Shown piece after piece: positions 1-64,000 of a DNA stretch of 64,000 nt. This DNA is from Thermoplasmatales archaeon BRNA1. GTDB taxonomy: Archaea; Thermoplasmatota; Thermoplasmata; Methanomassiliicoccales; Methanomethylophilaceae. The translations under genes and the position numbers were made by a program. The notes beneath the pieces were generated by a model, which saw only the letters and a program-made list of their open reading frames with translations, had not been told where the DNA came from and made no database searches. The stretch is taken from assembly GCA_000350305.1 (NCBI GenBank), contig CP002916.1, forward strand, positions 1 through 64,000, given 5' to 3'. Each line of letters opens with the position of its first letter. Position 1 is the first letter of the stretch.

Positions 1-55
1 AATTATAAAAATGGAATTATAATCGATTCCGGGTTGCTTTCAGAAAGGTTATATT

Positions 56-75
56 CGAGATTCAGAATAATCTCG
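56..75. promoter_or_regulatory. inverted repeat upstream of cdc6
   Basis: CGAGATT and AATCTCG form a perfect 7-bp inverted repeat with a 6-nt spacer, about 25 bases before the cdc6 GTG and just after a TATA-like element. It could be an autoregulatory operator or an initiator-binding element. The flanking 1-25 is AT-rich with repeated AATTATA. Confidence 0.4.
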
Positions 76-100
76 TGGATAGGAAAAAGGGGTAGTTGCA

Positions 101-1336
101 GTGGGAACTGATTCGATCTTCAAAACATATCTCGAGAAGAAGAACAACCTCATCAGGAACAGGGGGATTCTTCAGACAAGCTATGTTCCCGCACAGCTCA
201 TCCACAGAGATGACCAGATCAGAGAGATCGTCGATATCGTAGCCCCTTCCCTTCAGAAAGACAAGCCTTCCAACATCATGATCATCGGAAAGACCGGAAC
301 CGGAAAGACCGCTGTCGTGAAGTACATAGGGGAAGAACTAAGGAAGGCGGATCCCGACGGATCGAAGTGCAGCTACATCTACATCAACTGCGAGACCGTA
401 GATACCCCTTACAGCATCCTCTACAACATCTCCAACCACGTCATATCCGATCCCAACAAGAGGATCCCCTTCACCGGATGGAGTCTCGAAAGGATGTTCA
501 ACGTCTTGATTAAGTACATCGATGAGGCCGACAAGATCTTCATCATCGTTCTCGATGAGATCGATCAATCCTACAGGAAGAACGGGGACGACATCTTCTA
601 TTTCCTCACGACGATTAACGAGATGCTCTCGCAATCGAGAGTATCCATCATCGGAATCACCAACAACTCGAAGTTCAACGAAATCCTCTCCCCGAAGATT
701 CGCAGCAGATTGGGAGAGGAGAAGATAATCTTCCCCCCTTATTCCCCCAAGGAGCTCGTGGACATCCTCAAGGACAGGGCTGCAGAAGCGTTCTATTCGG
801 ACGTTATGGATGAGGGAGTTCTTCCTTACGTCGCAGCGGTATCCGCACAGGATTCCGGAGATGCAAGGAAAGCATTGGATCTTCTCAGGATATCCGCGGA
901 TGCCGCGGAGAGGAACGGAGATCCGAGAATCACCGAAGCACATGTCAAATATGCGATCCAGAAGATCGAGATCGATGCCTCCGCGGAAATCGTGAAATCC
1001 CTGACGGATCAGTCCAAACTCGTTCTGATGAGCATCATCAAGAATCCCGGAAACGACGAGGGTAAGATCACCACTGGTGACGTGTATTTCGTTTACAAGG
1101 AGATCGCAACCGAACTGGGATACAATCTTCTCACACAGAGAAGAGTGGGGGATCTCATTTCCGAACTCGATATGCTGGGAATCATTAATGCGAGGATCAA
1201 ATCCCTCGGAAGGAAGGGAAGGACCAAGATCATCGAGCTTAACATTTCCAAGGAGATTCAGAAGCTCGTTATTTCGGATGAGATCTTCCAGGACCTCGAA
1301 TACAAGCCTTCGAAGAAGCAGACCACCCTCTTCTGA
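101..1336 (+). CDS. cdc6: Orc1/Cdc6 replication initiator ATPase
   Basis: Origin-recognition and MCM-loading AAA+ ATPase of archaeal replication. The 411-residue product is of normal length for the family. Walker A GKTGTGKT is at about residues 63-70, Walker B with LDEID at about 151-155, and a C-terminal winged-helix region at about 300-400. Translation appears to start at GTG 101; the purine-rich stretch aggaaaaaggggtag lies just upstream. A TATA-like ttatatt lies at 49-55 and a 7-bp inverted repeat at 56-75, between promoter and start. Archaeal cdc6 genes commonly sit beside a replication origin, so an origin may lie at or before the window edge. Confidence 0.95.
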   Translation: MGTDSIFKTYLEKKNNLIRNRGILQTSYVPAQLIHRDDQIREIVDIVAPSLQKDKPSNIMIIGKTGTGKTAVVKYIGEELRKADPDGSKCSYIYINCETVDTPYSILYNISNHVISDPNKRIPFTGWSLERMFNVLIKYIDEADKIFIIVLDEIDQSYRKNGDDIFYFLTTINEMLSQSRVSIIGITNNSKFNEILSPKIRSRLGEEKIIFPPYSPKELVDILKDRAAEAFYSDVMDEGVLPYVAAVSAQDSGDARKALDLLRISADAAERNGDPRITEAHVKYAIQKIEIDASAEIVKSLTDQSKLVLMSIIKNPGNDEGKITTGDVYFVYKEIATELGYNLLTQRRVGDLISELDMLGIINARIKSLGRKGRTKIIELNISKEIQKLVISDEIFQDLEYKPSKKQTTLF

Positions 1337-1390
1337 TTCCGTTCGTTTTACGAAAGTAAGTTCCAGTGGAAATGAAGGGGTTGGGGTGTC

Positions 1391-2200
1391 TCAGAGACCC
1401 AGTTTCCTTCTGGCTCTCATTAGGCTGAATTCGTCGATCGCGAATCCCGTCCCTCCGATCGTGAGGATGATCGTCAGGATTGCCGCGCAGAGGTTGGGAA
1501 GAGAGTTCGGAGCCCAGTTGTCTAGGGCGCCGGTGTTTCCGTTGAAATAGAGTTTCAGTGAACCCAGCCAGGGGATTTCCTTCCATGCTACCGAACGGAT
1601 CCCGTCCACGGAAATCAGTCTTCCGGGAACGATGCTTCTCTGATCGAAGTAATTGTTCTCGGGATTGTCACCCATGGTAAGATACCCGCTTTTCTTCTGG
1701 AGGGTATCGATGTCTATGGATACGGTCTTCTCGTAACCGGCCTTGTATTTCAGTGTGAAAGTAAAAGTACCAGCAAGATCAGAATAATCGTTCCCGTTGT
1801 TGCTGACCCAAAGGTCGTTGCTGTATCCCGCGAGAGAGGGTGCGGACCATTTTCCGATGGAATCATCATAGTCGAGCCACACGATGGCCCTGTGGATGAC
1901 GGGGTTCCTGTTATCCCTCTTGTAGATGATCACGTCCCCGTATTCCCCGAATTTGCTGTAGTCATCGGCATATCCCTCCACATAACTGGTGATGGAGGTC
2001 TTGCTGGGACTCTTCACGAGGATGAGGTCCCCCGTGTCAATGATTCCGATCTCGGATTCACGGGAATGCTGCATGGATTGTGATTCCACGACGGTGAAAG
2101 GAGGGCTGACCCCGGACATGGAGTGTATGGCGAGATATCCTGCGCCTATGAGCGAAGCTATCACCGCGATAACGATGACGGTCTTCACTTCCTCCCTCAT
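1391..2200 (-). CDS. archaeal/ER-type signal peptidase I
   Basis: Membrane-bound serine protease that removes signal peptides from secreted proteins. It has an N-terminal transmembrane segment (about residues 7-27) and the catalytic Ser in ESQSM (Ser42). Further conserved elements are His103 in NPVIHRA and the MGDNPENN box with Asp178. The Ser-His pairing, rather than Ser-Lys, is that of the Sec11/archaeal class. A second hydrophobic stretch near the C terminus (about 235-255) would give a second membrane anchor. The gene is convergent with cdc6 and divergent from the deaminase gene. Confidence 0.9.
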   Translation of the reverse strand: MREEVKTVIVIAVIASLIGAGYLAIHSMSGVSPPFTVVESQSMQHSRESEIGIIDTGDLILVKSPSKTSITSYVEGYADDYSKFGEYGDVIIYKRDNRNPVIHRAIVWLDYDDSIGKWSAPSLAGYSNDLWVSNNGNDYSDLAGTFTFTLKYKAGYEKTVSIDIDTLQKKSGYLTMGDNPENNYFDQRSIVPGRLISVDGIRSVAWKEIPWLGSLKLYFNGNTGALDNWAPNSLPNLCAAILTIILTIGGTGFAIDEFSLMRARRKLGL

Positions 2201-2263
2201 GCATATGCGATTGATTCATCGAATATGAAAGTAACCAAATAGGTCGATGTAGATTGCGTCTTC

Positions 2264-2749
2264 ATGGAGAGACCTTCAACTGACAGGTATTTCATGGATA
2301 TGGCACAGCTCGTGGCAACCCGTTCCACCTGCCTCAGGCGCCATGTCGGGGCCGTCATCGTCAGGGACAAGCACGTCATCTCCACCGGATACAACGGGGC
2401 ACCCCGCGGTATTACCCACTGCGAGGAGAAGGGATGTCTCAGGGAGACTCTGAATGTACCGTCTGGCACTCGTCACGAACTGTGCCGTGGCGTACATGCC
2501 GAGCAGAATGCGATAACACAGGCCGCGAGCTTCGGGATCAGTGTCGACGGCGCCACAATCTACACCACGACCTTCCCCTGCAGCCTGTGTGCGAAGATCC
2601 TCATCAACGCCGGGATAAGGGAGATCGTGTACGACGACGGGTACATGGACGACCTGGCGAAGGACCTCCTCGAGGAGAGCGGGATGAAGATACGCTACTT
2701 CCCCGCAGACAAACTCGTCACCATCCCGAAGGATGCCGAAAAACAGTGA
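2264..2749 (+). CDS. dCMP deaminase (cytidine/deoxycytidylate deaminase family)
   Basis: Zinc-dependent deaminase likely converting dCMP to dUMP in thymidylate supply. The 161-residue product has the HAE active-site motif (His78, Glu80) and the zinc-binding PCSLC (Cys106, Cys109). An N-terminal block with conserved Cys, [12 protein letters not shown], is typical of ComEB/dCMP deaminases, and extra Cys residues lie in the region before HAE. It sits alone between the signal peptidase gene and the ATP synthase operon. Confidence 0.9.
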
Positions 2750-2778
2750 GAGAAAGGGTTGTTTTCGGCAATTCCCAT

Positions 2779-2831
2779 TGATAAACTTTATCACGAACGG
2801 GACCCTGCCTCTCCTTTTATAAAAGAGGGTC
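2779..2831 (+). promoter_or_regulatory. ATP synthase operon promoter with nested inverted repeats
   Basis: The 12-bp palindrome CTTTTATAAAAG (2814-2825) contains a TATA box. It is nested inside a GACCCT/AGGGTC inverted repeat (2801-2806 and 2826-2831). A further 7-bp repeat, TGATAAA-C-TTTATCA, lies at 2779-2793. A start site about 25 bases past the TATA would leave a leader of 40-60 nt before the first gene. The nested repeats may be an operator. Confidence 0.55.
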
Positions 2832-2902
2832 TGTAAAGAAAGGCGATTCTATTAAGTACCCTAAGCGGATACGACTTCTCACGAATGGTCGGGGAGTGTA
2901 AT

Positions 2903-3235
2903 TTGAGCCGAACTGACATACTTTCGGAAATAAAGGAGGCTGAGTCCAGGGCCGATCAGACCGTCGCACAGGCGGAGGCTGATAAGAAGGCCGCTGTGGC
3001 TCAGGCCCGCAGGGATTCTGTCAAGAGGATTCAGGACGAGCGCGCAGCAATGAGCGCCGCCTACGAGTCCGCTGTGGCAGCAGAGCAGGCCGCGCTCGAC
3101 AAGGAGAAAGCCGAAGTTCTCGCCAAGGGCGAGGAGGAGGCCGCCGCCATCGACGCCGCCGCGCAGGATAAGATCAAGGAAGTCAACGATTTCCTCACGA
3201 AAGAATTCGAGAGGGCAATAGATGCTTCTTCCTGA
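2903..3235 (+). CDS. atpH: A-type ATP synthase subunit H (peripheral stalk)
   Basis: Coiled-coil peripheral-stalk subunit pairing with subunit E. The 110-residue, Ala/Glu/Lys-rich product is almost entirely predicted helix. I chose TTG 2903 because GGGGAG (2891-2896) is placed correctly as its ribosome site. An in-frame ATG at 2885 has no such site but would add six residues. It is the first gene of the ATP synthase operon. Its stop overlaps the next start at ATG 3222. Confidence 0.85.
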   Translation: MSRTDILSEIKEAESRADQTVAQAEADKKAAVAQARRDSVKRIQDERAAMSAAYESAVAAEQAALDKEKAEVLAKGEEEAAAIDAAAQDKIKEVNDFLTKEFERAIDASS

Positions 3236-5393
3236 GTCGATGAGTAGGATTGTGATTGTGGGTACCAAGACCCGCATGCAGGACGCCATCAACGCGTTCT
3301 ACGGCGAGAAGGCTATTCACGTCATCGATCATACCACCGGCGACGACGGGCTCTCCATCGGTGCTCCCACCGAAGGCACGTCCAAGGCATCCGAGAGGCT
3401 GCTGAAGGTCCGTGCTATGGAAAAAGAGCTCGGGATCAAAAAGAAGGCTAAGACCGCCAATATCGCCGTCGAGGATGTGCAGGCGCGCATCGAAGCCGGC
3501 GAGATTGAGAGCGTCGAAGACGAGGTCCTGAAGACCGTCGACGCAAGGAATGATCTTACCCAGAAAATCACTGAGTTAAACGCCAAAAAGAAAACCTTTG
3601 AACTTCTCGGAAAGCTCCAGGACGGCCCCACCCTGGATCTGTATCACGGATACAGGAACGTGGCCGTAATCGTCGGCACCACCGTCGGCGATGTCTCCTC
3701 GCTGCAGTTCGAAGATGCCGAGGTCTTCTGCGCCTATGACAAGAAAGAGGGCGGTGTCATCGCTGCCTTCGTCAAGGCCGACAAGAAGGACGCGGCCGAA
3801 GCCCTCCTCTCGGAGTCCGGCTTCGTCGAGCTGCAGGTTCCGATGTACACCGAGCCCATCACCGTCGAGGCAGCCCTCCAGGTCGTGGATTCGGAGATCG
3901 CGGAAGCACAGGCAAAGATCGATGCAACCGCTTTCACCATCGAGGCTCTCAAAGAGAAGTACCAGTCGTTCCTCAAGGGAACCGACGAAGAGCTGTCCAT
4001 CCAGGTCGAGAAGGGTTCCATCCCCGTCAGGATCGCGGTCAGCAAGTACGCATACGTCATGGACGCATGGGTGCCGACCAAGAAGGTGGACGAGATCAAA
4101 GCACACCTCGAGCAGAAGCTCGGGGACGACGTCTACGTGGAGTTCGTCGAGACCAGGAGCCGCAAGATGGCGGACTCCGAGGCCGCCGAGCCCCGCTTCC
4201 AGCCTGTTCCCACCAAACAGAGCAACGGAAAGATCGCCTCGGAGTTCGAATACGCGACCTCCCTCGTTGCGATCCCGAAGTATCAGGAGATCGATCCTAC
4301 GATCCTCATCATGGTCTTCCTCCCGCTGTTCTTCGGATTCATGGTCGGAGACGCCGGATACGCGATTCCCTTCATCATCCTGGGAATCTACGGACTCAGA
4401 AAAACCCATCACAAAGACTGGCGCGCAATCGCGCTCGTGTTCTTCTTCGGAGGTCTGTGGGCCTTCCTGTTCGGATTCTTCTTCTATGGCGAAATGCTAG
4501 GAATGCACTTCGTCGGCGGAGAGGAAATCGGCGGCGTATGGGAGTGGGAGCACAACAGTGTCGCCGTCGGCGGTACTGCAGTTACCTGGGACTGGCTCCT
4601 CGGAGAGCACTTCCCCGAGTGGTTCAGCAGCATGATGGCACAGGTCGACGACGGAGTCGGAATCGGAAAGCTCGAGGATGTTACCTTCCTCCTGAAGCTC
4701 TCGATCTACATCGGTATCGTCCACCTCGGAATCGGATACGTCTGCGGACTCTACAACCGCACCATCCAGCACGGCGGCAAGGAGGCCTTCATGGAGAAGG
4801 GAGGAATCGTCCTCACCTTCGTCGGAATGATCTTCTTCTGCTACGCGCTCACCGAGGTCCTGTTCAGTAAGAAGCCCCTCACCGAGGGAATCCCGCTGAT
4901 CACCTTCGCCATCGGCATAGTGCTTCTGGGAATCGGAGTGGCCATCAACGCCAAGGCCGAGTCTCCCATGGAGGCCATCATCGCCATCCCCGAAGTGATC
5001 GGAAATGTTCTTTCATATGCCCGTCTGGGCGCAATCGCGATGTCGAAGGCCGGAATGGCTCTCGCATTCAACTATATCGTCTTCAGCATGATCATGCACA
5101 CCACCGAGACCGGTGCGGTCCAGATCGTCGACGGCGTTGCACACAACATCGTCGCATTCAACCCGTCCGGGGCCATCGTTCTGTGCATCCTCGGTCTGCT
5201 TCTGTTCGGATTCCTGCACCTTGTTGTATGGACTCTCGCCATCCTGTCCGCCGGACTGCACGCCCTAAGGTTGCAGTTCGTAGAACTGATGATGAAGTTC
5301 TACGACGGAGGAACCCTCCAGTTCGCACCGCTTGCAGAGAAGCGTGTCAAAACCTTTTTCAGCAAAAAAGCTAACAAAATTAGTGAGGTTTGA
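3222..5393 (+). CDS. atpI: A-type ATP synthase subunit I (membrane a-subunit)
   Basis: Large membrane subunit forming the ion half-channels against the K ring. It is about 723 residues long. The N-terminal cytoplasmic half (about 1-355) is rich in coiled coil and the C-terminal half holds roughly seven to eight hydrophobic helices. ATG 3222 gives MLLPESMSRIVIVG, matching the family's usual N terminus (PE-x-M followed by a beta strand). ATG 3240 is the alternative. The GDAGYAIPF segment and the late ARLGAIAMSKAGMA helix, whose Arg faces the ring carboxylate, are characteristic. Confidence 0.94.
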   Translation: MLLPESMSRIVIVGTKTRMQDAINAFYGEKAIHVIDHTTGDDGLSIGAPTEGTSKASERLLKVRAMEKELGIKKKAKTANIAVEDVQARIEAGEIESVEDEVLKTVDARNDLTQKITELNAKKKTFELLGKLQDGPTLDLYHGYRNVAVIVGTTVGDVSSLQFEDAEVFCAYDKKEGGVIAAFVKADKKDAAEALLSESGFVELQVPMYTEPITVEAALQVVDSEIAEAQAKIDATAFTIEALKEKYQSFLKGTDEELSIQVEKGSIPVRIAVSKYAYVMDAWVPTKKVDEIKAHLEQKLGDDVYVEFVETRSRKMADSEAAEPRFQPVPTKQSNGKIASEFEYATSLVAIPKYQEIDPTILIMVFLPLFFGFMVGDAGYAIPFIILGIYGLRKTHHKDWRAIALVFFFGGLWAFLFGFFFYGEMLGMHFVGGEEIGGVWEWEHNSVAVGGTAVTWDWLLGEHFPEWFSSMMAQVDDGVGIGKLEDVTFLLKLSIYIGIVHLGIGYVCGLYNRTIQHGGKEAFMEKGGIVLTFVGMIFFCYALTEVLFSKKPLTEGIPLITFAIGIVLLGIGVAINAKAESPMEAIIAIPEVIGNVLSYARLGAIAMSKAGMALAFNYIVFSMIMHTTETGAVQIVDGVAHNIVAFNPSGAIVLCILGLLLFGFLHLVVWTLAILSAGLHALRLQFVELMMKFYDGGTLQFAPLAEKRVKTFFSKKANKISEV

Positions 5394-5398
5394 TTAAA

Positions 5399-5641
5399 AT
5401 GGCCATCGAAAATGGAATTGTTGACGTCACCCCTGGACTGATCGCAATCGGAGCCGGACTTGCAGTCGGACTCGCCGGACTCGGATCCGGACTTGGAGAG
5501 AAAGACATCGGAGCTGCCGCTGTCGGAGCAATCACTGAGGACCCGTCCCTCTTCGGAAGGGCAATGATCTTCACCGTTCTCCCTGAGACCGTCGTCATCT
5601 TCGGACTCGTTATCGCTATCATGTGTCTGTTCGTCCTGTGA
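5399..5641 (+). CDS. atpK: A-type ATP synthase subunit K (proteolipid c-ring)
   Basis: Ring-forming proteolipid of 80 residues with a single hairpin of two membrane helices. The ion-binding carboxylate is the Glu in TVLPETVVIFG on helix 2; helix 1 is Gly-rich (GAGLAVGLAGLGSGLGE). This is the simple one-hairpin form, not a duplicated proteolipid. ATG 5399 is preferred; a TTG at 5390 overlaps the stop of subunit I. Whether the coupling ion is H+ or Na+ cannot be decided here. Confidence 0.93.
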   Translation: MAIENGIVDVTPGLIAIGAGLAVGLAGLGSGLGEKDIGAAAVGAITEDPSLFGRAMIFTVLPETVVIFGLVIAIMCLFVL

Positions 5642-5670
5642 GCCGCCCTACTGGATTCAGGAGGCCGCAC

Positions 5671-6228
5671 ATGGCACTAGACAGCGTCACAAAGGAGATC
5701 GAGGCATCCGCCCAGGCCTCTGTTGCCAAACTCCGCGAGGAGCAGGCAGCCGAGATCAAGGCCATCAACGAGCAGGCGGACGCAGAGATCGCCGAAATGA
5801 AAGAGAAGCAGGAGAAAAGGATCTCCGAGACCAAGGACATGCTTGCCCGCCAGGAGCGCTCCAGCGCCGACCTCGAGAGCAAGAAGATCGTCCTCGCGAA
5901 GAAGAAGGAGATCCTCAACCGTGCCTTCGAGTCCGCCCTCGTCGAGCTGGAGAACATGCCCGCCAGCAAGAAGAAGGCCTACTACAAGGCAATGGTCAAG
6001 GCTGCAAAGAAGATCATTCCCGAGCCCAAGGCCCTCATGTCGGAGAACGACTCGTTCACCGCATCCGACCTTGGAGTCACGGCAGTCGAGAAGGATTCCA
6101 AGATCCGCTCCGGACTCATCCTCCAGAGCGCAGACGGATCCCTCGAGGTCGACATGCAGTACTCCGTTCTTCTCCAGAACATCTGGGACAGCAATCTGAA
6201 ACAGCTGTCAGACATCCTGTTCGGGTGA
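5671..6228 (+). CDS. atpE: A-type ATP synthase subunit E
   Basis: Peripheral-stalk subunit linking subunit A/B to the membrane part. The 185-residue product has a long N-terminal coiled coil (about 1-85) and a C-terminal alpha/beta head. ATG 5671 follows a good ribosome site, caggagg (5659-5665). Longer in-frame starts upstream overlap the K gene and would add residues unlike the family. Confidence 0.92.
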   Translation: MALDSVTKEIEASAQASVAKLREEQAAEIKAINEQADAEIAEMKEKQEKRISETKDMLARQERSSADLESKKIVLAKKKEILNRAFESALVELENMPASKKKAYYKAMVKAAKKIIPEPKALMSENDSFTASDLGVTAVEKDSKIRSGLILQSADGSLEVDMQYSVLLQNIWDSNLKQLSDILFG

Positions 6229-6232
6229 AATA

Positions 6233-7285
6233 ATGTTCAAGAGCAGGGGAGCCGGAAACTACGCGTACACCGCGGCAAGGGTCAAGAGTAAGAAAGCCAA
6301 GCTGATGAAAGCTGAGGACTACAACAAGCTCTTGGTCATGTCCGTTCCTGAGATCTCGCACTACATCAGCGAGGCAGGATACGCAAAAGAGATGACCGAC
6401 CTGGCAACCAGGTACTCCGGTCTGTCTCTTCTTGAGTACGCCACGTACACCAACATGGCGAAGGCTTTCCGCAGCATCTTAACGTCGTCCAAGGGCGAGC
6501 TCGCCAACATGGTTCAGGCATACCTCACCAAGTGGGACATCTACAACGCCATGATCATCATGCGCGCAAAGAAGTTCGGTGTCTCCATGGAGTCTGCCCG
6601 CGAGGACCTTGTCCCCGCCGGAAAACTGAACATGGACGACCTTGACAAGCTTCTTGCCTACCCTACCGTCGACGATACGCTCGCCGCATACTGCACCATG
6701 GTACACATAAAAGTGCCAGAGGAGTACATGCAGATGTATCGCGACAGGAACATCCTCGCACCCGTCGAGGATTTCTTCTACAGGGATTACTACAAGAATC
6801 TGCTGAAGAACATCGATGCTCACGACAGGCCGACCAACATCTTCCTGAGCTACATCAAGCACGTCATCGACCACAAGAACCTCGAGACTGCCCTGAAGCT
6901 CAAGAACGACAAGATCAGCCCCGAGATCATCATGGCGTTCTTCATCCCCGGAGGAGCCGAGATCGACGAGAAGGTGATGACCGCTATGGCCAACGCCGAC
7001 GATGTCGCAGGCGTCCTTTCCGAGGCGTCGCAACTTAAGTTGTATGTGGATCTCAAGGACATTATTTCCGAAGAAACCGACTCGGTCCTGAAGATTAGTG
7101 CAGCGCTTTCAGAACTTGGAGCCGTCATGGCAAACAAGGTCTCGCACATGTACCCCCCGTCCATCATTCCCGTCATGGATTACATGATCCACAAGGAGAA
7201 TGAGGTCAGGAACATCAGGATGATCGCACACGGGGTCGATTCCGGCCTCGATGTTGAAATCATGAAGCGTCTGCTGGTGATCTGA
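6233..7285 (+). CDS. atpC: A-type ATP synthase subunit C
   Basis: Central-stalk cap (d-like) subunit that couples the rotor to the K ring. The 350-residue, largely helical product has the family's three-fold repeated fold and a conserved NYAYTAARVKSKKAKL N terminus. It begins 4 nt after subunit E. It ends in ATGA with the start of subunit F, giving tight translational coupling. Confidence 0.92.
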   Translation: MFKSRGAGNYAYTAARVKSKKAKLMKAEDYNKLLVMSVPEISHYISEAGYAKEMTDLATRYSGLSLLEYATYTNMAKAFRSILTSSKGELANMVQAYLTKWDIYNAMIIMRAKKFGVSMESAREDLVPAGKLNMDDLDKLLAYPTVDDTLAAYCTMVHIKVPEEYMQMYRDRNILAPVEDFFYRDYYKNLLKNIDAHDRPTNIFLSYIKHVIDHKNLETALKLKNDKISPEIIMAFFIPGGAEIDEKVMTAMANADDVAGVLSEASQLKLYVDLKDIISEETDSVLKISAALSELGAVMANKVSHMYPPSIIPVMDYMIHKENEVRNIRMIAHGVDSGLDVEIMKRLLVI

Positions 7286-7590
7286 TGGAAATTGGAGTAA
7301 TTGGCAGCGATGAATTCACCCTCGGCTTCCGCCTTGCGGGGGTCAGGAAAGTCTTTGTCGCAGATGCAGAAAACTATCAAGCAAAGATGCAGGAAGCGAT
7401 GGCCGATGCCGACATCGGAATACTTGCCGTCATGTCGGACGACCTGCAGAACCTTCCCACCAACTACAAGAACAAGATCATGGAGTCCATCCAGCCCGTG
7501 GTCGTTCCCGTCGGTGGTGACTCTAACGATCTTCGTGAGAAAGTCAAGAGGGTTATCGGCGTCGATTTGTACAAGAATGAGGATGATTGA
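7285..7590 (+). CDS. atpF: A-type ATP synthase subunit F
   Basis: Small central-rotor subunit (101 residues) with an alternating beta/alpha fold. The N terminus MEIGVIGSDEFTLGFRLAG is diagnostic for the family. Its ATG overlaps the TGA of subunit C. The next gene starts immediately after its stop. Confidence 0.93.
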   Translation: MEIGVIGSDEFTLGFRLAGVRKVFVADAENYQAKMQEAMADADIGILAVMSDDLQNLPTNYKNKIMESIQPVVVPVGGDSNDLREKVKRVIGVDLYKNEDD

Positions 7591-9321
<1,731 letters not shown>

Positions 9322-9323
9322 AT

Positions 9324-10706
9324 ATGGCAGAGAGTGTAGCTAAAGAGTACAAGACCATCGAGAACATCGCCGGACCTCTCGTGTTCGTGAAGAACACCGA
9401 GCCCGTCGGATACCAGGAGATGGTCTCCGTCAGGCTTTCCGACGGATCGATCAAGAGAGGACAGGTCCTCGACACCTCGGACGACATGGTCTGCATCCAG
9501 ATCTTCGAGGGAACCACCGGTATCGACAGGGCGGCGGCAGTCCGCTTCCTCGGCGACACCATGAAGATGCCCGTCTCCAAGGACATGCTCGGAAGGGTCC
9601 TGTCCGGAGCCGGTGCCCCCATCGACGGAGGACCCGCAATCGTCCCCGAGAAAGAGATGGACATCACCGGAGCGGCCATCAACCCGTGGGCAAGGGACTC
9701 CCCTGCCGACTTCATTGAGACCGGAATCTCCACCATCGACGGAATGAACACCCTCGTCAGGGGACAGAAGCTTCCTATCTTCTCCGCCTCCGGACTTCCT
9801 CACAACGATATTGCTCTGCAGATCGCTCGTCAGGCAAAGGTCCGCGGAGAGAACGAGGAGTTCGCTGTCGTGTTCATCGCCCTCGGTATCACCAACGAGG
9901 AGAAGCAGAAGTTCATGAACGAGTTCGAGAGGACCGGCGCCCTGAAGAACGCCGTCGTCTTCCTGAACCTCGCCGACGACCCTGCTGTCGAGCGTATCTC
10001 CACCCCGCGTCTGGGACTCACCACCGCGGAGTACATGGCGTTCGACCTCGGAATGCAGGTTCTCGTCATCATGACCGACATCACCAACTATTGCGAGGCC
10101 CTCCGTCAGATCGGAGCAGCCCGTGATGAGGTGCCCGGAAGGCGTGGATACCCCGGTTACATGTACACCGACCTCGCACAGCTGTACGAGCGTGCCGGAA
10201 GGATCAAGGGCAAGAACGGATCGATCACCCAGATCCCGATCCTCACCATGCCCGGTGACGATATCACCCACCCGATCCCCGACCTGTCCGGTTACATCAC
10301 CGAGGGACAGATCGTTCTGTCCAGGGAGCTGCACAGGAACGGCATCTACCCGCCGGTCAACGTGTCCTCCTCCCTGTCCAGGCTGATGAACTCCGGTATC
10401 GGAGCGGACAAGACCCGTGACGACCACAAGGCGGTCTCCGACCAGCTCTACGCGTCCTACGCGGAGGGTAAGGACCTCAGGGGACTCGTGGCCATCGTCG
10501 GAAAGGACTCCCTGAACGCAAAGGACAGGAAGCTCCTCGACTTCGCCGACCTCTTCGAGGACAGGGTTGTCCGCCAGGGTATCGACGAGGACAGGTCCAT
10601 CGAGACCACCCTCGACATCGCCTGGGAGATCCTGAAGGAGCTCGATATCGACCAGCTCACCAGGATCGACAAGAAGTACCTCGAGAAGTACCTCAAGAAG
10701 GAGTGA
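9324..10706 (+). CDS. atpB: A-type ATP synthase regulatory subunit B
   Basis: Non-catalytic nucleotide-binding partner of subunit A (460 residues). As expected for B subunits it lacks a standard P-loop: the equivalent region reads [10 protein letters not shown]. It keeps the conserved [14 protein letters not shown] and [14 protein letters not shown] segments. It lies between subunits A and D in the usual archaeal order. Confidence 0.97.
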
Positions 10707-10711
10707 AGCAG

Positions 10712-11341
10712 ATGGCAGCCCGCGACGTCACCCCGACCCGCTCAGTGCTTCTGGACCTCAAGCGCAGGATCAAGCTGTCCCAGTCCGGACACAAGATCCT
10801 GAAGATGAAGAGGGACGGACTCATCATCGAGTTCTTCGAAGTGCTCGAGAAGGCGAGGCAGATGCGTGCCGGCGTTGCTACCGACTTCGAGGTGGCGATG
10901 AGGAACATCACCATCGCCCGTGCCGTAGACGGTGAGATTGCGGTGAAGAGTGCCGCATACGCGCTCAAATCGCATCCCACCGTCAAACTCACCAGCCACT
11001 CCATCATGGGAATGATGGTCCCCAAGGTTGAGGCGGAGAAGATCCACACCGATATCATTGGACGCGGATACGGAATCCTCAACACTTCGGCCTATGTAGC
11101 GGCCGCGGCAGACAGTTTCGAGAAGCTTCTCGAGACCCTGATCCGCGCCGCCGAGGTCGAGACCACCATGAAGAAGCTGCTGGACGAGATTGAGAAGACC
11201 AAGAGAAGGGTTAACGCACTGGAGTTCAAGGTCATCCCCGACCTCCAGGAGTCCCAGAGGTTCGTCAGGTCCCGTCTCGAAGAGATGGAACGTGAGACCA
11301 CTACCTCTCTCAAGCACCTCAAAGGCAAGGAAGAGTCTTGA
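10712..11341 (+). CDS. atpD: A-type ATP synthase subunit D (central rotor shaft)
   Basis: Gamma-like coiled-coil shaft (209 residues) that rotates inside the A3B3 head. The N terminus (VTPTRSVLLDLKRRIKL) and the C-terminal helix (RVNALEFKVIPDL) are conserved. ATG 10712 follows aaggagtgaagcag; a GTG at 10703 is an alternative that overlaps subunit B. Its stop overlaps a further small gene. Confidence 0.94.
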   Translation: MAARDVTPTRSVLLDLKRRIKLSQSGHKILKMKRDGLIIEFFEVLEKARQMRAGVATDFEVAMRNITIARAVDGEIAVKSAAYALKSHPTVKLTSHSIMGMMVPKVEAEKIHTDIIGRGYGILNTSAYVAAAADSFEKLLETLIRAAEVETTMKKLLDEIEKTKRRVNALEFKVIPDLQESQRFVRSRLEEMERETTTSLKHLKGKEES

Positions 11342-11487
11342 AGTCGTTGGAGGAGCGTCTTGAAGAGTTCGCCGAAGACCCGGCCAAGAAGGCCAAGCTC
11401 TTCAAGTGGACGATCATCATCGCATACTCCATGCTCATGCTCGGCATAGTAATCATCTTAGCCGTTCTCTTCAACGAACGGTTTTGA
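11338..11487 (+). CDS. 49-residue single-span membrane protein at the end of the ATP synthase operon
   Basis: It begins at TTG 11338, overlapping the TGA of subunit D (TTGA), with ggcaaggaagag in ribosome-site position. The product has a charged amphipathic N-terminal helix (LEERLEEFAEDPAKKAK) and one hydrophobic span (about residues 25-44), and ends NERF. The coupling and position before the operon terminator suggest a real, co-translated accessory or assembly factor of the ATP synthase. I do not recognise the family; function is inferred from context only. TTG 11347 is an alternative start. Confidence 0.65.
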   Translation: MKSLEERLEEFAEDPAKKAKLFKWTIIIAYSMLMLGIVIILAVLFNERF

Positions 11488-11505
11488 GGGCCGAAACACT
11501 TTCAA

Positions 11506-11523
11506 GGGCCCCTTCGGGGGCCC
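11506..11523 (+). terminator. terminator of the ATP synthase operon
   Basis: GGGCCCC and GGGGCCC pair around a TTCG tetraloop, directly after the last small gene. A pyrimidine-rich tract follows. Confidence 0.6.
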
Positions 11524-11617
11524 GACACCTTCTTCAATAGTGTGTTACACAGCGTTCCCGCACGCTCTCCGGACCTCTGGGGAATCCTTTAATCCCTGGT
11601 AGCCATAGTCTTCGGAC

Positions 11618-13060
11618 ATGAGAGACGAGATTCTGTCGGCGGCAGCGAGGAGGAACCTCTTCCTGTCCCCGGAAGCGTTGGAGATCATAGATTCCAACGG
11701 TTATTCCCTGGATTTCGTCAACACTCTCCTGAATTCCCTGTCCAACAACGCGATGTTCGTCACCAAGCAGGACGTCATCGATTTCCTGAACGGGGACAAG
11801 GGCCTCTTCGAGCCCGAGAAGATAATCAAGCCCCGTGTTAAGAGGAACACCGACCTGGAGATAATGGACGGTTCCGATATCACCGGGAACAGCACCTGCA
11901 CCGGGACCATAGAGGACTTCACCAACTACTTCCGCAGCCGTTTCTCCCAGCTGAAGAGGATCATCGAGAGGAGGAGGGATTTCGAGTCCCCCCATCCCAT
12001 CAGGAAGGTCAAGAACATCGGCAGGGAACTCAACATCATCGGGATGGTGTTCGATAAGAAGGTCACCAAGAACGGCCACATCATCCTCACGGTGGAGGAC
12101 GAGGACAGCAGTATCCCTGTGCTCATCGGGAAGGACTCCGACATATTCGCCGAGGGGGAGAAGATCGTCCAGGACGAGGTCATCGGTATCCACGGACAGG
12201 CCGCCACCAAGGGCGACCTGTTCATCGCCAGACAGATCTACCATCCGGATATCCCGGCCGACCACAGATGGGTCCCCTCCGACACGGGATCGTCAGTCGC
12301 ATTCCTGTCCGACATCCATATCGGGTCCAAGGAGTTCCTCCGCGGCAGCTGGGAGAAGATGATCGCCTTCCTCAAGGCACATTCAGACGACCAGCAGATC
12401 AACTACATCATCATGCCCGGGGACGTCGTTGACGGTATCGGCGCATATCCCGGACAGGAAGCCGATCTGGAGATCGACGACATCTACGACCAGTACCATG
12501 CCCTGTCCGAGTACATCAAGGAGATCCCGGACGATATCCGCTTGGTCCTGCATCCGGGGAACCATGATGCCTGCCGTCTGGCGGAACCCCAGCCCGCTCT
12601 CAACGAGATCTACACCAAGAGCTTCGATTCCAACGTGGCGATGGTCGGGAACCCGATAAACATGAAGATCGAGGGGAGGATCGTCACCTCATATCACGGG
12701 AAGAGCATTGACGACTGGATCTCCGGGGTCAGGGAGCTGACTTACGAGAACCCTCTGCTCGTCATGAAGTACATGGCCGAGAGGAGGCACCTCGCACCCA
12801 TGTACGGACAGAGGAACGCACTCGCCCCGGAGAAGAAGGATTACCTGGTCATGGACAATGTGCCAGACATCTTCGTTTCCGGCCATGTGCACGGTGCGGG
12901 AACCATGGAGTACCACGGCGTCAGGATGATCAACGCATCCACTTGGCAGTCGCAGACCGACTATCAGAAGATGCACAATTTCAACCCCGATCCGGGAATC
13001 ATGCCCATCGTCAACCTGGGTACCGGCAAGATGGTCCTGAAGAACTTCGCCAAGGACTGA
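11618..13060 (+). CDS. polB: DNA polymerase D small subunit (DP1), exonuclease
   Basis: Small subunit of the archaeal replicative polymerase PolD, with 3'-5' proofreading activity. The 480-residue product has an N-terminal helical domain, an OB-fold region (about 135-215) and a C-terminal metallophosphoesterase. Phosphoesterase motifs are intact: SDIHIG, GDVVDGIG, GNHD and FVSGHVHGAG. It should therefore be catalytically active, unlike eukaryotic B subunits. It ends exactly where the convergent carbonic anhydrase gene ends. Confidence 0.94.
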   Translation: MRDEILSAAARRNLFLSPEALEIIDSNGYSLDFVNTLLNSLSNNAMFVTKQDVIDFLNGDKGLFEPEKIIKPRVKRNTDLEIMDGSDITGNSTCTGTIEDFTNYFRSRFSQLKRIIERRRDFESPHPIRKVKNIGRELNIIGMVFDKKVTKNGHIILTVEDEDSSIPVLIGKDSDIFAEGEKIVQDEVIGIHGQAATKGDLFIARQIYHPDIPADHRWVPSDTGSSVAFLSDIHIGSKEFLRGSWEKMIAFLKAHSDDQQINYIIMPGDVVDGIGAYPGQEADLEIDDIYDQYHALSEYIKEIPDDIRLVLHPGNHDACRLAEPQPALNEIYTKSFDSNVAMVGNPINMKIEGRIVTSYHGKSIDDWISGVRELTYENPLLVMKYMAERRHLAPMYGQRNALAPEKKDYLVMDNVPDIFVSGHVHGAGTMEYHGVRMINASTWQSQTDYQKMHNFNPDPGIMPIVNLGTGKMVLKNFAKD

Positions 13061-13588
13061 TCACTGAAGGGTGACCCTTCCGCTTTCGATATCGTAGAGT
13101 GCGACCACGACGGTAGCCTCGGGTATCGATTCCTTTATGGTGCTGGCACTGTTCCTGGCATTCTGAACGGAGACCTCCGTCGGGTCCTCCTCGTCGCCGA
13201 TGGATTCCGAGATCCTGTCGACGATCGCACCGACATGGCCGTGGTTGTGTCCGTTCAGTGCCGCATGCACCGCGCCGCAGTGTGTGTGGGCCATGACCAC
13301 TACGATGCCGCATCCGAGGTGGGAGACGGCGTAGTCTATGCTCCCCAGTTCCCCGTCGAAGATGGTGTTGCCGGCGGTGCGGATCACGAAAAGCTCACCG
13401 ATCCCAGTGTTGAATACAATCTCCGGTACTACCCTGGAATCCGAACAGGTAACTATCGCCGCATACGGGTGCTGTCCGTTGGCCGCCGTATCCCGTCTGA
13501 GCCTGAAGTCGGACAGCGGCGGAGGCACATCCGAAAGGAACCTCTCGTTGCCGTCCATCAGTTTCTTCAGCGCAGATTCGGAGTCCAC
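13061..13588 (-). CDS. beta-class carbonic anhydrase
   Basis: Zinc enzyme interconverting CO2 and bicarbonate (175 residues). Zinc ligands are Cys in VTCSDSRV, with its Asp/Arg dyad, and His and Cys in AHTHCGAV. The GTG at 13588 lies about 25 bases from an AT box at 13611-13622, so a leaderless message is possible. An internal ATG at 13558 would give a short N terminus. It is divergent from the UPF0201 gene. Confidence 0.9.
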   Translation of the reverse strand: MDSESALKKLMDGNERFLSDVPPPLSDFRLRRDTAANGQHPYAAIVTCSDSRVVPEIVFNTGIGELFVIRTAGNTIFDGELGSIDYAVSHLGCGIVVVMAHTHCGAVHAALNGHNHGHVGAIVDRISESIGDEEDPTEVSVQNARNSASTIKESIPEATVVVALYDIESGRVTLQ

Positions 13589-13607
13589 GGCAGGGATATC
13601 GGGCTAA

Positions 13608-13624
13608 ACACCATATTATATTTG
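13608..13624. promoter_or_regulatory. AT box shared by two divergent genes
   Basis: CATATTATATTTGG lies about 26 bases from the start codons of both the leftward carbonic anhydrase gene and the rightward UPF0201 gene. It could serve as the TATA element in both directions, with both messages nearly leaderless. Confidence 0.4.
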
Positions 13625-13641
13625 GCAGACGATAGACCGCC

Positions 13642-14034
13642 ATGGCGGCCGTGACGGTATCCTGTCCCGTGTATCCCAGCGAGGATCCGGAGAAAGTGAA
13701 GAAAGCCCTTCTGAGCATTTTCCCCACAGGAGATTTCCAGCTGGAGGACGGGACCATGTCAGGCACTGCCGACCTGGACAACTTCTCCAATCTCATAAGG
13801 AAGCAGAGGATTCTCGACACCACACGCTCCCAGATGCTGAAGGGAATGGGCAGGAGCACCCGCAAGACCCGGTTCAACCTCAACAAGCAGGTCGCCACCG
13901 TCGGGAAGGTCTCCTTTGTGGAGTACCGCATCGCCCTGGGCACCATCGAGGTGACCGTGGAGGACGACGACCTTCCCGCACTCATCGACAGGATCGCACC
14001 GGTCACGGTCGACGGAGAGGAGGTGAAGCAGTGA
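13642..14034 (+). CDS. UPF0201 RNA-binding-domain protein
   Basis: 130-residue archaeal protein of the UPF0201/COG1325 family (predicted RNA-binding, exosome-associated by family annotation). Recognisable features are the N-terminal strand with YPSEDPEKVKKAL, the block LRKQRILDTTR-like (here IRKQRILDTTRSQM), and the conserved FNLNKQVATVGKVSF. It overlaps the next gene by 4 bases (GTGA). Confidence 0.85.
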   Translation: MAAVTVSCPVYPSEDPEKVKKALLSIFPTGDFQLEDGTMSGTADLDNFSNLIRKQRILDTTRSQMLKGMGRSTRKTRFNLNKQVATVGKVSFVEYRIALGTIEVTVEDDDLPALIDRIAPVTVDGEEVKQ

Positions 14035-14795
14035 ATACCATCGGGGTTTCCTGTCCGGACTTCTGTACCACCGACTTCTACGAGATGCTCGAGAGCATCT
14101 CCAAGGATTTCAGCCACTGGGAGATATTCTCGGAGGCCGATCACATGGTCCAGAAAGTCTCCGGAGGTTTCGCTGACAGGGCCGAGATGTACAAGATGAC
14201 ATTCTCCATCCACACCGACATCTCCTGCGTCAACATCGCGGCGGTGAACGAGAGGATGAGGGAGGCCTCCGTCATGGAGATCGTGTCCGAGATGGAGGCA
14301 GCAGTGGAGATGGGCATCGACACCCTCACCGTTCATCCCGGAATCATCAATCTTGCCGTGAGCGGTACCCGTGACCGCTCCGTCCGTTCTGCGAAGAACA
14401 GTGCCAGATTCATCTCCCGTGCCGCAAACGAGTACGGTCTGAGGGTATGCATGGAGAACATGCCGAACGTCCCGATGCTCATCGGGACCTCCGTGGAGGA
14501 GCTTCAGGAGATCGTCGACGGTACCGATCTGGGGGTAACTTTCGACATAGGGCACGCCAACACCCTCGGAATGATCGATTCCATGATCGATACATTCGGG
14601 GACCGTATCGGCAACGTCCACATCCACGACAATCTGGGGAAGAGGGACGACCATCTCACCTTAGGCGAGGGGAACATCGATTTCCTGCCGATAATCCGCA
14701 GGCTCAGCAGGTACAAGGGAAGGTACATCATCGAATCCCTCGACCTGCTCTCCGCCGTGGAGTCGCAGAAGATCCTGAAGAACATGCTTCAGTGA
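14031..14795 (+). CDS. sugar phosphate isomerase/epimerase-like TIM barrel (AP endonuclease family 2 fold)
   Basis: 254-residue protein with the xylose-isomerase-like TIM-barrel pattern. Metal-ligand motifs include TVHPG, CMENMPN (Glu), TFDIGHAN (Asp, His), VHIHDN and the late YIIESL. The substrate is unknown. It starts at GTG 14031 inside the end of the UPF0201 gene, so the two are translated together. Its last 7 bases overlap the convergent protease gene. Confidence 0.8.
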   Translation: MNTIGVSCPDFCTTDFYEMLESISKDFSHWEIFSEADHMVQKVSGGFADRAEMYKMTFSIHTDISCVNIAAVNERMREASVMEIVSEMEAAVEMGIDTLTVHPGIINLAVSGTRDRSVRSAKNSARFISRAANEYGLRVCMENMPNVPMLIGTSVEELQEIVDGTDLGVTFDIGHANTLGMIDSMIDTFGDRIGNVHIHDNLGKRDDHLTLGEGNIDFLPIIRRLSRYKGRYIIESLDLLSAVESQKILKNMLQ

Positions 14796-15889
14796 CGGTC
14801 CCACTGTTCGTCTATCGATCCCGGGAGCCCGTCATCCATCCACGGTGCCTCCCAGAACCTCACATATTTCCTGTTGGGGTGTATCAGCCACAGGATCAGC
14901 AGGGCAAGTCCGGCGCCTATTATTACGAAGTAGATTAGGCTAGACAACGCGTCGCCCATCCCGATGTAGCTTATCAGGGAGATCGTGTCGTTCACGGTGT
15001 GTGCAAGGATGCACGCATACAGCCCGAACTCGCAGTAGATGAATCCGAATATCACTCCGCCCATGGCGGCATCGATGATCTTCGTCCACCCCCACCCTCC
15101 CAGATGCGCATATCCGAAGATCACGGCGGAAATCGCTAGGAATATCCATGCCCAGCGGCTCATGCCGAATCCCCCAAGGAGATAACGGAACGAGCTCCTA
15201 CCGCGGCCGTAGCACAGGGCTACGATGACCATCGGGATCCCGATGGGGAGGACGCGGAATATGAACTCCTCCTCCGGTCCCGCGGTCAGCAGGAGATAGG
15301 CTAGCTGTATCTCGGTATACTCATCCATCCAAGAAGCATCGATCTGTTCGCCGAAGGCCCCGATGAGGAATATGTAGAGGATGGTCAGGAATATGGAGAC
15401 GCAGAGGCCCGTGCAGGCCATGCAGAGTCCGCTGGTGAATACCGCCTCCGGCCTTCCTCCGCGGTTCTTCCTGAACACCGCGTAGAACGCATATGCGGCC
15501 GATACGATTATCGCGATGAACTCCAGGACGAAGAGCACCTTGCCGACCGGTGATGCCACGGCCATCAGGTCCCCGAAGAATATGAACCCGTAAGCGATGG
15601 CGACGATGAGCGTGAACGAGAACGCGAGGAGAGCGATGGTGGCGACCAGGCGGAACATCGCGGATCTGGTGCAGTCGGTCTGTCCGTCACCGTCCTCGGG
15701 AGGGCACGGCAAGGGTTCGGGTGCGTTCCCGAGCTTTCTGCCGCAGTTCCTGCAGTAATTCGCCCCGCGCTGTCTCCATACATCGCATTCGGGACATACT
15801 TCGGACTCCGCCAGTGCCTTGCCGCAGTTCCTGCAGAAGCGGGCTCCCCTGGCCCGCCATTCCTCGCATTCGGGGCAGTCATCCTGCAT
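14789..15889 (-). CDS. CPBP-family intramembrane protease with two N-terminal zinc ribbons
   Basis: 366-residue membrane protein. Two zinc ribbons (CPEC...CRNCGK and CPEC...CRNCGR, about residues 4-52) precede about eight hydrophobic helices. CPBP motifs are present: GPEEEFIFR (EExxxR), FGYAHLGG (FxxxH) and HTVNDTI (HxxxN). The family includes Rce1-like prenyl-protein endopeptidases and bacteriocin-immunity proteins. The fused tandem zinc ribbons are cytosolic and may recruit a substrate. It overlaps the next leftward gene by 11 bases. Confidence 0.85.
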   Translation of the reverse strand: MQDDCPECEEWRARGARFCRNCGKALAESEVCPECDVWRQRGANYCRNCGRKLGNAPEPLPCPPEDGDGQTDCTRSAMFRLVATIALLAFSFTLIVAIAYGFIFFGDLMAVASPVGKVLFVLEFIAIIVSAAYAFYAVFRKNRGGRPEAVFTSGLCMACTGLCVSIFLTILYIFLIGAFGEQIDASWMDEYTEIQLAYLLLTAGPEEEFIFRVLPIGIPMVIVALCYGRGRSSFRYLLGGFGMSRWAWIFLAISAVIFGYAHLGGWGWTKIIDAAMGGVIFGFIYCEFGLYACILAHTVNDTISLISYIGMGDALSSLIYFVIIGAGLALLILWLIHPNRKYVRFWEAPWMDDGLPGSIDEQWDRH

Positions 15890-16499
15890 ATTTCCTCACC
15901 AGTTCCGCTATGTTATCGGCCCTTTCGCACTCGATGACCGCGAGAAGGGATTTCCTGTAGTTGGAAGTGTCAACTATCTCCTTCGCTATGTACTCTTCGC
16001 GGACGCGGTTGAGCTTGGCGAATCCCCTCTTCTTGGACACATACCTGTCCCAGTCGATGGCCATGTCTTCGGGGGAGTTGAGACTGAGTTTCACCATCAT
16101 CCCCTTCTTGGCTAGGCGATGTACGGTGGTGAACTCCACAGCACTGACGCAATTGATGAAAGCGGTGTCGAAATCCTCGTCCCTCATATCGAGAGGTATG
16201 ACCTGTTTTCCGTCTCTGGCACAGAGGTCGACTATCTCGCAGAAAGCGGGCGAAGGAACCTGTATCTCCCCGAAATACGCCATCCTCTCGGAGTACACGA
16301 GGTCGAGTTCGGAGACCTCGACGTTCTCGGTGCCGATCTCCTCCCTCTTCAGGATTGCCTGCAGGGATTCGATGCTCATCGATGCCCCGTACGCATCGTA
16401 ATCGCCGTACGCTTCGCGGACTTTCTCCGCTTCCGAAACGAGGCCGTTGACCACGGGGAGGATGTCCACCCTGCAGCCGCCTACGGTTAGAGAAATCAC
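15879..16499 (-). CDS. hypothetical protein, distantly TraB-like
   Basis: 206 residues with no membrane segment. Parts recall the TraB/Tiki family: the ELDLVYSERMAYFGE segment, a central strand KQVIPLDMRDEDF, and a late REEYIAKEIV followed by a hydrophobic strand. The match is weak and the usual N-terminal GTAHVS motif is absent. It lies in a tight leftward group with the protease gene and the COG1395-type regulator (4-base overlap with the latter). Function unknown. Confidence 0.6.
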   Translation of the reverse strand: MISLTVGGCRVDILPVVNGLVSEAEKVREAYGDYDAYGASMSIESLQAILKREEIGTENVEVSELDLVYSERMAYFGEIQVPSPAFCEIVDLCARDGKQVIPLDMRDEDFDTAFINCVSAVEFTTVHRLAKKGMMVKLSLNSPEDMAIDWDRYVSKKRGFAKLNRVREEYIAKEIVDTSNYRKSLLAVIECERADNIAELVRKYAG

Positions 16500-17455
16500 T
16501 TCTTCGTGCTCCTGGACATGATGATGTCGTTGAGGACGGTCTTGTCATCGATCCTGTGCAGCTCCTCGTCGGTGATGAGCGCGGTGTTCTCGATGTTGTC
16601 GTCGTGCTGCTTCTTCTGCACGATGATGACCGCCGGACGGTGCGAGAGGTTCGAGAGTTCGGATGCGACCATGGCCTTCTGGATGAGCTTGCTGTCGTCG
16701 GAACCCACTCCGGTGAGGACGACGACCCCGTGGTCGGTGTCCTTGGAGACCGCATCGAAGGGCCCTCTGACGATGGGGGTGATGGAGTACCCGATGGTGA
16801 CCATGTGGTCGAGGGAGGTGGACCCGGTCTGCTGCTTCGGGTCGGTAATCTGGAATTTGTCCAGTTCCTGTCTGTCGGAGACATACTCGAAGGGGTTCAG
16901 GGGCTGGATGATGGGTGCGTCGAGGTATTCCTCGAGCCTGAGTGCGGCATCGATCATGGCACCCATCCCGGACTCGTACAGCTGGATGGTCCTTCTGGAC
17001 ACCCCGGCGGTCTCCGCAAGGGTACCGAGGCTGATCCCCCTCATCTCCCTGATGTCGCGGAGGGCGTCGCTGTCGATCTTCACATACAGTCCGCCGGGAG
17101 CGGCGAAGATGAACGGGGGCACGTCCTCGAGAAGTTCGTCCGACAGGGTCTCGTTGGAGATGATCGGGATCTTGAAACGGGTGTAGATGATCCCCTTCTC
17201 CAGTTTGCCGGAGCTGCTGGTCTCCCCGATGAGTATGGGGGAAGCCTGCAGGGCATCGGCCATGATCTTCATCTCGTCGGCATTCTTTCTTGAGAACGCA
17301 TCGACGTTGCTGAGGACCTTGATCAGGAGCATGATGTTGTCCCTGCGTGCGCACACGTCGAAGCACAGGCTCCTGAGGTGTATCGCGGAAGAGACATCGA
17401 ACCCTGCCTTCGCAAGGATGGCACGGGTCGTGTTGATCATGTCCTCTCTCGTCAT
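16496..17455 (-). CDS. archaeal HTH transcriptional regulator (COG1395 type)
   Basis: 319 residues. The N-terminal part (about 1-120) resembles the restriction-endonuclease-like domain of COG1395 archaeal regulators. An XRE-type helix-turn-helix lies at about residues 130-185 (LRDIREMRGISLGTLAETAGVSRRTIQLYESG). The C-terminal part is alpha/beta. Start ATG 17455; a TATA-like tttatag lies about 25 bases upstream on this strand. Targets are unknown; it heads a three-gene leftward operon. Confidence 0.85.
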   Translation of the reverse strand: MTREDMINTTRAILAKAGFDVSSAIHLRSLCFDVCARRDNIMLLIKVLSNVDAFSRKNADEMKIMADALQASPILIGETSSSGKLEKGIIYTRFKIPIISNETLSDELLEDVPPFIFAAPGGLYVKIDSDALRDIREMRGISLGTLAETAGVSRRTIQLYESGMGAMIDAALRLEEYLDAPIIQPLNPFEYVSDRQELDKFQITDPKQQTGSTSLDHMVTIGYSITPIVRGPFDAVSKDTDHGVVVLTGVGSDDSKLIQKAMVASELSNLSHRPAVIIVQKKQHDDNIENTALITDEELHRIDDKTVLNDIIMSRSTKK

Positions 17456-17521
17456 AGTACGAGAAATGCGTTTATTTTTCTATAAATGTTGTTGTGTTTT
17501 GGAAATCGGAGAAAATAGCCA

Positions 17522-17555
17522 GGGCCGGGAACGAGGGTTGGGGCATTCCCGGCCC
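17522..17555 (-). terminator. hairpin after hsp20
   Basis: GGGCCGGGAA (17522-17531) pairs perfectly with TTCCCGGCCC (17546-17555). A second GC hairpin (about 17556-17575) lies between it and the hsp20 stop. The downstream run on the minus strand is ctattttctcc. It probably terminates the hsp20 transcript. Confidence 0.55.
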
Positions 17556-17583
17556 CGGGGCCCCGAAGGGCCGTGGGAAAGCA

Positions 17584-18102
17584 TCACGAGATGCTGATCT
17601 TCTTCTTGGTCTCCGCGGGTTTGACGGTCTTGAGGGTGACCTCGAGGATGCCGTTGTTGCATGTGGCCTCGGCGGAATCCATATCGACGTCGCAGGGCAG
17701 GGCGACGGTCTTGCTGAACTTCCTCTTCTCGGTGTCGACGGTCACCGTAAGGGAGCTGGGGGTCCCCTCCAGGTTGACGTCCTCTTTCGCCACGCCGGGG
17801 ATCTCGAACGTCGCCCTGACGACCTCGCCGTCCTGCTGCACATCGCAGATGGGCTCCATGTAGGTCTCCGCGGGAGAGCCTGCCAGCAGTCCTTTCCCTG
17901 CCTTGGTGTTGCCGAACTCGCGTACATGGGGCACGCCGTCGGGTCCCTGATACATGGTGTACCCGTAGGTCTGCACTCCGGGGGTGTTCATGAAGTCGCT
18001 GAACATGGAACTGAGTTTTTTGTTCATGACCTCGAAGTCGTTCTCGAAGAGGCGGCCGAAGTCGTCCCACACGTCGTTCATATAGTCTCTGTAGTCTGTC
18101 AT
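17584..18102 (-). CDS. hsp20: Hsp20/alpha-crystallin small heat-shock protein
   Basis: ATP-independent holdase chaperone (172 residues). The alpha-crystallin domain covers about residues 78-172, with the GILEVTL strand and a C-terminal KISIS resembling the I-x-I motif used in oligomer assembly. ATG 18102 is chosen because gaggtg is spaced correctly upstream. GTG 18111 would add three residues. It lies directly downstream of cdc48 on the same strand. Confidence 0.92.
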   Translation of the reverse strand: MTDYRDYMNDVWDDFGRLFENDFEVMNKKLSSMFSDFMNTPGVQTYGYTMYQGPDGVPHVREFGNTKAGKGLLAGSPAETYMEPICDVQQDGEVVRATFEIPGVAKEDVNLEGTPSSLTVTVDTEKRKFSKTVALPCDVDMDSAEATCNNGILEVTLKTVKPAETKKKISIS

Positions 18103-18172
18103 TCGATTCACCTCATTTTACTTGTCTGGGTCTTTTGTGTTTAAGAGGTTTGTTTGGGGTTTTTGAGTGTGA

Positions 18173-20978
<2,806 letters not shown>

Positions 20979-21007
20979 GTTATCACGTGAGTTCTTCGCA
21001 GTTGGTT

Positions 21008-21024
21008 TACAACTAATGGTTGTA
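21008..21024 (-). promoter_or_regulatory. putative operator and promoter of the winged-helix/cdc48 operon
   Basis: TACAAC-N5-GTTGTA is an inverted repeat about 12 bases downstream, on the minus strand, of a TATA element (21037-21046, tttttataga). It would cover the transcription start of the regulator-cdc48 operon. Confidence 0.45.
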
Positions 21025-21115
21025 TAGTGCAGAACTTCTATAAAAACATTTCATTTCTTCGTGATTCATCAACCGTGCCGTTGACAGTATGTTTTATAAT
21101 GCCGACATCATAGGC

Positions 21116-21187
21116 ATGAGAATGACAGCAGGTGAACAAATGATTAGTCTGAACATGTGCCAGACATGCTGGAGGGCCTCGGAATGA
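21116..21187 (+). CDS. 23-codon leader ORF overlapping the ABC transporter start
   Basis: ATG 21116 (or 21122) opens a short frame containing MCQTCW. It ends in TGA overlapping the ABC ATPase ATG (gaATGA). A TATA box gttttataat at 21090-21099 puts the transcript start near 21116-21122. The frame could be a leader peptide coupling translation to the transporter, or chance. Confidence 0.35.
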   Translation: MRMTAGEQMISLNMCQTCWRASE

Positions 21188-22125
21188 GCGACTTCCCGAT
21201 AGAGATTGTCAACCTGAGGAAGGTGTATGGTTCCTTCGTCGCCGTTGATGACCTGAACCTCGAGATTAAGAAGAACAGCTTCACCGGTCTCCTCGGTCCG
21301 AACGGTGCAGGGAAGTCCACCTCCCTTAAGATTCTCACCAACCTCATTACTGCCACCAGCGGCCACGCATTCATCAACGGATACGACGTTGCCAAGGACC
21401 CCAAGAACGCCCTCCAGGGCGTGGGTACCGTCGTCGAGACCCCGGAGTTCTACCTCTACCTCACTCCCAGGGAGACCTTCAGGTACGTCGGCGAGATTTT
21501 CGGCATGTCAAGGGAGTCCATCTCCGCCGAGACCGACACGATCCTGGCGAAGGTCAAGATGTCCGAGTGGGAGGACAAGAGGCTCGGAACATTCTCCAAG
21601 GGAATGAGGCAGAGGATTACACTAGGTCTCTCCCTTCTCAACGACCCCAGCGTCATCATCCTCGACGAGCCCACATCCGGACTCGACCCTAGGGGAATGG
21701 CGGAGATGAGGGAGATCCTCAAGAACATCAGGAACGACAACAACAACCTGACCGTCCTGATGTCCTCGCACATGATGCACGAGGTCACCGACCTCTGCGA
21801 CAGGATCGCGCTGATCAACCACGGACAACTGCTGATGCACGACGACATCTCGTCGTTCATCGAGGGGTCGGACGTCCGCACCCTCATCGTGAGGACCATC
21901 GAGATCCCCAACGACGACATGATCTCCAGGATCGCAGGCCTCCCCAACGTCAGGAACGCATACCGCTCCGGCAACGAGATTGCCGTGAAGATCGAGGGGA
22001 GCAAGACCGAGGAGGTCTCCTTCATCAGGGACCTCATGGGGCTGAACCTCAGCGTCTTCAGCGTAGCGGAGAGCGAGAACGCCCTCGAGAACAGGTATCT
22101 CGAGCTTGTCGCGGAGTCGAGGTGA
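21184..22125 (+). CDS. ABC transporter ATP-binding protein
   Basis: ATPase subunit of an ABC-2 type exporter (313 residues). Walker A is GPNGAGKST, the signature region is FSKGMRQRI, Walker B is VIILDEPTSGLDP, and the H-loop is in SSHMMHEV. A C-terminal accessory domain extends to about residue 313. ATG 21184 follows ggaggg (21171-21176); in-frame GTG 21157 and ATG 21166 are upstream alternatives. It is followed directly by its permease gene. Confidence 0.92.
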   Translation: MSDFPIEIVNLRKVYGSFVAVDDLNLEIKKNSFTGLLGPNGAGKSTSLKILTNLITATSGHAFINGYDVAKDPKNALQGVGTVVETPEFYLYLTPRETFRYVGEIFGMSRESISAETDTILAKVKMSEWEDKRLGTFSKGMRQRITLGLSLLNDPSVIILDEPTSGLDPRGMAEMREILKNIRNDNNNLTVLMSSHMMHEVTDLCDRIALINHGQLLMHDDISSFIEGSDVRTLIVRTIEIPNDDMISRIAGLPNVRNAYRSGNEIAVKIEGSKTEEVSFIRDLMGLNLSVFSVAESENALENRYLELVAESR

Positions 22126-22129
22126 TCAC

Positions 22130-22918
22130 ATGGTCGGTTTTGATTTCAAAGATGATACCAGGCAGGCATTCGTTGTGATGAGGAACGAGATTACCAAGTT
22201 CCTCCGCGGGAGGAAGATCATCCTCTTCACACTGCTCATCGTTTCCGTTCTGGCACTTCTCACTGCCGTGCTGTTCATCTTCGGTGATGACGACATGACC
22301 GGAAAGGATGTCTGCGAGGTTTATGCATCGTTCGCCAGCCTCATAGTGCTGGTTGCGGTTACCCTCTTCTCGTCCACTTCCATCGCTTCCGAGTTCGAGG
22401 AGCGCACCGCGCTCATCCTCTTCACCAAGCCGATTAGGAAATGGTCGATATACTTCGGCAAGTTCATGGCCTCTATCCTGATTGAGACCGCCTATCTAGT
22501 TGCATTTTACGCGATTACCATCGGGGTGTCCCTCGCAAAGACCGGGGAGTTCCCCGGTGCGATGGGAACCTCCCTGGTTCTGGCGTTCTGCTATATGCTG
22601 GGGGCTACCGGCATAGCACTGCTCATCAGCTCGGTCATGAAGAAGAGCAGCACCTCGTCCATCATGACGTTCGTCACCTTGCTGCTTCTGCTGTCCGTGG
22701 TCTCCATGAGCCTGACCATTGCGGATTACGACCCCTACTGGATGTTCGACCAGGCCGCTAACAGCATAACATATTGTATTACCGGTCTCGGCGTCGACAT
22801 CACCACCTACGAAAGGATCCCCTACACTCACGAGGCAAGGGATGCTTCGGTGATGATCATATGGGGCGTCGCGGCCCTGATAGCAGGATTCTTCCTGTTC
22901 AGGAAGAGGGATTTCTAA
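22130..22918 (+). CDS. ABC-2 type permease
   Basis: Membrane partner of the preceding ATPase (262 residues, about six hydrophobic helices). The ABC-2 pattern includes an amphipathic N-terminal RNEITKFLRGRK helix and an EFEERTALILFTKPI loop after helix 2. It ends FLFRKRDF. Start ATG 22130 lies 4 nt after the ATPase stop (TGATCACATG). The substrate is unknown. It is one of the few genes here ending in TAA. Confidence 0.87.
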   Translation: MVGFDFKDDTRQAFVVMRNEITKFLRGRKIILFTLLIVSVLALLTAVLFIFGDDDMTGKDVCEVYASFASLIVLVAVTLFSSTSIASEFEERTALILFTKPIRKWSIYFGKFMASILIETAYLVAFYAITIGVSLAKTGEFPGAMGTSLVLAFCYMLGATGIALLISSVMKKSSTSSIMTFVTLLLLLSVVSMSLTIADYDPYWMFDQAANSITYCITGLGVDITTYERIPYTHEARDASVMIIWGVAALIAGFFLFRKRDF

Positions 22919-22928
22919 ACCATTTCAA

Positions 22929-22960
22929 GGCGGGGAGGAATCCCCGCCAATGCACCTTTT
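22929..22960 (+). terminator. terminator of the ABC transporter operon
   Basis: GGCGGGGA and TCCCCGCC pair around GGAA, followed by cctttt. Confidence 0.65.
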
Positions 22961-23012
22961 AGTACAGGGTTTTAGATACTAATGCACATAAACATACATC
23001 AATGGCCATATT

Positions 23013-23043
23013 GATTATATATCGCGACTAAATCGCGCGTCGC
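23013..23043 (+). promoter_or_regulatory. trpB2 promoter
   Basis: GATTATATAT (23013-23022) lies about 26 bases before the ATG, implying a leaderless message. CGCGA-CTAAA-TCGCG (about 23023-23037), between TATA and start, is a possible operator. Confidence 0.45.
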
Positions 23044-24372
23044 ATGGCAATTCCTAAAGATGCAAGGGTAACCCTCGATGCCGAGGAGATCCCCAAGAAA
23101 TGGTACAACATGGCCGCAGACCTCCCCAACCTCAAACCCATGATCCACCCCGTTACCAGGGAGCCGGTCAAGGAGGAGGACTTCAAGGCGATCTTCTGCG
23201 ACCCCATCATCAAGCAGGAGCTCTCCACCCAGCGCTACATTGACATCCCCGAGGAGGTCAGGGACGCCCTCGTCGCCCTGAACCGCCCCTCCCCGCTCCA
23301 GAGGGCTTTCAGGCTCGAGAAGTACCTCAAGACCCCCGCGAAGATCTACTTCAAGAGGGAGGACCTCAGCCCCCTGGGATCCCACAAGGGGAACACCGCT
23401 CTGGCACAGGCCTATTACAACGCCAACGCCGGTATCCACACCCTCACCACCGAGACCGGTGCGGGACAGTGGGGAACTGCCCTCGCCATGGTTTCCAACC
23501 TCTTCGACATCAAGACCACCGTCTTCATGGTCAAGGGGAGCTTCATGGCCAAGCCCCTGAGGAAGACCATCATCAACACCTACGGCGCAACCGTCTACGC
23601 CTCCCCCTCCGAGTACACCGAGTACGGGAGGAAGGTCCTCAAGGAGCATCCCGAGACCTCCGGTTCCCTGGGAATCGCGATCTCCGAGGCATGCGAGATG
23701 GCCGCAAAGGACGAGCACACATGCTACGCCCTCGGATCGGTCATGAACCACGTCATGCTCCACCAGACCGTCATCGGAGAGGAAGCGCTCCTCCAGTTCA
23801 GGAAGGCCGAGATCGAGCCCGACTACATGATCGCATGTGTCGGAGGCGGGTCTAACTTCGCAGGATTCACCTTCCCCTTCATCAGGGAGCAGATGAACGG
23901 CAAGTACAAGGGAGCCGAGATCATCGCCGTCGAGCCCAAGGCCGCGCCCTCCCTTACCAAGGGCAAGTTCGACTACGACTACGGAGACACCGCGGGAATG
24001 ACCCCGCTCATGATGATGTACTCCCTCGGAAGCCAGTACATCCCGCCGTCCATCCACGCCGGAGGGCTCAGGTACCACGGGATGTCCCCGCTGGTTTCCG
24101 CCGCCTTCGACCAGCACAAGATCACCGCAACCTCCTACGACCAGCCCGACACCTTCCAGGCCGGGCTGCTGTTCGCCAGGACAGAGGGGATCATCCCCGC
24201 GCCCGAGTCCTGTCACGCCCTCAAGTGCGCCATCGACAAGGCCCTCGAGTGCAAGGAGAAGGGCGAGGAGAAGACCATCGTCTTTAACCTGTCCGGACAC
24301 GGACTGCTCGACCTCTACGGATACGAGCAGGCCCTCGACGGAACCCTGCCGTCCTCCGAGACGAAGAATTGA
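23044..24372 (+). CDS. trpB2: tryptophan synthase beta chain, TrpB2 type
   Basis: PLP enzyme joining indole and serine (442 residues). The length and the N-terminal extension (PKKWYNMAADLP) mark the TrpB2 class, which is often unlinked to trpA, as here. The PLP lysine is in GSHKGNTA, the phosphate-binding loop is GGGSN, and ETGAGQWG is conserved. It could also act as a serine dehydratase or indole-salvage enzyme. It stands alone between terminators. Confidence 0.93.
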   Translation: MAIPKDARVTLDAEEIPKKWYNMAADLPNLKPMIHPVTREPVKEEDFKAIFCDPIIKQELSTQRYIDIPEEVRDALVALNRPSPLQRAFRLEKYLKTPAKIYFKREDLSPLGSHKGNTALAQAYYNANAGIHTLTTETGAGQWGTALAMVSNLFDIKTTVFMVKGSFMAKPLRKTIINTYGATVYASPSEYTEYGRKVLKEHPETSGSLGIAISEACEMAAKDEHTCYALGSVMNHVMLHQTVIGEEALLQFRKAEIEPDYMIACVGGGSNFAGFTFPFIREQMNGKYKGAEIIAVEPKAAPSLTKGKFDYDYGDTAGMTPLMMMYSLGSQYIPPSIHAGGLRYHGMSPLVSAAFDQHKITATSYDQPDTFQAGLLFARTEGIIPAPESCHALKCAIDKALECKEKGEEKTIVFNLSGHGLLDLYGYEQALDGTLPSSETKN

Positions 24373-24383
24373 AACACCATACT

Positions 24384-24410
24384 CGGCGGGGGTTCCCCCC
24401 GCCGTACTTT
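24384..24410 (+). terminator. trpB2 terminator
   Basis: CGGCGGGGG pairs with CCCCCGCCG around TTC, then tactttt. Confidence 0.7.
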
Positions 24411-24513
24411 TCCGTTAAGGCACCGGTATTGAGACTTACGGGTGCCGATGTAAAGAATGATTGACTCAATCAACACATAGGGTAAAGGCAGGACGTTTCT
24501 CTCCGTGCGTTCA

Positions 24514-24561
24514 TATAAATATATTCAAGCCAATCTTGAAGGCACAACCTTGCAAAAGGAG
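24514..24561 (+). promoter_or_regulatory. promoter and ribosome site of the large surface protein
   Basis: The TATA element catataaatatatt lies at about 24513-24527 and AAAGGAG at 24555-24561, eight bases before ATG 24569. Upstream, GATTGA-C-TCAATC (about 24459-24471) and GGCACC/GGTGCC repeats are candidate operators. Confidence 0.5.
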
Positions 24562-24568
24562 TGTTGTT

Positions 24569-27500
24569 ATGAAAAGCGAGAAGATTGTAATCGCGGCACT
24601 CATTGTTGCCGCGCTCATGATCGTTCCCGTATCGATGTTCTCGAACGACGACGCAGTCGTTTCCGCGGACCCCGATCCGGGACTCGATCCTGGGGATATG
24701 ATCAACTTTGCAGCACTGGCGAAGTACTCTGACTACTCCAACCAGGAAATGCAGAGCGAGACCCTCTCCACCAAGACCTACAACGATGGCGAGGTTCTCT
24801 TCCTGAAGAACGATTACACATTGGCTTCGGAAGCCACCCTGACTTTCGCAAGCGGATCCACCCTTCTCATCGTAGTCGGGCAGGACTTCAAGATGAAGGC
24901 GACCGATCTCGCCTCCTTCCAGTTCAACGATGGATCCCGCATCGTCATCGCAGTCAACGAGACCATCGCTGAGTCTGACAATGTCGTGTCCGAGATTCCG
25001 TTCGAAGACGATGAGCAGGTGTTCTTCAAGGGAAGCATCGAGTTCACCCACGGATCCAACTCCATGAAACTCGTCATCGCCGAGGGAACAGTCTTCCAGG
25101 ATGCCAAGGCGGATGCCGATGTGAAGGCTATGATGAAGTTCGAGTCCAAGACCACCCTGGACGTGGAAGCCACCCTCACCTACGGCAAGGAGATCAAGCT
25201 CAGCCTCGGCGTCGACTTCAAGGTCAACGCCACGGTCACCTCCATCTCAAAGGGCGACAAGAGCATTATCAAGTTCAAGGGAGACGGCTCCTACGATATC
25301 AAGGTCGACGGACCCTCCTCCGCAGAGTCCGAGAAGAAGGATCTCAAGTTGGATGTCGATGGGGACATGAATCTCACCATCGGTCTGACCATGCCCAATG
25401 CGCCTGTTGAGTTGGTTATAAAGGTCTCCAACGATGTCAGTCTGGATGTCAAGGTCACCGATTACCGCAACTCCTTTACCGCCGATACCGAGGACGACAA
25501 GCAGATGAAGCTCTACGTCGACGGAGACTTCGGACTCGACATTTCCGTCGATGACATCAAGAAGTATGAGATCAGGGACGACGACGGCAATCTTGAGGCC
25601 ATCTTCACCCTCACCGGCGCGAAGGCCTCCCTGGATATCGACATCAGCAAGAATGTCGCAGACGTCGGAGTCAGCGTCGACCTCGGAAAGTACGAGGTGA
25701 CCGAATACGAGGGAGCCGAATCCACCACTGCCACCTACAAGAATGTCGAGGCAGACCTGAACTACAAGGCGACCATCTCCGAGGCCGTGTCCTTCTCGTT
25801 GGCCACGACCCCCATCGATTTCGATGATCTCACCGATGACCTGAAGGATATCGCCACCGGCGGCACCGTCGTCGACGAATACCTCGCAGCCGTCGCAACC
25901 TGCACCACTTCCGCGGAGATTAAGGAGACCGCCTCCAAGTTCTTCATGGGAAAGATCGACGGTACAGTTAACGACGTTCTGCCCTTCGACGTCACCGGAA
26001 CCTCCGCCAAGGCCAAGTTCTCCATCGGCGAGATTAACGCTGGCGGAGTCTTCGTGTCCGATGCAAGCATCAAGGCAGAGGTCTCCCCGTCCGTCGGAGT
26101 CGAGCTCACTGCTTCCGTCGGCAAGGTCGACTACTCTCTCGGCAGCACCGGAAGGGTCATCGTCGAGTCCGCCAAGCTGACTGCGACGACCTCCGAGAAC
26201 AAGACCGTCCTCTTCGACCTCGAGTTCAACCTCACCGGAGAGATGAGGATCTACAGCATCGACGGCCGCATGGTCGGGAACGTCTACGTCAAGAACTTCA
26301 AGGTGAAGGCAACCCTCGCCAAGGAGTTTACCTTCACCGGTCTTACCGTAGGAACCCTGGCCTCCACCACCAAGGGAATAACCGTCTCCTCCGAGGATCT
26401 CACCCTCGATGTGGAGAAGAAGCAGTTCCTCATCCCCAAGACGAAGGTCTCCGGCGATTACTACGGAGCAGCCCTCGTCAGGAGTGTCGAGGGAACCTAT
26501 TCCGATGTCGTCATTTCCGACTTCGACCTCTTCGATGTCATTACCGGATTGGATATGACCATCGGTTCCAGCAGCGTGCGCGTCACCGACGTCTACGGCA
26601 ATTACGCCGACGTCGAGAGCACCTATGATGCATCTACCAAGACCACCACCCGCACCATCAGCGTCGACGGTTTCTTCTGGTACGACGGATGCATGACTGC
26701 CGATATCGATGACATCGTTATGCCGACCCTCTCCGACGACTCCGAGAACGAGAAGTTCGTCGTCAGCGGAAACCTGCTGTTCAACGGATACTCCGTGGGC
26801 GAGAGCCCCATGACCAACCTCACCATCGGTGCCGGGAACAGGGTCACCATCCCCGCCGCAGGTATCGATGTTGTCTGGCAGGGAGACCTCGCTATGGCCG
26901 GATTCGGAATGAAGGGAACCCCCTCCTCGTCCTTCAAGACCGAGGTCGAAGGCAACACCTGCACCTTCACCCTGAGCGGCTGCGCGGTCAAGTACGTCCT
27001 TTCCGACGCAGCGGTCGCCACTAAGCTGATCGCCATGCCCGGATACGAGCTTACCTCCACCGGAGCAACCGGCTTCACCATTGGCGACTTCACCAAGACC
27101 GAGGCAACCATCACCGATCTCGGTGCGACCGCCAGCTACACCGCCAGCGCCGTCCCGTTCTCCGTCTACATCGACGGCAAGAAGGTGACCGATGAGGCTC
27201 GCAACGGAACCGCCATCCAGGCGACCGTCGCGTCCGGAGTCTCCTTCCTCTTCGATGACAACGGAGCGATCGTCGGATCCGTTTCCGGAACCACCTGGAC
27301 CTACACCCGCTTCATCGGAGAGGGCAAGCTGGACCTTGAGAGCATCGCGATGTCCAACATCACCTACAGCAAGGGTGTCAACGAGATCGCGAACTCGGTC
27401 AGGTTCACCGTTCCCGCCACTGTCGACGACAGCATGGTCTTCAAGACCGAGTCCAAGCTCCGCCTTGTGATCGACAGCGATGACGTCGACGAGGGAGATG

Positions 27501-27883
27501 TTGTCAACATCGTTGCAAAGGAGACCAAGTATGACGGAAAGAAGGCTTTCCTGATCAAGGTCTACACCAACGACAACACCGCTTCGGAACTCGCAACCAC
27601 CGTCTACATCCCTGTCTCCGGCGACGGATTCAAGCTGATGCACGTAGACGAGTACGGAAGGGCCCAGGAGATCAGGGGAACCCTCGTCGAGATCGACGGT
27701 CAGAGCTACCTCAAGACCGACGTCGACGACTACTCCATCTTCTACGCCACCAAGGACACCCCCGCATACGGAGGATCCGACGACGGCAGCAACCTCCTCC
27801 TCTACGCAGCGATCGGAGCGGCCGTCGTGATCATCGCGCTTGCCGGTGTCTTCCTCTTCATGAGGAAGAAGTCCGCGGCCTGA
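24569..27883 (+). CDS. very large secreted surface protein with C-terminal membrane anchor
   Basis: About 1104 residues. A signal peptide (MKSEKIVIAALIVAALMIVPVS) is followed by a long Thr/Ser/Asp/Val-rich region with alternating beta pattern. A C-terminal hydrophobic span (LLLYAAIGAAVVIIALAGVFLF) and MRKKS tail complete it. This is the architecture of an extracellular protein anchored in the membrane. No catalytic motif, tandem repeat or named adhesin domain is evident, and there are almost no Cys residues. Possible roles are surface coat or adhesion. Its own promoter and strong ribosome site suggest high expression. Confidence 0.85.
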   Translation: MKSEKIVIAALIVAALMIVPVSMFSNDDAVVSADPDPGLDPGDMINFAALAKYSDYSNQEMQSETLSTKTYNDGEVLFLKNDYTLASEATLTFASGSTLLIVVGQDFKMKATDLASFQFNDGSRIVIAVNETIAESDNVVSEIPFEDDEQVFFKGSIEFTHGSNSMKLVIAEGTVFQDAKADADVKAMMKFESKTTLDVEATLTYGKEIKLSLGVDFKVNATVTSISKGDKSIIKFKGDGSYDIKVDGPSSAESEKKDLKLDVDGDMNLTIGLTMPNAPVELVIKVSNDVSLDVKVTDYRNSFTADTEDDKQMKLYVDGDFGLDISVDDIKKYEIRDDDGNLEAIFTLTGAKASLDIDISKNVADVGVSVDLGKYEVTEYEGAESTTATYKNVEADLNYKATISEAVSFSLATTPIDFDDLTDDLKDIATGGTVVDEYLAAVATCTTSAEIKETASKFFMGKIDGTVNDVLPFDVTGTSAKAKFSIGEINAGGVFVSDASIKAEVSPSVGVELTASVGKVDYSLGSTGRVIVESAKLTATTSENKTVLFDLEFNLTGEMRIYSIDGRMVGNVYVKNFKVKATLAKEFTFTGLTVGTLASTTKGITVSSEDLTLDVEKKQFLIPKTKVSGDYYGAALVRSVEGTYSDVVISDFDLFDVITGLDMTIGSSSVRVTDVYGNYADVESTYDASTKTTTRTISVDGFFWYDGCMTADIDDIVMPTLSDDSENEKFVVSGNLLFNGYSVGESPMTNLTIGAGNRVTIPAAGIDVVWQGDLAMAGFGMKGTPSSSFKTEVEGNTCTFTLSGCAVKYVLSDAAVATKLIAMPGYELTSTGATGFTIGDFTKTEATITDLGATASYTASAVPFSVYIDGKKVTDEARNGTAIQATVASGVSFLFDDNGAIVGSVSGTTWTYTRFIGEGKLDLESIAMSNITYSKGVNEIANSVRFTVPATVDDSMVFKTESKLRLVIDSDDVDEGDVVNIVAKETKYDGKKAFLIKVYTNDNTASELATTVYIPVSGDGFKLMHVDEYGRAQEIRGTLVEIDGQSYLKTDVDDYSIFYATKDTPAYGGSDDGSNLLLYAAIGAAVVIIALAGVFLFMRKKSAA

Positions 27884-27905
27884 AGGTCCGAACAAAAACC
27901 CCTTA

Positions 27906-27927
27906 CCTCCCTTCGGGGAGGGTTTCT
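27906..27927. terminator. bidirectional terminator
   Basis: CCTCCC-TTCG-GGGAGG is followed by tttcttct on the plus strand. It is preceded by aaaaacccc, which gives a T-run on the minus strand. It separates the surface-protein gene from the convergent gene at 27930. Confidence 0.65.
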
Positions 27928-27929
27928 TC

Positions 27930-28379
27930 TCATCTTCCCGGGATGTCTCCGTCGGGCCAATGGTATTCGATGCGGCTCTGCCTTCTGATTCCGTCATCCG
28001 AAGGGAGGATGCTCGAGAGCATGCCTGCGGCGAACAGGGGATAGAGCGTGCGCTCTCCCTCAGAAACTATGTTTCCCCTGCGGAAGACGATGTCCGAGAC
28101 GGACGTCTCGGATAAGGATGCGGTCACCGAGCCGCCCGTGTGCGAGATCTTTACGATCCCCTCTCCGGCTTCGAAGGGATAGCCCTGGTCCGATATAATC
28201 TGGCACATATGTTGGAAATCAAGATTCGGAGCGAAGGAATCGAACGCATCCTGCATCTTCGAGAGCACAGTCGGGTCGAGGGGTTCCTTCCTCGACAGGC
28301 ACCTGGATGCGATATCGGACAGCCACGGGTGCACTCCCGCTTCCGAAAGATACGCCAGGAAATCCCTTTTCTCGGACAC
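27930..28379 (-). CDS. hypothetical protein
   Basis: 149 residues, no signal or membrane segment, no motif recognised. The N-terminal half is helical and the C-terminal half mixed. It is transcribed divergently from endA, about 54 bases away, and converges on the surface-protein gene. Codon use resembles its neighbours, so it is probably a real lineage-specific gene. Confidence 0.65.
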   Translation of the reverse strand: MSEKRDFLAYLSEAGVHPWLSDIASRCLSRKEPLDPTVLSKMQDAFDSFAPNLDFQHMCQIISDQGYPFEAGEGIVKISHTGGSVTASLSETSVSDIVFRRGNIVSEGERTLYPLFAAGMLSSILPSDDGIRRQSRIEYHWPDGDIPGR

Positions 28380-28433
28380 GGTACCGTATCGTTCCCGTCA
28401 GATACAAATACATTCCACCCGTAATCGGAGCAT

Positions 28434-29489
28434 ATGCCCGGAGAACTCGAGGGACAGTCCGTATTCATCCGCGACGTCAGGGAAGCCAGCCAGACCTACA
28501 GCAAGGGCTGCTTCGGTTATCCCATGAGCGGGGGGTTCCTCGAACTCGACCTCGTGGAAGCGGCATTCCTTCTCAGCCTCAACCGTCTAGAGGTACGCAA
28601 GGGCAAGAAGAAGATGGATTTCCCGTCCCTCTTCGACTACGCCTCCGGCAGGGTCGAGGGGTTCGACATCAAGTACAGGGTCTTCAAAGACCTCCGCGAG
28701 AGGGGATTCATTGTCAAACCCGAATCGGGAAGCTTCGATCTCCGCGTCTATCCCAGGGGCAAGCTCCCTTCCGAGGTCCCCCCGGTGTACCTGGTGTGTG
28801 CGGTGTCCGAGAGGTCGGCCACCAATCTCAGCGTGTTCTCAAGGGACGTCTCCGAGTCCGAGGACATGGGGAAGAGGCTCCTCTACGGGGTGGCCGACGA
28901 GGAGGGCGACATCACCTACTACAAGATGTTCTTCAAATCGCCCGAGGGCAACATCGATCCCGCGGTGAAGAAGTGCTCCGCGGTCGGGAAGCTGGTTGGC
29001 GACATAATATTCGTCTTCGACGAGAGCGAGGGCAAATCCCTCTACGAGGAGGCCTTCTTCGGAAAGCAGTCCGGGGGCATCCTGCAGCTCTCCCTCATCG
29101 AGGGGTGCTACCTCATCCACACAGGGGAACTGAGGGTATTCGACCGCAAGGGAAACGAGATGGACGAGGCCGCATTGGTTGCCTTCGGCAAGAAGAACCA
29201 GGACGAGTTCGATCTCAGGCTGAAGGCCTACTACGATCTCCGCGCAAGGGGACTGGTCGTCAAGACCGGTTTCAAGTACGGCACCCACTTCCGTGTCTAC
29301 GAGGGATCTCCCGACGAGTGCCACGCGAGATATCTGGTCCATGCGGTGACAGCCTCCAAGATCGCCATGTGGCCGGAGATCTCCAGAACGGTGCGCCTGT
29401 CCGGCGGTGTCCGCAAGGAGATCCTCTTCTGCCGCATCGGAGACGGGGAGAAGATAGACTATCTTTCCTTCCAGTGGTTCAAACCCTGA
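28434..29489 (+). CDS. endA: tRNA-splicing endonuclease EndA (fused-repeat type)
   Basis: Cleaves bulge-helix-bulge introns in archaeal tRNA. The 351-residue product contains two repeats of the endonuclease fold, as in the alpha-2 (Archaeoglobus-like) class. The C-terminal repeat is catalytic: Tyr and His in KYGTHFRVYEG and the Lys in GGVRKEILF. The N-terminal repeat (FDLRVYPRGK region) lacks the triad and is structural. Its last 11 bases overlap the convergent gene. Confidence 0.92.
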   Translation: MPGELEGQSVFIRDVREASQTYSKGCFGYPMSGGFLELDLVEAAFLLSLNRLEVRKGKKKMDFPSLFDYASGRVEGFDIKYRVFKDLRERGFIVKPESGSFDLRVYPRGKLPSEVPPVYLVCAVSERSATNLSVFSRDVSESEDMGKRLLYGVADEEGDITYYKMFFKSPEGNIDPAVKKCSAVGKLVGDIIFVFDESEGKSLYEEAFFGKQSGGILQLSLIEGCYLIHTGELRVFDRKGNEMDEAALVAFGKKNQDEFDLRLKAYYDLRARGLVVKTGFKYGTHFRVYEGSPDECHARYLVHAVTASKIAMWPEISRTVRLSGGVRKEILFCRIGDGEKIDYLSFQWFKP

Positions 29490-30051
29490 TCTGGAGGACC
29501 AATCTCATCTCGAATGACCTGTCGGGGGCCTTCCACACCTCGGCGCACCCGTTTCTGCCGACGGGCACCCTGTCGAGGGAGTTGTCCTCTCCCGCCCCGA
29601 CAGATTCCAGGAACCTCCCGACCTTTTCGCGGTAGATCCCGGAGACCGCGGGTCTCGGATACCTCAGCGGGTTTACGGATTCCAGGTTGTCAATGATGTC
29701 ATCGATCCTGGGCGTTCCCCCGAGGTACGCTTCCGAGACCATCCATCCGAGGATAGCAGGCAGGTCCGGGTCCAAGGCCGACAGTTCGGAGAGGTAATCC
29801 TTCGATTCGACCCTGAGGAACCTCAGCCCCAGGTTCCGTTTCCTCATGTACCTCATGCGGTGGCCGATATCCACAGAGTCGGAGACTATCGCAGGCCAGT
29901 TCTCTCCCATGACATAGCCGGAATCCATGGCCTCCATCTCGTCCCTGTCGCGGTCGTCCATGCCCCCTTCTATTCTGTAGACGAAGGACGTCCTTTCCGA
30001 TCCGGGGAGGATAAGATCAGATGCCACATTATCACGTCTGGCACATGTCAA
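29479..30051 (-). CDS. hypothetical protein
   Basis: Up to 190 residues. I recognise no family. It is soluble and rich in charged residues, with a central LRFLRVESKDYLSEL helix. The start is uncertain: TTG 30051, GTG 30027 or an internal ATG (MDDRDRDEMEAM). The first lies close to the TFB terminator and carries one copy of the dispersed 9-mer. It converges on endA and lies downstream of tfb. Confidence 0.6.
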   Translation of the reverse strand: MTCARRDNVASDLILPGSERTSFVYRIEGGMDDRDRDEMEAMDSGYVMGENWPAIVSDSVDIGHRMRYMRKRNLGLRFLRVESKDYLSELSALDPDLPAILGWMVSEAYLGGTPRIDDIIDNLESVNPLRYPRPAVSGIYREKVGRFLESVGAGEDNSLDRVPVGRNGCAEVWKAPDRSFEMRLVLQIRV

Positions 30052-30057
30052 AAATAA

Positions 30058-30073
30058 GGCCCCCGAAGGGGCC
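30058..30073 (-). terminator. terminator of the gar1-tfb operon
   Basis: On the minus strand GGCCCC-TTCG-GGGGCC is followed by ttattttt. Confidence 0.7.
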
Positions 30074-30081
30074 GTGGAGTT

Positions 30082-31017
30082 TCAGAGCTGGATCTCGATT
30101 CCGAGTTTCTCGGTGAGTTCCTTGTACCTGTTCCTGATGGTGACCTCGGTCACGCCGGCAACATCGGCAACCTCCCTCTGGGTCCTGCGCTCGTTGCACA
30201 GGATGGAGGAGATGTAGATCGCCGCGGCGGCGACACCGGTGGGCCCTCTTCCGGAGGTGAGCTCCTTGTCGGAGGCGTCCTTCAGGATCTCGGCAGCCTT
30301 GGTCTGGACCTCTCCGCTGAGCTTCAGCTCGGAGCAGAACCTCTGGACGTAGTCCTGGGGCTTGGTCGGCATGAGTTTCAGCTTCAGTTCGCGGGTCATG
30401 AACCTGTAGGTCCTTCCGATCTCCTTCCTCCCGACGCGGCTGCTGTTGGCGACCTCGTCGAGGGTCCTGGGGACACCGCACTGCCTGCACGCTGCATACA
30501 GGGATGCCGCGACGACGCCCTCGATGGACCTTCCCCTGATGAGATTCTTGTTGACCGCTTTCCTGTAGATCATGGCGGCGGTCTCCCTGACGTTCCTGGG
30601 AAGTCCCATAGCAGATGCCATCCTGTCCAGTTCGGACAGGGCGAAGGCCAGGTTCCTCTCGGTAGCGTTGGAAACCCTGATCCTGCGCTGCCACTTCCTC
30701 AGCCTGTAGAGCTGGGCGCGGTTCCTGGTGGGGATGCTCTTTCCGTAAGAGTCTTTGTTCTTCCAGGAGATCTCGGTGGAAAGTCCCTTGTCGTGGATGG
30801 TGTAGGTCATCGGTGCTCCTGCACGCGCCCTCTTCTCACCCTGTTCAACATCGAATGCCCTCCACTCGGGCCCCTGATCGATGAAGTTGTCGTCGAGGAC
30901 GAGACCGCAGTCCTCGCAGACCAGTTCCCCGCGCTCGTAGTCGCGGACGAGGTGACGGCTGCCGCACTCCGGGCAGACCTTAATTTCTTCTGTTTCTTCT
31001 CTTTGCTTTGGCATCAT
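30082..31017 (-). CDS. tfb: transcription initiation factor TFB (TFIIB homologue)
   Basis: General archaeal transcription factor recruiting RNA polymerase to TBP-bound promoters (311 residues). An N-terminal zinc ribbon ([20 protein letters not shown] then CEDCG) is followed by the B-reader/linker and two cyclin-like repeats (about 115-205 and 210-305). The second repeat ends with the helix-turn-helix that reads the BRE ([21 protein letters not shown]). It overlaps the end of gar1 by 38 bases, so the two are co-transcribed. Confidence 0.96.
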
Positions 31018-31258
31018 TACCCCTTCTGTCGAAGTAAAGTTGCTTCCCTTCTATGCCCCCCACTCCATCCGCCAGTGTAACAGAGGCATAGGGCGAGTCC
31101 ACAGGGCCGAACACGCGTGATACCTTACCGATCCGGTTCTTCTTGGAATCGAAGACATCCGCCCCGAGGTCGGGCAGTTCTTCGCATCTCACGACGGCAT
31201 GTCCCTCGGAGGAGATGCCGTCGACGGTTCCGAGAATTTCCGTAAGTGTTCCCCCAAA
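30980..31258 (-). CDS. gar1: H/ACA RNP protein Gar1
   Basis: Component of the H/ACA pseudouridylation complex with Cbf5, Nop10 and L7Ae. I extend the gene to TTG 31258, about 92 residues. This restores the conserved first strands ([17 protein letters not shown]) before the obvious Gar1 core [19 protein letters not shown] and PYASV. The shorter GTG start at 31192 would cut off half the domain. A TATA element at 31288-31298 would place the transcript start about 10 bases before TTG. It overlaps tfb. Confidence 0.88.
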
Positions 31259-31287
31259 AGACTATTAAATGCTAATAAGAGCGGTTC

Positions 31288-31298
31288 TATTTAAAGAT
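31288..31298 (-). promoter_or_regulatory. promoter of the gar1-tfb operon
   Basis: TCTTTAAATAG on the minus strand lies about 35 bases before the TTG start of gar1. Confidence 0.45.
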
Positions 31299-31469
31299 TC
31301 GCAATCTCTTTATAAACTACGAATTTCCACTATTTTAAATAGCGTCCGATTGGATGCCATCTCCAGCATGGATTGATTATGTGCAGGAAACCGTCATCGA
31401 AGGACGTCTTTCTGGCACTGTTGTTCCCCTGTTTCAGAGGGGTTTCAGACCTTTATTTTCCAGTAATAA

Positions 31470-31548
31470 GTTTAATAAGGGTTACCGCCATAAGCGACTC
31501 TAGTTAGGCACCGGTATCCGGTGTCCTCTGATAATCGGAGGCAACTAA
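31470..31548 (+). promoter_or_regulatory. promoter and two-hairpin leader of a small membrane protein gene
   Basis: A TATA element (GTTTAATAAG, 31470-31479) predicts a start near 31500. The roughly 48-nt leader then folds almost entirely into two hairpins. GGCACCGG/CCGGTGTC lies at 31507-31514 and 31518-31525. CCTCTG/CGGAGG lies at 31525-31530 and 31536-31541, and its 3' arm contains the GGAGG ribosome site. This arrangement could switch translation. No named riboswitch class was recognised. Confidence 0.5.
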
Positions 31549-31857
31549 ATGGATTGGACTATCTGGATGTTCCTCACCGTCGTCATCATCACCTTCGGAA
31601 TCACGATGATCGCGGCCGGAGCATTCTCTGCATACTTCGGAAAGGGTAAGAGCAAGGGATTCGGACTCCTTGTCGCCGCCATCGGCCTGATCGTCCTTAT
31701 CTTCTGGCTGTATCTCACCGTCTGGAGCGACATCACCCCGTTCTGCGACGTCAACACCTGGGACGTCATCTACGACGCCATCATCAACCTGATCGGAATC
31801 CTCATCGGAGCCCTGATCGCGGTTGGTATCTTCCTCGTGACCGTCATCAAGTCCTGA
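31549..31857 (+). CDS. small membrane protein, three predicted spans
   Basis: 102 residues with three hydrophobic helices (about 5-27, 38-60, 76-98), short polar loops (GKGKSKG) and an extracellular-looking WSDITPFCDVNTWD segment. I recognise no family. It stands alone between a structured leader and a strong terminator, and its codon use is highly adapted, suggesting strong expression. Confidence 0.75.
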   Translation: MDWTIWMFLTVVIITFGITMIAAGAFSAYFGKGKSKGFGLLVAAIGLIVLIFWLYLTVWSDITPFCDVNTWDVIYDAIINLIGILIGALIAVGIFLVTVIKS

Positions 31858-31876
31858 GCGGCCTGAAACTCTAACC

Positions 31877-31910
31877 GGGGAGGGCATGCCCTCCCCTTCA
31901 CTTCCTTCTT
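31877..31910 (+). terminator. terminator after the small membrane protein
   Basis: The 20-bp palindrome GGGGAGGGCATGCCCTCCCC is followed by a pyrimidine-rich tract ending cttttcc. Confidence 0.65.
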
Positions 31911-31957
31911 TTCCCGTGCGTGCGAGAGATTAATTATCCGTTTGCTGGTGTTCCCTT

Positions 31958-32443
31958 ATGGCCAAGGCATTCATCATCATGGGGAGCAAGAGCGATTTCG
32001 AGGTCGCCTCGAAAGCCATCAAGGTCCTCAAGAAGTTCGGAGTGGATTTCGACATCGCGGTCTCCTCCGCGCACCGCACCCCCGAGCGTACCCAGACTCT
32101 AGTTACCAACAGCGATGCCGACGTTTTCATCGCGATTGCTGGACTCTCCGCGGCGCTGCCCGGGGTCATCGCTTCCTTCACAACAAAACCCGTCATCGGC
32201 GTCCCCGTCAAGGGCGACCTGAACTACGATGCCCTGCTTTCGATCGTCCAGATGCCTCCGGGAATCCCGGTCGCATGTGTCGGACTCGGGAGGGCCGACA
32301 ACGCGGCCACCCTAGCAGCGGAGATCATGGCACTCAAGGACCCCGCACTCGGGAAGAAGCTGCAGGAGGACCGTCTGGCACAGGCAGAGAAGGTCTCCAA
32401 GGACTCCGTCTCCGTGGTCGAGGAAGCGAAGAAGGTCGAGTGA
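31958..32443 (+). CDS. purE: phosphoribosylaminoimidazole carboxylase, PurE
   Basis: Purine synthesis enzyme interconverting carboxyaminoimidazole ribonucleotides (161 residues). Characteristic segments are [16 protein letters not shown] and the glycine-rich [10 protein letters not shown]. No PurK is adjacent. It ends 1 nt before the GMP synthase subunit gene, forming a purine operon. Confidence 0.94.
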
Positions 32444-32444
32444 C

Positions 32445-33407
32445 ATGACCGGATTCTTCGACGAGGAGGGCTTCATCGAGGAGGCCCTCGAGATGATCAA
32501 TTCCTCCGTCCCTTCGGATGCAAAGGCGATCATCGCCTGCTCGGGAGGGGTGGACAGCATGGTGGCTGCGACCATCGCATCCAAAGCGATCGGCGACAGG
32601 CTCCTCGCCATCTATGTCGACAGCGGGCTCATGAGGAAGGGCGAGACCGAGGAGGTCGAGGCCATGATGAAGCACATGGGCATCAACTACAGGGTGGCCC
32701 GTGTGGCCGATGAGTACTTCGAGGCCCTCAAGGGGGTCACCGACCCCGAGGAGAAGAGGAAGATTATCGGGGAGAAGTTCATCCGCGTCTTCGAGCGTTA
32801 CGCCAAGGAGTTCGGCGCCACCTATCTCTTCCAGGGAACCATCGCCCCGGACTGGATCGAGTCCGGCGACGGTGTCAGGGACACCATCAAGTCGCACCAC
32901 AACGTGGGAGGTCTCCCGAAGGATCTGGGAATGACCCTCGTCGAACCGCTCAGGGACCTGTACAAGGACGAAGTCAGGCAGGTCGCCAGGAAACTGGGCG
33001 TCGAGGCATCCGAGAGGCAGCCGTTCCCCGGACCCGCACTCGCGGTAAGATGTCTTGGGGAGGTCACCCCCGAGAAGATCGAGGTCGTTCGCGAGGCATG
33101 TTTCATCGTCGAGGACGAGATCGCCAAGGCCGCAGGCAGCGGGGAGACCGTCCGCCCGTGGCAGTACTTCGCGGTCCTTCTCCCCACCAAGACCGTGGGG
33201 GTCCAGGGAGACAGAAGGGCATACGGGTACACCATCGCCGTCCGCGCCGTGGATTCCGTCGACGGTATGACCGCCACATTCTCCAGGCTTCCGCTTGAGG
33301 TCCTGAACAGGATCTCCGTGAGGATCACCGACACCATGAAGAGTCAGGTCAACCGCGTGGTTTACGACATCACATCGAAGCCTCCGGCGACCGTCGAATG
33401 GGAATGA
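32445..33407 (+). CDS. guaAb: GMP synthase subunit B (ATP pyrophosphatase)
   Basis: ATP-dependent amination of XMP to GMP, using ammonia from the separate glutaminase subunit. The 320-residue product has the PP-loop [11 protein letters not shown] near residue 30 and a C-terminal dimerisation domain ([20 protein letters not shown]). Archaea often split GMP synthase in two; here the glutaminase lies 600 bases on, after a MarR gene. Start ATG 32445 is coupled to purE. Confidence 0.94.
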
Positions 33408-33415
33408 AACTATTC

Positions 33416-33445
33416 GGCCGGCATCGAGCCGGCCTGTATCTTTCC
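33416..33445 (+). terminator. terminator of the purE-GMP synthase B operon
   Basis: GGCCGGC-ATCGA-GCCGGCC hairpin followed by tgtatctttcc; the T-run is weak. Confidence 0.5.
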
Positions 33446-33516
33446 GCGGATACACATCCTGATTGTGTAAGGACACATACCCAGATAGAATCATTTACCA
33501 TCCCAACCCTTTTAAG

Positions 33517-33531
33517 CTAACCGCCCGTTAG
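33517..33531. promoter_or_regulatory. putative MarR operator
   Basis: CTAAC-CGCCC-GTTAG lies between a TATA-like ttttaag (33509-33515) and the marR start, where bound repressor would block initiation. The sequence resembles the half-sites of many MarR operators. Confidence 0.45.
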
Positions 33532-33547
33532 TTTATAAGGGATAGAA

Positions 33548-33991
33548 ATGGCCGGGGTCAGTGAGAAGTATGAACGCCTTTTGCTCGATAATCAGTTGTG
33601 CTTCCCGCTGTACGCCTGCGCGAGGAAGGTCGTCAGCGACTACACACCGCTCCTGAAGCCCCTCGGCATAACATATACCCAATACATCGTCTTCATGGTC
33701 CTCTGGGAGAGGGACGACCTTTCCATCGGCGAGATCTGCGAGAGGCTGAACCTGGACAACGGCACGCTGACCCCCCTGCTGAAGAAGATGGAGTCCAACG
33801 GGTTCATCAACCGCACCCGCAGCAAGAGCGACGAGAGGGTCATCAGGGTAACCCTAACCGACAAGGGGAAGGAGCTCCGCGAGAAGGCGGTCTCAGTCCC
33901 AGTATCGATGAGGCAGTGCCTGCACGCGCTCACCGATGAGGAGATCAAGCAGATGTATGTCCTCCTGTACAAGCTGCTGAACAGCGACTGA
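33548..33991 (+). CDS. MarR-family transcriptional regulator
   Basis: 147-residue winged-helix dimer. The recognition helix lies in LSIGEICERLNLDNGTLTPLLKKMESNGFINR and the wing in RSKSDERVIRVTLTDKG. The single-Cys arrangement near the N terminus (NQLCFPLYACARKV) recalls OhrR/MgrA-type redox sensors, whose N-terminal Cys reacts with peroxides. That is family inference only. It sits between the two GMP synthase genes, with its own promoter. Confidence 0.9.
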   Translation: MAGVSEKYERLLLDNQLCFPLYACARKVVSDYTPLLKPLGITYTQYIVFMVLWERDDLSIGEICERLNLDNGTLTPLLKKMESNGFINRTRSKSDERVIRVTLTDKGKELREKAVSVPVSMRQCLHALTDEEIKQMYVLLYKLLNSD

Positions 33992-34034
33992 CCCCATCCC
34001 ACAGTTTAAGAACGGGTTTTCTTTTGTGGATAGC

Positions 34035-34610
34035 ATGAAGGTCTATGTCGTTGATAACGGCGGACAGTGGACGCACCGCGAGTGGCGCGTGCTGAAATAC
34101 CTGAAGGTCGAGACCAAGATCATCCCCAACACCACCCCGTTCGAGGAGATCTCCGACCTGGACGGTCTCATCCTCTCCGGAGGCGCCCCCAACGTGGCCT
34201 GCGACGGAGACAGGATGGGCAACAACGCCGAGTACATAGACAGGGCGACCTTCCCCGTTTTCGGCATCTGCGCCGGAATGCAGTACATGTGCCAGCACTT
34301 CGGTTCCCAGCTCGGCCCGGCGGATATGCCGGAGTTCGGGGAGGTGAAGCTTAAGGTCTCCGACCATTCCGACCTCTTCAAGAACGTCCCCGACGAGTTC
34401 ACCGTCTGGGGTTCCCACAACGACGAAGTCAAGCAGGTCCCCCCGGGATTCAGGCTCACCGCCTCGTCCCCCTCATGCAGGGTCGAGGGGGTCGCCTGCA
34501 TCGACAGGCCGCTTTTCGGGGTACAGTTCCACCCAGAGGTGGAGAACACCGAGCACGGGGCAGAGATCTTCCAGAATTTCCTGGAAATCATCAGGTCCCA
34601 GAGACAGTGA
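34035..34610 (+). CDS. guaAa: GMP synthase subunit A (glutamine amidotransferase)
   Basis: Class I glutaminase supplying ammonia to subunit B (191 residues). The nucleophile Cys is in GICAGMQYM, the oxyanion region in LSGGAPN, and the catalytic His/Glu in FHPEVENT. ATG 34035 is preferred over GTG 34026. A TATA-like gtttaaga (34002-34009) suggests a near-leaderless message. It is separated from subunit B by marR. Confidence 0.93.
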   Translation: MKVYVVDNGGQWTHREWRVLKYLKVETKIIPNTTPFEEISDLDGLILSGGAPNVACDGDRMGNNAEYIDRATFPVFGICAGMQYMCQHFGSQLGPADMPEFGEVKLKVSDHSDLFKNVPDEFTVWGSHNDEVKQVPPGFRLTASSPSCRVEGVACIDRPLFGVQFHPEVENTEHGAEIFQNFLEIIRSQRQ

Positions 34611-34620
34611 GAAAACATAT

Positions 34621-34645
34621 TGCCCCCTCGAAGGGGGCAGATTTT
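34621..34645. terminator. bidirectional terminator between guaA and UPF0147
   Basis: TGCCCCCT-CGA-AGGGGGCA is followed by gatttt on the plus strand and by a T-run on the minus strand. Confidence 0.65.
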
Positions 34646-34658
34646 GAAAATAAAAGTT

Positions 34659-34916
34659 TCAAGCACTCTTGCCGAGCATCTCGAGCTGGCTGAGGATCTG
34701 CCAGATCAGGGAGCGGGCGTGCATGGGGATGTTGGGGTCGTTGGCCAGGTCGTCAAGGATGTTCATAGCGCCTGCGCAGCGGACATCGAGCGCATCGCTG
34801 GTGTCGAGGAGCCTTGCCTTGGCATCGGTCGCTCCCTTCCTGATGTTCCTGGGAACGGAGTTGTCGTCAGCCAACATATCCATAGCGTCAGTAACCTGTT
34901 TGACCTTGTCTGCCAT
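34659..34916 (-). CDS. UPF0147 family protein
   Basis: 85-residue helical protein of the archaeal UPF0147 family (MADKVKQVTDAMDMLADD...RNIRKGATDAK). The function is uncharacterised. ATG 34916 is chosen; the longer in-frame extension is low-complexity and overlaps the upstream small gene. It is co-transcribed with that gene, 16 bases apart. Confidence 0.85.
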   Translation of the reverse strand: MADKVKQVTDAMDMLADDNSVPRNIRKGATDAKARLLDTSDALDVRCAGAMNILDDLANDPNIPMHARSLIWQILSQLEMLGKSA

Positions 34917-34932
34917 TTGAATCACCACGGGT

Positions 34933-35097
34933 TCATGCGAGGTCGAACTCTTCCTGCAGATCGGAGTAGAGCTGCTCGAGGACTTCCTCGAAGTTGTTCG
35001 ACTTGTATTCCCTGGTCCCGCCGAAGTCGCTCTGGATTCTTGCCACGAAGTTGTTGTTGTCCTTAACAATCTCGACATTGCACAGATGTTCTTCCAT
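34933..35097 (-). CDS. 54-residue hypothetical protein upstream of UPF0147
   Basis: A short gene supported by a strong ribosome site (aaaggaggttgaatt before ATG 35097), coding-like codon use and operon position. The product begins MEEHLCNVEIV and ends LQEEFDLA. The pattern is two beta strands (NVEIVKDNNNFVARIQS), a turn, then a helix (NNFEEVLEQLYSDLQEEF). No family recognised. Confidence 0.75.
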   Translation of the reverse strand: MEEHLCNVEIVKDNNNFVARIQSDFGGTREYKSNNFEEVLEQLYSDLQEEFDLA

Positions 35098-35220
35098 AAT
35101 TCAACCTCCTTTGCAGGATTCCTTGTGTACCTATCTGCACCTCTTATTTAACGATTGTCGGATACTCAGCGGTCGCGGAAATCCCTCTGGAACGGTATCT
35201 CAATCAATCCAATTGTGCGG

Positions 35221-35250
35221 GAAGTGCCTGCGGGTGCACTTCTTTATTAA
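35221..35250 (+). terminator. terminator-like hairpin in a divergent intergenic region
   Basis: GAAGTGC-N8-GCACTTC is followed by tttatt. It lies upstream of genes on both sides, so it has no gene of its own to terminate. It might end a short RNA from the 35111-35220 stretch, or attenuate upstream transcription. Confidence 0.35.
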
Positions 35251-35269
35251 AGTAGAGAGCAGGCAAAGG

Positions 35270-35382
35270 TTTATTATAAGGGTGGTTTGTAGGGGGACTT
35301 GCTTATTCGCTGCTGTTAGTGGTAACGAACGAGCGTATATCGGTCTCCGGGCTTCTGCCGGAGACTGCGGAAGGATAAGGAT
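35270..35382 (+). promoter_or_regulatory. secE-spt5-rpl11 promoter and structured leader
   Basis: The TATA element tttattata (35270-35278) predicts a start near 35302 and a leader of about 80 nt. The leader contains the strong hairpin GTCTCCGG-N7-CCGGAGAC (35343-35365). The ribosome site (ggaaggataagg) follows 5 nt later. Leaders this long are unusual beside the near-leaderless genes of this window and suggest post-transcriptional control. Confidence 0.5.
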
Positions 35383-35616
35383 ATGGCAGACGAAGCAGCA
35401 GGGAGCGGAGCCGCACAGGACTTCCAGGATGAACTGGATTCCAAGATCAGCGGATTCGGCAAAGGCAAGTACGGCAGAATCCTGCAGATGGCCCACACCC
35501 CGGACAAGGAGGAGTTCATCAAGACCTCCAAGATTTCGGCTATCGGAATCATCGTCCTGGGAGCGCTCGGCTTCTTCATCATGTGGCTCATGACCTACCT
35601 TCCAGACTACTTCTGA
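35383..35616 (+). CDS. secE: protein translocase subunit SecE (Sec61 gamma)
   Basis: Small Sec translocon subunit (77 residues) with an amphipathic helix (GKYGRILQMAHTPDKEEF) followed by one transmembrane helix (about 50-71). The order secE-spt5-L11 is the classical archaeal arrangement. An Ala/Gly-rich N-terminal tail precedes the conserved core. Confidence 0.9.
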   Translation: MADEAAGSGAAQDFQDELDSKISGFGKGKYGRILQMAHTPDKEEFIKTSKISAIGIIVLGALGFFIMWLMTYLPDYF

Positions 35617-35629
35617 ACGGTGATAATAG

Positions 35630-36454
35630 ATGTCTGACACAACTGGTGGCCCAACGTTCTCCGGCGACAGCGGCATCAAGGAGGTCCACGCCGGTAAGGC
35701 AGTCAAGTGGGACTTCGAGGTTTCCGCAGGCGCAGCAAAGGCCGACTTCGAATTCAGCGTCGTCGCCTCCGATCCCGACATGGGACCCGAGTGGAGCATC
35801 ACCCTCTTTGACTCGGTCGGAAGCATCCTCTGGGATAACTTCCGCTCCAAGCCCAAGGTCACGGTGGACTTCCCCGGAAAGAGCGGCAAACTGCTGACCC
35901 TCGAGGTCATCTGCCCCAAGGGAGCTAGGTACGACGAGAGCGTCAACATCGAGATCACCGCAAAGTCTGATGCCGGAGAGGCCTCGCAGCACTTCGGCGC
36001 CGCTGCCAGACAGTCCATTGTGATTCTCAAAACCCAGATGGACCAGGAGAAGGTCGTCGTACAGAGTCTTATCGCCAAGGCAGACCAGGGAGAGAAGGAC
36101 ATCTATGCCGTCCTCAGCCCTGCCGGAATGAGGGGTTATGTGTTCGTCGAAGGGATGAACACCGACCGTATGCACGAGAAGACCCGTGATATCAAGAAAG
36201 CTCGCGCCTTCATCGACGGAGAGGTCTCGATAGAGGAGATTAGTAACTACCTCTACCCCGTCTCCGCGGTCATAGGTATCGAAGAGGGAGACATCGTGGA
36301 ACTTGTCAACGGCCCGTTCAAGGGCGAGAAGGCAAGGGTCACCAAGATCGACGAGACCAAGGAGGAGATCACCGTTGAGCTCGTCGACGCCATGGTCCCC
36401 ATCCCCGTTACCGTCAAAGGCGACAGCGTCAGATTAATCGAGAAGGAGAATTGA
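35630..36454 (+). CDS. spt5: transcription elongation factor Spt5 with an extra N-terminal domain
   Basis: Processivity factor that clamps RNA polymerase. The C-terminal part (about 127-274) is the normal archaeal Spt5: an NGN domain (QKSIVILKT-like start, DIYAVLSPAGMRGYVFVEG) and a KOW motif (EEGDIVELVNGPFKGEKARVTKID). It is preceded by about 125 residues that ordinary archaeal Spt5 (about 150 residues) lacks. These are beta-rich and immunoglobulin-like in pattern, with WDFEVSAG, FEFSVVASDPDMGPEWSITLFD and TLEVICPKGARYDE. The gene neighbourhood is standard, so this is a fusion, not a paralogue. Confidence 0.93.
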   Translation: MSDTTGGPTFSGDSGIKEVHAGKAVKWDFEVSAGAAKADFEFSVVASDPDMGPEWSITLFDSVGSILWDNFRSKPKVTVDFPGKSGKLLTLEVICPKGARYDESVNIEITAKSDAGEASQHFGAAARQSIVILKTQMDQEKVVVQSLIAKADQGEKDIYAVLSPAGMRGYVFVEGMNTDRMHEKTRDIKKARAFIDGEVSIEEISNYLYPVSAVIGIEEGDIVELVNGPFKGEKARVTKIDETKEEITVELVDAMVPIPVTVKGDSVRLIEKEN

Positions 36455-36456
36455 AT

Positions 36457-36936
36457 ATGGCAGTAGATACTGTAGAGGCACTGGTGGACGGCGGCAAGGC
36501 CACGGCAGGACCGCCGCTCGGACCCGCACTCGGTCCCAAAGGCGTTAACATCGGCCAGATCATCGCAAAGATCAACGAGAAGACCAAGGCATTCGAGGGA
36601 ATGAAGGTCCCCGTCAAGATCCTCATCAACCCCGACAAGACCTTCGACGTGAAGGTCGGAACCCCGCCCGTGTCCGCTCTCATCAAGAACGAGCTCGGAA
36701 TCTCCAAAGAATCCGGAAACCCCAAGACCGAGATCGTCGGAAACCTTTCTGTCGACCAGATCAAGAAGATCGCGGCCCAGAAGCAGGACTCCCTCCTCGG
36801 AGCTACCGAGAAGGCACGTGTCCTCGAGGTCGCCGGAAACTGCGTTTCCTGCGGAGTCACCGTCGACGGCAAGGCCCCCAAGCAGTTCCAGAAGGACGTC
36901 AAGGCCGGCATGTACGACGATCAGCTCGAGCACTGA
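36457..36936 (+). CDS. rpl11: 50S ribosomal protein L11
   Basis: Binds the GTPase-associated centre of 23S rRNA (159 residues). The N-terminal motif GGKATAGPPLGPALGPKGVNIGQI is unmistakable, and the archaeal C-terminal tail is present. ATG 36457 follows agaaggagaattgaat. It is the last gene of the secE operon and is followed by a strong terminator. Confidence 0.96.
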   Translation: MAVDTVEALVDGGKATAGPPLGPALGPKGVNIGQIIAKINEKTKAFEGMKVPVKILINPDKTFDVKVGTPPVSALIKNELGISKESGNPKTEIVGNLSVDQIKKIAAQKQDSLLGATEKARVLEVAGNCVSCGVTVDGKAPKQFQKDVKAGMYDDQLEH

Positions 36937-36950
36937 TCGATAAACTTCAC

Positions 36951-36977
36951 ACCGGGGACTCTTCCCCGGTTACTTTT
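36951..36977 (+). terminator. terminator between L11 and L1
   Basis: ACCGGGGA-CTCT-TCCCCGGT followed by tactttttcc. It separates L11 from the L1-L10-L12 operon. Confidence 0.75.
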
Positions 36978-36983
36978 TCCTTG

Positions 36984-37077
36984 CTATATAATAAAGGTTT
37001 ATATACTCCCCATTGTTAGCGGTCTTGCTCGTAGGAGAAACCGAAAGGTTTCGCTAACACTACGAGGAGGAATTGTA
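36984..37077 (+). promoter_or_regulatory. L1-L10-L12 promoter and structured leader, candidate L1 autoregulatory site
   Basis: Two TATA-like elements occur (36984-36993 and 36998-37005). The leader can form CTCGTAG/CTACGAG (37028-37034 with 37060-37066), capped by GAAACC-GAAA-GGTTTC (37037-37052). The bulged loop between them has 2 nt on one side and 7 nt (GCTAACA) on the other. The 3' arm of the outer stem abuts the GAGGAGG ribosome site. A competing 8-bp pairing, TGTTAGCG (37014-37021) with CGCTAACA (37052-37059), gives a switch or pseudoknot. Archaeal L1 is known to repress its own mRNA through rRNA-like asymmetric loops. Confidence 0.55.
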
Positions 37078-37716
37078 TTGGCAGAAAAACCAACCGTAAT
37101 GGCTGTGCAGAAGGCACTGGAAAGTGCAAAGAAGCGCAAATTCGTTGAAACGGTTGAGTTGGCCGTCAACCTCAGGGACATTGACCTCACCCTCCCCAAG
37201 AACCGTATCCAGGAGGACATCGTTCTCCCCAAGGGACGCGGGAAGGCAGTCAAAGTCACTGTGATTGGCGGTGGCGAACTAGCCCTGAAAGCCAAGGACG
37301 TTGCTGACCTTGTGATCGGCCCCGACGAGATCGGAGCCCTCGCAGACAACAAGAAACAGGCTAAGAAGGTCGCTAACGACACCGAGTTCTTTATCGCTGA
37401 GGCACCTCTGATGGCTCAGGTCGGTAAGAGGCTCGGTACCGTTCTCGGTCCCCGCGGAAAGATGCCGAAGCCGATCGCACCCGGAGCAGATCCGTCTGCG
37501 ATGATCGACAACCTCCGCAAGTCTGTTACTGTCCGTACGAAAGACCATAAGACTTTCCACGTTCCCGTCGGAACCGTCGAAATGTCCGCAGAGGACATCG
37601 CTGAGAACATCGATGTCGTCATGAGCCGTGTTATTGGACACCTTGAGAAAGGAAAACACAACATCGACTCCGTGTACATTAAGACCTCCATGGGACCGTC
37701 TGAGAGGCTGATGTGA
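37078..37716 (+). CDS. rpl1: 50S ribosomal protein L1
   Basis: L1-stalk protein of the large subunit (212 residues). Segments LGPRGKMPKPIAPGAD and KHNIDSVYIKTSMGP are characteristic. Translation starts at TTG 37078, set by gaggagg at 37064-37070. A weak start codon behind a strong ribosome site fits a translationally controlled gene. It heads the L1-L10-L12 operon. Confidence 0.95.
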   Translation: MAEKPTVMAVQKALESAKKRKFVETVELAVNLRDIDLTLPKNRIQEDIVLPKGRGKAVKVTVIGGGELALKAKDVADLVIGPDEIGALADNKKQAKKVANDTEFFIAEAPLMAQVGKRLGTVLGPRGKMPKPIAPGADPSAMIDNLRKSVTVRTKDHKTFHVPVGTVEMSAEDIAENIDVVMSRVIGHLEKGKHNIDSVYIKTSMGPSERLM

Positions 37717-37729
37717 GGAGGTCCAAGGT

Positions 37730-38734
37730 ATGGCACACGTTGCAAGTTGGAAGAAGGACGTCGTCGAAGAGATCGTCGCCGATATCAAGCAGTACCCGAC
37801 CATCGCAGTCGTGAATGTCGAGGGTATCGGTGCAACCCAGTTCCAGTCCATGCGTGCTGGACTGCGCGGACACGCCAAGATCAAGATGGCAAAGAACAAG
37901 CTTCTTGCCCTTGCTCTCCAGGAGGCCGCTGCAGAGAAGGCAGGCGTCGACCAGCTGGTTGATGCGATCGACGGACAGTGCGCGATCGTTGCCACGGACC
38001 TCAATCCGTTCAAGCTCTTCAACAAGCTCAAGGCAACCCAGACTCCCGCACCCGCCAGGGCCGGAACGGCCGCTCCCGAGGACATCGTCGTCCCCGAGGG
38101 ACCTACCCCGTTCGGACCTGGACCCATCATCGGCGAACTTCAGAAACTCGGGCTTCCTGCACAGATCATGGCAGGAAAAATCGTAATCAAGAAGGATACC
38201 ACCGTCGTCAAGAAGGGCGAAGAGATCTCCGCCGAACTTGCCGCGATGCTCCCCAAGCTGGAGATCCTTCCGTGCCTCGTCGGAATGAACGCGAAAGCGG
38301 TCTTCGGAGACGGAATCATCTACGCGAAGGAAGTCCTGGATATCCCCGAGGATTACTACTCGTCTATGTTCGCTACGGCCGCACACGACGCGCTCGCACT
38401 GGCAGTCGAGATCGCCTACCCGGCGAAGGAGACCATCGTGCCGCTCGTCCAGAAGGCGTACAGGCAGACCTATGCCCTGTCGCTCGAGGCCGCGATACCG
38501 ACCAAAGAGACAATTGGAGCGCTTTTTGCGAAGGCAGACTCTCAGATGCTTGCCCTTGCTTCTGCGTCCGGATTCACCAACGACGACATCGCTGGCAGGC
38601 TGAGTGCAGCCGCAGCAGCGCCGGTGGCCGCAGCAGAGCCCGCTAACGCGGAGCAAAAAGCAGAAGAAAACACCGAAGAGGAAGAGGTCAGCGAGGAAGA
38701 AGCCGCAGCTGGACTCAGCGCACTCTTCGGATGA
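37730..38734 (+). CDS. rpl10: 50S ribosomal protein L10 (P0)
   Basis: Stalk base protein (334 residues, archaeal P0 length) that carries the L12 dimers. It has an N-terminal rRNA-binding domain, a middle insertion domain (about 110-185) and C-terminal helices for L12. The acidic tail ends [18 protein letters not shown], shared with L12. It starts 13 nt after L1. Confidence 0.95.
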   Translation: MAHVASWKKDVVEEIVADIKQYPTIAVVNVEGIGATQFQSMRAGLRGHAKIKMAKNKLLALALQEAAAEKAGVDQLVDAIDGQCAIVATDLNPFKLFNKLKATQTPAPARAGTAAPEDIVVPEGPTPFGPGPIIGELQKLGLPAQIMAGKIVIKKDTTVVKKGEEISAELAAMLPKLEILPCLVGMNAKAVFGDGIIYAKEVLDIPEDYYSSMFATAAHDALALAVEIAYPAKETIVPLVQKAYRQTYALSLEAAIPTKETIGALFAKADSQMLALASASGFTNDDIAGRLSAAAAAPVAAAEPANAEQKAEENTEEEEVSEEEAAAGLSALFG

Positions 38735-38749
38735 ATGGAGATGAATGAA

Positions 38750-39061
38750 ATGCAGTATATCTACAGTGCAATGGTCCTCTACTCTGCTGGAAAAGAGATC
38801 ACGGAAGACGCCATCTCGGCTATCCTGACCGCAGCAGGCGCAGAGGTCGATGCCGCTAAAGTCAAGGCACTCGTTGCTTCCCTCGAGGGAGTCGACATCA
38901 AGGAGGCTATCGCTAACGCCGCCGTCGCCGCTCCCGCCGCCGCAGCCGCACCCGCAGCTGCCGCCGCAGCCGCACCCGCAGCTGAGGAGAAGAAGGAAGA
39001 GGAAGAGGAGGCTGTTTCCGAGGAGGAGGCAGCTGCCGGACTTTCCGCTCTCTTCGGATGA
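38750..39061 (+). CDS. rpl12: 50S ribosomal protein L12 (P1)
   Basis: Acidic stalk protein recruiting translational GTPases (about 103 residues). The N-terminal dimer helices begin [19 protein letters not shown] long Ala/Pro hinge (about 60-82) and the [13 protein letters not shown] tail follow. ATG 38750 gives the usual archaeal N terminus; ATG 38735 would add five residues and abuts the L10 stop. It is the last gene before a terminator. Confidence 0.94.
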
Positions 39062-39104
39062 ACGGAATACTCTGACGGTATTGATTAAACGCCTTAACTT
39101 TCAA

Positions 39105-39135
39105 GCGGGGGTACTCCCCCGCAACACCTATTTTC
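39105..39135 (+). terminator. terminator of the L1-L10-L12 operon
   Basis: GCGGGGG-TACT-CCCCCGC, then aacacctatttt. Confidence 0.65.
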
Positions 39136-39146
39136 GAGGTCTCGGG

Positions 39147-39437
39147 ATGGAAGGGGACGAAAGGGTAACGGTAAGACTTTCCAGGGAGGATGTCGACCTG
39201 CTCCTTTTCGTTGCGTCCCGCGAACAGGGTTTCGACAGTGCTTCCGATGTAGTGCGCCGCGTCGTCGAGGACTATCTCTCCGAGAGGTTCACTCCCGAAG
39301 AGAGGGCGAAAGCACTCGAGGACGCCGAGAGGCGCCGCGCCGCCGATCCCAACAGGTTCACCGCCGACGGTGAGGATGCCCAGAGGATCCTCACCGAAGT
39401 GATCTCCAAAGGAATGGATGACGGGAAGGAAGAGTGA
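39147..39437 (+). CDS. ribbon-helix-helix (CopG-like) protein
   Basis: 96 residues. The N-terminal ribbon-helix-helix reads DERVTVRLSREDVDLLLF...DSASDVVRRVVEDYLSERF, followed by an acidic helical tail. RHH proteins usually bind DNA as dimers. Its stop overlaps the start of the FtsZ-like gene (GTGATG), so the two are made together. That suggests it regulates or partners the GTPase. Confidence 0.82.
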   Translation: MEGDERVTVRLSREDVDLLLFVASREQGFDSASDVVRRVVEDYLSERFTPEERAKALEDAERRRAADPNRFTADGEDAQRILTEVISKGMDDGKEE

Positions 39438-40273
39438 TGCATTCGGCCATCGTCATCGGATGCGGAGGACCGGGATGCAACATCGTATCCCGTGTTCGCG
39501 ATTCCACCGACCTGCCCACCATGACCGTCAACTGGACCGATGCGGATGTGGAGATCCTGCCGCCAGAGATGGCGGAGAACGAGGTCCACGGCAATGCGGA
39601 ACTCGCCGCGAAGTGTCTGGAAGCGAAACGCAACGAGATCCTCCTGAACATCGACGGATATTCCGAGATAATCCTGGTCACTGCGCTCGGCGGAGGGCTC
39701 GGATCCGCTGCGGTCGAGTTCATCTCGAAATGTGCCAGACTCGCCGATTCCAAGCTTATAGCGGCAATCGTCATCCCCTTCAAGTTCGAGGATGAGAGGC
39801 GTGCCCACACCCTTCGGGACGCATTCGGCATGGAGGAGCTGGCAGACCGCATCCTGCTGATGGACAATCAGCGCTTCATCGAGACCGGGGGCACGGAGTA
39901 TGTTGCAAACGACGCCCTCGGGGCAGTGGAGGACATGCTCAAGGATGCCGTTGTGGAGCTCGCAAGGCTCCTGGATACCGTGCCGTTCTTCAGCACCCTG
40001 ACGCAGAAATCCTACTCATTCTCCCACGATGACGCCGGTTCCCTGGAGGAATCCGTTATGTCCGCGGCAGATCACCCGATGTTCGACGTGGATCCCGGGA
40101 ACGGGAAGCTGATCATCTGCTGCGACGCGGCAATCTCCGATATTGAAGCGGAGAGGGTATGCTCAAACGTCACCGACCACACGGGGATCCGTCCGGAGAT
40201 AATCAGCGGAACGGAGCCCAAGGGTCACGGCGTGACGGTCTTCATCCCCATTTCACGCCGCTCTTCTCAATGA
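39437..40273 (+). CDS. divergent FtsZ/tubulin-superfamily GTPase-like protein
   Basis: About 278 residues. The N terminus IVIGCGGPGCNIVSRV matches the FtsZ nucleotide-binding strand. GGGLGSAAVEF occupies the place of the tubulin signature GGGTGTG, with Thr and Gly changed. The synergy-loop aspartates of FtsZ (NxDxxD) are not evident after the long central helix, so it may bind GTP but polymerise poorly. It resembles the non-canonical FtsZ-like families proposed to act in membrane remodelling rather than cell-division FtsZ. Start ATG 39437 (or GTG 39434). Confidence 0.75.
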   Translation: MHSAIVIGCGGPGCNIVSRVRDSTDLPTMTVNWTDADVEILPPEMAENEVHGNAELAAKCLEAKRNEILLNIDGYSEIILVTALGGGLGSAAVEFISKCARLADSKLIAAIVIPFKFEDERRAHTLRDAFGMEELADRILLMDNQRFIETGGTEYVANDALGAVEDMLKDAVVELARLLDTVPFFSTLTQKSYSFSHDDAGSLEESVMSAADHPMFDVDPGNGKLIICCDAAISDIEAERVCSNVTDHTGIRPEIISGTEPKGHGVTVFIPISRRSSQ

Positions 40274-40958
40274 GCTTCGCGGCATCGCCGAAGACGCCCA
40301 TGATGGTGTGGAACTCGTATTTGGTGGGGATGGCACGTCCCATCATGCGCCTGAACATGACGGATGTGGCCTCCCTCCTGGGCTCCGGGTATCCGATGGC
40401 TGCGAGAAGGTCTCCGAAGAATTGGAACATGAGCTCCTTCTCCGCGCCGTCGGCAGGGTCGCAGTGCTTGGGGACGTTCACGGCCTGGAACATCTCGTAG
40501 AGCACCACTCCGACCGAATGGGAGAGGTTCATGACGGGGTAATCATCGTGTGCGGGGATGGTCACGAGAACGTCGCACCTGTTGAGCTCGGTCTGGAAGA
40601 GTCCGATGTCCTCCCTTCCGAAGACCAGGGCGATCTTCTCGCTGTAGCCCCTGCATCCTTCAGCGAACTCCCTGATGGGGACGGGGATGCGGGTGTAGTT
40701 CTTGTCCCCCTTGGTGACAGTGCCGGATGTTCCGACAACGAGGAAGCAGTCCTTTACGGCCTCCTCGAAGGTGGTGCAGATGACCGCGTTCTGGAGGATG
40801 TAGTCTCCGTGCTTCGACCTGTTCATGGCGGTCTCGCCGATTTCACAGGGGTTCACAAGATAGAGTTCGGTGACTCCGAAGTTGGCGCAGCAGCGGGCTA
40901 TCGCTCCAACGTTTCCTTCGAATTTCGGACCAACAACGACCACACGGATGTCAGGCAT
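40242..40958 (-). CDS. trmJ: TrmJ-like tRNA/rRNA 2'-O-methyltransferase (SPOUT)
   Basis: S-adenosylmethionine-dependent knot-fold methyltransferase, likely modifying C32 of tRNA (238 residues). Motifs: VVVVGPKFEGNVGAIARCCANFG at the N terminus, ALVFGREDIGL, and the knot motif PVMNLSHSVGVVLYE. It overlaps the convergent FtsZ-like gene by 32 bases. The 160 bases upstream hold no recognisable gene. Confidence 0.92.
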   Translation of the reverse strand: MPDIRVVVVGPKFEGNVGAIARCCANFGVTELYLVNPCEIGETAMNRSKHGDYILQNAVICTTFEEAVKDCFLVVGTSGTVTKGDKNYTRIPVPIREFAEGCRGYSEKIALVFGREDIGLFQTELNRCDVLVTIPAHDDYPVMNLSHSVGVVLYEMFQAVNVPKHCDPADGAEKELMFQFFGDLLAAIGYPEPRREATSVMFRRMMGRAIPTKYEFHTIMGVFGDAAKLIEKSGVKWG

Positions 40959-41120
40959 GTCTCTCGGTGCGCGTTATCGAGTACGATTATTTGTTGATGA
41001 GGGTGGAAGCAGTCCTATTCCGAAGGCGTCCGCCATGTCAGGATCACTGACGAGTTGATCCCGAAGCACCATGACAGGGAATCCCTCTGAATCAGCCAGA
41101 GGTTAAGTATCCGGTAGCGG

Positions 41121-41444
41121 ATGGTCCGTCCGATGGTGTACTACTACCGCGGTGACCGGTTCCGGAGCATCGACGCTCTTTTGGAAGCCGTCAGGCTGGA
41201 TGTGGACGGCTATCTCGGCGACTCCGACCTCGATATCATCATCGGGAGGCGCGGAGGATCGGTCATGGCCGACGGTGCGGAGTACTTCACCGCGGTGTCT
41301 CTCAGGCGCGGGAATCCTTCCGCATACCGCGAGATGAGGGACGAGGTCGTCTACGGGATAATCGACGACCTCAGGGACAAGGTGGAGGGGGGAGAGCTTC
41401 CTGCCGATGTCCCCTACACGATGGGGACCATCGAGTCTTTCTGA
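41121..41444 (+). CDS. hypothetical protein
   Basis: 107 residues, soluble. No family recognised. It begins MVRPMVYYYRGD and contains the strand IIIGRRGGSVMADGAEYF, then an amphipathic helix. Start ATG 41121 (or 41133); a TATA-like ttaagtat lies 20 bases before, suggesting a leaderless transcript. An in-frame TAG two codons upstream is preceded by no start and is not part of the gene. Confidence 0.6.
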   Translation: MVRPMVYYYRGDRFRSIDALLEAVRLDVDGYLGDSDLDIIIGRRGGSVMADGAEYFTAVSLRRGNPSAYREMRDEVVYGIIDDLRDKVEGGELPADVPYTMGTIESF

Positions 41445-41446
41445 TG

Positions 41447-41454
41447 TTTTATAT
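41447..41454 (+). promoter_or_regulatory. promoter of the PfkB-AK6-CDP-alcohol operon
   Basis: TTTTATAT, about 60 bases before ATG 41508. The leader contains one copy of the dispersed 9-mer (41468-41476, minus orientation). Confidence 0.45.
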
Positions 41455-41507
41455 CAAAAGACGTGCATCTGGCACTCATATCCCTCTAAGGGCCGAAGGA
41501 TGACAGT

Positions 41508-42416
41508 ATGAAGCCGTTCCTCACAGTTTACGGACACGTGACCATCGACCAGATCGTATCAATCGGGAAATTCCCGGGCATCAACGAGACCGTCGACGTC
41601 CTGACAAAGAAGACCACCCTCGGCGGCACCGGATCCAACATCGCGATGGTGGCCGCCAAGCTCGGAGTCCCCACCTCCCTTTCCTCATTCGTCGGACCCG
41701 ATTTCCCCGACAGGTTCAGGAGGGACCTGGAAGGCTCCGGCCTGATCATGGACGAGTTCGTCACGGTAGACGATTACGAGACATCCCAGGCCACCGTCAT
41801 CAACACCCCCGAACTGCAGCAGAAGTGCATCTTCTACCAGGGGCCTCTGGGATTCGCGACCAAGATCGGGAAGGACCTCCTGAACAACGCATCCCGGTCC
41901 GAGAGGGTGCACTTCTGCACCGGAGAGCCCGATTACTATCTCCACCTCATGGAGGAACTCAGGGGAAAGACTGACGTCGCCCTCGACCCCTCCCAGGAGA
42001 CCTACCGCCTCTGGCCCAAGGAGCGCCTGGAGAAGGGCCTTCCCCTGGCCTCCGCGCTGTTCTGCAACGAGTACGAGGCCAAGGTCATAGAGGAGAGGCT
42101 GAACCTGAAGAGCGTCCTCGACATCGACCTCCCCCTGGTCGTCCGTACCGACGGGGAGAGGGGAAGCCAGGCGAAGATCGGCGGGAAGATCGAGAGCATC
42201 CCCTGCGTGAAGGCGGACAATGTTGTGGATCCGACCGGATGCGGCGACTCCTACCGCGCGGGATTCTACTCCGGACTCTTCCACGGATACTCGGTGAAGG
42301 ATTCCCTCATACTCGCATCCTCGACATCGTCGTTCGTCATCGAGAAGACCGGTGCCCTGACCAACATCCCCACATGGGAGATGGTCGAGGAGCGCGCCAA
42401 GCCGTACATGAAGTGA
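41508..42416 (+). CDS. PfkB-family carbohydrate/nucleoside kinase
   Basis: Ribokinase-fold kinase (302 residues). The N-terminal GGTGSNIAMVAAKLG and C-terminal DPTGCGDSYRAGF (catalytic Asp, anion hole) are intact. The substrate is uncertain: archaeal members include ADP-dependent and nucleoside kinases. It starts an operon with AK6 and a CDP-alcohol phosphatidyltransferase, 4 nt before the next ATG. Confidence 0.9.
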   Translation: MKPFLTVYGHVTIDQIVSIGKFPGINETVDVLTKKTTLGGTGSNIAMVAAKLGVPTSLSSFVGPDFPDRFRRDLEGSGLIMDEFVTVDDYETSQATVINTPELQQKCIFYQGPLGFATKIGKDLLNNASRSERVHFCTGEPDYYLHLMEELRGKTDVALDPSQETYRLWPKERLEKGLPLASALFCNEYEAKVIEERLNLKSVLDIDLPLVVRTDGERGSQAKIGGKIESIPCVKADNVVDPTGCGDSYRAGFYSGLFHGYSVKDSLILASSTSSFVIEKTGALTNIPTWEMVEERAKPYMK

Positions 42417-42420
42417 AGAG

Positions 42421-42954
42421 ATGCCGCTCATCGCCATCACCGGGACCCCGGGAACGGGGAAGACGTCCGTGTCCGGGGAACTCAGGGACAGGGGATACGA
42501 GGTGGTGGACGCCAACGAGCACCTGAGGAAACACGGGCTCCTCGGCGAGAAGGACGAGGCCCGTGACACGTACAACGTCGACATGGAGGCGTTCAACTCT
42601 TCCCTGGAGGAGTATCGGAGAAAGGACGGATTGGTGTTCATAGATTCCCATCTGGCACACCAGTGCGACTGTTCCCGCATCATCGTCCTGAGGTGCGAGC
42701 CCCACGAGCTCGCCGGCAGGCTCAGGAAGAGGGGATACTCCGAGGCCAAGGTCAGGGAGAATGTGCAGGCGGAGGTACTGGACGTAATCCTCTGCGAGGC
42801 CATGGATACCGACATCCCCGTCAACGAGATCAACTGCACGGGGGGCACCCCCTTCGAGGCGGTGGATTTAATACTGCGCATACTTACAGTAGACCCGGAA
42901 CTTTGCCCGCCGGGAAACACAGACTGGTCCGGGGAGATGGAAGAATGGTTCTAG
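42421..42954 (+). CDS. AK6/Fap7-like adenylate kinase (COG1936)
   Basis: P-loop NMP kinase implicated in 30S ribosome maturation (177 residues). Walker A is TGTPGTGKTS at the N terminus; the Asp motif (FIDSHLAHQ) and lid (RLRKRGYSEAKVRENVQAE) are conserved. It ends in TAG, the only terminal TAG I found in the window, overlapping the next gene (ATGGTTCTAG). The ending TDWSGEMEEWF looks like a natural C terminus, so TAG probably stops here. Readthrough would add roughly 45 residues of out-of-frame sequence. Confidence 0.9.
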   Translation: MPLIAITGTPGTGKTSVSGELRDRGYEVVDANEHLRKHGLLGEKDEARDTYNVDMEAFNSSLEEYRRKDGLVFIDSHLAHQCDCSRIIVLRCEPHELAGRLRKRGYSEAKVRENVQAEVLDVILCEAMDTDIPVNEINCTGGTPFEAVDLILRILTVDPELCPPGNTDWSGEMEEWF

Positions 42955-43610
42955 ACAAGCACAGAAAGGAAGCGGATTTCACCATCGCGCCCGTCGCGAG
43001 GAGACTCATCAACGTCAATCCCAACGTCATCTCCTGGCTGGGGCTCATCGTCGCATTCCTCAGCGGTGTCGCGCTGTACTTCAGCTTCGACCACCACTGG
43101 ATGCTGATCCTCGCTTCCGGTCTCGTCATCCTCTCCGGATACTTCGACGCTCTCGACGGGAAGATCGCGAAGCTCGCCAATAAGTGCTCCGTCAAGGGAG
43201 ACTTCCTCGACCATGTCTTCGACCGTTATGCGGACATGTTCATGATCGCGGCCATCGCCCTCAGCGGTTGGTGCGATGACATCATCGGGATCTTCGCGAT
43301 CATCGGTGTCCTTCTCACCTCCTATATGGGGACCCAGGCCCAGGCCATCGGCGCCAAGAGGCTGTACGACGGTCTGCTCGGAAGGGCCGACAGGGTCGTC
43401 CTCTGCTTCCTGTTCCCTCTCATCCAGTACCTGGCATGCTACCTCGACTACGGATGGATTGACCCCGACAACCTGGCAATCAGCTGGCTCGCGGTCATGA
43501 TGATCTGGTTCGCCGTCGTCGGCAACCTCACCGCCATCCAGAGGGTCATCATCACCTGGAGGAACCTGGGAGAGGCCGAGAAGGAAGAGGAGAAGAAGGA
43601 TCAGGACTGA
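42945..43610 (+). CDS. CDP-alcohol phosphatidyltransferase (archaetidyl-type)
   Basis: Membrane enzyme joining CDP-archaeol to an alcohol such as inositol phosphate, glycerol phosphate or serine (221 residues, about six helices). The catalytic motif DALDGKIAKLANKCSVKGDFLDHVFD keeps all acidic positions; the AR pair reads AK. The best guess is archaetidylinositol phosphate or archaetidylglycerol phosphate synthase. It overlaps AK6 by 10 bases and convergent priL by 10 bases. Confidence 0.88.
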   Translation: MVLDKHRKEADFTIAPVARRLINVNPNVISWLGLIVAFLSGVALYFSFDHHWMLILASGLVILSGYFDALDGKIAKLANKCSVKGDFLDHVFDRYADMFMIAAIALSGWCDDIIGIFAIIGVLLTSYMGTQAQAIGAKRLYDGLLGRADRVVLCFLFPLIQYLACYLDYGWIDPDNLAISWLAVMMIWFAVVGNLTAIQRVIITWRNLGEAEKEEEKKDQD

Positions 43611-44641
43611 TCCCTGGGCCCGAGACCGTGTCCGCTTTTCACCCTGTAGTAGTTCAGCGGATGCTTGATGTGCTCGCAGAGACTGTCGGGATTGAAGCAT
43701 ATTCCGTTGGTCTTCATGGTCCCGCACTCGGGAGGGGTGTACCCCTCGGTGCCGTTCAGCTCCCCGGTTATGTGCTTGATCTGATACTCCGAGACGGACT
43801 CGTCGAAGTCGGGGGACTGGGCGAAGACCGCCACAATCTGCTCGTAGGTCATGCCGAGGGCATGCAGGAACGACACCAGCGCGAACCTTGCGCTGTGGGG
43901 CAGGTTCTAGCCGGCTGCCGCCATCGATATGATGGCCTTGATGCAGGGCGGCAGGTACTCGTCCTTGACCCCCTCCCCGCCCGTGGGGCTGAGCCTGTTC
44001 TTCATCTCGTTGAGAGCGAGCTGGACCTTGGAGACGTCCTGGGAAACGATCTTCCTGAAGCTGTCTGGCACATTCAGCGGAAGTTCCGCCTCGATGCGCG
44101 AGCGGTAGGCGTTCTGCAGAAGCCTGGTGAACTTTTCCTTCTCCAGCCTGACATATCCGTCGCGGAGGTCCATGTTGATGAGCTTCCATTCGACGGCCCT
44201 CATGACGTACGAGAAGCGCAGGAAGTCCGCGAAGTGCATGTTCACGGTGCCGTCCTGGTTCGGAGAGGCGTTGATCTCCAGCTCCGCGGAGATCATCGGG
44301 ATGGCCTCTTTGTCCTTGCCCAGGAGCATGTTCATACGCTCCGCCTCGGCAAGGGCGTACCTCTTGGTGAGGAGGCGGTCGTTGATGCAGGACACGATGA
44401 TTCTGGCGTAAGGGTAGGAGAGTACCTCCATCAGGCGATTGTAGTCCTGGGCGGCCCCGTTGAGGACCACATCGGGGACTTCGTGGCCGCTTATGGCACC
44501 GAGCACCCTCTGCATCCCCCTCTCCCTCGCGGCAGCGTAGCTCTGGGAGGATAGAAGTTCCTCGATGCCGCCGGAGTTCTGGGATGCGAACTCCGCCGCA
44601 TCCCTGAGGAAAGGGTACCTAGCTGCGCGGAGGCTGTCCAT
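43601..44641 (-). CDS. priL: DNA primase large subunit PriL with an in-frame TAG
   Basis: Iron-sulfur subunit of archaeal primase. The frame runs from ATG 44641 to TGA 43601 and is broken only by TAG at 43909-43907 (codon 245 of 346). Sequence on both sides is conserved PriL: YLPPCIKAI before, NLPHSARFAL and GYTPPECGTMKTNGICF after. Of the four Fe-S cysteines, one (Cys233) lies before the TAG and three (about 306, 315, 322) after it. Termination would destroy an essential protein. The simplest reading is that TAG is translated, most likely as pyrrolysine. Confidence 0.9.
43907..43909 (-). other. in-frame TAG in priL, predicted pyrrolysine codon
   Basis: It sits between AAAG and NLPHSARF, where other PriL proteins have one ordinary, usually polar, residue. 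There is no frameshift and no nearby restart, and coding continues for 101 codons. Confidence 0.75.
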
Positions 44642-44684
44642 CGCACCCCCATCCCATCAATCGGTATTGAATGTGTTGGATGTC

Positions 44685-45016
44685 TCACGGACCCAACAGG
44701 GTTATGGGGATGACGTAGACGCCATCGTCACGGCGGTAGAAGGTCCCCGTAGGGATTATCACAGCTAGGAACTCAGGCTCTATCTCCACTTTGCCCTTCA
44801 TCTTGATTAGATTGTTTGCGCCGTCATCGATGTGCTTATCGGACAGTTTGACCTCGAATGCGGCCCATTTTCCGCCGGGGGTATGAATGATCGCATCGGC
44901 TTCGAGACCTTTCGAATCACGATAGTGATACTTTTCGGACCTACGAGTACGACCGCACCGAACGCCTGCATTTCTTCGGCAAGTGCCAGGTCGACCACTC
45001 TCGGTCTGTACCCTTT
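44685..45016 (-). pseudogene. deletion remnant of an AAA ATPase of the DUF4143 family
   Basis: The N-terminal part (GYRPRVVDLALAEEMQAFGAVVLVGPK) stops at what should be the Walker A loop. It joins, out of frame, the C-terminal DUF4143 segment (YHYRDSKGLEADAIIH...WAAFEVKL...VYVIPITLLGP), ending at TGA 44685. The junction is near 44904-44912 in ccgaaaagtatcac. Roughly 900 bp of the middle is missing, judging by usual family length, so it is non-functional. The missing part includes the ATPase core. Confidence 0.8.
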
Positions 45017-45020
45017 TAAA

Positions 45021-45059
45021 TAGAGAAGTTGAACCTACTTTTGCTAGAGAAGTTGAACC
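45021..45059. repeat. 15-bp direct repeat upstream of the ATPase remnant
   Basis: TAGAGAAGTTGAACC occurs at 45021-45035 and again at 45045-45059, a 24-base period. It is followed by an AT-rich promoter-like stretch (45060-45098). On the minus strand the repeats lie between promoter and remnant, where an operator would be. Confidence 0.6.
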
Positions 45060-45099
45060 AAAATTTTTAACAATTTATAAAAATGTTAATTAAAACCGA

Positions 45100-46719
45100 T
45101 CAGAAAGTCAGGAGTCCCCTCAGTCCCTCAATGACGGAAGGGTCGTCGATGGCGCGGGATAAGTCGTCGTAGTCTCTGAATGGGCGTTTCACCGCGAGGG
45201 TTGCTGCCCTCTTCCTGCCGATACCGGGAAGCGCGGATAGGGCTGACATAGGCATGGTGTTGATGTCGAAGGGATGGGTGAGGCCGGTGACCGAACGGTA
45301 TCCCCACCCGGTGACGATGACGTCATAGCTCCTGTCCAGTTCGACCTGGTACGGGATCCCCACGAGGAGGGGGTACGATCCCGGCTGTCTCCCGAACGTG
45401 ATGTTTCCATCATGGATCTCCGCGTAGACTCCCCTGAGGACGGTTCCCGCCGGAACGGTCCTCTCGAGCATGGGGCGGTCGATCTCCTCGCGGACGGTCT
45501 CCTTGAATTTCTTGAACCTCTTCTCGCTCACCTTGACGTCGAACGGGCGCCTTGATGCGATTACCTGGCGGATGTTAATGCGCCTGACCATCAGACCCTC
45601 GTCCCTTATCCTCCTGAGGAGGTCGAGGTCCATGTCGTAGGTGGCAGCGGTCTCGCCGTCGAGCCCGCAGATGATGTTCAGCCCGGGGAGGATCCTGGGA
45701 AGTCCCGTTTCCCCTCTCTCCCCACCGATGCGGTTCACGAGACGGACGGCCTCCAGGACCTGTTCCGCGGAGCTGTTGAGATTGTTTGCTTTCTGCACCG
45801 CTGGGTCTGCCGACTCCAATCCCATGGCGAGGACGTTGCCGGAGGAACAGCAACGTGCCAGGGTCTCGATGATGCGCGAGGATTCCTCTGGATAGGCGGC
45901 GATGACGGATGGATTGGCGTTGTCGACGCACAGATTGTCGAATCCCAGTTCCTTCAGTCCTTCGAACAGTTCCTCCACTGCCCCGGGGTTGGGACGGGGG
46001 CACCCGGATTCGAGATCGGTCGCACCGTAGGACACGATGCAGGTCTGTCCCCCGATCCTCACGTTGCGCACCCCGAGTTCCTTAAGTCTCCTGGCCTCTG
46101 CGAGGATGTCCTCCGGGGACCTCATCAGGACCTTCCCCTTGGAGGGTTCGATGCAGAACGAGCATCCTCCGGACTTCCACCTGTGGCATCCGCGGTACGA
46201 TTCGATCTCCACCATGAGGGGGTTGGGGAAATCCTGATGGGAGGAGACGATGTCAGCCCCGAGGAGCATCCATCTGTTCCATTCGTCAAGGTCTCTGAGT
46301 CTCTCCCCGACCTCCTTCCCCGTGAGGCCGTCGTAGAGGGCGGCAGCGAGGTCCCTCTTTACGCGGAAATCGAATCCCTCGGAATCCGGGGAGAACGCTG
46401 CGGATCCCCCGACCATCTTCCATCCTTCCAGCCTGGGGACGAGTTCCCTGAGCTCCCTGCCGGACATGGGCATGGAGCGGAGATACTTCCCGGGAACGGT
46501 GTTCCCGGAGAGGACCACGGAGACATCCGCATCGGGGATGGCACATCCCCTGCGGATCATGTCCACGGAGATGTACTGGACATCCGCTCCCGCATCCCTG
46601 GCCGCGCCCGCGACTGCCCTGATCATAGGGGAGATGTAAGGCGGGACGCCCAAAGCCGCGGGGTCGTCGATGTACCCGTCGATGACTACGACTTTCGGAG
46701 TGCGGGCTACGTTTGTCAT
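45100..46719 (-). CDS. radical SAM protein with C-terminal helix-hairpin-helix (COG1031 type)
   Basis: About 539 residues. The cluster-binding motif is an unusual CHRWKSGGCSFC (Cys-x7-Cys-x2-Cys) near residue 185. An N-terminal region with VVVIDGYIDDPAALGVPPYISP precedes it. A C-terminal helix-hairpin-helix (LSALPGIGRKRAATLAVKRPF) suggests nucleic-acid binding. It belongs to the archaeal COG1031 Fe-S oxidoreductases of unknown substrate. ATG 46719 follows gggag; TTG 46734 would add five residues. Confidence 0.85.
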   Translation of the reverse strand: MTNVARTPKVVVIDGYIDDPAALGVPPYISPMIRAVAGAARDAGADVQYISVDMIRRGCAIPDADVSVVLSGNTVPGKYLRSMPMSGRELRELVPRLEGWKMVGGSAAFSPDSEGFDFRVKRDLAAALYDGLTGKEVGERLRDLDEWNRWMLLGADIVSSHQDFPNPLMVEIESYRGCHRWKSGGCSFCIEPSKGKVLMRSPEDILAEARRLKELGVRNVRIGGQTCIVSYGATDLESGCPRPNPGAVEELFEGLKELGFDNLCVDNANPSVIAAYPEESSRIIETLARCCSSGNVLAMGLESADPAVQKANNLNSSAEQVLEAVRLVNRIGGERGETGLPRILPGLNIICGLDGETAATYDMDLDLLRRIRDEGLMVRRINIRQVIASRRPFDVKVSEKRFKKFKETVREEIDRPMLERTVPAGTVLRGVYAEIHDGNITFGRQPGSYPLLVGIPYQVELDRSYDVIVTGWGYRSVTGLTHPFDINTMPMSALSALPGIGRKRAATLAVKRPFRDYDDLSRAIDDPSVIEGLRGLLTF

Positions 46720-46820
46720 AACTGATACTCCCAAGTAAACTAACTATAAATATGGTCAGTAACATCGGAGGGAAAGAAGTTCGCAGGATTTCCTACGAAA
46801 TCCGTAAAGGAGTTACGAAT

Positions 46821-48263
46821 ATGGGATTATTCTCTGACATTGGAAAGAGCATCGACAAGGGCGTTAAGGATGTCGACGACAAGCTGTCCGGCAACGACAA
46901 GAAGAAGGACGACAAGGCGGAGCTGACCGTCGAGCAGAGGCTCAAGCTCGCCGAGAAACCCAGCCGCGACGCCATGATCATGCACAAGTACTACGGCGGA
47001 AAGATCGAGACCGTCCCGAAGGCCTGCATCAGGAACTTCGATGACTTCTCCATCTGGTACTCCCCAGGGGTCGCCGCTCCCTGCAAGGACATCGCCGCCA
47101 ACCCCGACATGGTCTACGAGCACACCTGGAAGTGGAACACCGTCGCGGTCGTGTCCGACGGTACCCGCGTCCTCGGACTCGGAGACATCGGACCCGAGGC
47201 CGCCATGCCCGTCATGGAGGGAAAGTCCATGCTCTTCAAGTACCTCGGAGGAGTGGACTGCGTCCCCATCTGCCTCGACACCAAGGACCCCGACAAGATC
47301 ATCGAGACCGTGAGGCTCATCGCCCCCTCCTTCGGAGGAATCAACCTCGAGGACATATCGAACCCCAAGTGTTTCGACATCCTCGACGAGCTCAGGAGGG
47401 ACTGCAAGATCCCCGTCTGGCACGACGACCAGCAGGGAACCGCGACCGTCGAGGTTGCCGGTGCCATGAACGCCATGAAGTTCGTCGGCAAGAGGTTCGA
47501 CGACGCCAACGTCACCATCGTCGGAGCCGGAGCGGCATCCCTCGCCATCGCCAGGCTCCTGCTGTCCACCGGATTCAAGCCCGACCACCTCTGCATGTGC
47601 GACTCCAAGGGAATCCTCAACGGGGAGAGGGACGACCTCGATGACAGCCACAGGCTGAAGAGGGAGATCGCCCAGAAGACCAACGGAGCCGGGAAGAAGG
47701 GAGGAATGAAGGAGGCGATCAAGGGAGCCGACCTGCTCATCGCCGCCTCCAAGCCCGGACCCGGAACCATCCCCGGAGAGTACCTCGACGGAATGGCCGA
47801 CGATGCCGTTGTATTCGCCACCGCCAACCCCGTTCCCGAGATCTGGCCCTGGGAGGCCAAGGAGCACGGGGTCAAGATCTTCGCAACCGGAAGGTCCGAC
47901 TTCCCCAACCAGGTCAACAACTCCATGGGATTCCCCGCGATCTTCCGCGGTGTGCTCGACGTGAGGGCCAAGACCATCACCGACGAGATGTGCATCGCGG
48001 CCGCTACCGAGCTCGCCCGCTACGCCGAGGAGAAGGGAATCACCGAGGACTACATCATCCCCAACATGTCTGAGGAGGACGTGTTCGAGAGGGAGGCCGC
48101 CGCAGTCGCCGTCAAGGCATGCGAGCAGGGCGTCGCCCGCCTGAAGACCACCTTCCAGGAGGAGCACGACAGGGCCCACGAGATCATCAAGAGGAGCCGT
48201 AGCATCACCCGCGACATGATGTCCACCGGCTACATCAGGAAGTACGTCGAGCCTTCCGAGTGA
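46821..48263 (+). CDS. NAD(P)-dependent malic enzyme
   Basis: Oxidative decarboxylation of malate to pyruvate (480 residues). Malic-enzyme motifs are YSPGVAAPC, GLGDIGPEAAMPVMEGK, VWHDDQQGTA and the Rossmann VGAGAASLAIA. ATG 46821 follows aaaggagttacgaat. The first 50 residues (GLFSDIGKSIDKGVKDVDDKLSGNDKKKDD) are an extra Lys/Asp-rich extension before the family start. The enzyme would supply pyruvate and reducing power in a carbon-assimilating methanogen. Confidence 0.93.
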   Translation: MGLFSDIGKSIDKGVKDVDDKLSGNDKKKDDKAELTVEQRLKLAEKPSRDAMIMHKYYGGKIETVPKACIRNFDDFSIWYSPGVAAPCKDIAANPDMVYEHTWKWNTVAVVSDGTRVLGLGDIGPEAAMPVMEGKSMLFKYLGGVDCVPICLDTKDPDKIIETVRLIAPSFGGINLEDISNPKCFDILDELRRDCKIPVWHDDQQGTATVEVAGAMNAMKFVGKRFDDANVTIVGAGAASLAIARLLLSTGFKPDHLCMCDSKGILNGERDDLDDSHRLKREIAQKTNGAGKKGGMKEAIKGADLLIAASKPGPGTIPGEYLDGMADDAVVFATANPVPEIWPWEAKEHGVKIFATGRSDFPNQVNNSMGFPAIFRGVLDVRAKTITDEMCIAAATELARYAEEKGITEDYIIPNMSEEDVFEREAAAVAVKACEQGVARLKTTFQEEHDRAHEIIKRSRSITRDMMSTGYIRKYVEPSE

Positions 48264-48277
48264 TCTTAAACTTCAAA

Positions 48278-48300
48278 GGGGGCTCTGCCCCCACCTTTTT
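48278..48300 (+). terminator. malic enzyme terminator
   Basis: GGGGGC-TCT-GCCCCC then acctttttctc. Confidence 0.75.
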
Positions 48301-48381
48301 CTCACAGAGTTCCTTCCGAAGAAATCAGAATTGCAATAATCCGCCATCGGATGATTGTCGGGAATCGATTGGAGAAGTAGG

Positions 48382-48401
48382 TCCCGCCCTTCCGGGCGGG
48401 A
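48382..48401 (-). terminator. hairpin after the EF-1 beta gene
   Basis: TCCCGCCC-TTCC-GGGCGGGA directly past the stop of the leftward EF-1 beta gene; the following minus-strand sequence is pyrimidine-rich (acctacttctcc). Confidence 0.5.
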
Positions 48402-48409
48402 AAGGAAAT

Positions 48410-48679
48410 TCAGTAGTTGGTGGTGGAGACGCACTCGACGTTCTCAATTCCCGCGATGGAAACGAGAGCGGCCTCGAGGTCGGATCCGATGTGGTCGCTG
48501 ACCTCGTCGATGAGGAATCCCGCGTTGACCTTCATGAGTCCGAAGGCAAGGGGGAGGATCTTGGTCTCGAGGAGCTTGACTCCCTCGGGCAGAACGCCGG
48601 GGATGGCTGCGATGACAGTGTTCAGGTCGATCTCGGTGCTCTCGGGCAGGAGGTCGTACTGGGAAACGATCTGTCCCAT
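48410..48679 (-). CDS. ef1b: translation elongation factor 1 beta
   Basis: GDP/GTP exchange factor for EF-1 alpha (89 residues). It has the archaeal ferredoxin-like fold: ESTEIDLNTVIAAIP, PLAFGLMKVNAGFLIDE, and the terminal VECVSTTNY-type strand. ATG 48679 is chosen (gaggtg upstream). It follows the zinc-ribbon gene in the usual archaeal pair. Confidence 0.93.
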   Translation of the reverse strand: MGQIVSQYDLLPESTEIDLNTVIAAIPGVLPEGVKLLETKILPLAFGLMKVNAGFLIDEVSDHIGSDLEAALVSIAGIENVECVSTTNY

Positions 48680-48688
48680 GTCCACACC

Positions 48689-48859
48689 TCAAGGTCCGCA
48701 GAACCCGCAGTTGGGGCACTTGTAGGGAACGCTCTGGTCGCGGCAGCGGTCGCACCTTCCGATCTCGACCTCTCCGCACTTCGGGCACTTGAAGAAAGTG
48801 TTGCCGTGTTTCTCGCTGAGCCTCATCCCGCAGGAGGAGCATATTTTTTCAGTTGCCAT
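48689..48859 (-). CDS. small zinc-ribbon protein (DUF1610/HVO_2753-like)
   Basis: 56 residues with four CxxC-type pairs (CSSC, CPKC, CDRC, CPNC). Typical of the tiny archaeal zinc ribbons encoded directly before EF-1 beta and suspected of RNA binding. ATG 48859 gives the standard N terminus; a longer frame to 48883 is unlikely. Confidence 0.88.
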   Translation of the reverse strand: MATEKICSSCGMRLSEKHGNTFFKCPKCGEVEIGRCDRCRDQSVPYKCPNCGFCGP

Positions 48860-48935
48860 GTTGCGAGCGATATTATTACTCATATTTAAACGCGGGTGGT
48901 GGTACTTTTAATTATAATAGAGGGGATTGAAGGGC

Positions 48936-49805
48936 ATGAAGGCCTGTGCGGATTGCGTCCCATGTCTCATGAGGCGCGTGCTTTTCCAGTCGAGGATGGT
49001 CGGGGACCCCAACGAGTTCAGGACCATGCATATCGCCGCAAAGACCTATTCGGACCTGATGTCCCCGGACATCTGTTCCGCCGAGATCGCCACCGCCGTG
49101 CACGGGAAGGCATATGAGTCGATGGGCTGCGACGACCCCTACAGGCAGATGAAGATCGATGCTGACGAGGTCGCACAGCAATATGTGCCAGAGGCTCAGA
49201 GTTTCATCGATTCCTCCGATGACAGGTTCGCCGCGGCGGTGCGTGCGTGCATCGTAGGGAACATCATGGACTTCGGTTCGGGGATCGCCATCGACAGCCC
49301 TTCGGAGTTCGGCAGGGTGTTCCGTTCCCTGCTCGAACAGGGGATAGGTCTGGATCAGACGGAGGAACTCAGGAGGCTCGTGGAATCCTCGGATACCGTT
49401 CTCTACGCCTTCGACAACTGCGGCGAGGACGTTTTCGATAAACTGTTCATCCGTGAGATCAAATCCATGGGCAAGAGGGTGGTGGCCGTGGTCAGAGGGA
49501 AACCCATACTCAACGACGTGACCATGGAGGATGCTCTCCGTGTCGGGATGGATAGGGAGGTCGACAGGATAGTCTCCACCGGGGAGTTTGCCGTCGGATT
49601 CCCCAGGGTGAACAGGGATCCGGGGTTCAACGAAGAGCTTCCCAAGGCGGGCGTGATGATCGTCAAGGGGATGGCCAACTATGAGGCCCTTTCCGATTTC
49701 GATTACGGGATCCCGGTCGCATTCCTCCTGAGGGCAAAATGCATCCCCGTGGCAAGGTCCATCGGTGTGGAACCGGGGACCAATGTCGTCCTTGTGAAGC
49801 AGTGA
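48936..49805 (+). CDS. DUF89 family protein (metal-dependent damage-control phosphatase type)
   Basis: 289 residues. The N-terminal CADCVPCLMRR is typical of the archaeal DUF89 subgroup. The metal site lies in YAFDNCGEDVFDKLF (Asp, Asn, Asp). DUF89 enzymes remove damaged or surplus phosphometabolites; the substrate here is unknown. ATG 48936 is preferred over TTG 48927. It precedes the heptose genes but has a separate promoter from them. Confidence 0.87.
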   Translation: MKACADCVPCLMRRVLFQSRMVGDPNEFRTMHIAAKTYSDLMSPDICSAEIATAVHGKAYESMGCDDPYRQMKIDADEVAQQYVPEAQSFIDSSDDRFAAAVRACIVGNIMDFGSGIAIDSPSEFGRVFRSLLEQGIGLDQTEELRRLVESSDTVLYAFDNCGEDVFDKLFIREIKSMGKRVVAVVRGKPILNDVTMEDALRVGMDREVDRIVSTGEFAVGFPRVNRDPGFNEELPKAGVMIVKGMANYEALSDFDYGIPVAFLLRAKCIPVARSIGVEPGTNVVLVKQ

Positions 49806-49814
49806 ATATTTATC
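49805..49814 (+). promoter_or_regulatory. promoter of the heptose pathway operon
   Basis: AATATTTATC begins inside the DUF89 stop, about 30 bases before ATG 49841, giving a nearly leaderless transcript. Confidence 0.5.
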
Positions 49815-49840
49815 ACTTGAATACGCGATTGGGGACCGTC

Positions 49841-50872
49841 ATGTCGCCCGAAGTGAGGCAGGCCGTCATCATGGTCGGAGGCCTCGGAACACGTCTTCTC
49901 CCGCTCACGGAGACCCGCCCCAAGCCCGCGATGCCGGTCCTGGACAGGCCGTTCCTGAAGTATCTCATCGATTCCATAGCGAGAGCAGGTATCGAGGAGG
50001 TGATCCTGGCATGCGGGTACAAGTCGGACATCCTCGCGAAGGAGATCGGGGACGGTTCCGACATGGGTGTCAGGATCCTCTACTCAGACGAGGACACTCC
50101 GCTTGGGACAGGAGGGGCGATCAAGAGCCTGGAAGACAGGCTGGACGACGTCTTCGTTGCCGCCAACGGCGACACCCTGACCTCCGTGGATGTGGGTGCG
50201 CAGATTGAGGAGCATTTCTCGTCGGGGGCGATGGTCACGGTCTCGCTCTCCGAGGTGGAGGATCCCTCATCCTCGGGTGTTGCCGTCATCGATTCCGAGG
50301 GAAGGATCACCGCGTTCCAGGAGAAACCGAAGAGGGAGGAGGCGCTCTCCCATTTGGTGAACTCCGGCCTGTATGTGGTTGACAAGAGGGTCCTTAGGTA
50401 CATCCCGGAGAAATCGTTCTATGACTTCTCCAAGGAACTGTTCCCACTCCTTCTGGAGAAGGGGGAGAGGATGCAGGGCCACATGGCCAGGGGGATATGG
50501 ATCGATATCGGCAAGCCCCTGGACCTGATACGTATGAACCTCACCATGGCCGAGAGGCTGTATCCCGGTCAGGACTGGTCGGGCCGTGTGACGGAGTCCG
50601 ATGTGAAGGGGACTTTCTACATCGGCGAAGGGTCCGAATTCTCCCATTCCGCATCATCCGATTCGGTTGTTTCCGAAGGATGTACAATAAAAGAATCCAA
50701 ACTATCTGGCTCTTTTATCATGAAAGGGTCGTGCATCGAGGGTGCGACCGTCGTCCGCTCCATCGTCGGAGAGGGATGTATTATTAAGAATGGAAGTGTT
50801 GTTACCGACTCTGTATTGAGGGACGGCACCGTCTTGGAGGCGGGTTCCGTCACCGTAGGAAGGATGGGATAA
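49841..50872 (+). CDS. hddC: nucleotidyltransferase, likely D-glycero-D-manno-heptose 1-phosphate guanylyltransferase
   Basis: Activates a sugar 1-phosphate with NTP (343 residues). The N-terminal signature MVGGLGTRLLPLTETRPKPAMPV and the AANGDTL metal site are intact. The C-terminal 90 residues (SDSVVSEGCTIKESKLSGSF...) show the hexapeptide pattern of a left-handed beta helix, which short bacterial HddC lacks. The heptose role is inferred from the next three genes. Alone it would be called mannose-1-phosphate guanylyltransferase-like. It ends in TAA. Confidence 0.85.
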   Translation: MSPEVRQAVIMVGGLGTRLLPLTETRPKPAMPVLDRPFLKYLIDSIARAGIEEVILACGYKSDILAKEIGDGSDMGVRILYSDEDTPLGTGGAIKSLEDRLDDVFVAANGDTLTSVDVGAQIEEHFSSGAMVTVSLSEVEDPSSSGVAVIDSEGRITAFQEKPKREEALSHLVNSGLYVVDKRVLRYIPEKSFYDFSKELFPLLLEKGERMQGHMARGIWIDIGKPLDLIRMNLTMAERLYPGQDWSGRVTESDVKGTFYIGEGSEFSHSASSDSVVSEGCTIKESKLSGSFIMKGSCIEGATVVRSIVGEGCIIKNGSVVTDSVLRDGTVLEAGSVTVGRMG

Positions 50873-50874
50873 GC

Positions 50875-51903
50875 ATGACAGAGATCGTCAGGGCAAGGGC
50901 GCCCCTGCGTATCGGACTCGCGGGCGGCGGCACCGATGTCAACCCGTACGCCTCCGAGAGAGGGGGATATGTTTTCAACACCACGATTAACAAATACGCG
51001 TTCAGTACGCTGAAACCCCGCCGCGACAAGAACATGTCCGTCACCTCGGAGTACTACGGGCGTTACAAGGCACCCCTGGACGGAGGCCCTCTGCCGCTCG
51101 ACGGGAACATGGACCTCATCAAGGCCGTTGCCAACTACTTCTTCGACAGCAGGGGGTTCGAGCCCCAGGGGTTCGACCTATCCATCCGTTCCGACGTTCC
51201 CGCAGGTTCCGGTCTGGGCGGTTCTTCCACCATGATCGTCTCCATGATCGAGGCCCTCGCCAACTGGCTGGATGTCGACATGTCCAAGGTGGAGATGGCC
51301 CAGCTCGCCTATCATCTCGAGAGGGAGGTCATCGGACTCAAGGGGGGCATGCAGGACCAGTATGCGGCCGTCTTCGGAGGGTTCAACTCCCTCAAGATCG
51401 ACAAGAACGGCGTGAACGTCCTTCCCGCGCACCTTTCCCAGGATATCGTCAACGAGCTCCAGTGCCGCTCGGTCATGTGCTTCACCGGCATGACCCACGA
51501 TTCCGCAGCAATCATCGAGACCCAGGTCAAGACATACAGGGAGGGTAAGAACGATGATGCCCTCGACAAGGCTAAGGATATAGCCATCCGCTTCAGGTCC
51601 TCGCTCAGGCACGGCGATATCGACGACTGCGGCCGTCTCCTCGGTGAGTCGTGGGAGTACAAGAAAAGGTTCTCCAACAAGATCTCCAATCCGGAGATCG
51701 ACGACCTCTACAACGCCGCCGTCAAGGCGGGAGCCATCGGAGGGAAGGTCTCCGGCGCCGGAGGCGGGGGATTCATGTACTTCATCTGCGGCTACGACAA
51801 GAAGCCGGCGGTGACCAAGGCCCTCGCGGCTGCCGGAGCGACAATCTCCAACTTCATGTTCGAGCCAAACGGGGTCACGTCCTGGAGAAGCAATTATGAC
51901 TGA
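50875..51903 (+). CDS. hddA: D-glycero-alpha-D-manno-heptose 7-phosphate kinase (GHMP family)
   Basis: Phosphorylates heptose 7-phosphate at C1 (342 residues). The N terminus RARAPLRIGLAGGGTDVNPYASE is characteristic of HddA. The GHMP ATP loop is PAGSGLGGSSTM and the C-terminal motif is KVSGAGGGGFM. It overlaps gmhB by 8 bases. This alpha-anomer kinase points to the GDP-heptose rather than the ADP-heptose branch. Confidence 0.9.
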   Translation: MTEIVRARAPLRIGLAGGGTDVNPYASERGGYVFNTTINKYAFSTLKPRRDKNMSVTSEYYGRYKAPLDGGPLPLDGNMDLIKAVANYFFDSRGFEPQGFDLSIRSDVPAGSGLGGSSTMIVSMIEALANWLDVDMSKVEMAQLAYHLEREVIGLKGGMQDQYAAVFGGFNSLKIDKNGVNVLPAHLSQDIVNELQCRSVMCFTGMTHDSAAIIETQVKTYREGKNDDALDKAKDIAIRFRSSLRHGDIDDCGRLLGESWEYKKRFSNKISNPEIDDLYNAAVKAGAIGGKVSGAGGGGFMYFICGYDKKPAVTKALAAAGATISNFMFEPNGVTSWRSNYD

Positions 51904-52387
51904 GGTCCGCAGAGCGGTACTGGTGGACAGGGATGACACCCTGTGCCCGGATGTGCCGCACAACGGCGACCCTGCCAAGATGCACGTCTTCCCGTTCGTT
52001 CCGGCGGCGGTGAAGAGGCTCAACGATGCCGGGTTCCTGGTGATAGTCGTCACCAACCAGTCGGGCATCGGCCGTGGCCTCTATTCCGTCGAGGACATGG
52101 AAGCGACCAATGCCGAGATGGAATCCCAGATCTCCAGAGAGGGGGGACATATCGACGACGTGTTCTTCTGCCCCCACAGGCCGGACGAGGGATGCTCATG
52201 CAGGAAGCCCGAGACAGGGATGGGGGAGCAGGCCCTTTCCAAATGGGGGTTCGATCCGTCGGTCTCGTTCATGGTCGGAGATTCCGACAAGGACATCGAG
52301 TTCGGAAGGAGGCTCGGTCTGAGGACGATTAAGGTGTCTTCCGGGCATACCTTTGCCGACGCGGTGGAAGAGATTCTCTCCTTTTGA
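51896..52387 (+). CDS. gmhB: D-glycero-D-manno-heptose 1,7-bisphosphate phosphatase
   Basis: HAD-superfamily phosphatase removing the C7 phosphate (163 residues). Motif I is VDRDDTL (Asp-x-Asp), motif II TNQSGIGRG, and motif III/IV KPETGMG and VGDSDKDIEFG. The zinc loop FFCPHRPDEGCSCRKP is specific to GmhB. It is translationally coupled to hddA. Confidence 0.9.
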   Translation: MTEVRRAVLVDRDDTLCPDVPHNGDPAKMHVFPFVPAAVKRLNDAGFLVIVVTNQSGIGRGLYSVEDMEATNAEMESQISREGGHIDDVFFCPHRPDEGCSCRKPETGMGEQALSKWGFDPSVSFMVGDSDKDIEFGRRLGLRTIKVSSGHTFADAVEEILSF

Positions 52388-52427
52388 CAAATTCTATTAA
52401 CACCGTAGCCCATGTTCGGCCGAAGGC

Positions 52428-53096
52428 ATGAGCATGAAGGCCAAAACCATGGATTCCAAGCAGATCAGGGATGAGCTTTTCCAGAGGTATCCCGCACTGG
52501 TTTCCTGCCAGAAGGAGTTCGACGAGGCCTACTCCGTCATTCTGGACTGTTACAGGAAGGACGGCAAGCTCATGCTCGCAGGCAACGGGGGAAGCGCCGC
52601 CGACAGCGACCATTTCACCGGCGAGATGACCAAGTCCTTCAAGTTCAGCCGCCGTCTGGACAGCGGCTTCGAGCAGAAACTGGAATCCCTGTACGGGGGC
52701 GAGGGGAAGAAGCTCGCTGAGAGCCTCGAGGGAGGCCTCATGTGCATCCCCATCACGCAGTTTGCCGCCGCCAACACCGCGTTCATGAATGACGTGCTCC
52801 CCGAGGCCGCCTTCGCGCAGCTGGTGCAGACCTTCGGAAGGGAGAACGATGTCTTCATCGGGATCTCAACATCCGGAAACTCCAGGAACATCATACTGGC
52901 ACTTATGGCAGCCAAGGCCCGCGGGGTCAGGACCGTATGTCTAACCGGTGCCACCGGGGGCAAGTGCAGGGAGTTCGCCGACGTGTGCATATGCGCGCCC
53001 GAGACCGAGACGTTCAAGATCCAGGAGTACCACCTCCCCATCTACCACGCCCTGTGCTCCATGGTCGAGGCGGACCTGTTCGAGTCCAAGAACTGA
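52428..53096 (+). CDS. gmhA: sedoheptulose 7-phosphate isomerase
   Basis: First step of heptose synthesis, converting sedoheptulose 7-phosphate to D-glycero-D-manno-heptose 7-phosphate (222 residues). SIS-domain motifs: AGNGGSAADSDHF, IGISTSGNSRNI and the His-containing QEYHLPIYHALCSMVE. It closes the four-gene operon after a 40-base gap, so all enzymes from sedoheptulose 7-phosphate to nucleotide-heptose are together. Confidence 0.92.
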   Translation: MSMKAKTMDSKQIRDELFQRYPALVSCQKEFDEAYSVILDCYRKDGKLMLAGNGGSAADSDHFTGEMTKSFKFSRRLDSGFEQKLESLYGGEGKKLAESLEGGLMCIPITQFAAANTAFMNDVLPEAAFAQLVQTFGRENDVFIGISTSGNSRNIILALMAAKARGVRTVCLTGATGGKCREFADVCICAPETETFKIQEYHLPIYHALCSMVEADLFESKN

Positions 53097-53155
53097 CGCC
53101 CCCTTTCTTTAATTATAAGTATGGCGGACCCAATGCACTCCTCGGAGTGGGACAG

Positions 53156-53518
53156 ATGTTCGTCATATCCCTGATAGTCAAGAACGAGTTCGGAGTCATG
53201 CAGAGGGTCATGGGCGAGTTCACGCGCAACAAGATCAACGTCGAGACCATCGTCGTTGGCAAGTGCGAGAAGCCCGGCAAGTCCCGTATGGTCCTCTCGG
53301 TCATCGACGGGGGAGAGGCGAAACTCGTCATGGGAAGGCTCCAGAAGCTCCAGGATGTCTACGACTGCGAGCTCATACCCGAATCGGGGCAGTCCGCTTA
53401 TGCCCTCATCTCCACCTCCAGCGGGAACGTCGGAGTGGTCGGGGGGTCGGACCAGGTGGAGGAGATCATCGCCCGCACCGAACCCGAGAAGTACGTCAAG
53501 GCGCTCAACGCGCTCTGA
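53156..53518 (+). CDS. ilvN: acetolactate synthase small subunit (ACT domain)
   Basis: Regulatory subunit of branched-chain amino acid synthesis (120 residues). The ACT domain begins ISLIVKNEFGVMQRVMGEFTRNKINVETIVVG. The protein is short, lacking much of the C-terminal half found in bacterial IlvN. ATG 53156 follows ggag; GTG 53147 is possible. A TATA element aattataag lies at 53111-53119. The catalytic ilvB is not in the window. Confidence 0.85.
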   Translation: MFVISLIVKNEFGVMQRVMGEFTRNKINVETIVVGKCEKPGKSRMVLSVIDGGEAKLVMGRLQKLQDVYDCELIPESGQSAYALISTSSGNVGVVGGSDQVEEIIARTEPEKYVKALNAL

Positions 53519-53544
53519 TCCCACATAATTCAGAGGCAATTACA

Positions 53545-54471
53545 ATGGAAAAATGCGAGAAGATTTGGCTCGACGGAAAGCTTGTCAACTGGGACGACGC
53601 CAAGGTCCACGTCCTTGCCCACGCCCTGAACTACGGAACCGGAGTCTTCGAGGGGATCCGCGTCTACCAGACCCCGAAGGGACCCGCCATCTTCAGGCTC
53701 AAGGACCACGTCCGCAGGCTGGTCGACGGATGCAAGCTCCTGGGCTTCGACATGAAGTTCGGCGGCAAGCAGTACGATTTCGACTCCATCTGCGAGGCCA
53801 TCAAGGAGGCCGTTAGGGCCAACGACAAGGTCGACTACGTCAAGCCCTGCATCTTCCTCAGCGGAGAGGAGGTCGGGCTCAACCCCGTCGGGGTCCCCGA
53901 GAGCTTCGCCATCACCTGCATCTACATGGGATCCTACCTCGGGAAGGGCGCTGCATCCGGAACCAAGCTGGTCACCGCATCCTGGCAGAGGCCCGACTAC
54001 CTCTGCGGACCCGCCGGTGCCAAGGTCAACGGATCCTACGTCGCATCCTGCCTTGCCAAGAGGGAGGCCATCCGCCAGGGGGCCGGAGAGGCACTCATGC
54101 TCAACAAGGAGGGCCGTCCCGCCGAGTGCTCCGGAGAGAACATCTTCATCTACAAGTTCGGCAAGATCTATACCCCGGCGGTCTCCGAGGGAATCCTCCA
54201 GGGAGTCACCAGGGGATCCATCATCACCGTCGCAAGGGATCTGGGCTACGAGGTCGTCGAGGCCCCCATCACCAGGTTCCAGCTCACCTCCGCCGACGAG
54301 ATCTGGATGACCGGAACCGCTGCCGAGATCGCACCCGTCACCTTCATCGACGGACGCCAGGTCGGCGACGGAACTCCCGGAGAGATCTCCGCCAAGATCC
54401 ACGCCAAGTTCCACGAGATCGCGGAAGGCAAGGATCCCAAGTACGACGCGTGGCTCGACTACGTCAACTGA
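53545..54471 (+). CDS. ilvE: branched-chain amino acid aminotransferase
   Basis: Class IV PLP aminotransferase (308 residues). Conserved segments: HALNYGTGVFEGIRVY, the catalytic Lys in AKVNGSYVASCLAK, and the cofactor loop AECSGENIFI. It follows ilvN by 26 bases and probably shares its transcript. Confidence 0.94.
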   Translation: MEKCEKIWLDGKLVNWDDAKVHVLAHALNYGTGVFEGIRVYQTPKGPAIFRLKDHVRRLVDGCKLLGFDMKFGGKQYDFDSICEAIKEAVRANDKVDYVKPCIFLSGEEVGLNPVGVPESFAITCIYMGSYLGKGAASGTKLVTASWQRPDYLCGPAGAKVNGSYVASCLAKREAIRQGAGEALMLNKEGRPAECSGENIFIYKFGKIYTPAVSEGILQGVTRGSIITVARDLGYEVVEAPITRFQLTSADEIWMTGTAAEIAPVTFIDGRQVGDGTPGEISAKIHAKFHEIAEGKDPKYDAWLDYVN

Positions 54472-54482
54472 GAAACTTCAAC

Positions 54483-54515
54483 AGGGGGCCAACACCCCCT
54501 TACCTTCTATTCTTC
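54483..54515 (+). terminator. terminator after ilvE
   Basis: AGGGGG-CCAACA-CCCCCT followed by taccttctattctt. Confidence 0.65.
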
Positions 54516-54534
54516 AAAAGTGCCAGACAGGCAA

Positions 54535-55299
54535 TCAGTGTTTCCTCTCGGCAGGATACATCTCGTAATAGTCGACGTGGTAGTATCTGCAGAAGAACTT
54601 GGCCATGACCTTGCCGAACCACCACAGCTGGTGGAAGGTCATGATGGGGACCTTGGGACTGATGTGGGACACGCCCTCGGTGCGGACCCCGAAATCGTAG
54701 CGGATGTACGAGACCTTCACGCGCCTGTCGGAGTACTTCATGAGGTCCATGAGGACCTTCCATCCCTTGTACTCGAACCTGTCCCAGCAGCCGGCAATCA
54801 CCGGCCTGAAGACTTCACATCTGAGGGCGAACAGGCCGGACATGAAGTCCTTGGTGGTCTGTTTGCCGTGAAGGCGGAAGAACAGTTTGTTGAAATTCTC
54901 CACAGCCGAGGATCCGAGCGCTCTCTTGCGGCCCATGGACATCCTGCTGTTCCTCACACCGACGCAGACGTCAGCCCCCTTGTCCATCTCGGCGATGAGG
55001 TCACCGATGGCGGATACGGGATGCTGGAAGTCGCAGTCCATGCTCATGGTGTAGTCGGTGTCGGAGAGGTAGAATCCCTCCATGATGGAGGCGGCCAATC
55101 CCCTCTCCTATTCCCTGACGAATATGGATGTGAGGGGGTCTCCGAGGTTCCTGACGAGGTCGATGGTACCGTCGGTGGAACCGTCGTCCATGAAGAGGAT
55201 CTTGACATCTGGGTAGGACTGCCTGATGGCCTTGGCCATAGGGATAACGTTGCCCGCCTCGTTGTAGGTCGGGATGACTACCGTCATCGTACCCGTCAT
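54535..55299 (-). CDS. family 2 glycosyltransferase (DPM1-like) with an in-frame TAG
   Basis: Cytoplasmic GT2 resembling dolichol-phosphate mannosyltransferases (254 residues). It starts at ATG 55299 behind an aggagag ribosome site. TVVIPTYNEAGNV and FMDDGSTDGT are before the TAG at 55110-55108 (codon 64). ERGLAASIMEGF, the metal-binding MDCDFQHP (Asp88/Asp90) and the acceptor part are after it. Neither half could work alone, and frame and conserved spacing are kept across the TAG. It is probably translated through as pyrrolysine. Confidence 0.85.
55108..55110 (-). other. in-frame TAG in a GT2 gene, predicted pyrrolysine codon
   Basis: It lies between FVRE and ERGLAAS, a loop where GT2 enzymes carry variable, often charged, residues before the conserved GL-x-A motif. 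Confidence 0.7.
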
Positions 55300-55416
55300 G
55301 ATCTCTCCTCTGTTTCGGCCCTAGTGGATGATTCTATATAACGAATGTCCCGCGGGGACAGGGGAATGTCTCCAAACCACGGGCTTTGGCTGGGTTTCAG
55401 GAACGTCCTCTCAACC

Positions 55417-55426
55417 ATATTTTATA
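55417..55426 (+). promoter_or_regulatory. promoter of the GT2 gene at 55453
   Basis: ATATTTTATA lies about 30 bases before ATG 55453 and supports that start over longer in-frame starts. Confidence 0.5.
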
Positions 55427-55452
55427 GTTTTTCTGTTATCGGGGAACGTTAC

Positions 55453-56340
55453 ATGTCCGACATGGAGATCGCCGTTGGAATCTGCGCCTACAACGAGGAG
55501 CAGATCATCGAGAGGTCCATCCGCTCGGTCTACTCCCAGAAACTGTCCGGGGTGACCGTGAAGGAGGTCCTCGTCGTGTCCAGCGGAAGCACCGACAGGA
55601 CCGATGATATCGTGAGGAGGCTCTCTAACGAGTTCCCCAATCTGAAACTTTTCAGGCAGGAGAAGAGGGAGGGGAAGAACTCCGCCATCAACTGCTATCT
55701 GGACAACAAGACCTGCGACATCGTCGTCATGCTCAATGCCGACAACGCCTTCGGCACCGAGGATTCCCTCCAGAAGCTTGTCGAACCTCTGTTCGACGGG
55801 CACGTGGGGATCACCGGCGGACATCCGGTCCCGACCAACGACAAGACCACCAAGATCGGGTTCGCGGTGAACCTGATGTGGTGCATGCATCACCAGCTGG
55901 CGCTCCAGCACCCCAAGATCGGTGAGCTTATCGCTTTCAGGGACATCGGCACCCGTCTTCCCACCGACATGCAGTCGGACGAGGACATCATAAGGATGAG
56001 GATCGAGGATGCGGGGATGATCTGCGTGTACGTCCCCGACTGCATCGTCGTGAACAGGGGTCCGGAGACCGAGGAGGACTTCATCAAGCAGAGGGTCCGC
56101 GTCAACGTTGGCGAGTGCACGATGAAGAAGAAGTACGGCTACGAGATCCCTACCTGGAACAAGAAATACCTGGCCAAGGCCATGCTGGCCTCCGTCAGGG
56201 AACTGGGATTCCATCCTTTCAAGATGCTCTACACGGCGAAGCTCGAGAAGAGATGCCGCCGTATCGCCCAGGAGCACGTCGACAGGGGCGACGACAACAT
56301 GAGCGTCTGGGACAGGGTCGATTCCACCAAGAAGCTCTGA
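55453..56340 (+). CDS. family 2 glycosyltransferase
   Basis: 295 residues with the GT-A fold: EIAVGICAYNEEQIIERSIRS, VSSGSTDRTDD, and LNADNAF as the DxD equivalent. A later GHPVPTNDKT region and no membrane segments indicate a soluble enzyme acting at the cytoplasmic face. Donor and acceptor are unknown. It stands between a divergent GT2 gene and the CDP-alcohol transferase gene, in the surface-glycan region. Confidence 0.85.
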   Translation: MSDMEIAVGICAYNEEQIIERSIRSVYSQKLSGVTVKEVLVVSSGSTDRTDDIVRRLSNEFPNLKLFRQEKREGKNSAINCYLDNKTCDIVVMLNADNAFGTEDSLQKLVEPLFDGHVGITGGHPVPTNDKTTKIGFAVNLMWCMHHQLALQHPKIGELIAFRDIGTRLPTDMQSDEDIIRMRIEDAGMICVYVPDCIVVNRGPETEEDFIKQRVRVNVGECTMKKKYGYEIPTWNKKYLAKAMLASVRELGFHPFKMLYTAKLEKRCRRIAQEHVDRGDDNMSVWDRVDSTKKL

Positions 56341-56351
56341 GCCCGTCATCA

Positions 56352-56360
56352 TTTTTATAT
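56352..56360 (+). promoter_or_regulatory. promoter of the CDP-alcohol transferase-epimerase operon
   Basis: TTTTTATAT centred about 24 bases before ATG 56381, implying a leaderless transcript. Confidence 0.5.
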
Positions 56361-56380
56361 GGGACATTCATTGAAGAGCG

Positions 56381-57136
56381 ATGGACAAGGCTGACAAGCA
56401 GAGGCTGTGGGACTCGCTCGACCACAGTCCCAGCATCAATTTCTGCGACAGGTACGTCTACAATCCCATCGCATATGCCCTCCTCCTGGTGCTGGTTCGC
56501 ACGAGGGTCACCCCCAACCAGATCACCTACTTCTGGGGAGCGCTGATGCTGGTCTGCTCCATCGGATTCCTGTTCAACGACTATCTCCTGAACATCCTGT
56601 GCGGCATAGGATGGGTCGTGGCCTATGCCCTTGACTGTGCGGACGGTCCCCTCGCCAGATACACGGGGATCAAATCCGCCAGGGGAGACTACCAGGACGG
56701 GATCAACCACCGTTCCACGTTCCCGCTGATGATGTTCTTCATCGGATACGGTGCGTTCGTGGGCGGCAGGGCAGAGCTGTTCGGGTTCGACATCGACCCG
56801 ATGTACTACCTCTTCCTCGGATTCCTTGCAGGGATCAGCATGGTGGTCATCATCGACGCGGGGAGCGTCCACGACAGGGTGAACCCCATAGAGGGATTCA
56901 CCGCAAACGGAGGGTCGCTCGGGATTGAGGGCGAGAAGATGAAGAACAGGTCGCTGCTGAAGGCGGCCATGATGCTGAACCCCCTGGCGTTCACCAACAT
57001 GATGGTCCTCATCCCGGTATTCGCCGCCATAGACTGCCTGGATATTTTCATCATAATCTACGGCATCGCTTATCCTGTCGGCGCCTTCGTGAGATACATA
57101 TCGCTGCTGAGGAAGATCCCGGCACGCAAATCATGA
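56381..57136 (+). CDS. CDP-alcohol phosphotransferase with an altered last catalytic residue
   Basis: Membrane enzyme (251 residues, about six helices). The signature reads DCADGPLARYTGIKSARGD-YQDGINH: it keeps D-x2-DG-x2-AR-x8-G-x3-D, but the final Asp, the presumed catalytic base, is His. The soluble N-terminal segment (about 1-25) is longer than usual. It is followed by a sugar epimerase gene and lies near a TarI-like cytidylyltransferase. It may therefore transfer a polyol- or sugar-phosphate from a CDP-activated donor rather than make a phospholipid. Confidence 0.83.
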   Translation: MDKADKQRLWDSLDHSPSINFCDRYVYNPIAYALLLVLVRTRVTPNQITYFWGALMLVCSIGFLFNDYLLNILCGIGWVVAYALDCADGPLARYTGIKSARGDYQDGINHRSTFPLMMFFIGYGAFVGGRAELFGFDIDPMYYLFLGFLAGISMVVIIDAGSVHDRVNPIEGFTANGGSLGIEGEKMKNRSLLKAAMMLNPLAFTNMMVLIPVFAAIDCLDIFIIIYGIAYPVGAFVRYISLLRKIPARKS

Positions 57137-57146
57137 GGATGAGAAG

Positions 57147-58193
57147 ATGTTCTAGCCCACCCGCGAATACAGAGAGGACCTGGATTTCCTCATATCGAGG
57201 GATTATCCCTGGGGGAGGCTCAGCGGACAGAGGGTCCTCGTGACCGGGGCCACGGGTATGTTCGGATCGCTCCTTGCCGACGTTCTCCTGGGGAAGGCGG
57301 AGGAATACGGTTTCACAGTCGCGGCCTTGTCCCGTCACGGGAAGGCGATCGAGGAGAGATTCTCCGACTTTGTCGGGAAGGGTTATTTCGAGATAATCGA
57401 GCAGGATGTCAACATGCCATTCGCCGACAGAGGCGTCTTCGACTCCATCTTTGAATGTGCCAGCAACACCTGCCCAGAGCAGTATGCGGGGGATCCGATA
57501 GGCACCGTTATGACGAACATCTCGGGGCTGAAGAACTCCCTCGACGTGTTCTCCGGAGAGAAGGGCGGCAGATTCGTGTTCACGTCCTCGGTCGAGATCT
57601 ACGGTCAGAACCGCGGGGACGTTGGGAAATTCTCCGAGGATTACTGCGGATATATCGACTGCAACACCGTGCGCGCGGGGTACAACGAATCGAAGCGCGC
57701 CGGCGAATCACTCTGTCAGGCATACGGCGCGGTGAAGGACATCGATTTCATCATACCCCGCATCAGCCGTTCTTACGGCCCCACTCTCAGGGATTCGGAC
57801 AACAAGGCCCTGTCGCAGTTCATCAGGAACGCGGTCAGTGGCGAGGATATAGTCCTCAAGAGCGCCGGCACCCAGCTCTACTCCTACGTTTACTCGGCGG
57901 ATGCCGTCGATGCGATACTGTTCCTGTTCTTCAACGGGATCAGAGGGGAGGCATACAACGTGTCCGGGAGGGAACCGAACCTCACGCTGAAGGAGATCGC
58001 AGAGGCCCTCGCGGACATCGCGGGAACCCAGCTGAGATTCGAGCAGGTAAGCGAAGAGGAGAACAGGGGATACTCCAAAGCGACAACCGCCGTGCTGGAC
58101 ATTTCAAAGATCAAGAAACTCGGATGGGAACCCAGATTCGGTATGGAAGAGGGTCTCAGGCGGGCGGTATCTTCTTTTTGTGAATGTCGTTGA
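57147..58193 (+). CDS. NAD-dependent sugar epimerase/dehydratase with TAG at codon 3
   Basis: Extended SDR enzyme (348 residues) with VLVTGATGMFGSLL for NAD binding, the Ser in FTSSVEIYG, and a YNESK catalytic pair. The frame is open through TAG 57153 back to ATG 57147 (ATG TTC TAG). The encoded start (EYREDLDFLISRDYPWGRLSGQ) matches the N-terminal extension common in this subfamily. No ATG, GTG or TTG lies between the TAG and GTG 57240, which begins inside the NAD-binding strand. Translation through the TAG is the best explanation. Confidence 0.82.
57153..57155 (+). other. in-frame TAG at codon 3 of an epimerase gene, predicted pyrrolysine codon
   Basis: ATG TTC TAG CCC ACC; the downstream N-terminal extension is family-like and has no alternative start. 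Confidence 0.6.
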
Positions 58194-58878
58194 ACTCGAG
58201 CATCAGCCTGATATAATCCAGGTCCTCGAGCATGGTGACCTTGAGGTTGTATACCGATCCCCTGGAGAAGAAGATCCTTCCGCCCATCTCCATGTAGAGG
58301 GTGTTGGCGTAGACCGAATCGGTGATACCCTGCTTGTAGGCCTGCTCGTACTTGGAGAGGATGTCCCCGTACCTGTAGGCCTGCGGGGTCTGGACGCGCA
58401 TGACGTCCGAGCGGTCTATGTTGACGTTGCCGCTGATTCCGTCATTGGTCCTGACGATGGTTTCCTGCATTGCGACACTCGAGCAGGCGTTGCCGTGCTT
58501 CTTGCAGATGTAGATGCAGTCGTCCACAATGTCCTCGGAGATGAGGGGCCTAACGGCATCGTGGATGATGACCATGTCGTCCTCGTGCATCACGTCGGCG
58601 ATGCCTCTGAGGCCGTTGTATGTCGATTCCATGCCGTTCTTCCCGCCGGGGATCACATGGGTGAGCTTGGTGTAGTTGTACTTCTCCTTGATCTCGGAGA
58701 GCCTCTCCTCCCAGGTGTGCAGGCACACGACCGCGATCCTGTCCACGTACTGGTTGTTCTGGAAGTAATCCAGGGCGTAGGCTATGATGGGCTTGCCCTT
58801 GATTTCCAGGAACTGCTTGGGCGTCGGGTCTCCGACTCTCTTGCCGATTCCGCCGGCCAAGAGTATCGCGGTAATCAT
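58156..58878 (-). CDS. IspD/TarI-family cytidylyltransferase
   Basis: CTP-dependent nucleotidyltransferase (240 residues) activating a polyol or sugar phosphate. The signature AILLAGGIGKRVGDPTPKQF and the HDAVRPLI and VQTPQAYRY motifs are intact. Archaea make isoprenoids by the mevalonate route, so the IspD role is unlikely. TarI-like activation (ribitol-, glycerol- or other polyol phosphate) fits the nearby CDP-alcohol phosphotransferase. It overlaps the convergent epimerase gene by 38 bases. Confidence 0.87.
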   Translation of the reverse strand: MITAILLAGGIGKRVGDPTPKQFLEIKGKPIIAYALDYFQNNQYVDRIAVVCLHTWEERLSEIKEKYNYTKLTHVIPGGKNGMESTYNGLRGIADVMHEDDMVIIHDAVRPLISEDIVDDCIYICKKHGNACSSVAMQETIVRTNDGISGNVNIDRSDVMRVQTPQAYRYGDILSKYEQAYKQGITDSVYANTLYMEMGGRIFFSRGSVYNLKVTMLEDLDYIRLMLEFNDIHKKKIPPA

Positions 58879-58898
58879 GCCCTATGGTATCGTAAGGG

Positions 58899-58912
58899 CG
58901 GTTAAATAACCG
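58899..58912. promoter_or_regulatory. inverted repeat at the cytidylyltransferase promoter
   Basis: CGGTTA-AA-TAACCG lies about 20 bases upstream of the leftward cytidylyltransferase start and overlaps an AT-rich core that may serve as TATA; a possible operator. Confidence 0.4.
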
Positions 58913-59088
58913 ACTGAATGCTTTTCCGGAACAGACGGCAATTTTTCGCAGTCGATGTTCAAAATTGGACGTATTTGATGATAAATCGGGCATTCCGTAA
59001 GAATGAGTCATCGTTTCGGGTCCGGACGCACTTAGCCAAAATACATAATGCATCCCTACGTTGTATCCCCATCAACGGAAGGTTCCAA

Positions 59089-60654
59089 ATGGATCTGACG
59101 AAGGCATTATCGAGGACGTACGAATCCATCGACAGGCACCTGTGTTCCCTGAAGCACCCGGTGCTTACGGTTCTGATAATAGGCCTGGTCCTCAGGATCC
59201 TGTTCCTTCCTCTGACCAACGTCGATTCCTGGGGATGGTACCGCACCGGGGAGAACATCGTGTCGGGGGACGGGTTCTATGCGAGGTCGGGATACAATTA
59301 CGGTCCCGCATTTGGATACCTGGTGAGCGTCTCCCTGATGATCGGGACGCAACTGTTCGGGGTCGGGACGTTCTCCGGACAGAGCGATGCGATGATCCCT
59401 CTGCAGTCGCTGTTCGATTTCACGCCGGCGCTCCAGACCATAGGGTTCCTTGCCAGTTTCAAGTTCATGATGGTCGTCGGGGACGTCCTCTGTGCGTTCC
59501 TGGTCCGGTGGATGGTGGCGAAACTTACGGACGACCAGAGCAAGGGGGACGTGGCCTTCGCGCTCATATTCCTCTCTCCCATAATACTCGTGGAATCCAG
59601 CATCCACGGCATGTTCGACATTTACTGCGGACTGCTAGCACTTATATCGGTATACTTCGCAGCCAGGGAGAAGTACTACCTCGCCGGGCTCTCTCTCGGT
59701 ATCGCCACGCTGATGAAGATATTCCCGGTGTACCTGTTCCCCATCCTTCTTGCGTTCCTGCTGAAGCAGAACAGGGGGGACAGCAGGGCGATTGTTAACG
59801 GGGTGTTCATGGCGGTCCTGGGGGTGCTTTCAGCCTTCTTCCTCCTCTATTACCCGCAGCTTCTGGACGGTACGTTCTCGGACACATGGGCATTCCTGTT
59901 CGGAAGGGTGGACAGTGCAGGGGGAATCGTGGGGAAGTTCGCCGGACACATCCCCGAGTTAGCAGTCGGAGCAATCGTATTGGTTGCGATAATCATCTAT
60001 ATCTACAGGCGCGGTGTCGGAAAGGTGGAGATACACCTCTCGTCGATGCAGGCCATTGCCGTCATGGCGCTCATGGTGCTCGCGGTGTTCGCGGGACTGG
60101 TTTTCGTGAACGGCGGGGTGGAGAACATGTTCTCCGATCTCTTCCACACCAGCTACATAGTCGGTATCGGGATGCAGGGTCTGGCACTCATCGTGTCGTT
60201 CTATCTGGCACACAAGCTGTACTATTCGGAACTGGAGGACCAGACCAAACTCGTCATGATGGTCGGCACCTTGGCCGTCGCCACCGGTTTCCTTTGGGTC
60301 CCCATGCCGGAGTATCTCATCCTCCTGCTTCCGCTGATATGCGTGTACGCGATGGTGTATGACAGGAGATATCTGACCCCCTTCCTGCTCATATCATTCG
60401 GTGCAGCCTTCTTCATCATCATGGTGGAGGGGCCGGCCGCGCTGTTCGTCTCGGTGGCCCAGTACACCGATCTCATCAGCATCGACACCGTTGTGGACCT
60501 GGTCAAGGCATACGTCTCCGGTCCGGGTATCGGCGATTACAGCTTACTGCAGGTGACGTTCTGCATAATCGGTGCCGCACTGCAGCTTATCGGGACCATC
60601 CTCCTGTTCGTGTATCGTTTCAGACCGTTCCGTTTGGAGGAGCACAGGATATGA
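59089..60654 (+). CDS. polytopic GT-C type glycosyltransferase
   Basis: 521 residues with about ten to twelve membrane helices. The first external loop carries Asp and aromatic residues (NVDSWGWYRTGENI), as in GT-C enzymes using lipid-linked sugars (GT39/GT87-like). It probably adds a sugar on the outer face of the membrane. ATG 59089 is chosen. A longer frame begins at 58918, but its extra 57 residues look non-coding. It overlaps the next gene by 4 bases. Confidence 0.8.
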   Translation: MDLTKALSRTYESIDRHLCSLKHPVLTVLIIGLVLRILFLPLTNVDSWGWYRTGENIVSGDGFYARSGYNYGPAFGYLVSVSLMIGTQLFGVGTFSGQSDAMIPLQSLFDFTPALQTIGFLASFKFMMVVGDVLCAFLVRWMVAKLTDDQSKGDVAFALIFLSPIILVESSIHGMFDIYCGLLALISVYFAAREKYYLAGLSLGIATLMKIFPVYLFPILLAFLLKQNRGDSRAIVNGVFMAVLGVLSAFFLLYYPQLLDGTFSDTWAFLFGRVDSAGGIVGKFAGHIPELAVGAIVLVAIIIYIYRRGVGKVEIHLSSMQAIAVMALMVLAVFAGLVFVNGGVENMFSDLFHTSYIVGIGMQGLALIVSFYLAHKLYYSELEDQTKLVMMVGTLAVATGFLWVPMPEYLILLLPLICVYAMVYDRRYLTPFLLISFGAAFFIIMVEGPAALFVSVAQYTDLISIDTVVDLVKAYVSGPGIGDYSLLQVTFCIIGAALQLIGTILLFVYRFRPFRLEEHRI

Positions 60655-61637
60655 AGCTCGAAACACCGCATCTCATCCTCGTCATAGTGGTAATCCTCCT
60701 TGCCGCAGGGTCCCTGCTGGCGTATCCACTCAATCCCAGCGATTTCGATGCAAAGGCGCACTCTGACGGTTCCGTGATCACCGTGGATATGCACTCGTCC
60801 ATGGAGTCTGATTACGTCATATGTGCGGTGAACCTCAATTCCCCCGTGGAGCGCGAGGTCCTGCTGTATCTGGATGACTCTTACGCATCCCCGGCGGGAC
60901 ACGATGACGATCTCTCGCAGAAGAAGGAGCTCGAGGCCCAGCTCAAGTATGTGGGAGTGAAGTTCAGGACGATCGATGCCGAAGGCCTGAAGGAGGTCCT
61001 TTCCGACACGGCATCTGCGTCTAAGAGGTCGGTCGTGTTCTTCTCCGGCGCTCTTCCCTGCAACGTGTACGCGTTCAACGGGGAGATCTTCACCCTCGAC
61101 CTCCTCAAGCCGTGGATGGAGAGCGGCGGGATAGCCTACTGGTATGCTTACGAGAGGTTCGGATACTATTCCGCACCTCTCGAGAAGGATTTTAACGGCT
61201 GGTCCGGACAGCCCCTCCACCTGAGTTTCTCGGAATTCGGATTGTCTTTCAGGGACACCAGGGAGGACGCGGACGACAGGTCGGACATTAGTTCCCTCTT
61301 GGGGATAACCCAGAACCAGGTCGAGTCACGCGCTCCCGTGGCATCTCTCAACGTAACAAACCTGGGATACCTCTCGGATGACGGACGCTGCAGCATGGGA
61401 TTCGCCAAGTACGGTTCGGGAGGCATACTGATCAACGGAGGCGAGTGGACCAAGGACATGAGCTTCGCCAAGATCATCGCCAGCCAAGTCTGCGACTGGA
61501 CCTCCCTGGATCCGGCATGTTCCGTCGGTTCCTTCAAGGGCGATCGCCAGATAACGTTCGATACCGCCGCCGATGCCGTATACGTGTATTTCGGGACCAT
61601 CACGCCGAGGTATGCGGACTTATTCCTTCTCGGCTGA
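60651..61637 (+). CDS. secreted or membrane-anchored protein of unknown function
   Basis: 328 residues. It has an N-terminal hydrophobic anchor (LILVIVVILLAAGSLLAY, about 8-25) and an otherwise soluble exterior. An alpha/beta pattern (VVFFSGALPCNVYAF, GSGGILINGGEWTKDMSF) recalls ThuA/glutaminase-like Rossmann folds, but I see no catalytic set. It is translationally coupled to the GT-C gene, so it is likely a partner in glycan transfer or display. It overlaps the convergent GT4 gene by 18 bases. Confidence 0.75.
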   Translation: MKLETPHLILVIVVILLAAGSLLAYPLNPSDFDAKAHSDGSVITVDMHSSMESDYVICAVNLNSPVEREVLLYLDDSYASPAGHDDDLSQKKELEAQLKYVGVKFRTIDAEGLKEVLSDTASASKRSVVFFSGALPCNVYAFNGEIFTLDLLKPWMESGGIAYWYAYERFGYYSAPLEKDFNGWSGQPLHLSFSEFGLSFRDTREDADDRSDISSLLGITQNQVESRAPVASLNVTNLGYLSDDGRCSMGFAKYGSGGILINGGEWTKDMSFAKIIASQVCDWTSLDPACSVGSFKGDRQITFDTAADAVYVYFGTITPRYADLFLLG

Positions 61638-62762
61638 TTTCATGGCGATGGCATCGGCGTAGAGCTGGTGCATCTTCTCCTTGTAGGCCTCGTAAGAATA
61701 GGGCTCAAGGGTCTTCATGGCATTCTCTTTCAGGGAAGTGCCAGATGCGAAACATTTGTTCACGGCCTCGACGATGTCGTCAGGCGAATCGCCGAACAGG
61801 AAACCGTTGTATCCGTCGGTCATGTAGTCCCTGAGGGCCCTTGCATCGGAGCATGCCACGGGGAGTCCGCAGGCGAGCGCGTGGAGGACGGTGAGGCACT
61901 CGGTCTCCCAGCGGGAGGCCATTATGCAGATGTCCCCGGCGCCGTAGTATTCGGTGAGTTCCTCGTCGGGGACGAATCCAGCGAAGACGACCCTGTCCTC
62001 GACGCCGAGTTCCTTAGCCTGCTGTTTCAGGGGTTCCATGGCCGGACCTTTTCCGACCACCAGGAGGACGATGTCCTCGTCGAGCCTCGGCATGATCTCC
62101 ACGATGCGGTTTATCTCCTTCTCGAAGGAGACCCTTCCGACATGGACCATGACCCTCTTGCCTTGGAGACAGTGCCTCTCCCTGATCCTGGAGCCGTCGG
62201 CGGGTTTGAAGCGGTTGGTGTCGACGGGTGTGGGAATGGCGCGGATCTCCTTGGTGATGCCGTTGGCGCGGAGCTCTTCGGCAGTATCCTTGGACGGGGT
62301 GACAATAATATCGATCCATTTGGATAGCTGGCGGAAATAGATCCAGGAAAGCTTCACCCCGAGGTTCTTGGGAATCTTGATCGGGGAATAGTACTGAAGG
62401 GCGTCTCCGCCGAGGGTGTGGAATGTGCAGATTACGGGGATGCCGAGCCTATGGGCGGCGATCACTCCCTTCAGGGTCATGAGGGTGTAGCCCTGGGCGT
62501 GCATGACGTCCGCACCCATGTTCTTCAGGATCCTCTTGGTGTGGGAGGGGAAGATAGGGACGAAGTATCCCTCGTATGTACTGAGTTTGATGGATTTGCA
62601 ATAGTGGACGTTGGGGCGGTGGTCCGCCGCGTTCCCCGAATCCGGGGCGACAATCTCGGCGGAGTATTCACCATCGTTGAGCAGTTCCTCCATGATGTCG
62701 ACGCACGCGATGACGCCGTCCATGTGCGGATGGTAACTGTCGGTCACTATTGCGATCTTCAT
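61620..62762 (-). CDS. family 4 glycosyltransferase
   Basis: GT-B fold retaining transferase (380 residues). The N-terminal IAIVTDSYHPHMDGV and HAQGYTLM, the donor-site HVGRVSFEKEI and the E-x7-E region (SRWETECLTVLHALACGLPV) are typical. It resembles archaeal and bacterial glycolipid or mannosyl transferases. It ends in TAA and begins 2 nt after the ahcY stop, so it may be read from the ahcY transcript. Confidence 0.9.
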   Translation of the reverse strand: MKIAIVTDSYHPHMDGVIACVDIMEELLNDGEYSAEIVAPDSGNAADHRPNVHYCKSIKLSTYEGYFVPIFPSHTKRILKNMGADVMHAQGYTLMTLKGVIAAHRLGIPVICTFHTLGGDALQYYSPIKIPKNLGVKLSWIYFRQLSKWIDIIVTPSKDTAEELRANGITKEIRAIPTPVDTNRFKPADGSRIRERHCLQGKRVMVHVGRVSFEKEINRIVEIMPRLDEDIVLLVVGKGPAMEPLKQQAKELGVEDRVVFAGFVPDEELTEYYGAGDICIMASRWETECLTVLHALACGLPVACSDARALRDYMTDGYNGFLFGDSPDDIVEAVNKCFASGTSLKENAMKTLEPYSYEAYKEKMHQLYADAIAMKSAEKE

Positions 62763-62764
62763 TC

Positions 62765-64000
62765 TCAGGTTCCTTCCTGCCAGCTGTGGATGTAGTTGTA
62801 CTGCTCCTCGGTGAAGGAATCGATCTCGATGCCGAGGGTCCTCAGCTTGATTCTGGCGAGCTCGTTGTCGATCTCGTCGGGGACGGGGATGACCTGGTTG
62901 GACAGCTTGTCGTGGTTCTCGACCATGTAGACGATGGCCATCGCCTGGGTGGAGAAGCTGGTGTCCATGATCTCGGCGGGGTGTCCCTGTCCTGCGGCGA
63001 GGTTCATCAGCCTTCCCTCTCCGATGAGGTACAGCTTCCTGCCGTCTTTGAGGGTGTAGCAGTCGATGAAGTCCCTGACGGGCTCCTTGGAGACGGAGAT
63101 CTCGTTGAGATCCTTCTTGGAGATCTCGTTGTCGAAGTGTCCGGCATTGCCCATGACGCATCCGTCCTTCATGTTGAGGAAGTCCTCCTTGGTGACGATG
63201 TCCTTGCATCCGGTGACGGTAAGGACGATGTCGGCGTTCCTGACGGCCTCCCTCATGGGTTTGACCTCGAAACCGTCCATCCTCGCCTCGATCGCCTTGA
63301 CGGGGTCGACCTCGGTGACGGTGACGAGGGCTCCGAGACCCTTGGACCTCATGGCGACTCCCTTCCCGCACCATCCGTAGCCGGCGACTACGACGTTCTT
63401 TCCCGCGACGATGAGGTTGGTGGCGTTCATCCATCCGTCGAAGACGGACTGCCCGGTCCCGTAGCGGTTGTCGAAGAGGTACTTCATCTTGGAGTCGTTG
63501 ACGTCCATGACGGGGAACTCGAGCTTTTTGTCGGCAGCCATGGCTTTGAGTCTGACGATGCCGGTGGTGGTCTCCTCGTTCCCTCCCTTGATGTTGGAGA
63601 GGGCATCCCTGCGGGAGGTGTGCGCCATGGTGATGAGGTCCGCACCGTCGTCGATGACGAAGTCTGGCTTCATGTCGAGGACGCTGTTGAGGTTGGCGTA
63701 GTACTCCTCGTCGCTCTCGAACTTCTTGGCGTAGACCTTGAGTCCGAACTCCTCGCGGAGGGCGGCAGCGACCGAGTCGTCGGTGGACAGGGGGTTGCAG
63801 CTTGCGAGCCTGATCTCCGCGCCCGCGTTGGCGAGGGTGACGGCAAGCATTCCGGTCTTGGCCTCGGTGTGGAGGGCCATTCCGATCTTGAGGCCGGCAA
63901 GGGGCTGTTCCTTGCGGAATTTTTTATCGATCTCCTGGATCACGGGCATGTGCTCGTAGGCCCAGTGGAGCCTGAGACTTCCTTTCTTTACGAGTTCGTC
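62765..64000 (-). CDS. ahcY: S-adenosylhomocysteine hydrolase (5' end beyond the window)
   Basis: NAD-dependent cleavage of S-adenosylhomocysteine to adenosine and homocysteine, recycling the product of methyl transfer. 411 residues are visible. The NAD-binding loop is AGYGWCGKGVA, and NDSKMKYLFDNRYGTGQS carries the active-site Lys/Asp. The start codon is outside: the frame is open to the edge and encodes the conserved GSLRLHWAYEHMPV, so the internal ATG at 63949 is not the start. Confidence 0.95.
   Translation of the reverse strand, partial: DELVKKGSLRLHWAYEHMPVIQEIDKKFRKEQPLAGLKIGMALHTEAKTGMLAVTLANAGAEIRLASCNPLSTDDSVAAALREEFGLKVYAKKFESDEEYYANLNSVLDMKPDFVIDDGADLITMAHTSRRDALSNIKGGNEETTTGIVRLKAMAADKKLEFPVMDVNDSKMKYLFDNRYGTGQSVFDGWMNATNLIVAGKNVVVAGYGWCGKGVAMRSKGLGALVTVTEVDPVKAIEARMDGFEVKPMREAVRNADIVLTVTGCKDIVTKEDFLNMKDGCVMGNAGHFDNEISKKDLNEISVSKEPVRDFIDCYTLKDGRKLYLIGEGRLMNLAAGQGHPAEIMDTSFSTQAMAIVYMVENHDKLSNQVIPVPDEIDNELARIKLRTLGIEIDSFTEEQYNYIHSWQEGT

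Follow-up and report, generated by a model that had tools for sequence, protein, structure and literature searches.

The window analysed here is the whole 64,000-nucleotide stretch at positions 1 to 64,000 of contig CP002916.1 of the Thermoplasmatales archaeon BRNA1, whose genome is a single contig of 1,461,105 bases. BRNA1, a methanogen of the order Methanomassiliicoccales, is a bovine rumen archaeon of 1.46 Mb and 58% G+C with a Cdc6 gene, TALC00001 (PMC5011839). The ORF at the start of the window, read by eye, resembles cdc6, and the G+C content of the 464 kb of genome sampled below is 58%. Sequence comparison gives Methanomethylophilus, Methanoplasma and Methanomassiliicoccaceae MAGs as its named relatives. 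The locus of interest carries an adenylate-kinase-like gene and, on the other strand, the gene for the large subunit of DNA primase, priL:

42421-42954, plus strand: adenylate-kinase-like gene; its apparently true TAG end, 42952-42954, overlaps the start of the next gene
43601-44641, minus strand: priL, DNA primase large subunit, 346 codons with the TAG counted as a residue (profile and alignment); start ATG at 44641, in-frame TAG at 43909-43907, terminal TGA at 43603-43601
43910-44641, minus strand: PriL residues 1-244, before the TAG, with the first Fe-S cysteine, C233
43907-43909, minus strand: the in-frame TAG, residue 245 of PriL (codon alignment and AlphaFold2 model)
43604-43906, minus strand: PriL residues 246-346, after the TAG, with three of the four Fe-S cysteines

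Coding sequence on both sides of the TAG

An earlier note on this DNA, made from the letters alone, had described a single in-frame TAG in priL with frame and spacing kept; its coordinates are right, and the gene lies on the minus strand. Read through the TAG, the product scores 108 bits against Pfam PF04104, over the cut-off, and 352 bits over residues 1-335 against the NCBIfam PriL equivalog NF002588, which is below that model's cut-off of 439. The piece ending at the TAG scores 28 and 209 bits, respectively. Reading frame, spacing and family-invariant residues are retained on either side, and conserved sequence continues in frame beyond the single TAG, as is expected of the gene for a pyrrolysine protein. 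The Fe-S cysteines C233, C306, C315 and C322 are invariant in an alignment of 22 sequences; C233 precedes the TAG and the other three follow it, just as the note had read them. The possibility of a second intact priL, raised in the same note, is answered by a profile search of the whole 1.46 Mb genome, in which no second copy was found and priL is the sole PF04104 match. The primase small subunit gene is intact at 1453626-1454342.

Compared with its nearest relative in our set (L035), the part of PriL after the TAG has 88% identity (dN 0.07, dS 1.57) and the part before it 68% (dN 0.28, dS 1.26). At 34 post-TAG columns that are invariant among the relatives, BRNA1 shows no departure. Judged from these substitution rates, the part of priL after the TAG is under strong purifying selection. 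A very recent TAG would leave the same downstream conservation, so that this conservation supports the function of the gene and is by itself no proof of decoding.

The protein could conceivably be made in two pieces, residues 1-244 ending at the UAG and a GTG start at codon 256 giving the C-terminal Fe-S part, and an ORF with this start is indeed present at 43876-43601. Such a division would split the Fe-S ligands 1+3 and would lose residues 246-255, including the invariant N246, L247, H249, R252 and F253. No relative with a complete gene has it split, and we consider this arrangement highly improbable.

Codon 245 in relatives and in the structural model

The earlier note had proposed aligning priL from related genomes, and the alignment shows that the TAG is not conserved: the equivalent codon is CAG in most members of the genus and ATG, GTG or CTG in other relatives. 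In the 22-row alignment the column of residue 245 holds M in 8 relatives, Q in 6, V in 5, and I and E in one each, between the invariant G244 on one side and N246, L247, H249 and R252, with F253 also invariant, on the other. No other priL gene has the TAG, either among the 115 genomes of the order or among the 95 of the family in which priL was matched; one of the relatives with a priL free of TAG is a genome of 1.94 Mb (G019). By contrast, almost all full-length copies of the methyltransferase gene mtmB in the order have its TAG. As pylS scores over its cut-off in nine of nine other genus members searched, the relatives' codons and the order-wide absence of the TAG point to a lineage-specific C-to-T change in priL in a long-standing pyrrolysine-decoding background. 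Conservation of the TAG among orthologues, by which a functionally conserved pyrrolysine site is recognized, is not seen in priL.

Two other apparent interruptions of priL were rejected. A TGA in genome G108 is the terminal stop of that gene, and two TAA codons in genome G121 lie beyond a truncated frame of 209 amino acids, and past the first stop no homology is seen. The priL-like frame of G121 (L143, on C105) stops at residue 209 near the contig end and may be a truncated PriL or a misassembly.

The AlphaFold2 model of PriL (mean pLDDT 87.9, pTM 0.77), for which the top Foldseek matches are archaeal and eukaryotic PriL, places residue 245 in a loop between helices 232-242 and 249-261. In a profile alignment to human p58 (5f0q), it stands opposite the first His of the segment HHLRHGGR, which presumably contributes to binding of the RNA primer at its 5' end. 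Pyrrolysine 245 might on this account have a role of its own, for it would sit in the loop just before the invariant residues aligned with this segment, and either the reactive ring or the supply of this residue could alter priming; we judge this very unlikely. No Rfam match to a PYLIS element was found at priL, and a published account treats these elements as optional (PMC4153887). The variable site, the absence of the TAG elsewhere and the lack of a recognizable insertion element together fit a pattern of tolerated drift.

TAG usage and the pyrrolysine system of the genome

Stop-codon usage was sampled in 464 kb, the window and 20 stretches of 20 kb, or 32% of the genome, with gene ends taken from a simple coding-potential gene call. 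The 420 complete gene ends comprise 387 TGA (92.1%), 24 TAA (5.7%) and 9 TAG (2.1%), and TAG makes up 20% of the stop triplets in the six frames of the same sample. Seven of the nine called TAG ends are internal, lying in mttB, mtbB, one mtmB, priL and the genes for PPK2, an ABC transporter ATPase and a family 2 glycosyltransferase (GT2), and in all seven the family models extend across the TAG. A second mtmB also has one TAG. A coding signal follows directly after the stop at 6 of the 9 TAG ends vs 11 of 230 TGA or TAA ends (Fisher p 4e-6), and these 11 look like abutting or antisense genes. Only two TAG ends appear to be true ones, that of the adenylate-kinase-like gene at 42952 and that of a gene at 321615. 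An amber codon has been reported in the adenylate kinase gene of ISO4-H5 (PMC5011839).

The four in-frame TAGs of the sample that lie outside methyltransferase genes are those of priL and of three further genes:

54538-55287, minus strand: GT2, family 2 glycosyltransferase; TAG at 55110-55108, residue 60
L065:4501-5892 (genome position 525176): PPK2, two-domain, with the TAG between the domains at residue 226
L069:7121-7915 (genome position 807240): ABC transporter ATPase; TAG 39 codons before the end

All the internal stops accepted in the comparison of priL, PPK2, GT2 and ABC ATPase genes are TAG. The three other genes show a pattern like that of priL. PPK2 has its TAG at residue 226 in BRNA1; two congeners carry theirs near residue 110 and near residue 84. 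At the ABC ATPase site relatives mostly have GAG or GAA (Glu). In GT2, five genomes have a TAG, at one of two sites. The window gene and genome G027 share it at residue 60; in G056, G074 and G088 it is codon 24, which in some relatives reads CAG or CAA. GT2 is a recurrent pyrrolysine target, more so than priL. A predicted pyrrolysine protein of 'Ca. Methanomethylophilus alvus', AGI84833, is of the DPM-synthase/GT2 type (PMC4153887) and is possibly the orthologue of the window GT2.

The TAG in priL might also have arisen as an error in sequencing, or be a polymorphism peculiar to the sequenced strain, the usual codon of the gene being CAG. The collections searched hold a single genome of the species, and the CAG of the nearest relatives is a single transition away. 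Errors should yield all three stops, however, and alongside the four non-methyltransferase TAGs no comparable interruption by TGA or TAA was found in the 464 kb; independent genomes, moreover, have TAG in the same other genes (PPK2 and GT2). An error or polymorphism is therefore unlikely.

The genome has the means to read UAG. The earlier note had suggested looking for pylT, pylS and pylBCD, and all are present. pylS, pylC and pylD are consecutive on the minus strand from about 991550 to 988657, all over their curated cut-offs (pylS, TIGR02367, 262 bits vs a cut-off of 178), and the gene for RamA, the methylamine methyltransferase activator, comes next. Directly upstream of pylS, at 991643-991573, lies pylT, 71 nt long with a CUA anticodon loop and a 3' CCA; it was located by the sequence motif of the anticodon loop, ARAGORN having given no pylT call in this genome. 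pylB, also over its cut-off, is apart from the others at 442315-443328 and completes the set of a pyrrolysine-decoding genome. Beside pylS stand two mtmB, one mtbB and one mttB, each with one TAG, as is usual in such genomes, and Rfam PYLIS_2 and PYLIS_3 are matched in mtbB and mttB. In genus g9, mtmB-like genes without TAG occur at G114:C2:3122-4498, G111:C101:8608-9966 and G089:C59:5968-7074; other mtmB copies within the same three genomes do have it.

With a complete pyrrolysine system, no second priL and TAG scarce as a stop, pyrrolysine in PriL is the best reading. Near-cognate suppression, with some other amino acid inserted at the UAG, is hardly credible: relatives have CAG for Gln at the site and UAG is near-cognate to tRNA-Gln, yet the genome encodes a dedicated amber tRNA together with the synthetase that charges it. 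The UAG of priL could also act as a control point at which the supply of pyrrolysine sets the amount of primase, given that PriL would require charged tRNA-Pyl and that the pyl genes adjoin those for methylamine methyltransferases. Against this, no other pyl-bearing genome searched has a TAG in priL, the site is variable and carries no recognized insertion element, and the scarcity of TAG ends suggests constant decoding; the chance of such control seems to us very slight. Thus the earlier proposal of pyrrolysine in the replication machinery is supported, as a tolerated residue, and its suggested link of primase output to pyrrolysine supply is not, the site being variable (Q, M, V, I, E) and the TAG unique.

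We conclude that priL is very probably intact and functional, with pyrrolysine at position 245 after a lineage-specific, near-neutral change of CAG to TAG made harmless by amber decoding. Codon 245 would have changed by one transition; the UAG would be read by tRNA-Pyl charged by PylS, giving full-length PriL with pyrrolysine in a loop, at a site that in relatives accommodates Gln, Met, Val and other residues. Efficient amber decoding would render the TAG harmless and leave it to near-neutral drift in this lineage, and synthesis of an essential replication protein would come to hang on the pyl genes. We infer from sequence that the UAG is actually decoded, that the residue is pyrrolysine and that the change was neutral. 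PriL very likely needs the pyl system, and DNA replication of BRNA1 probably depends on it.

Significance and comparison with known pyrrolysine proteins

If the decoding is real, the genome cannot be replicated without an optional amino acid that otherwise belongs to methylamine use, and loss of the pyl genes would be lethal on any substrate. It would clearly exemplify how drift, by reaching an essential gene, can lock in a genetic-code expansion. There is a practical side as well, as gene callers cut such essential genes short at the TAG. A 2025 paper in Science reportedly describes an archaeal code that reads every TAG codon as pyrrolysine; if so, the priL case is less novel.

Pyrrolysine has reportedly been found in a housekeeping enzyme before, Heinemann et al. 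in 2009 being said to have ascribed its presence in tRNA-His guanylyltransferase to neutral evolution and to have tested this by experiment. The BRNA1 case is alike in being a housekeeping enzyme and in being put down to drift, and differs in gene and organism. With MtmB, MtbB and MttB, whose TAG is decoded as pyrrolysine in the same genome, the likeness ends at the codon: mtmB has a conserved TAG throughout the order and the pyrrolysine of the methyltransferases is catalytic, whereas the TAG of priL is unique and at a variable site.

Closer parallels lie within the order. In ISO4-H5, a close relative with TAG in housekeeping genes, 46 genes have in-frame amber codons (PMC5011839). For M. alvus, the paper of Borrel et al. 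(2014; PMC4153887) predicts 16 lineage-specific pyrrolysine proteins besides the methyltransferases and holds that TAG mutations of this kind are stably maintained and can render the pyl cassette indispensable. The principle that essential proteins may come to depend on pyrrolysine was thus already put forward in 2014 (PMC4153887). M. alvus and BRNA1 belong to one order and have the same pyl system; in both, TAG interrupts the frame of ordinary conserved genes whose homologues elsewhere lack it, and TAG is very rare as a stop. M. alvus is another species, and in the available part of the same paper priL is absent among the entries of Table 7 and its PriL (AGI84820) is given as an ordinary replication protein (PMC4153887). 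Lineage-specific pyrrolysine proteins are therefore already described in this order, and priL of BRNA1 is a new and striking predicted case among them.
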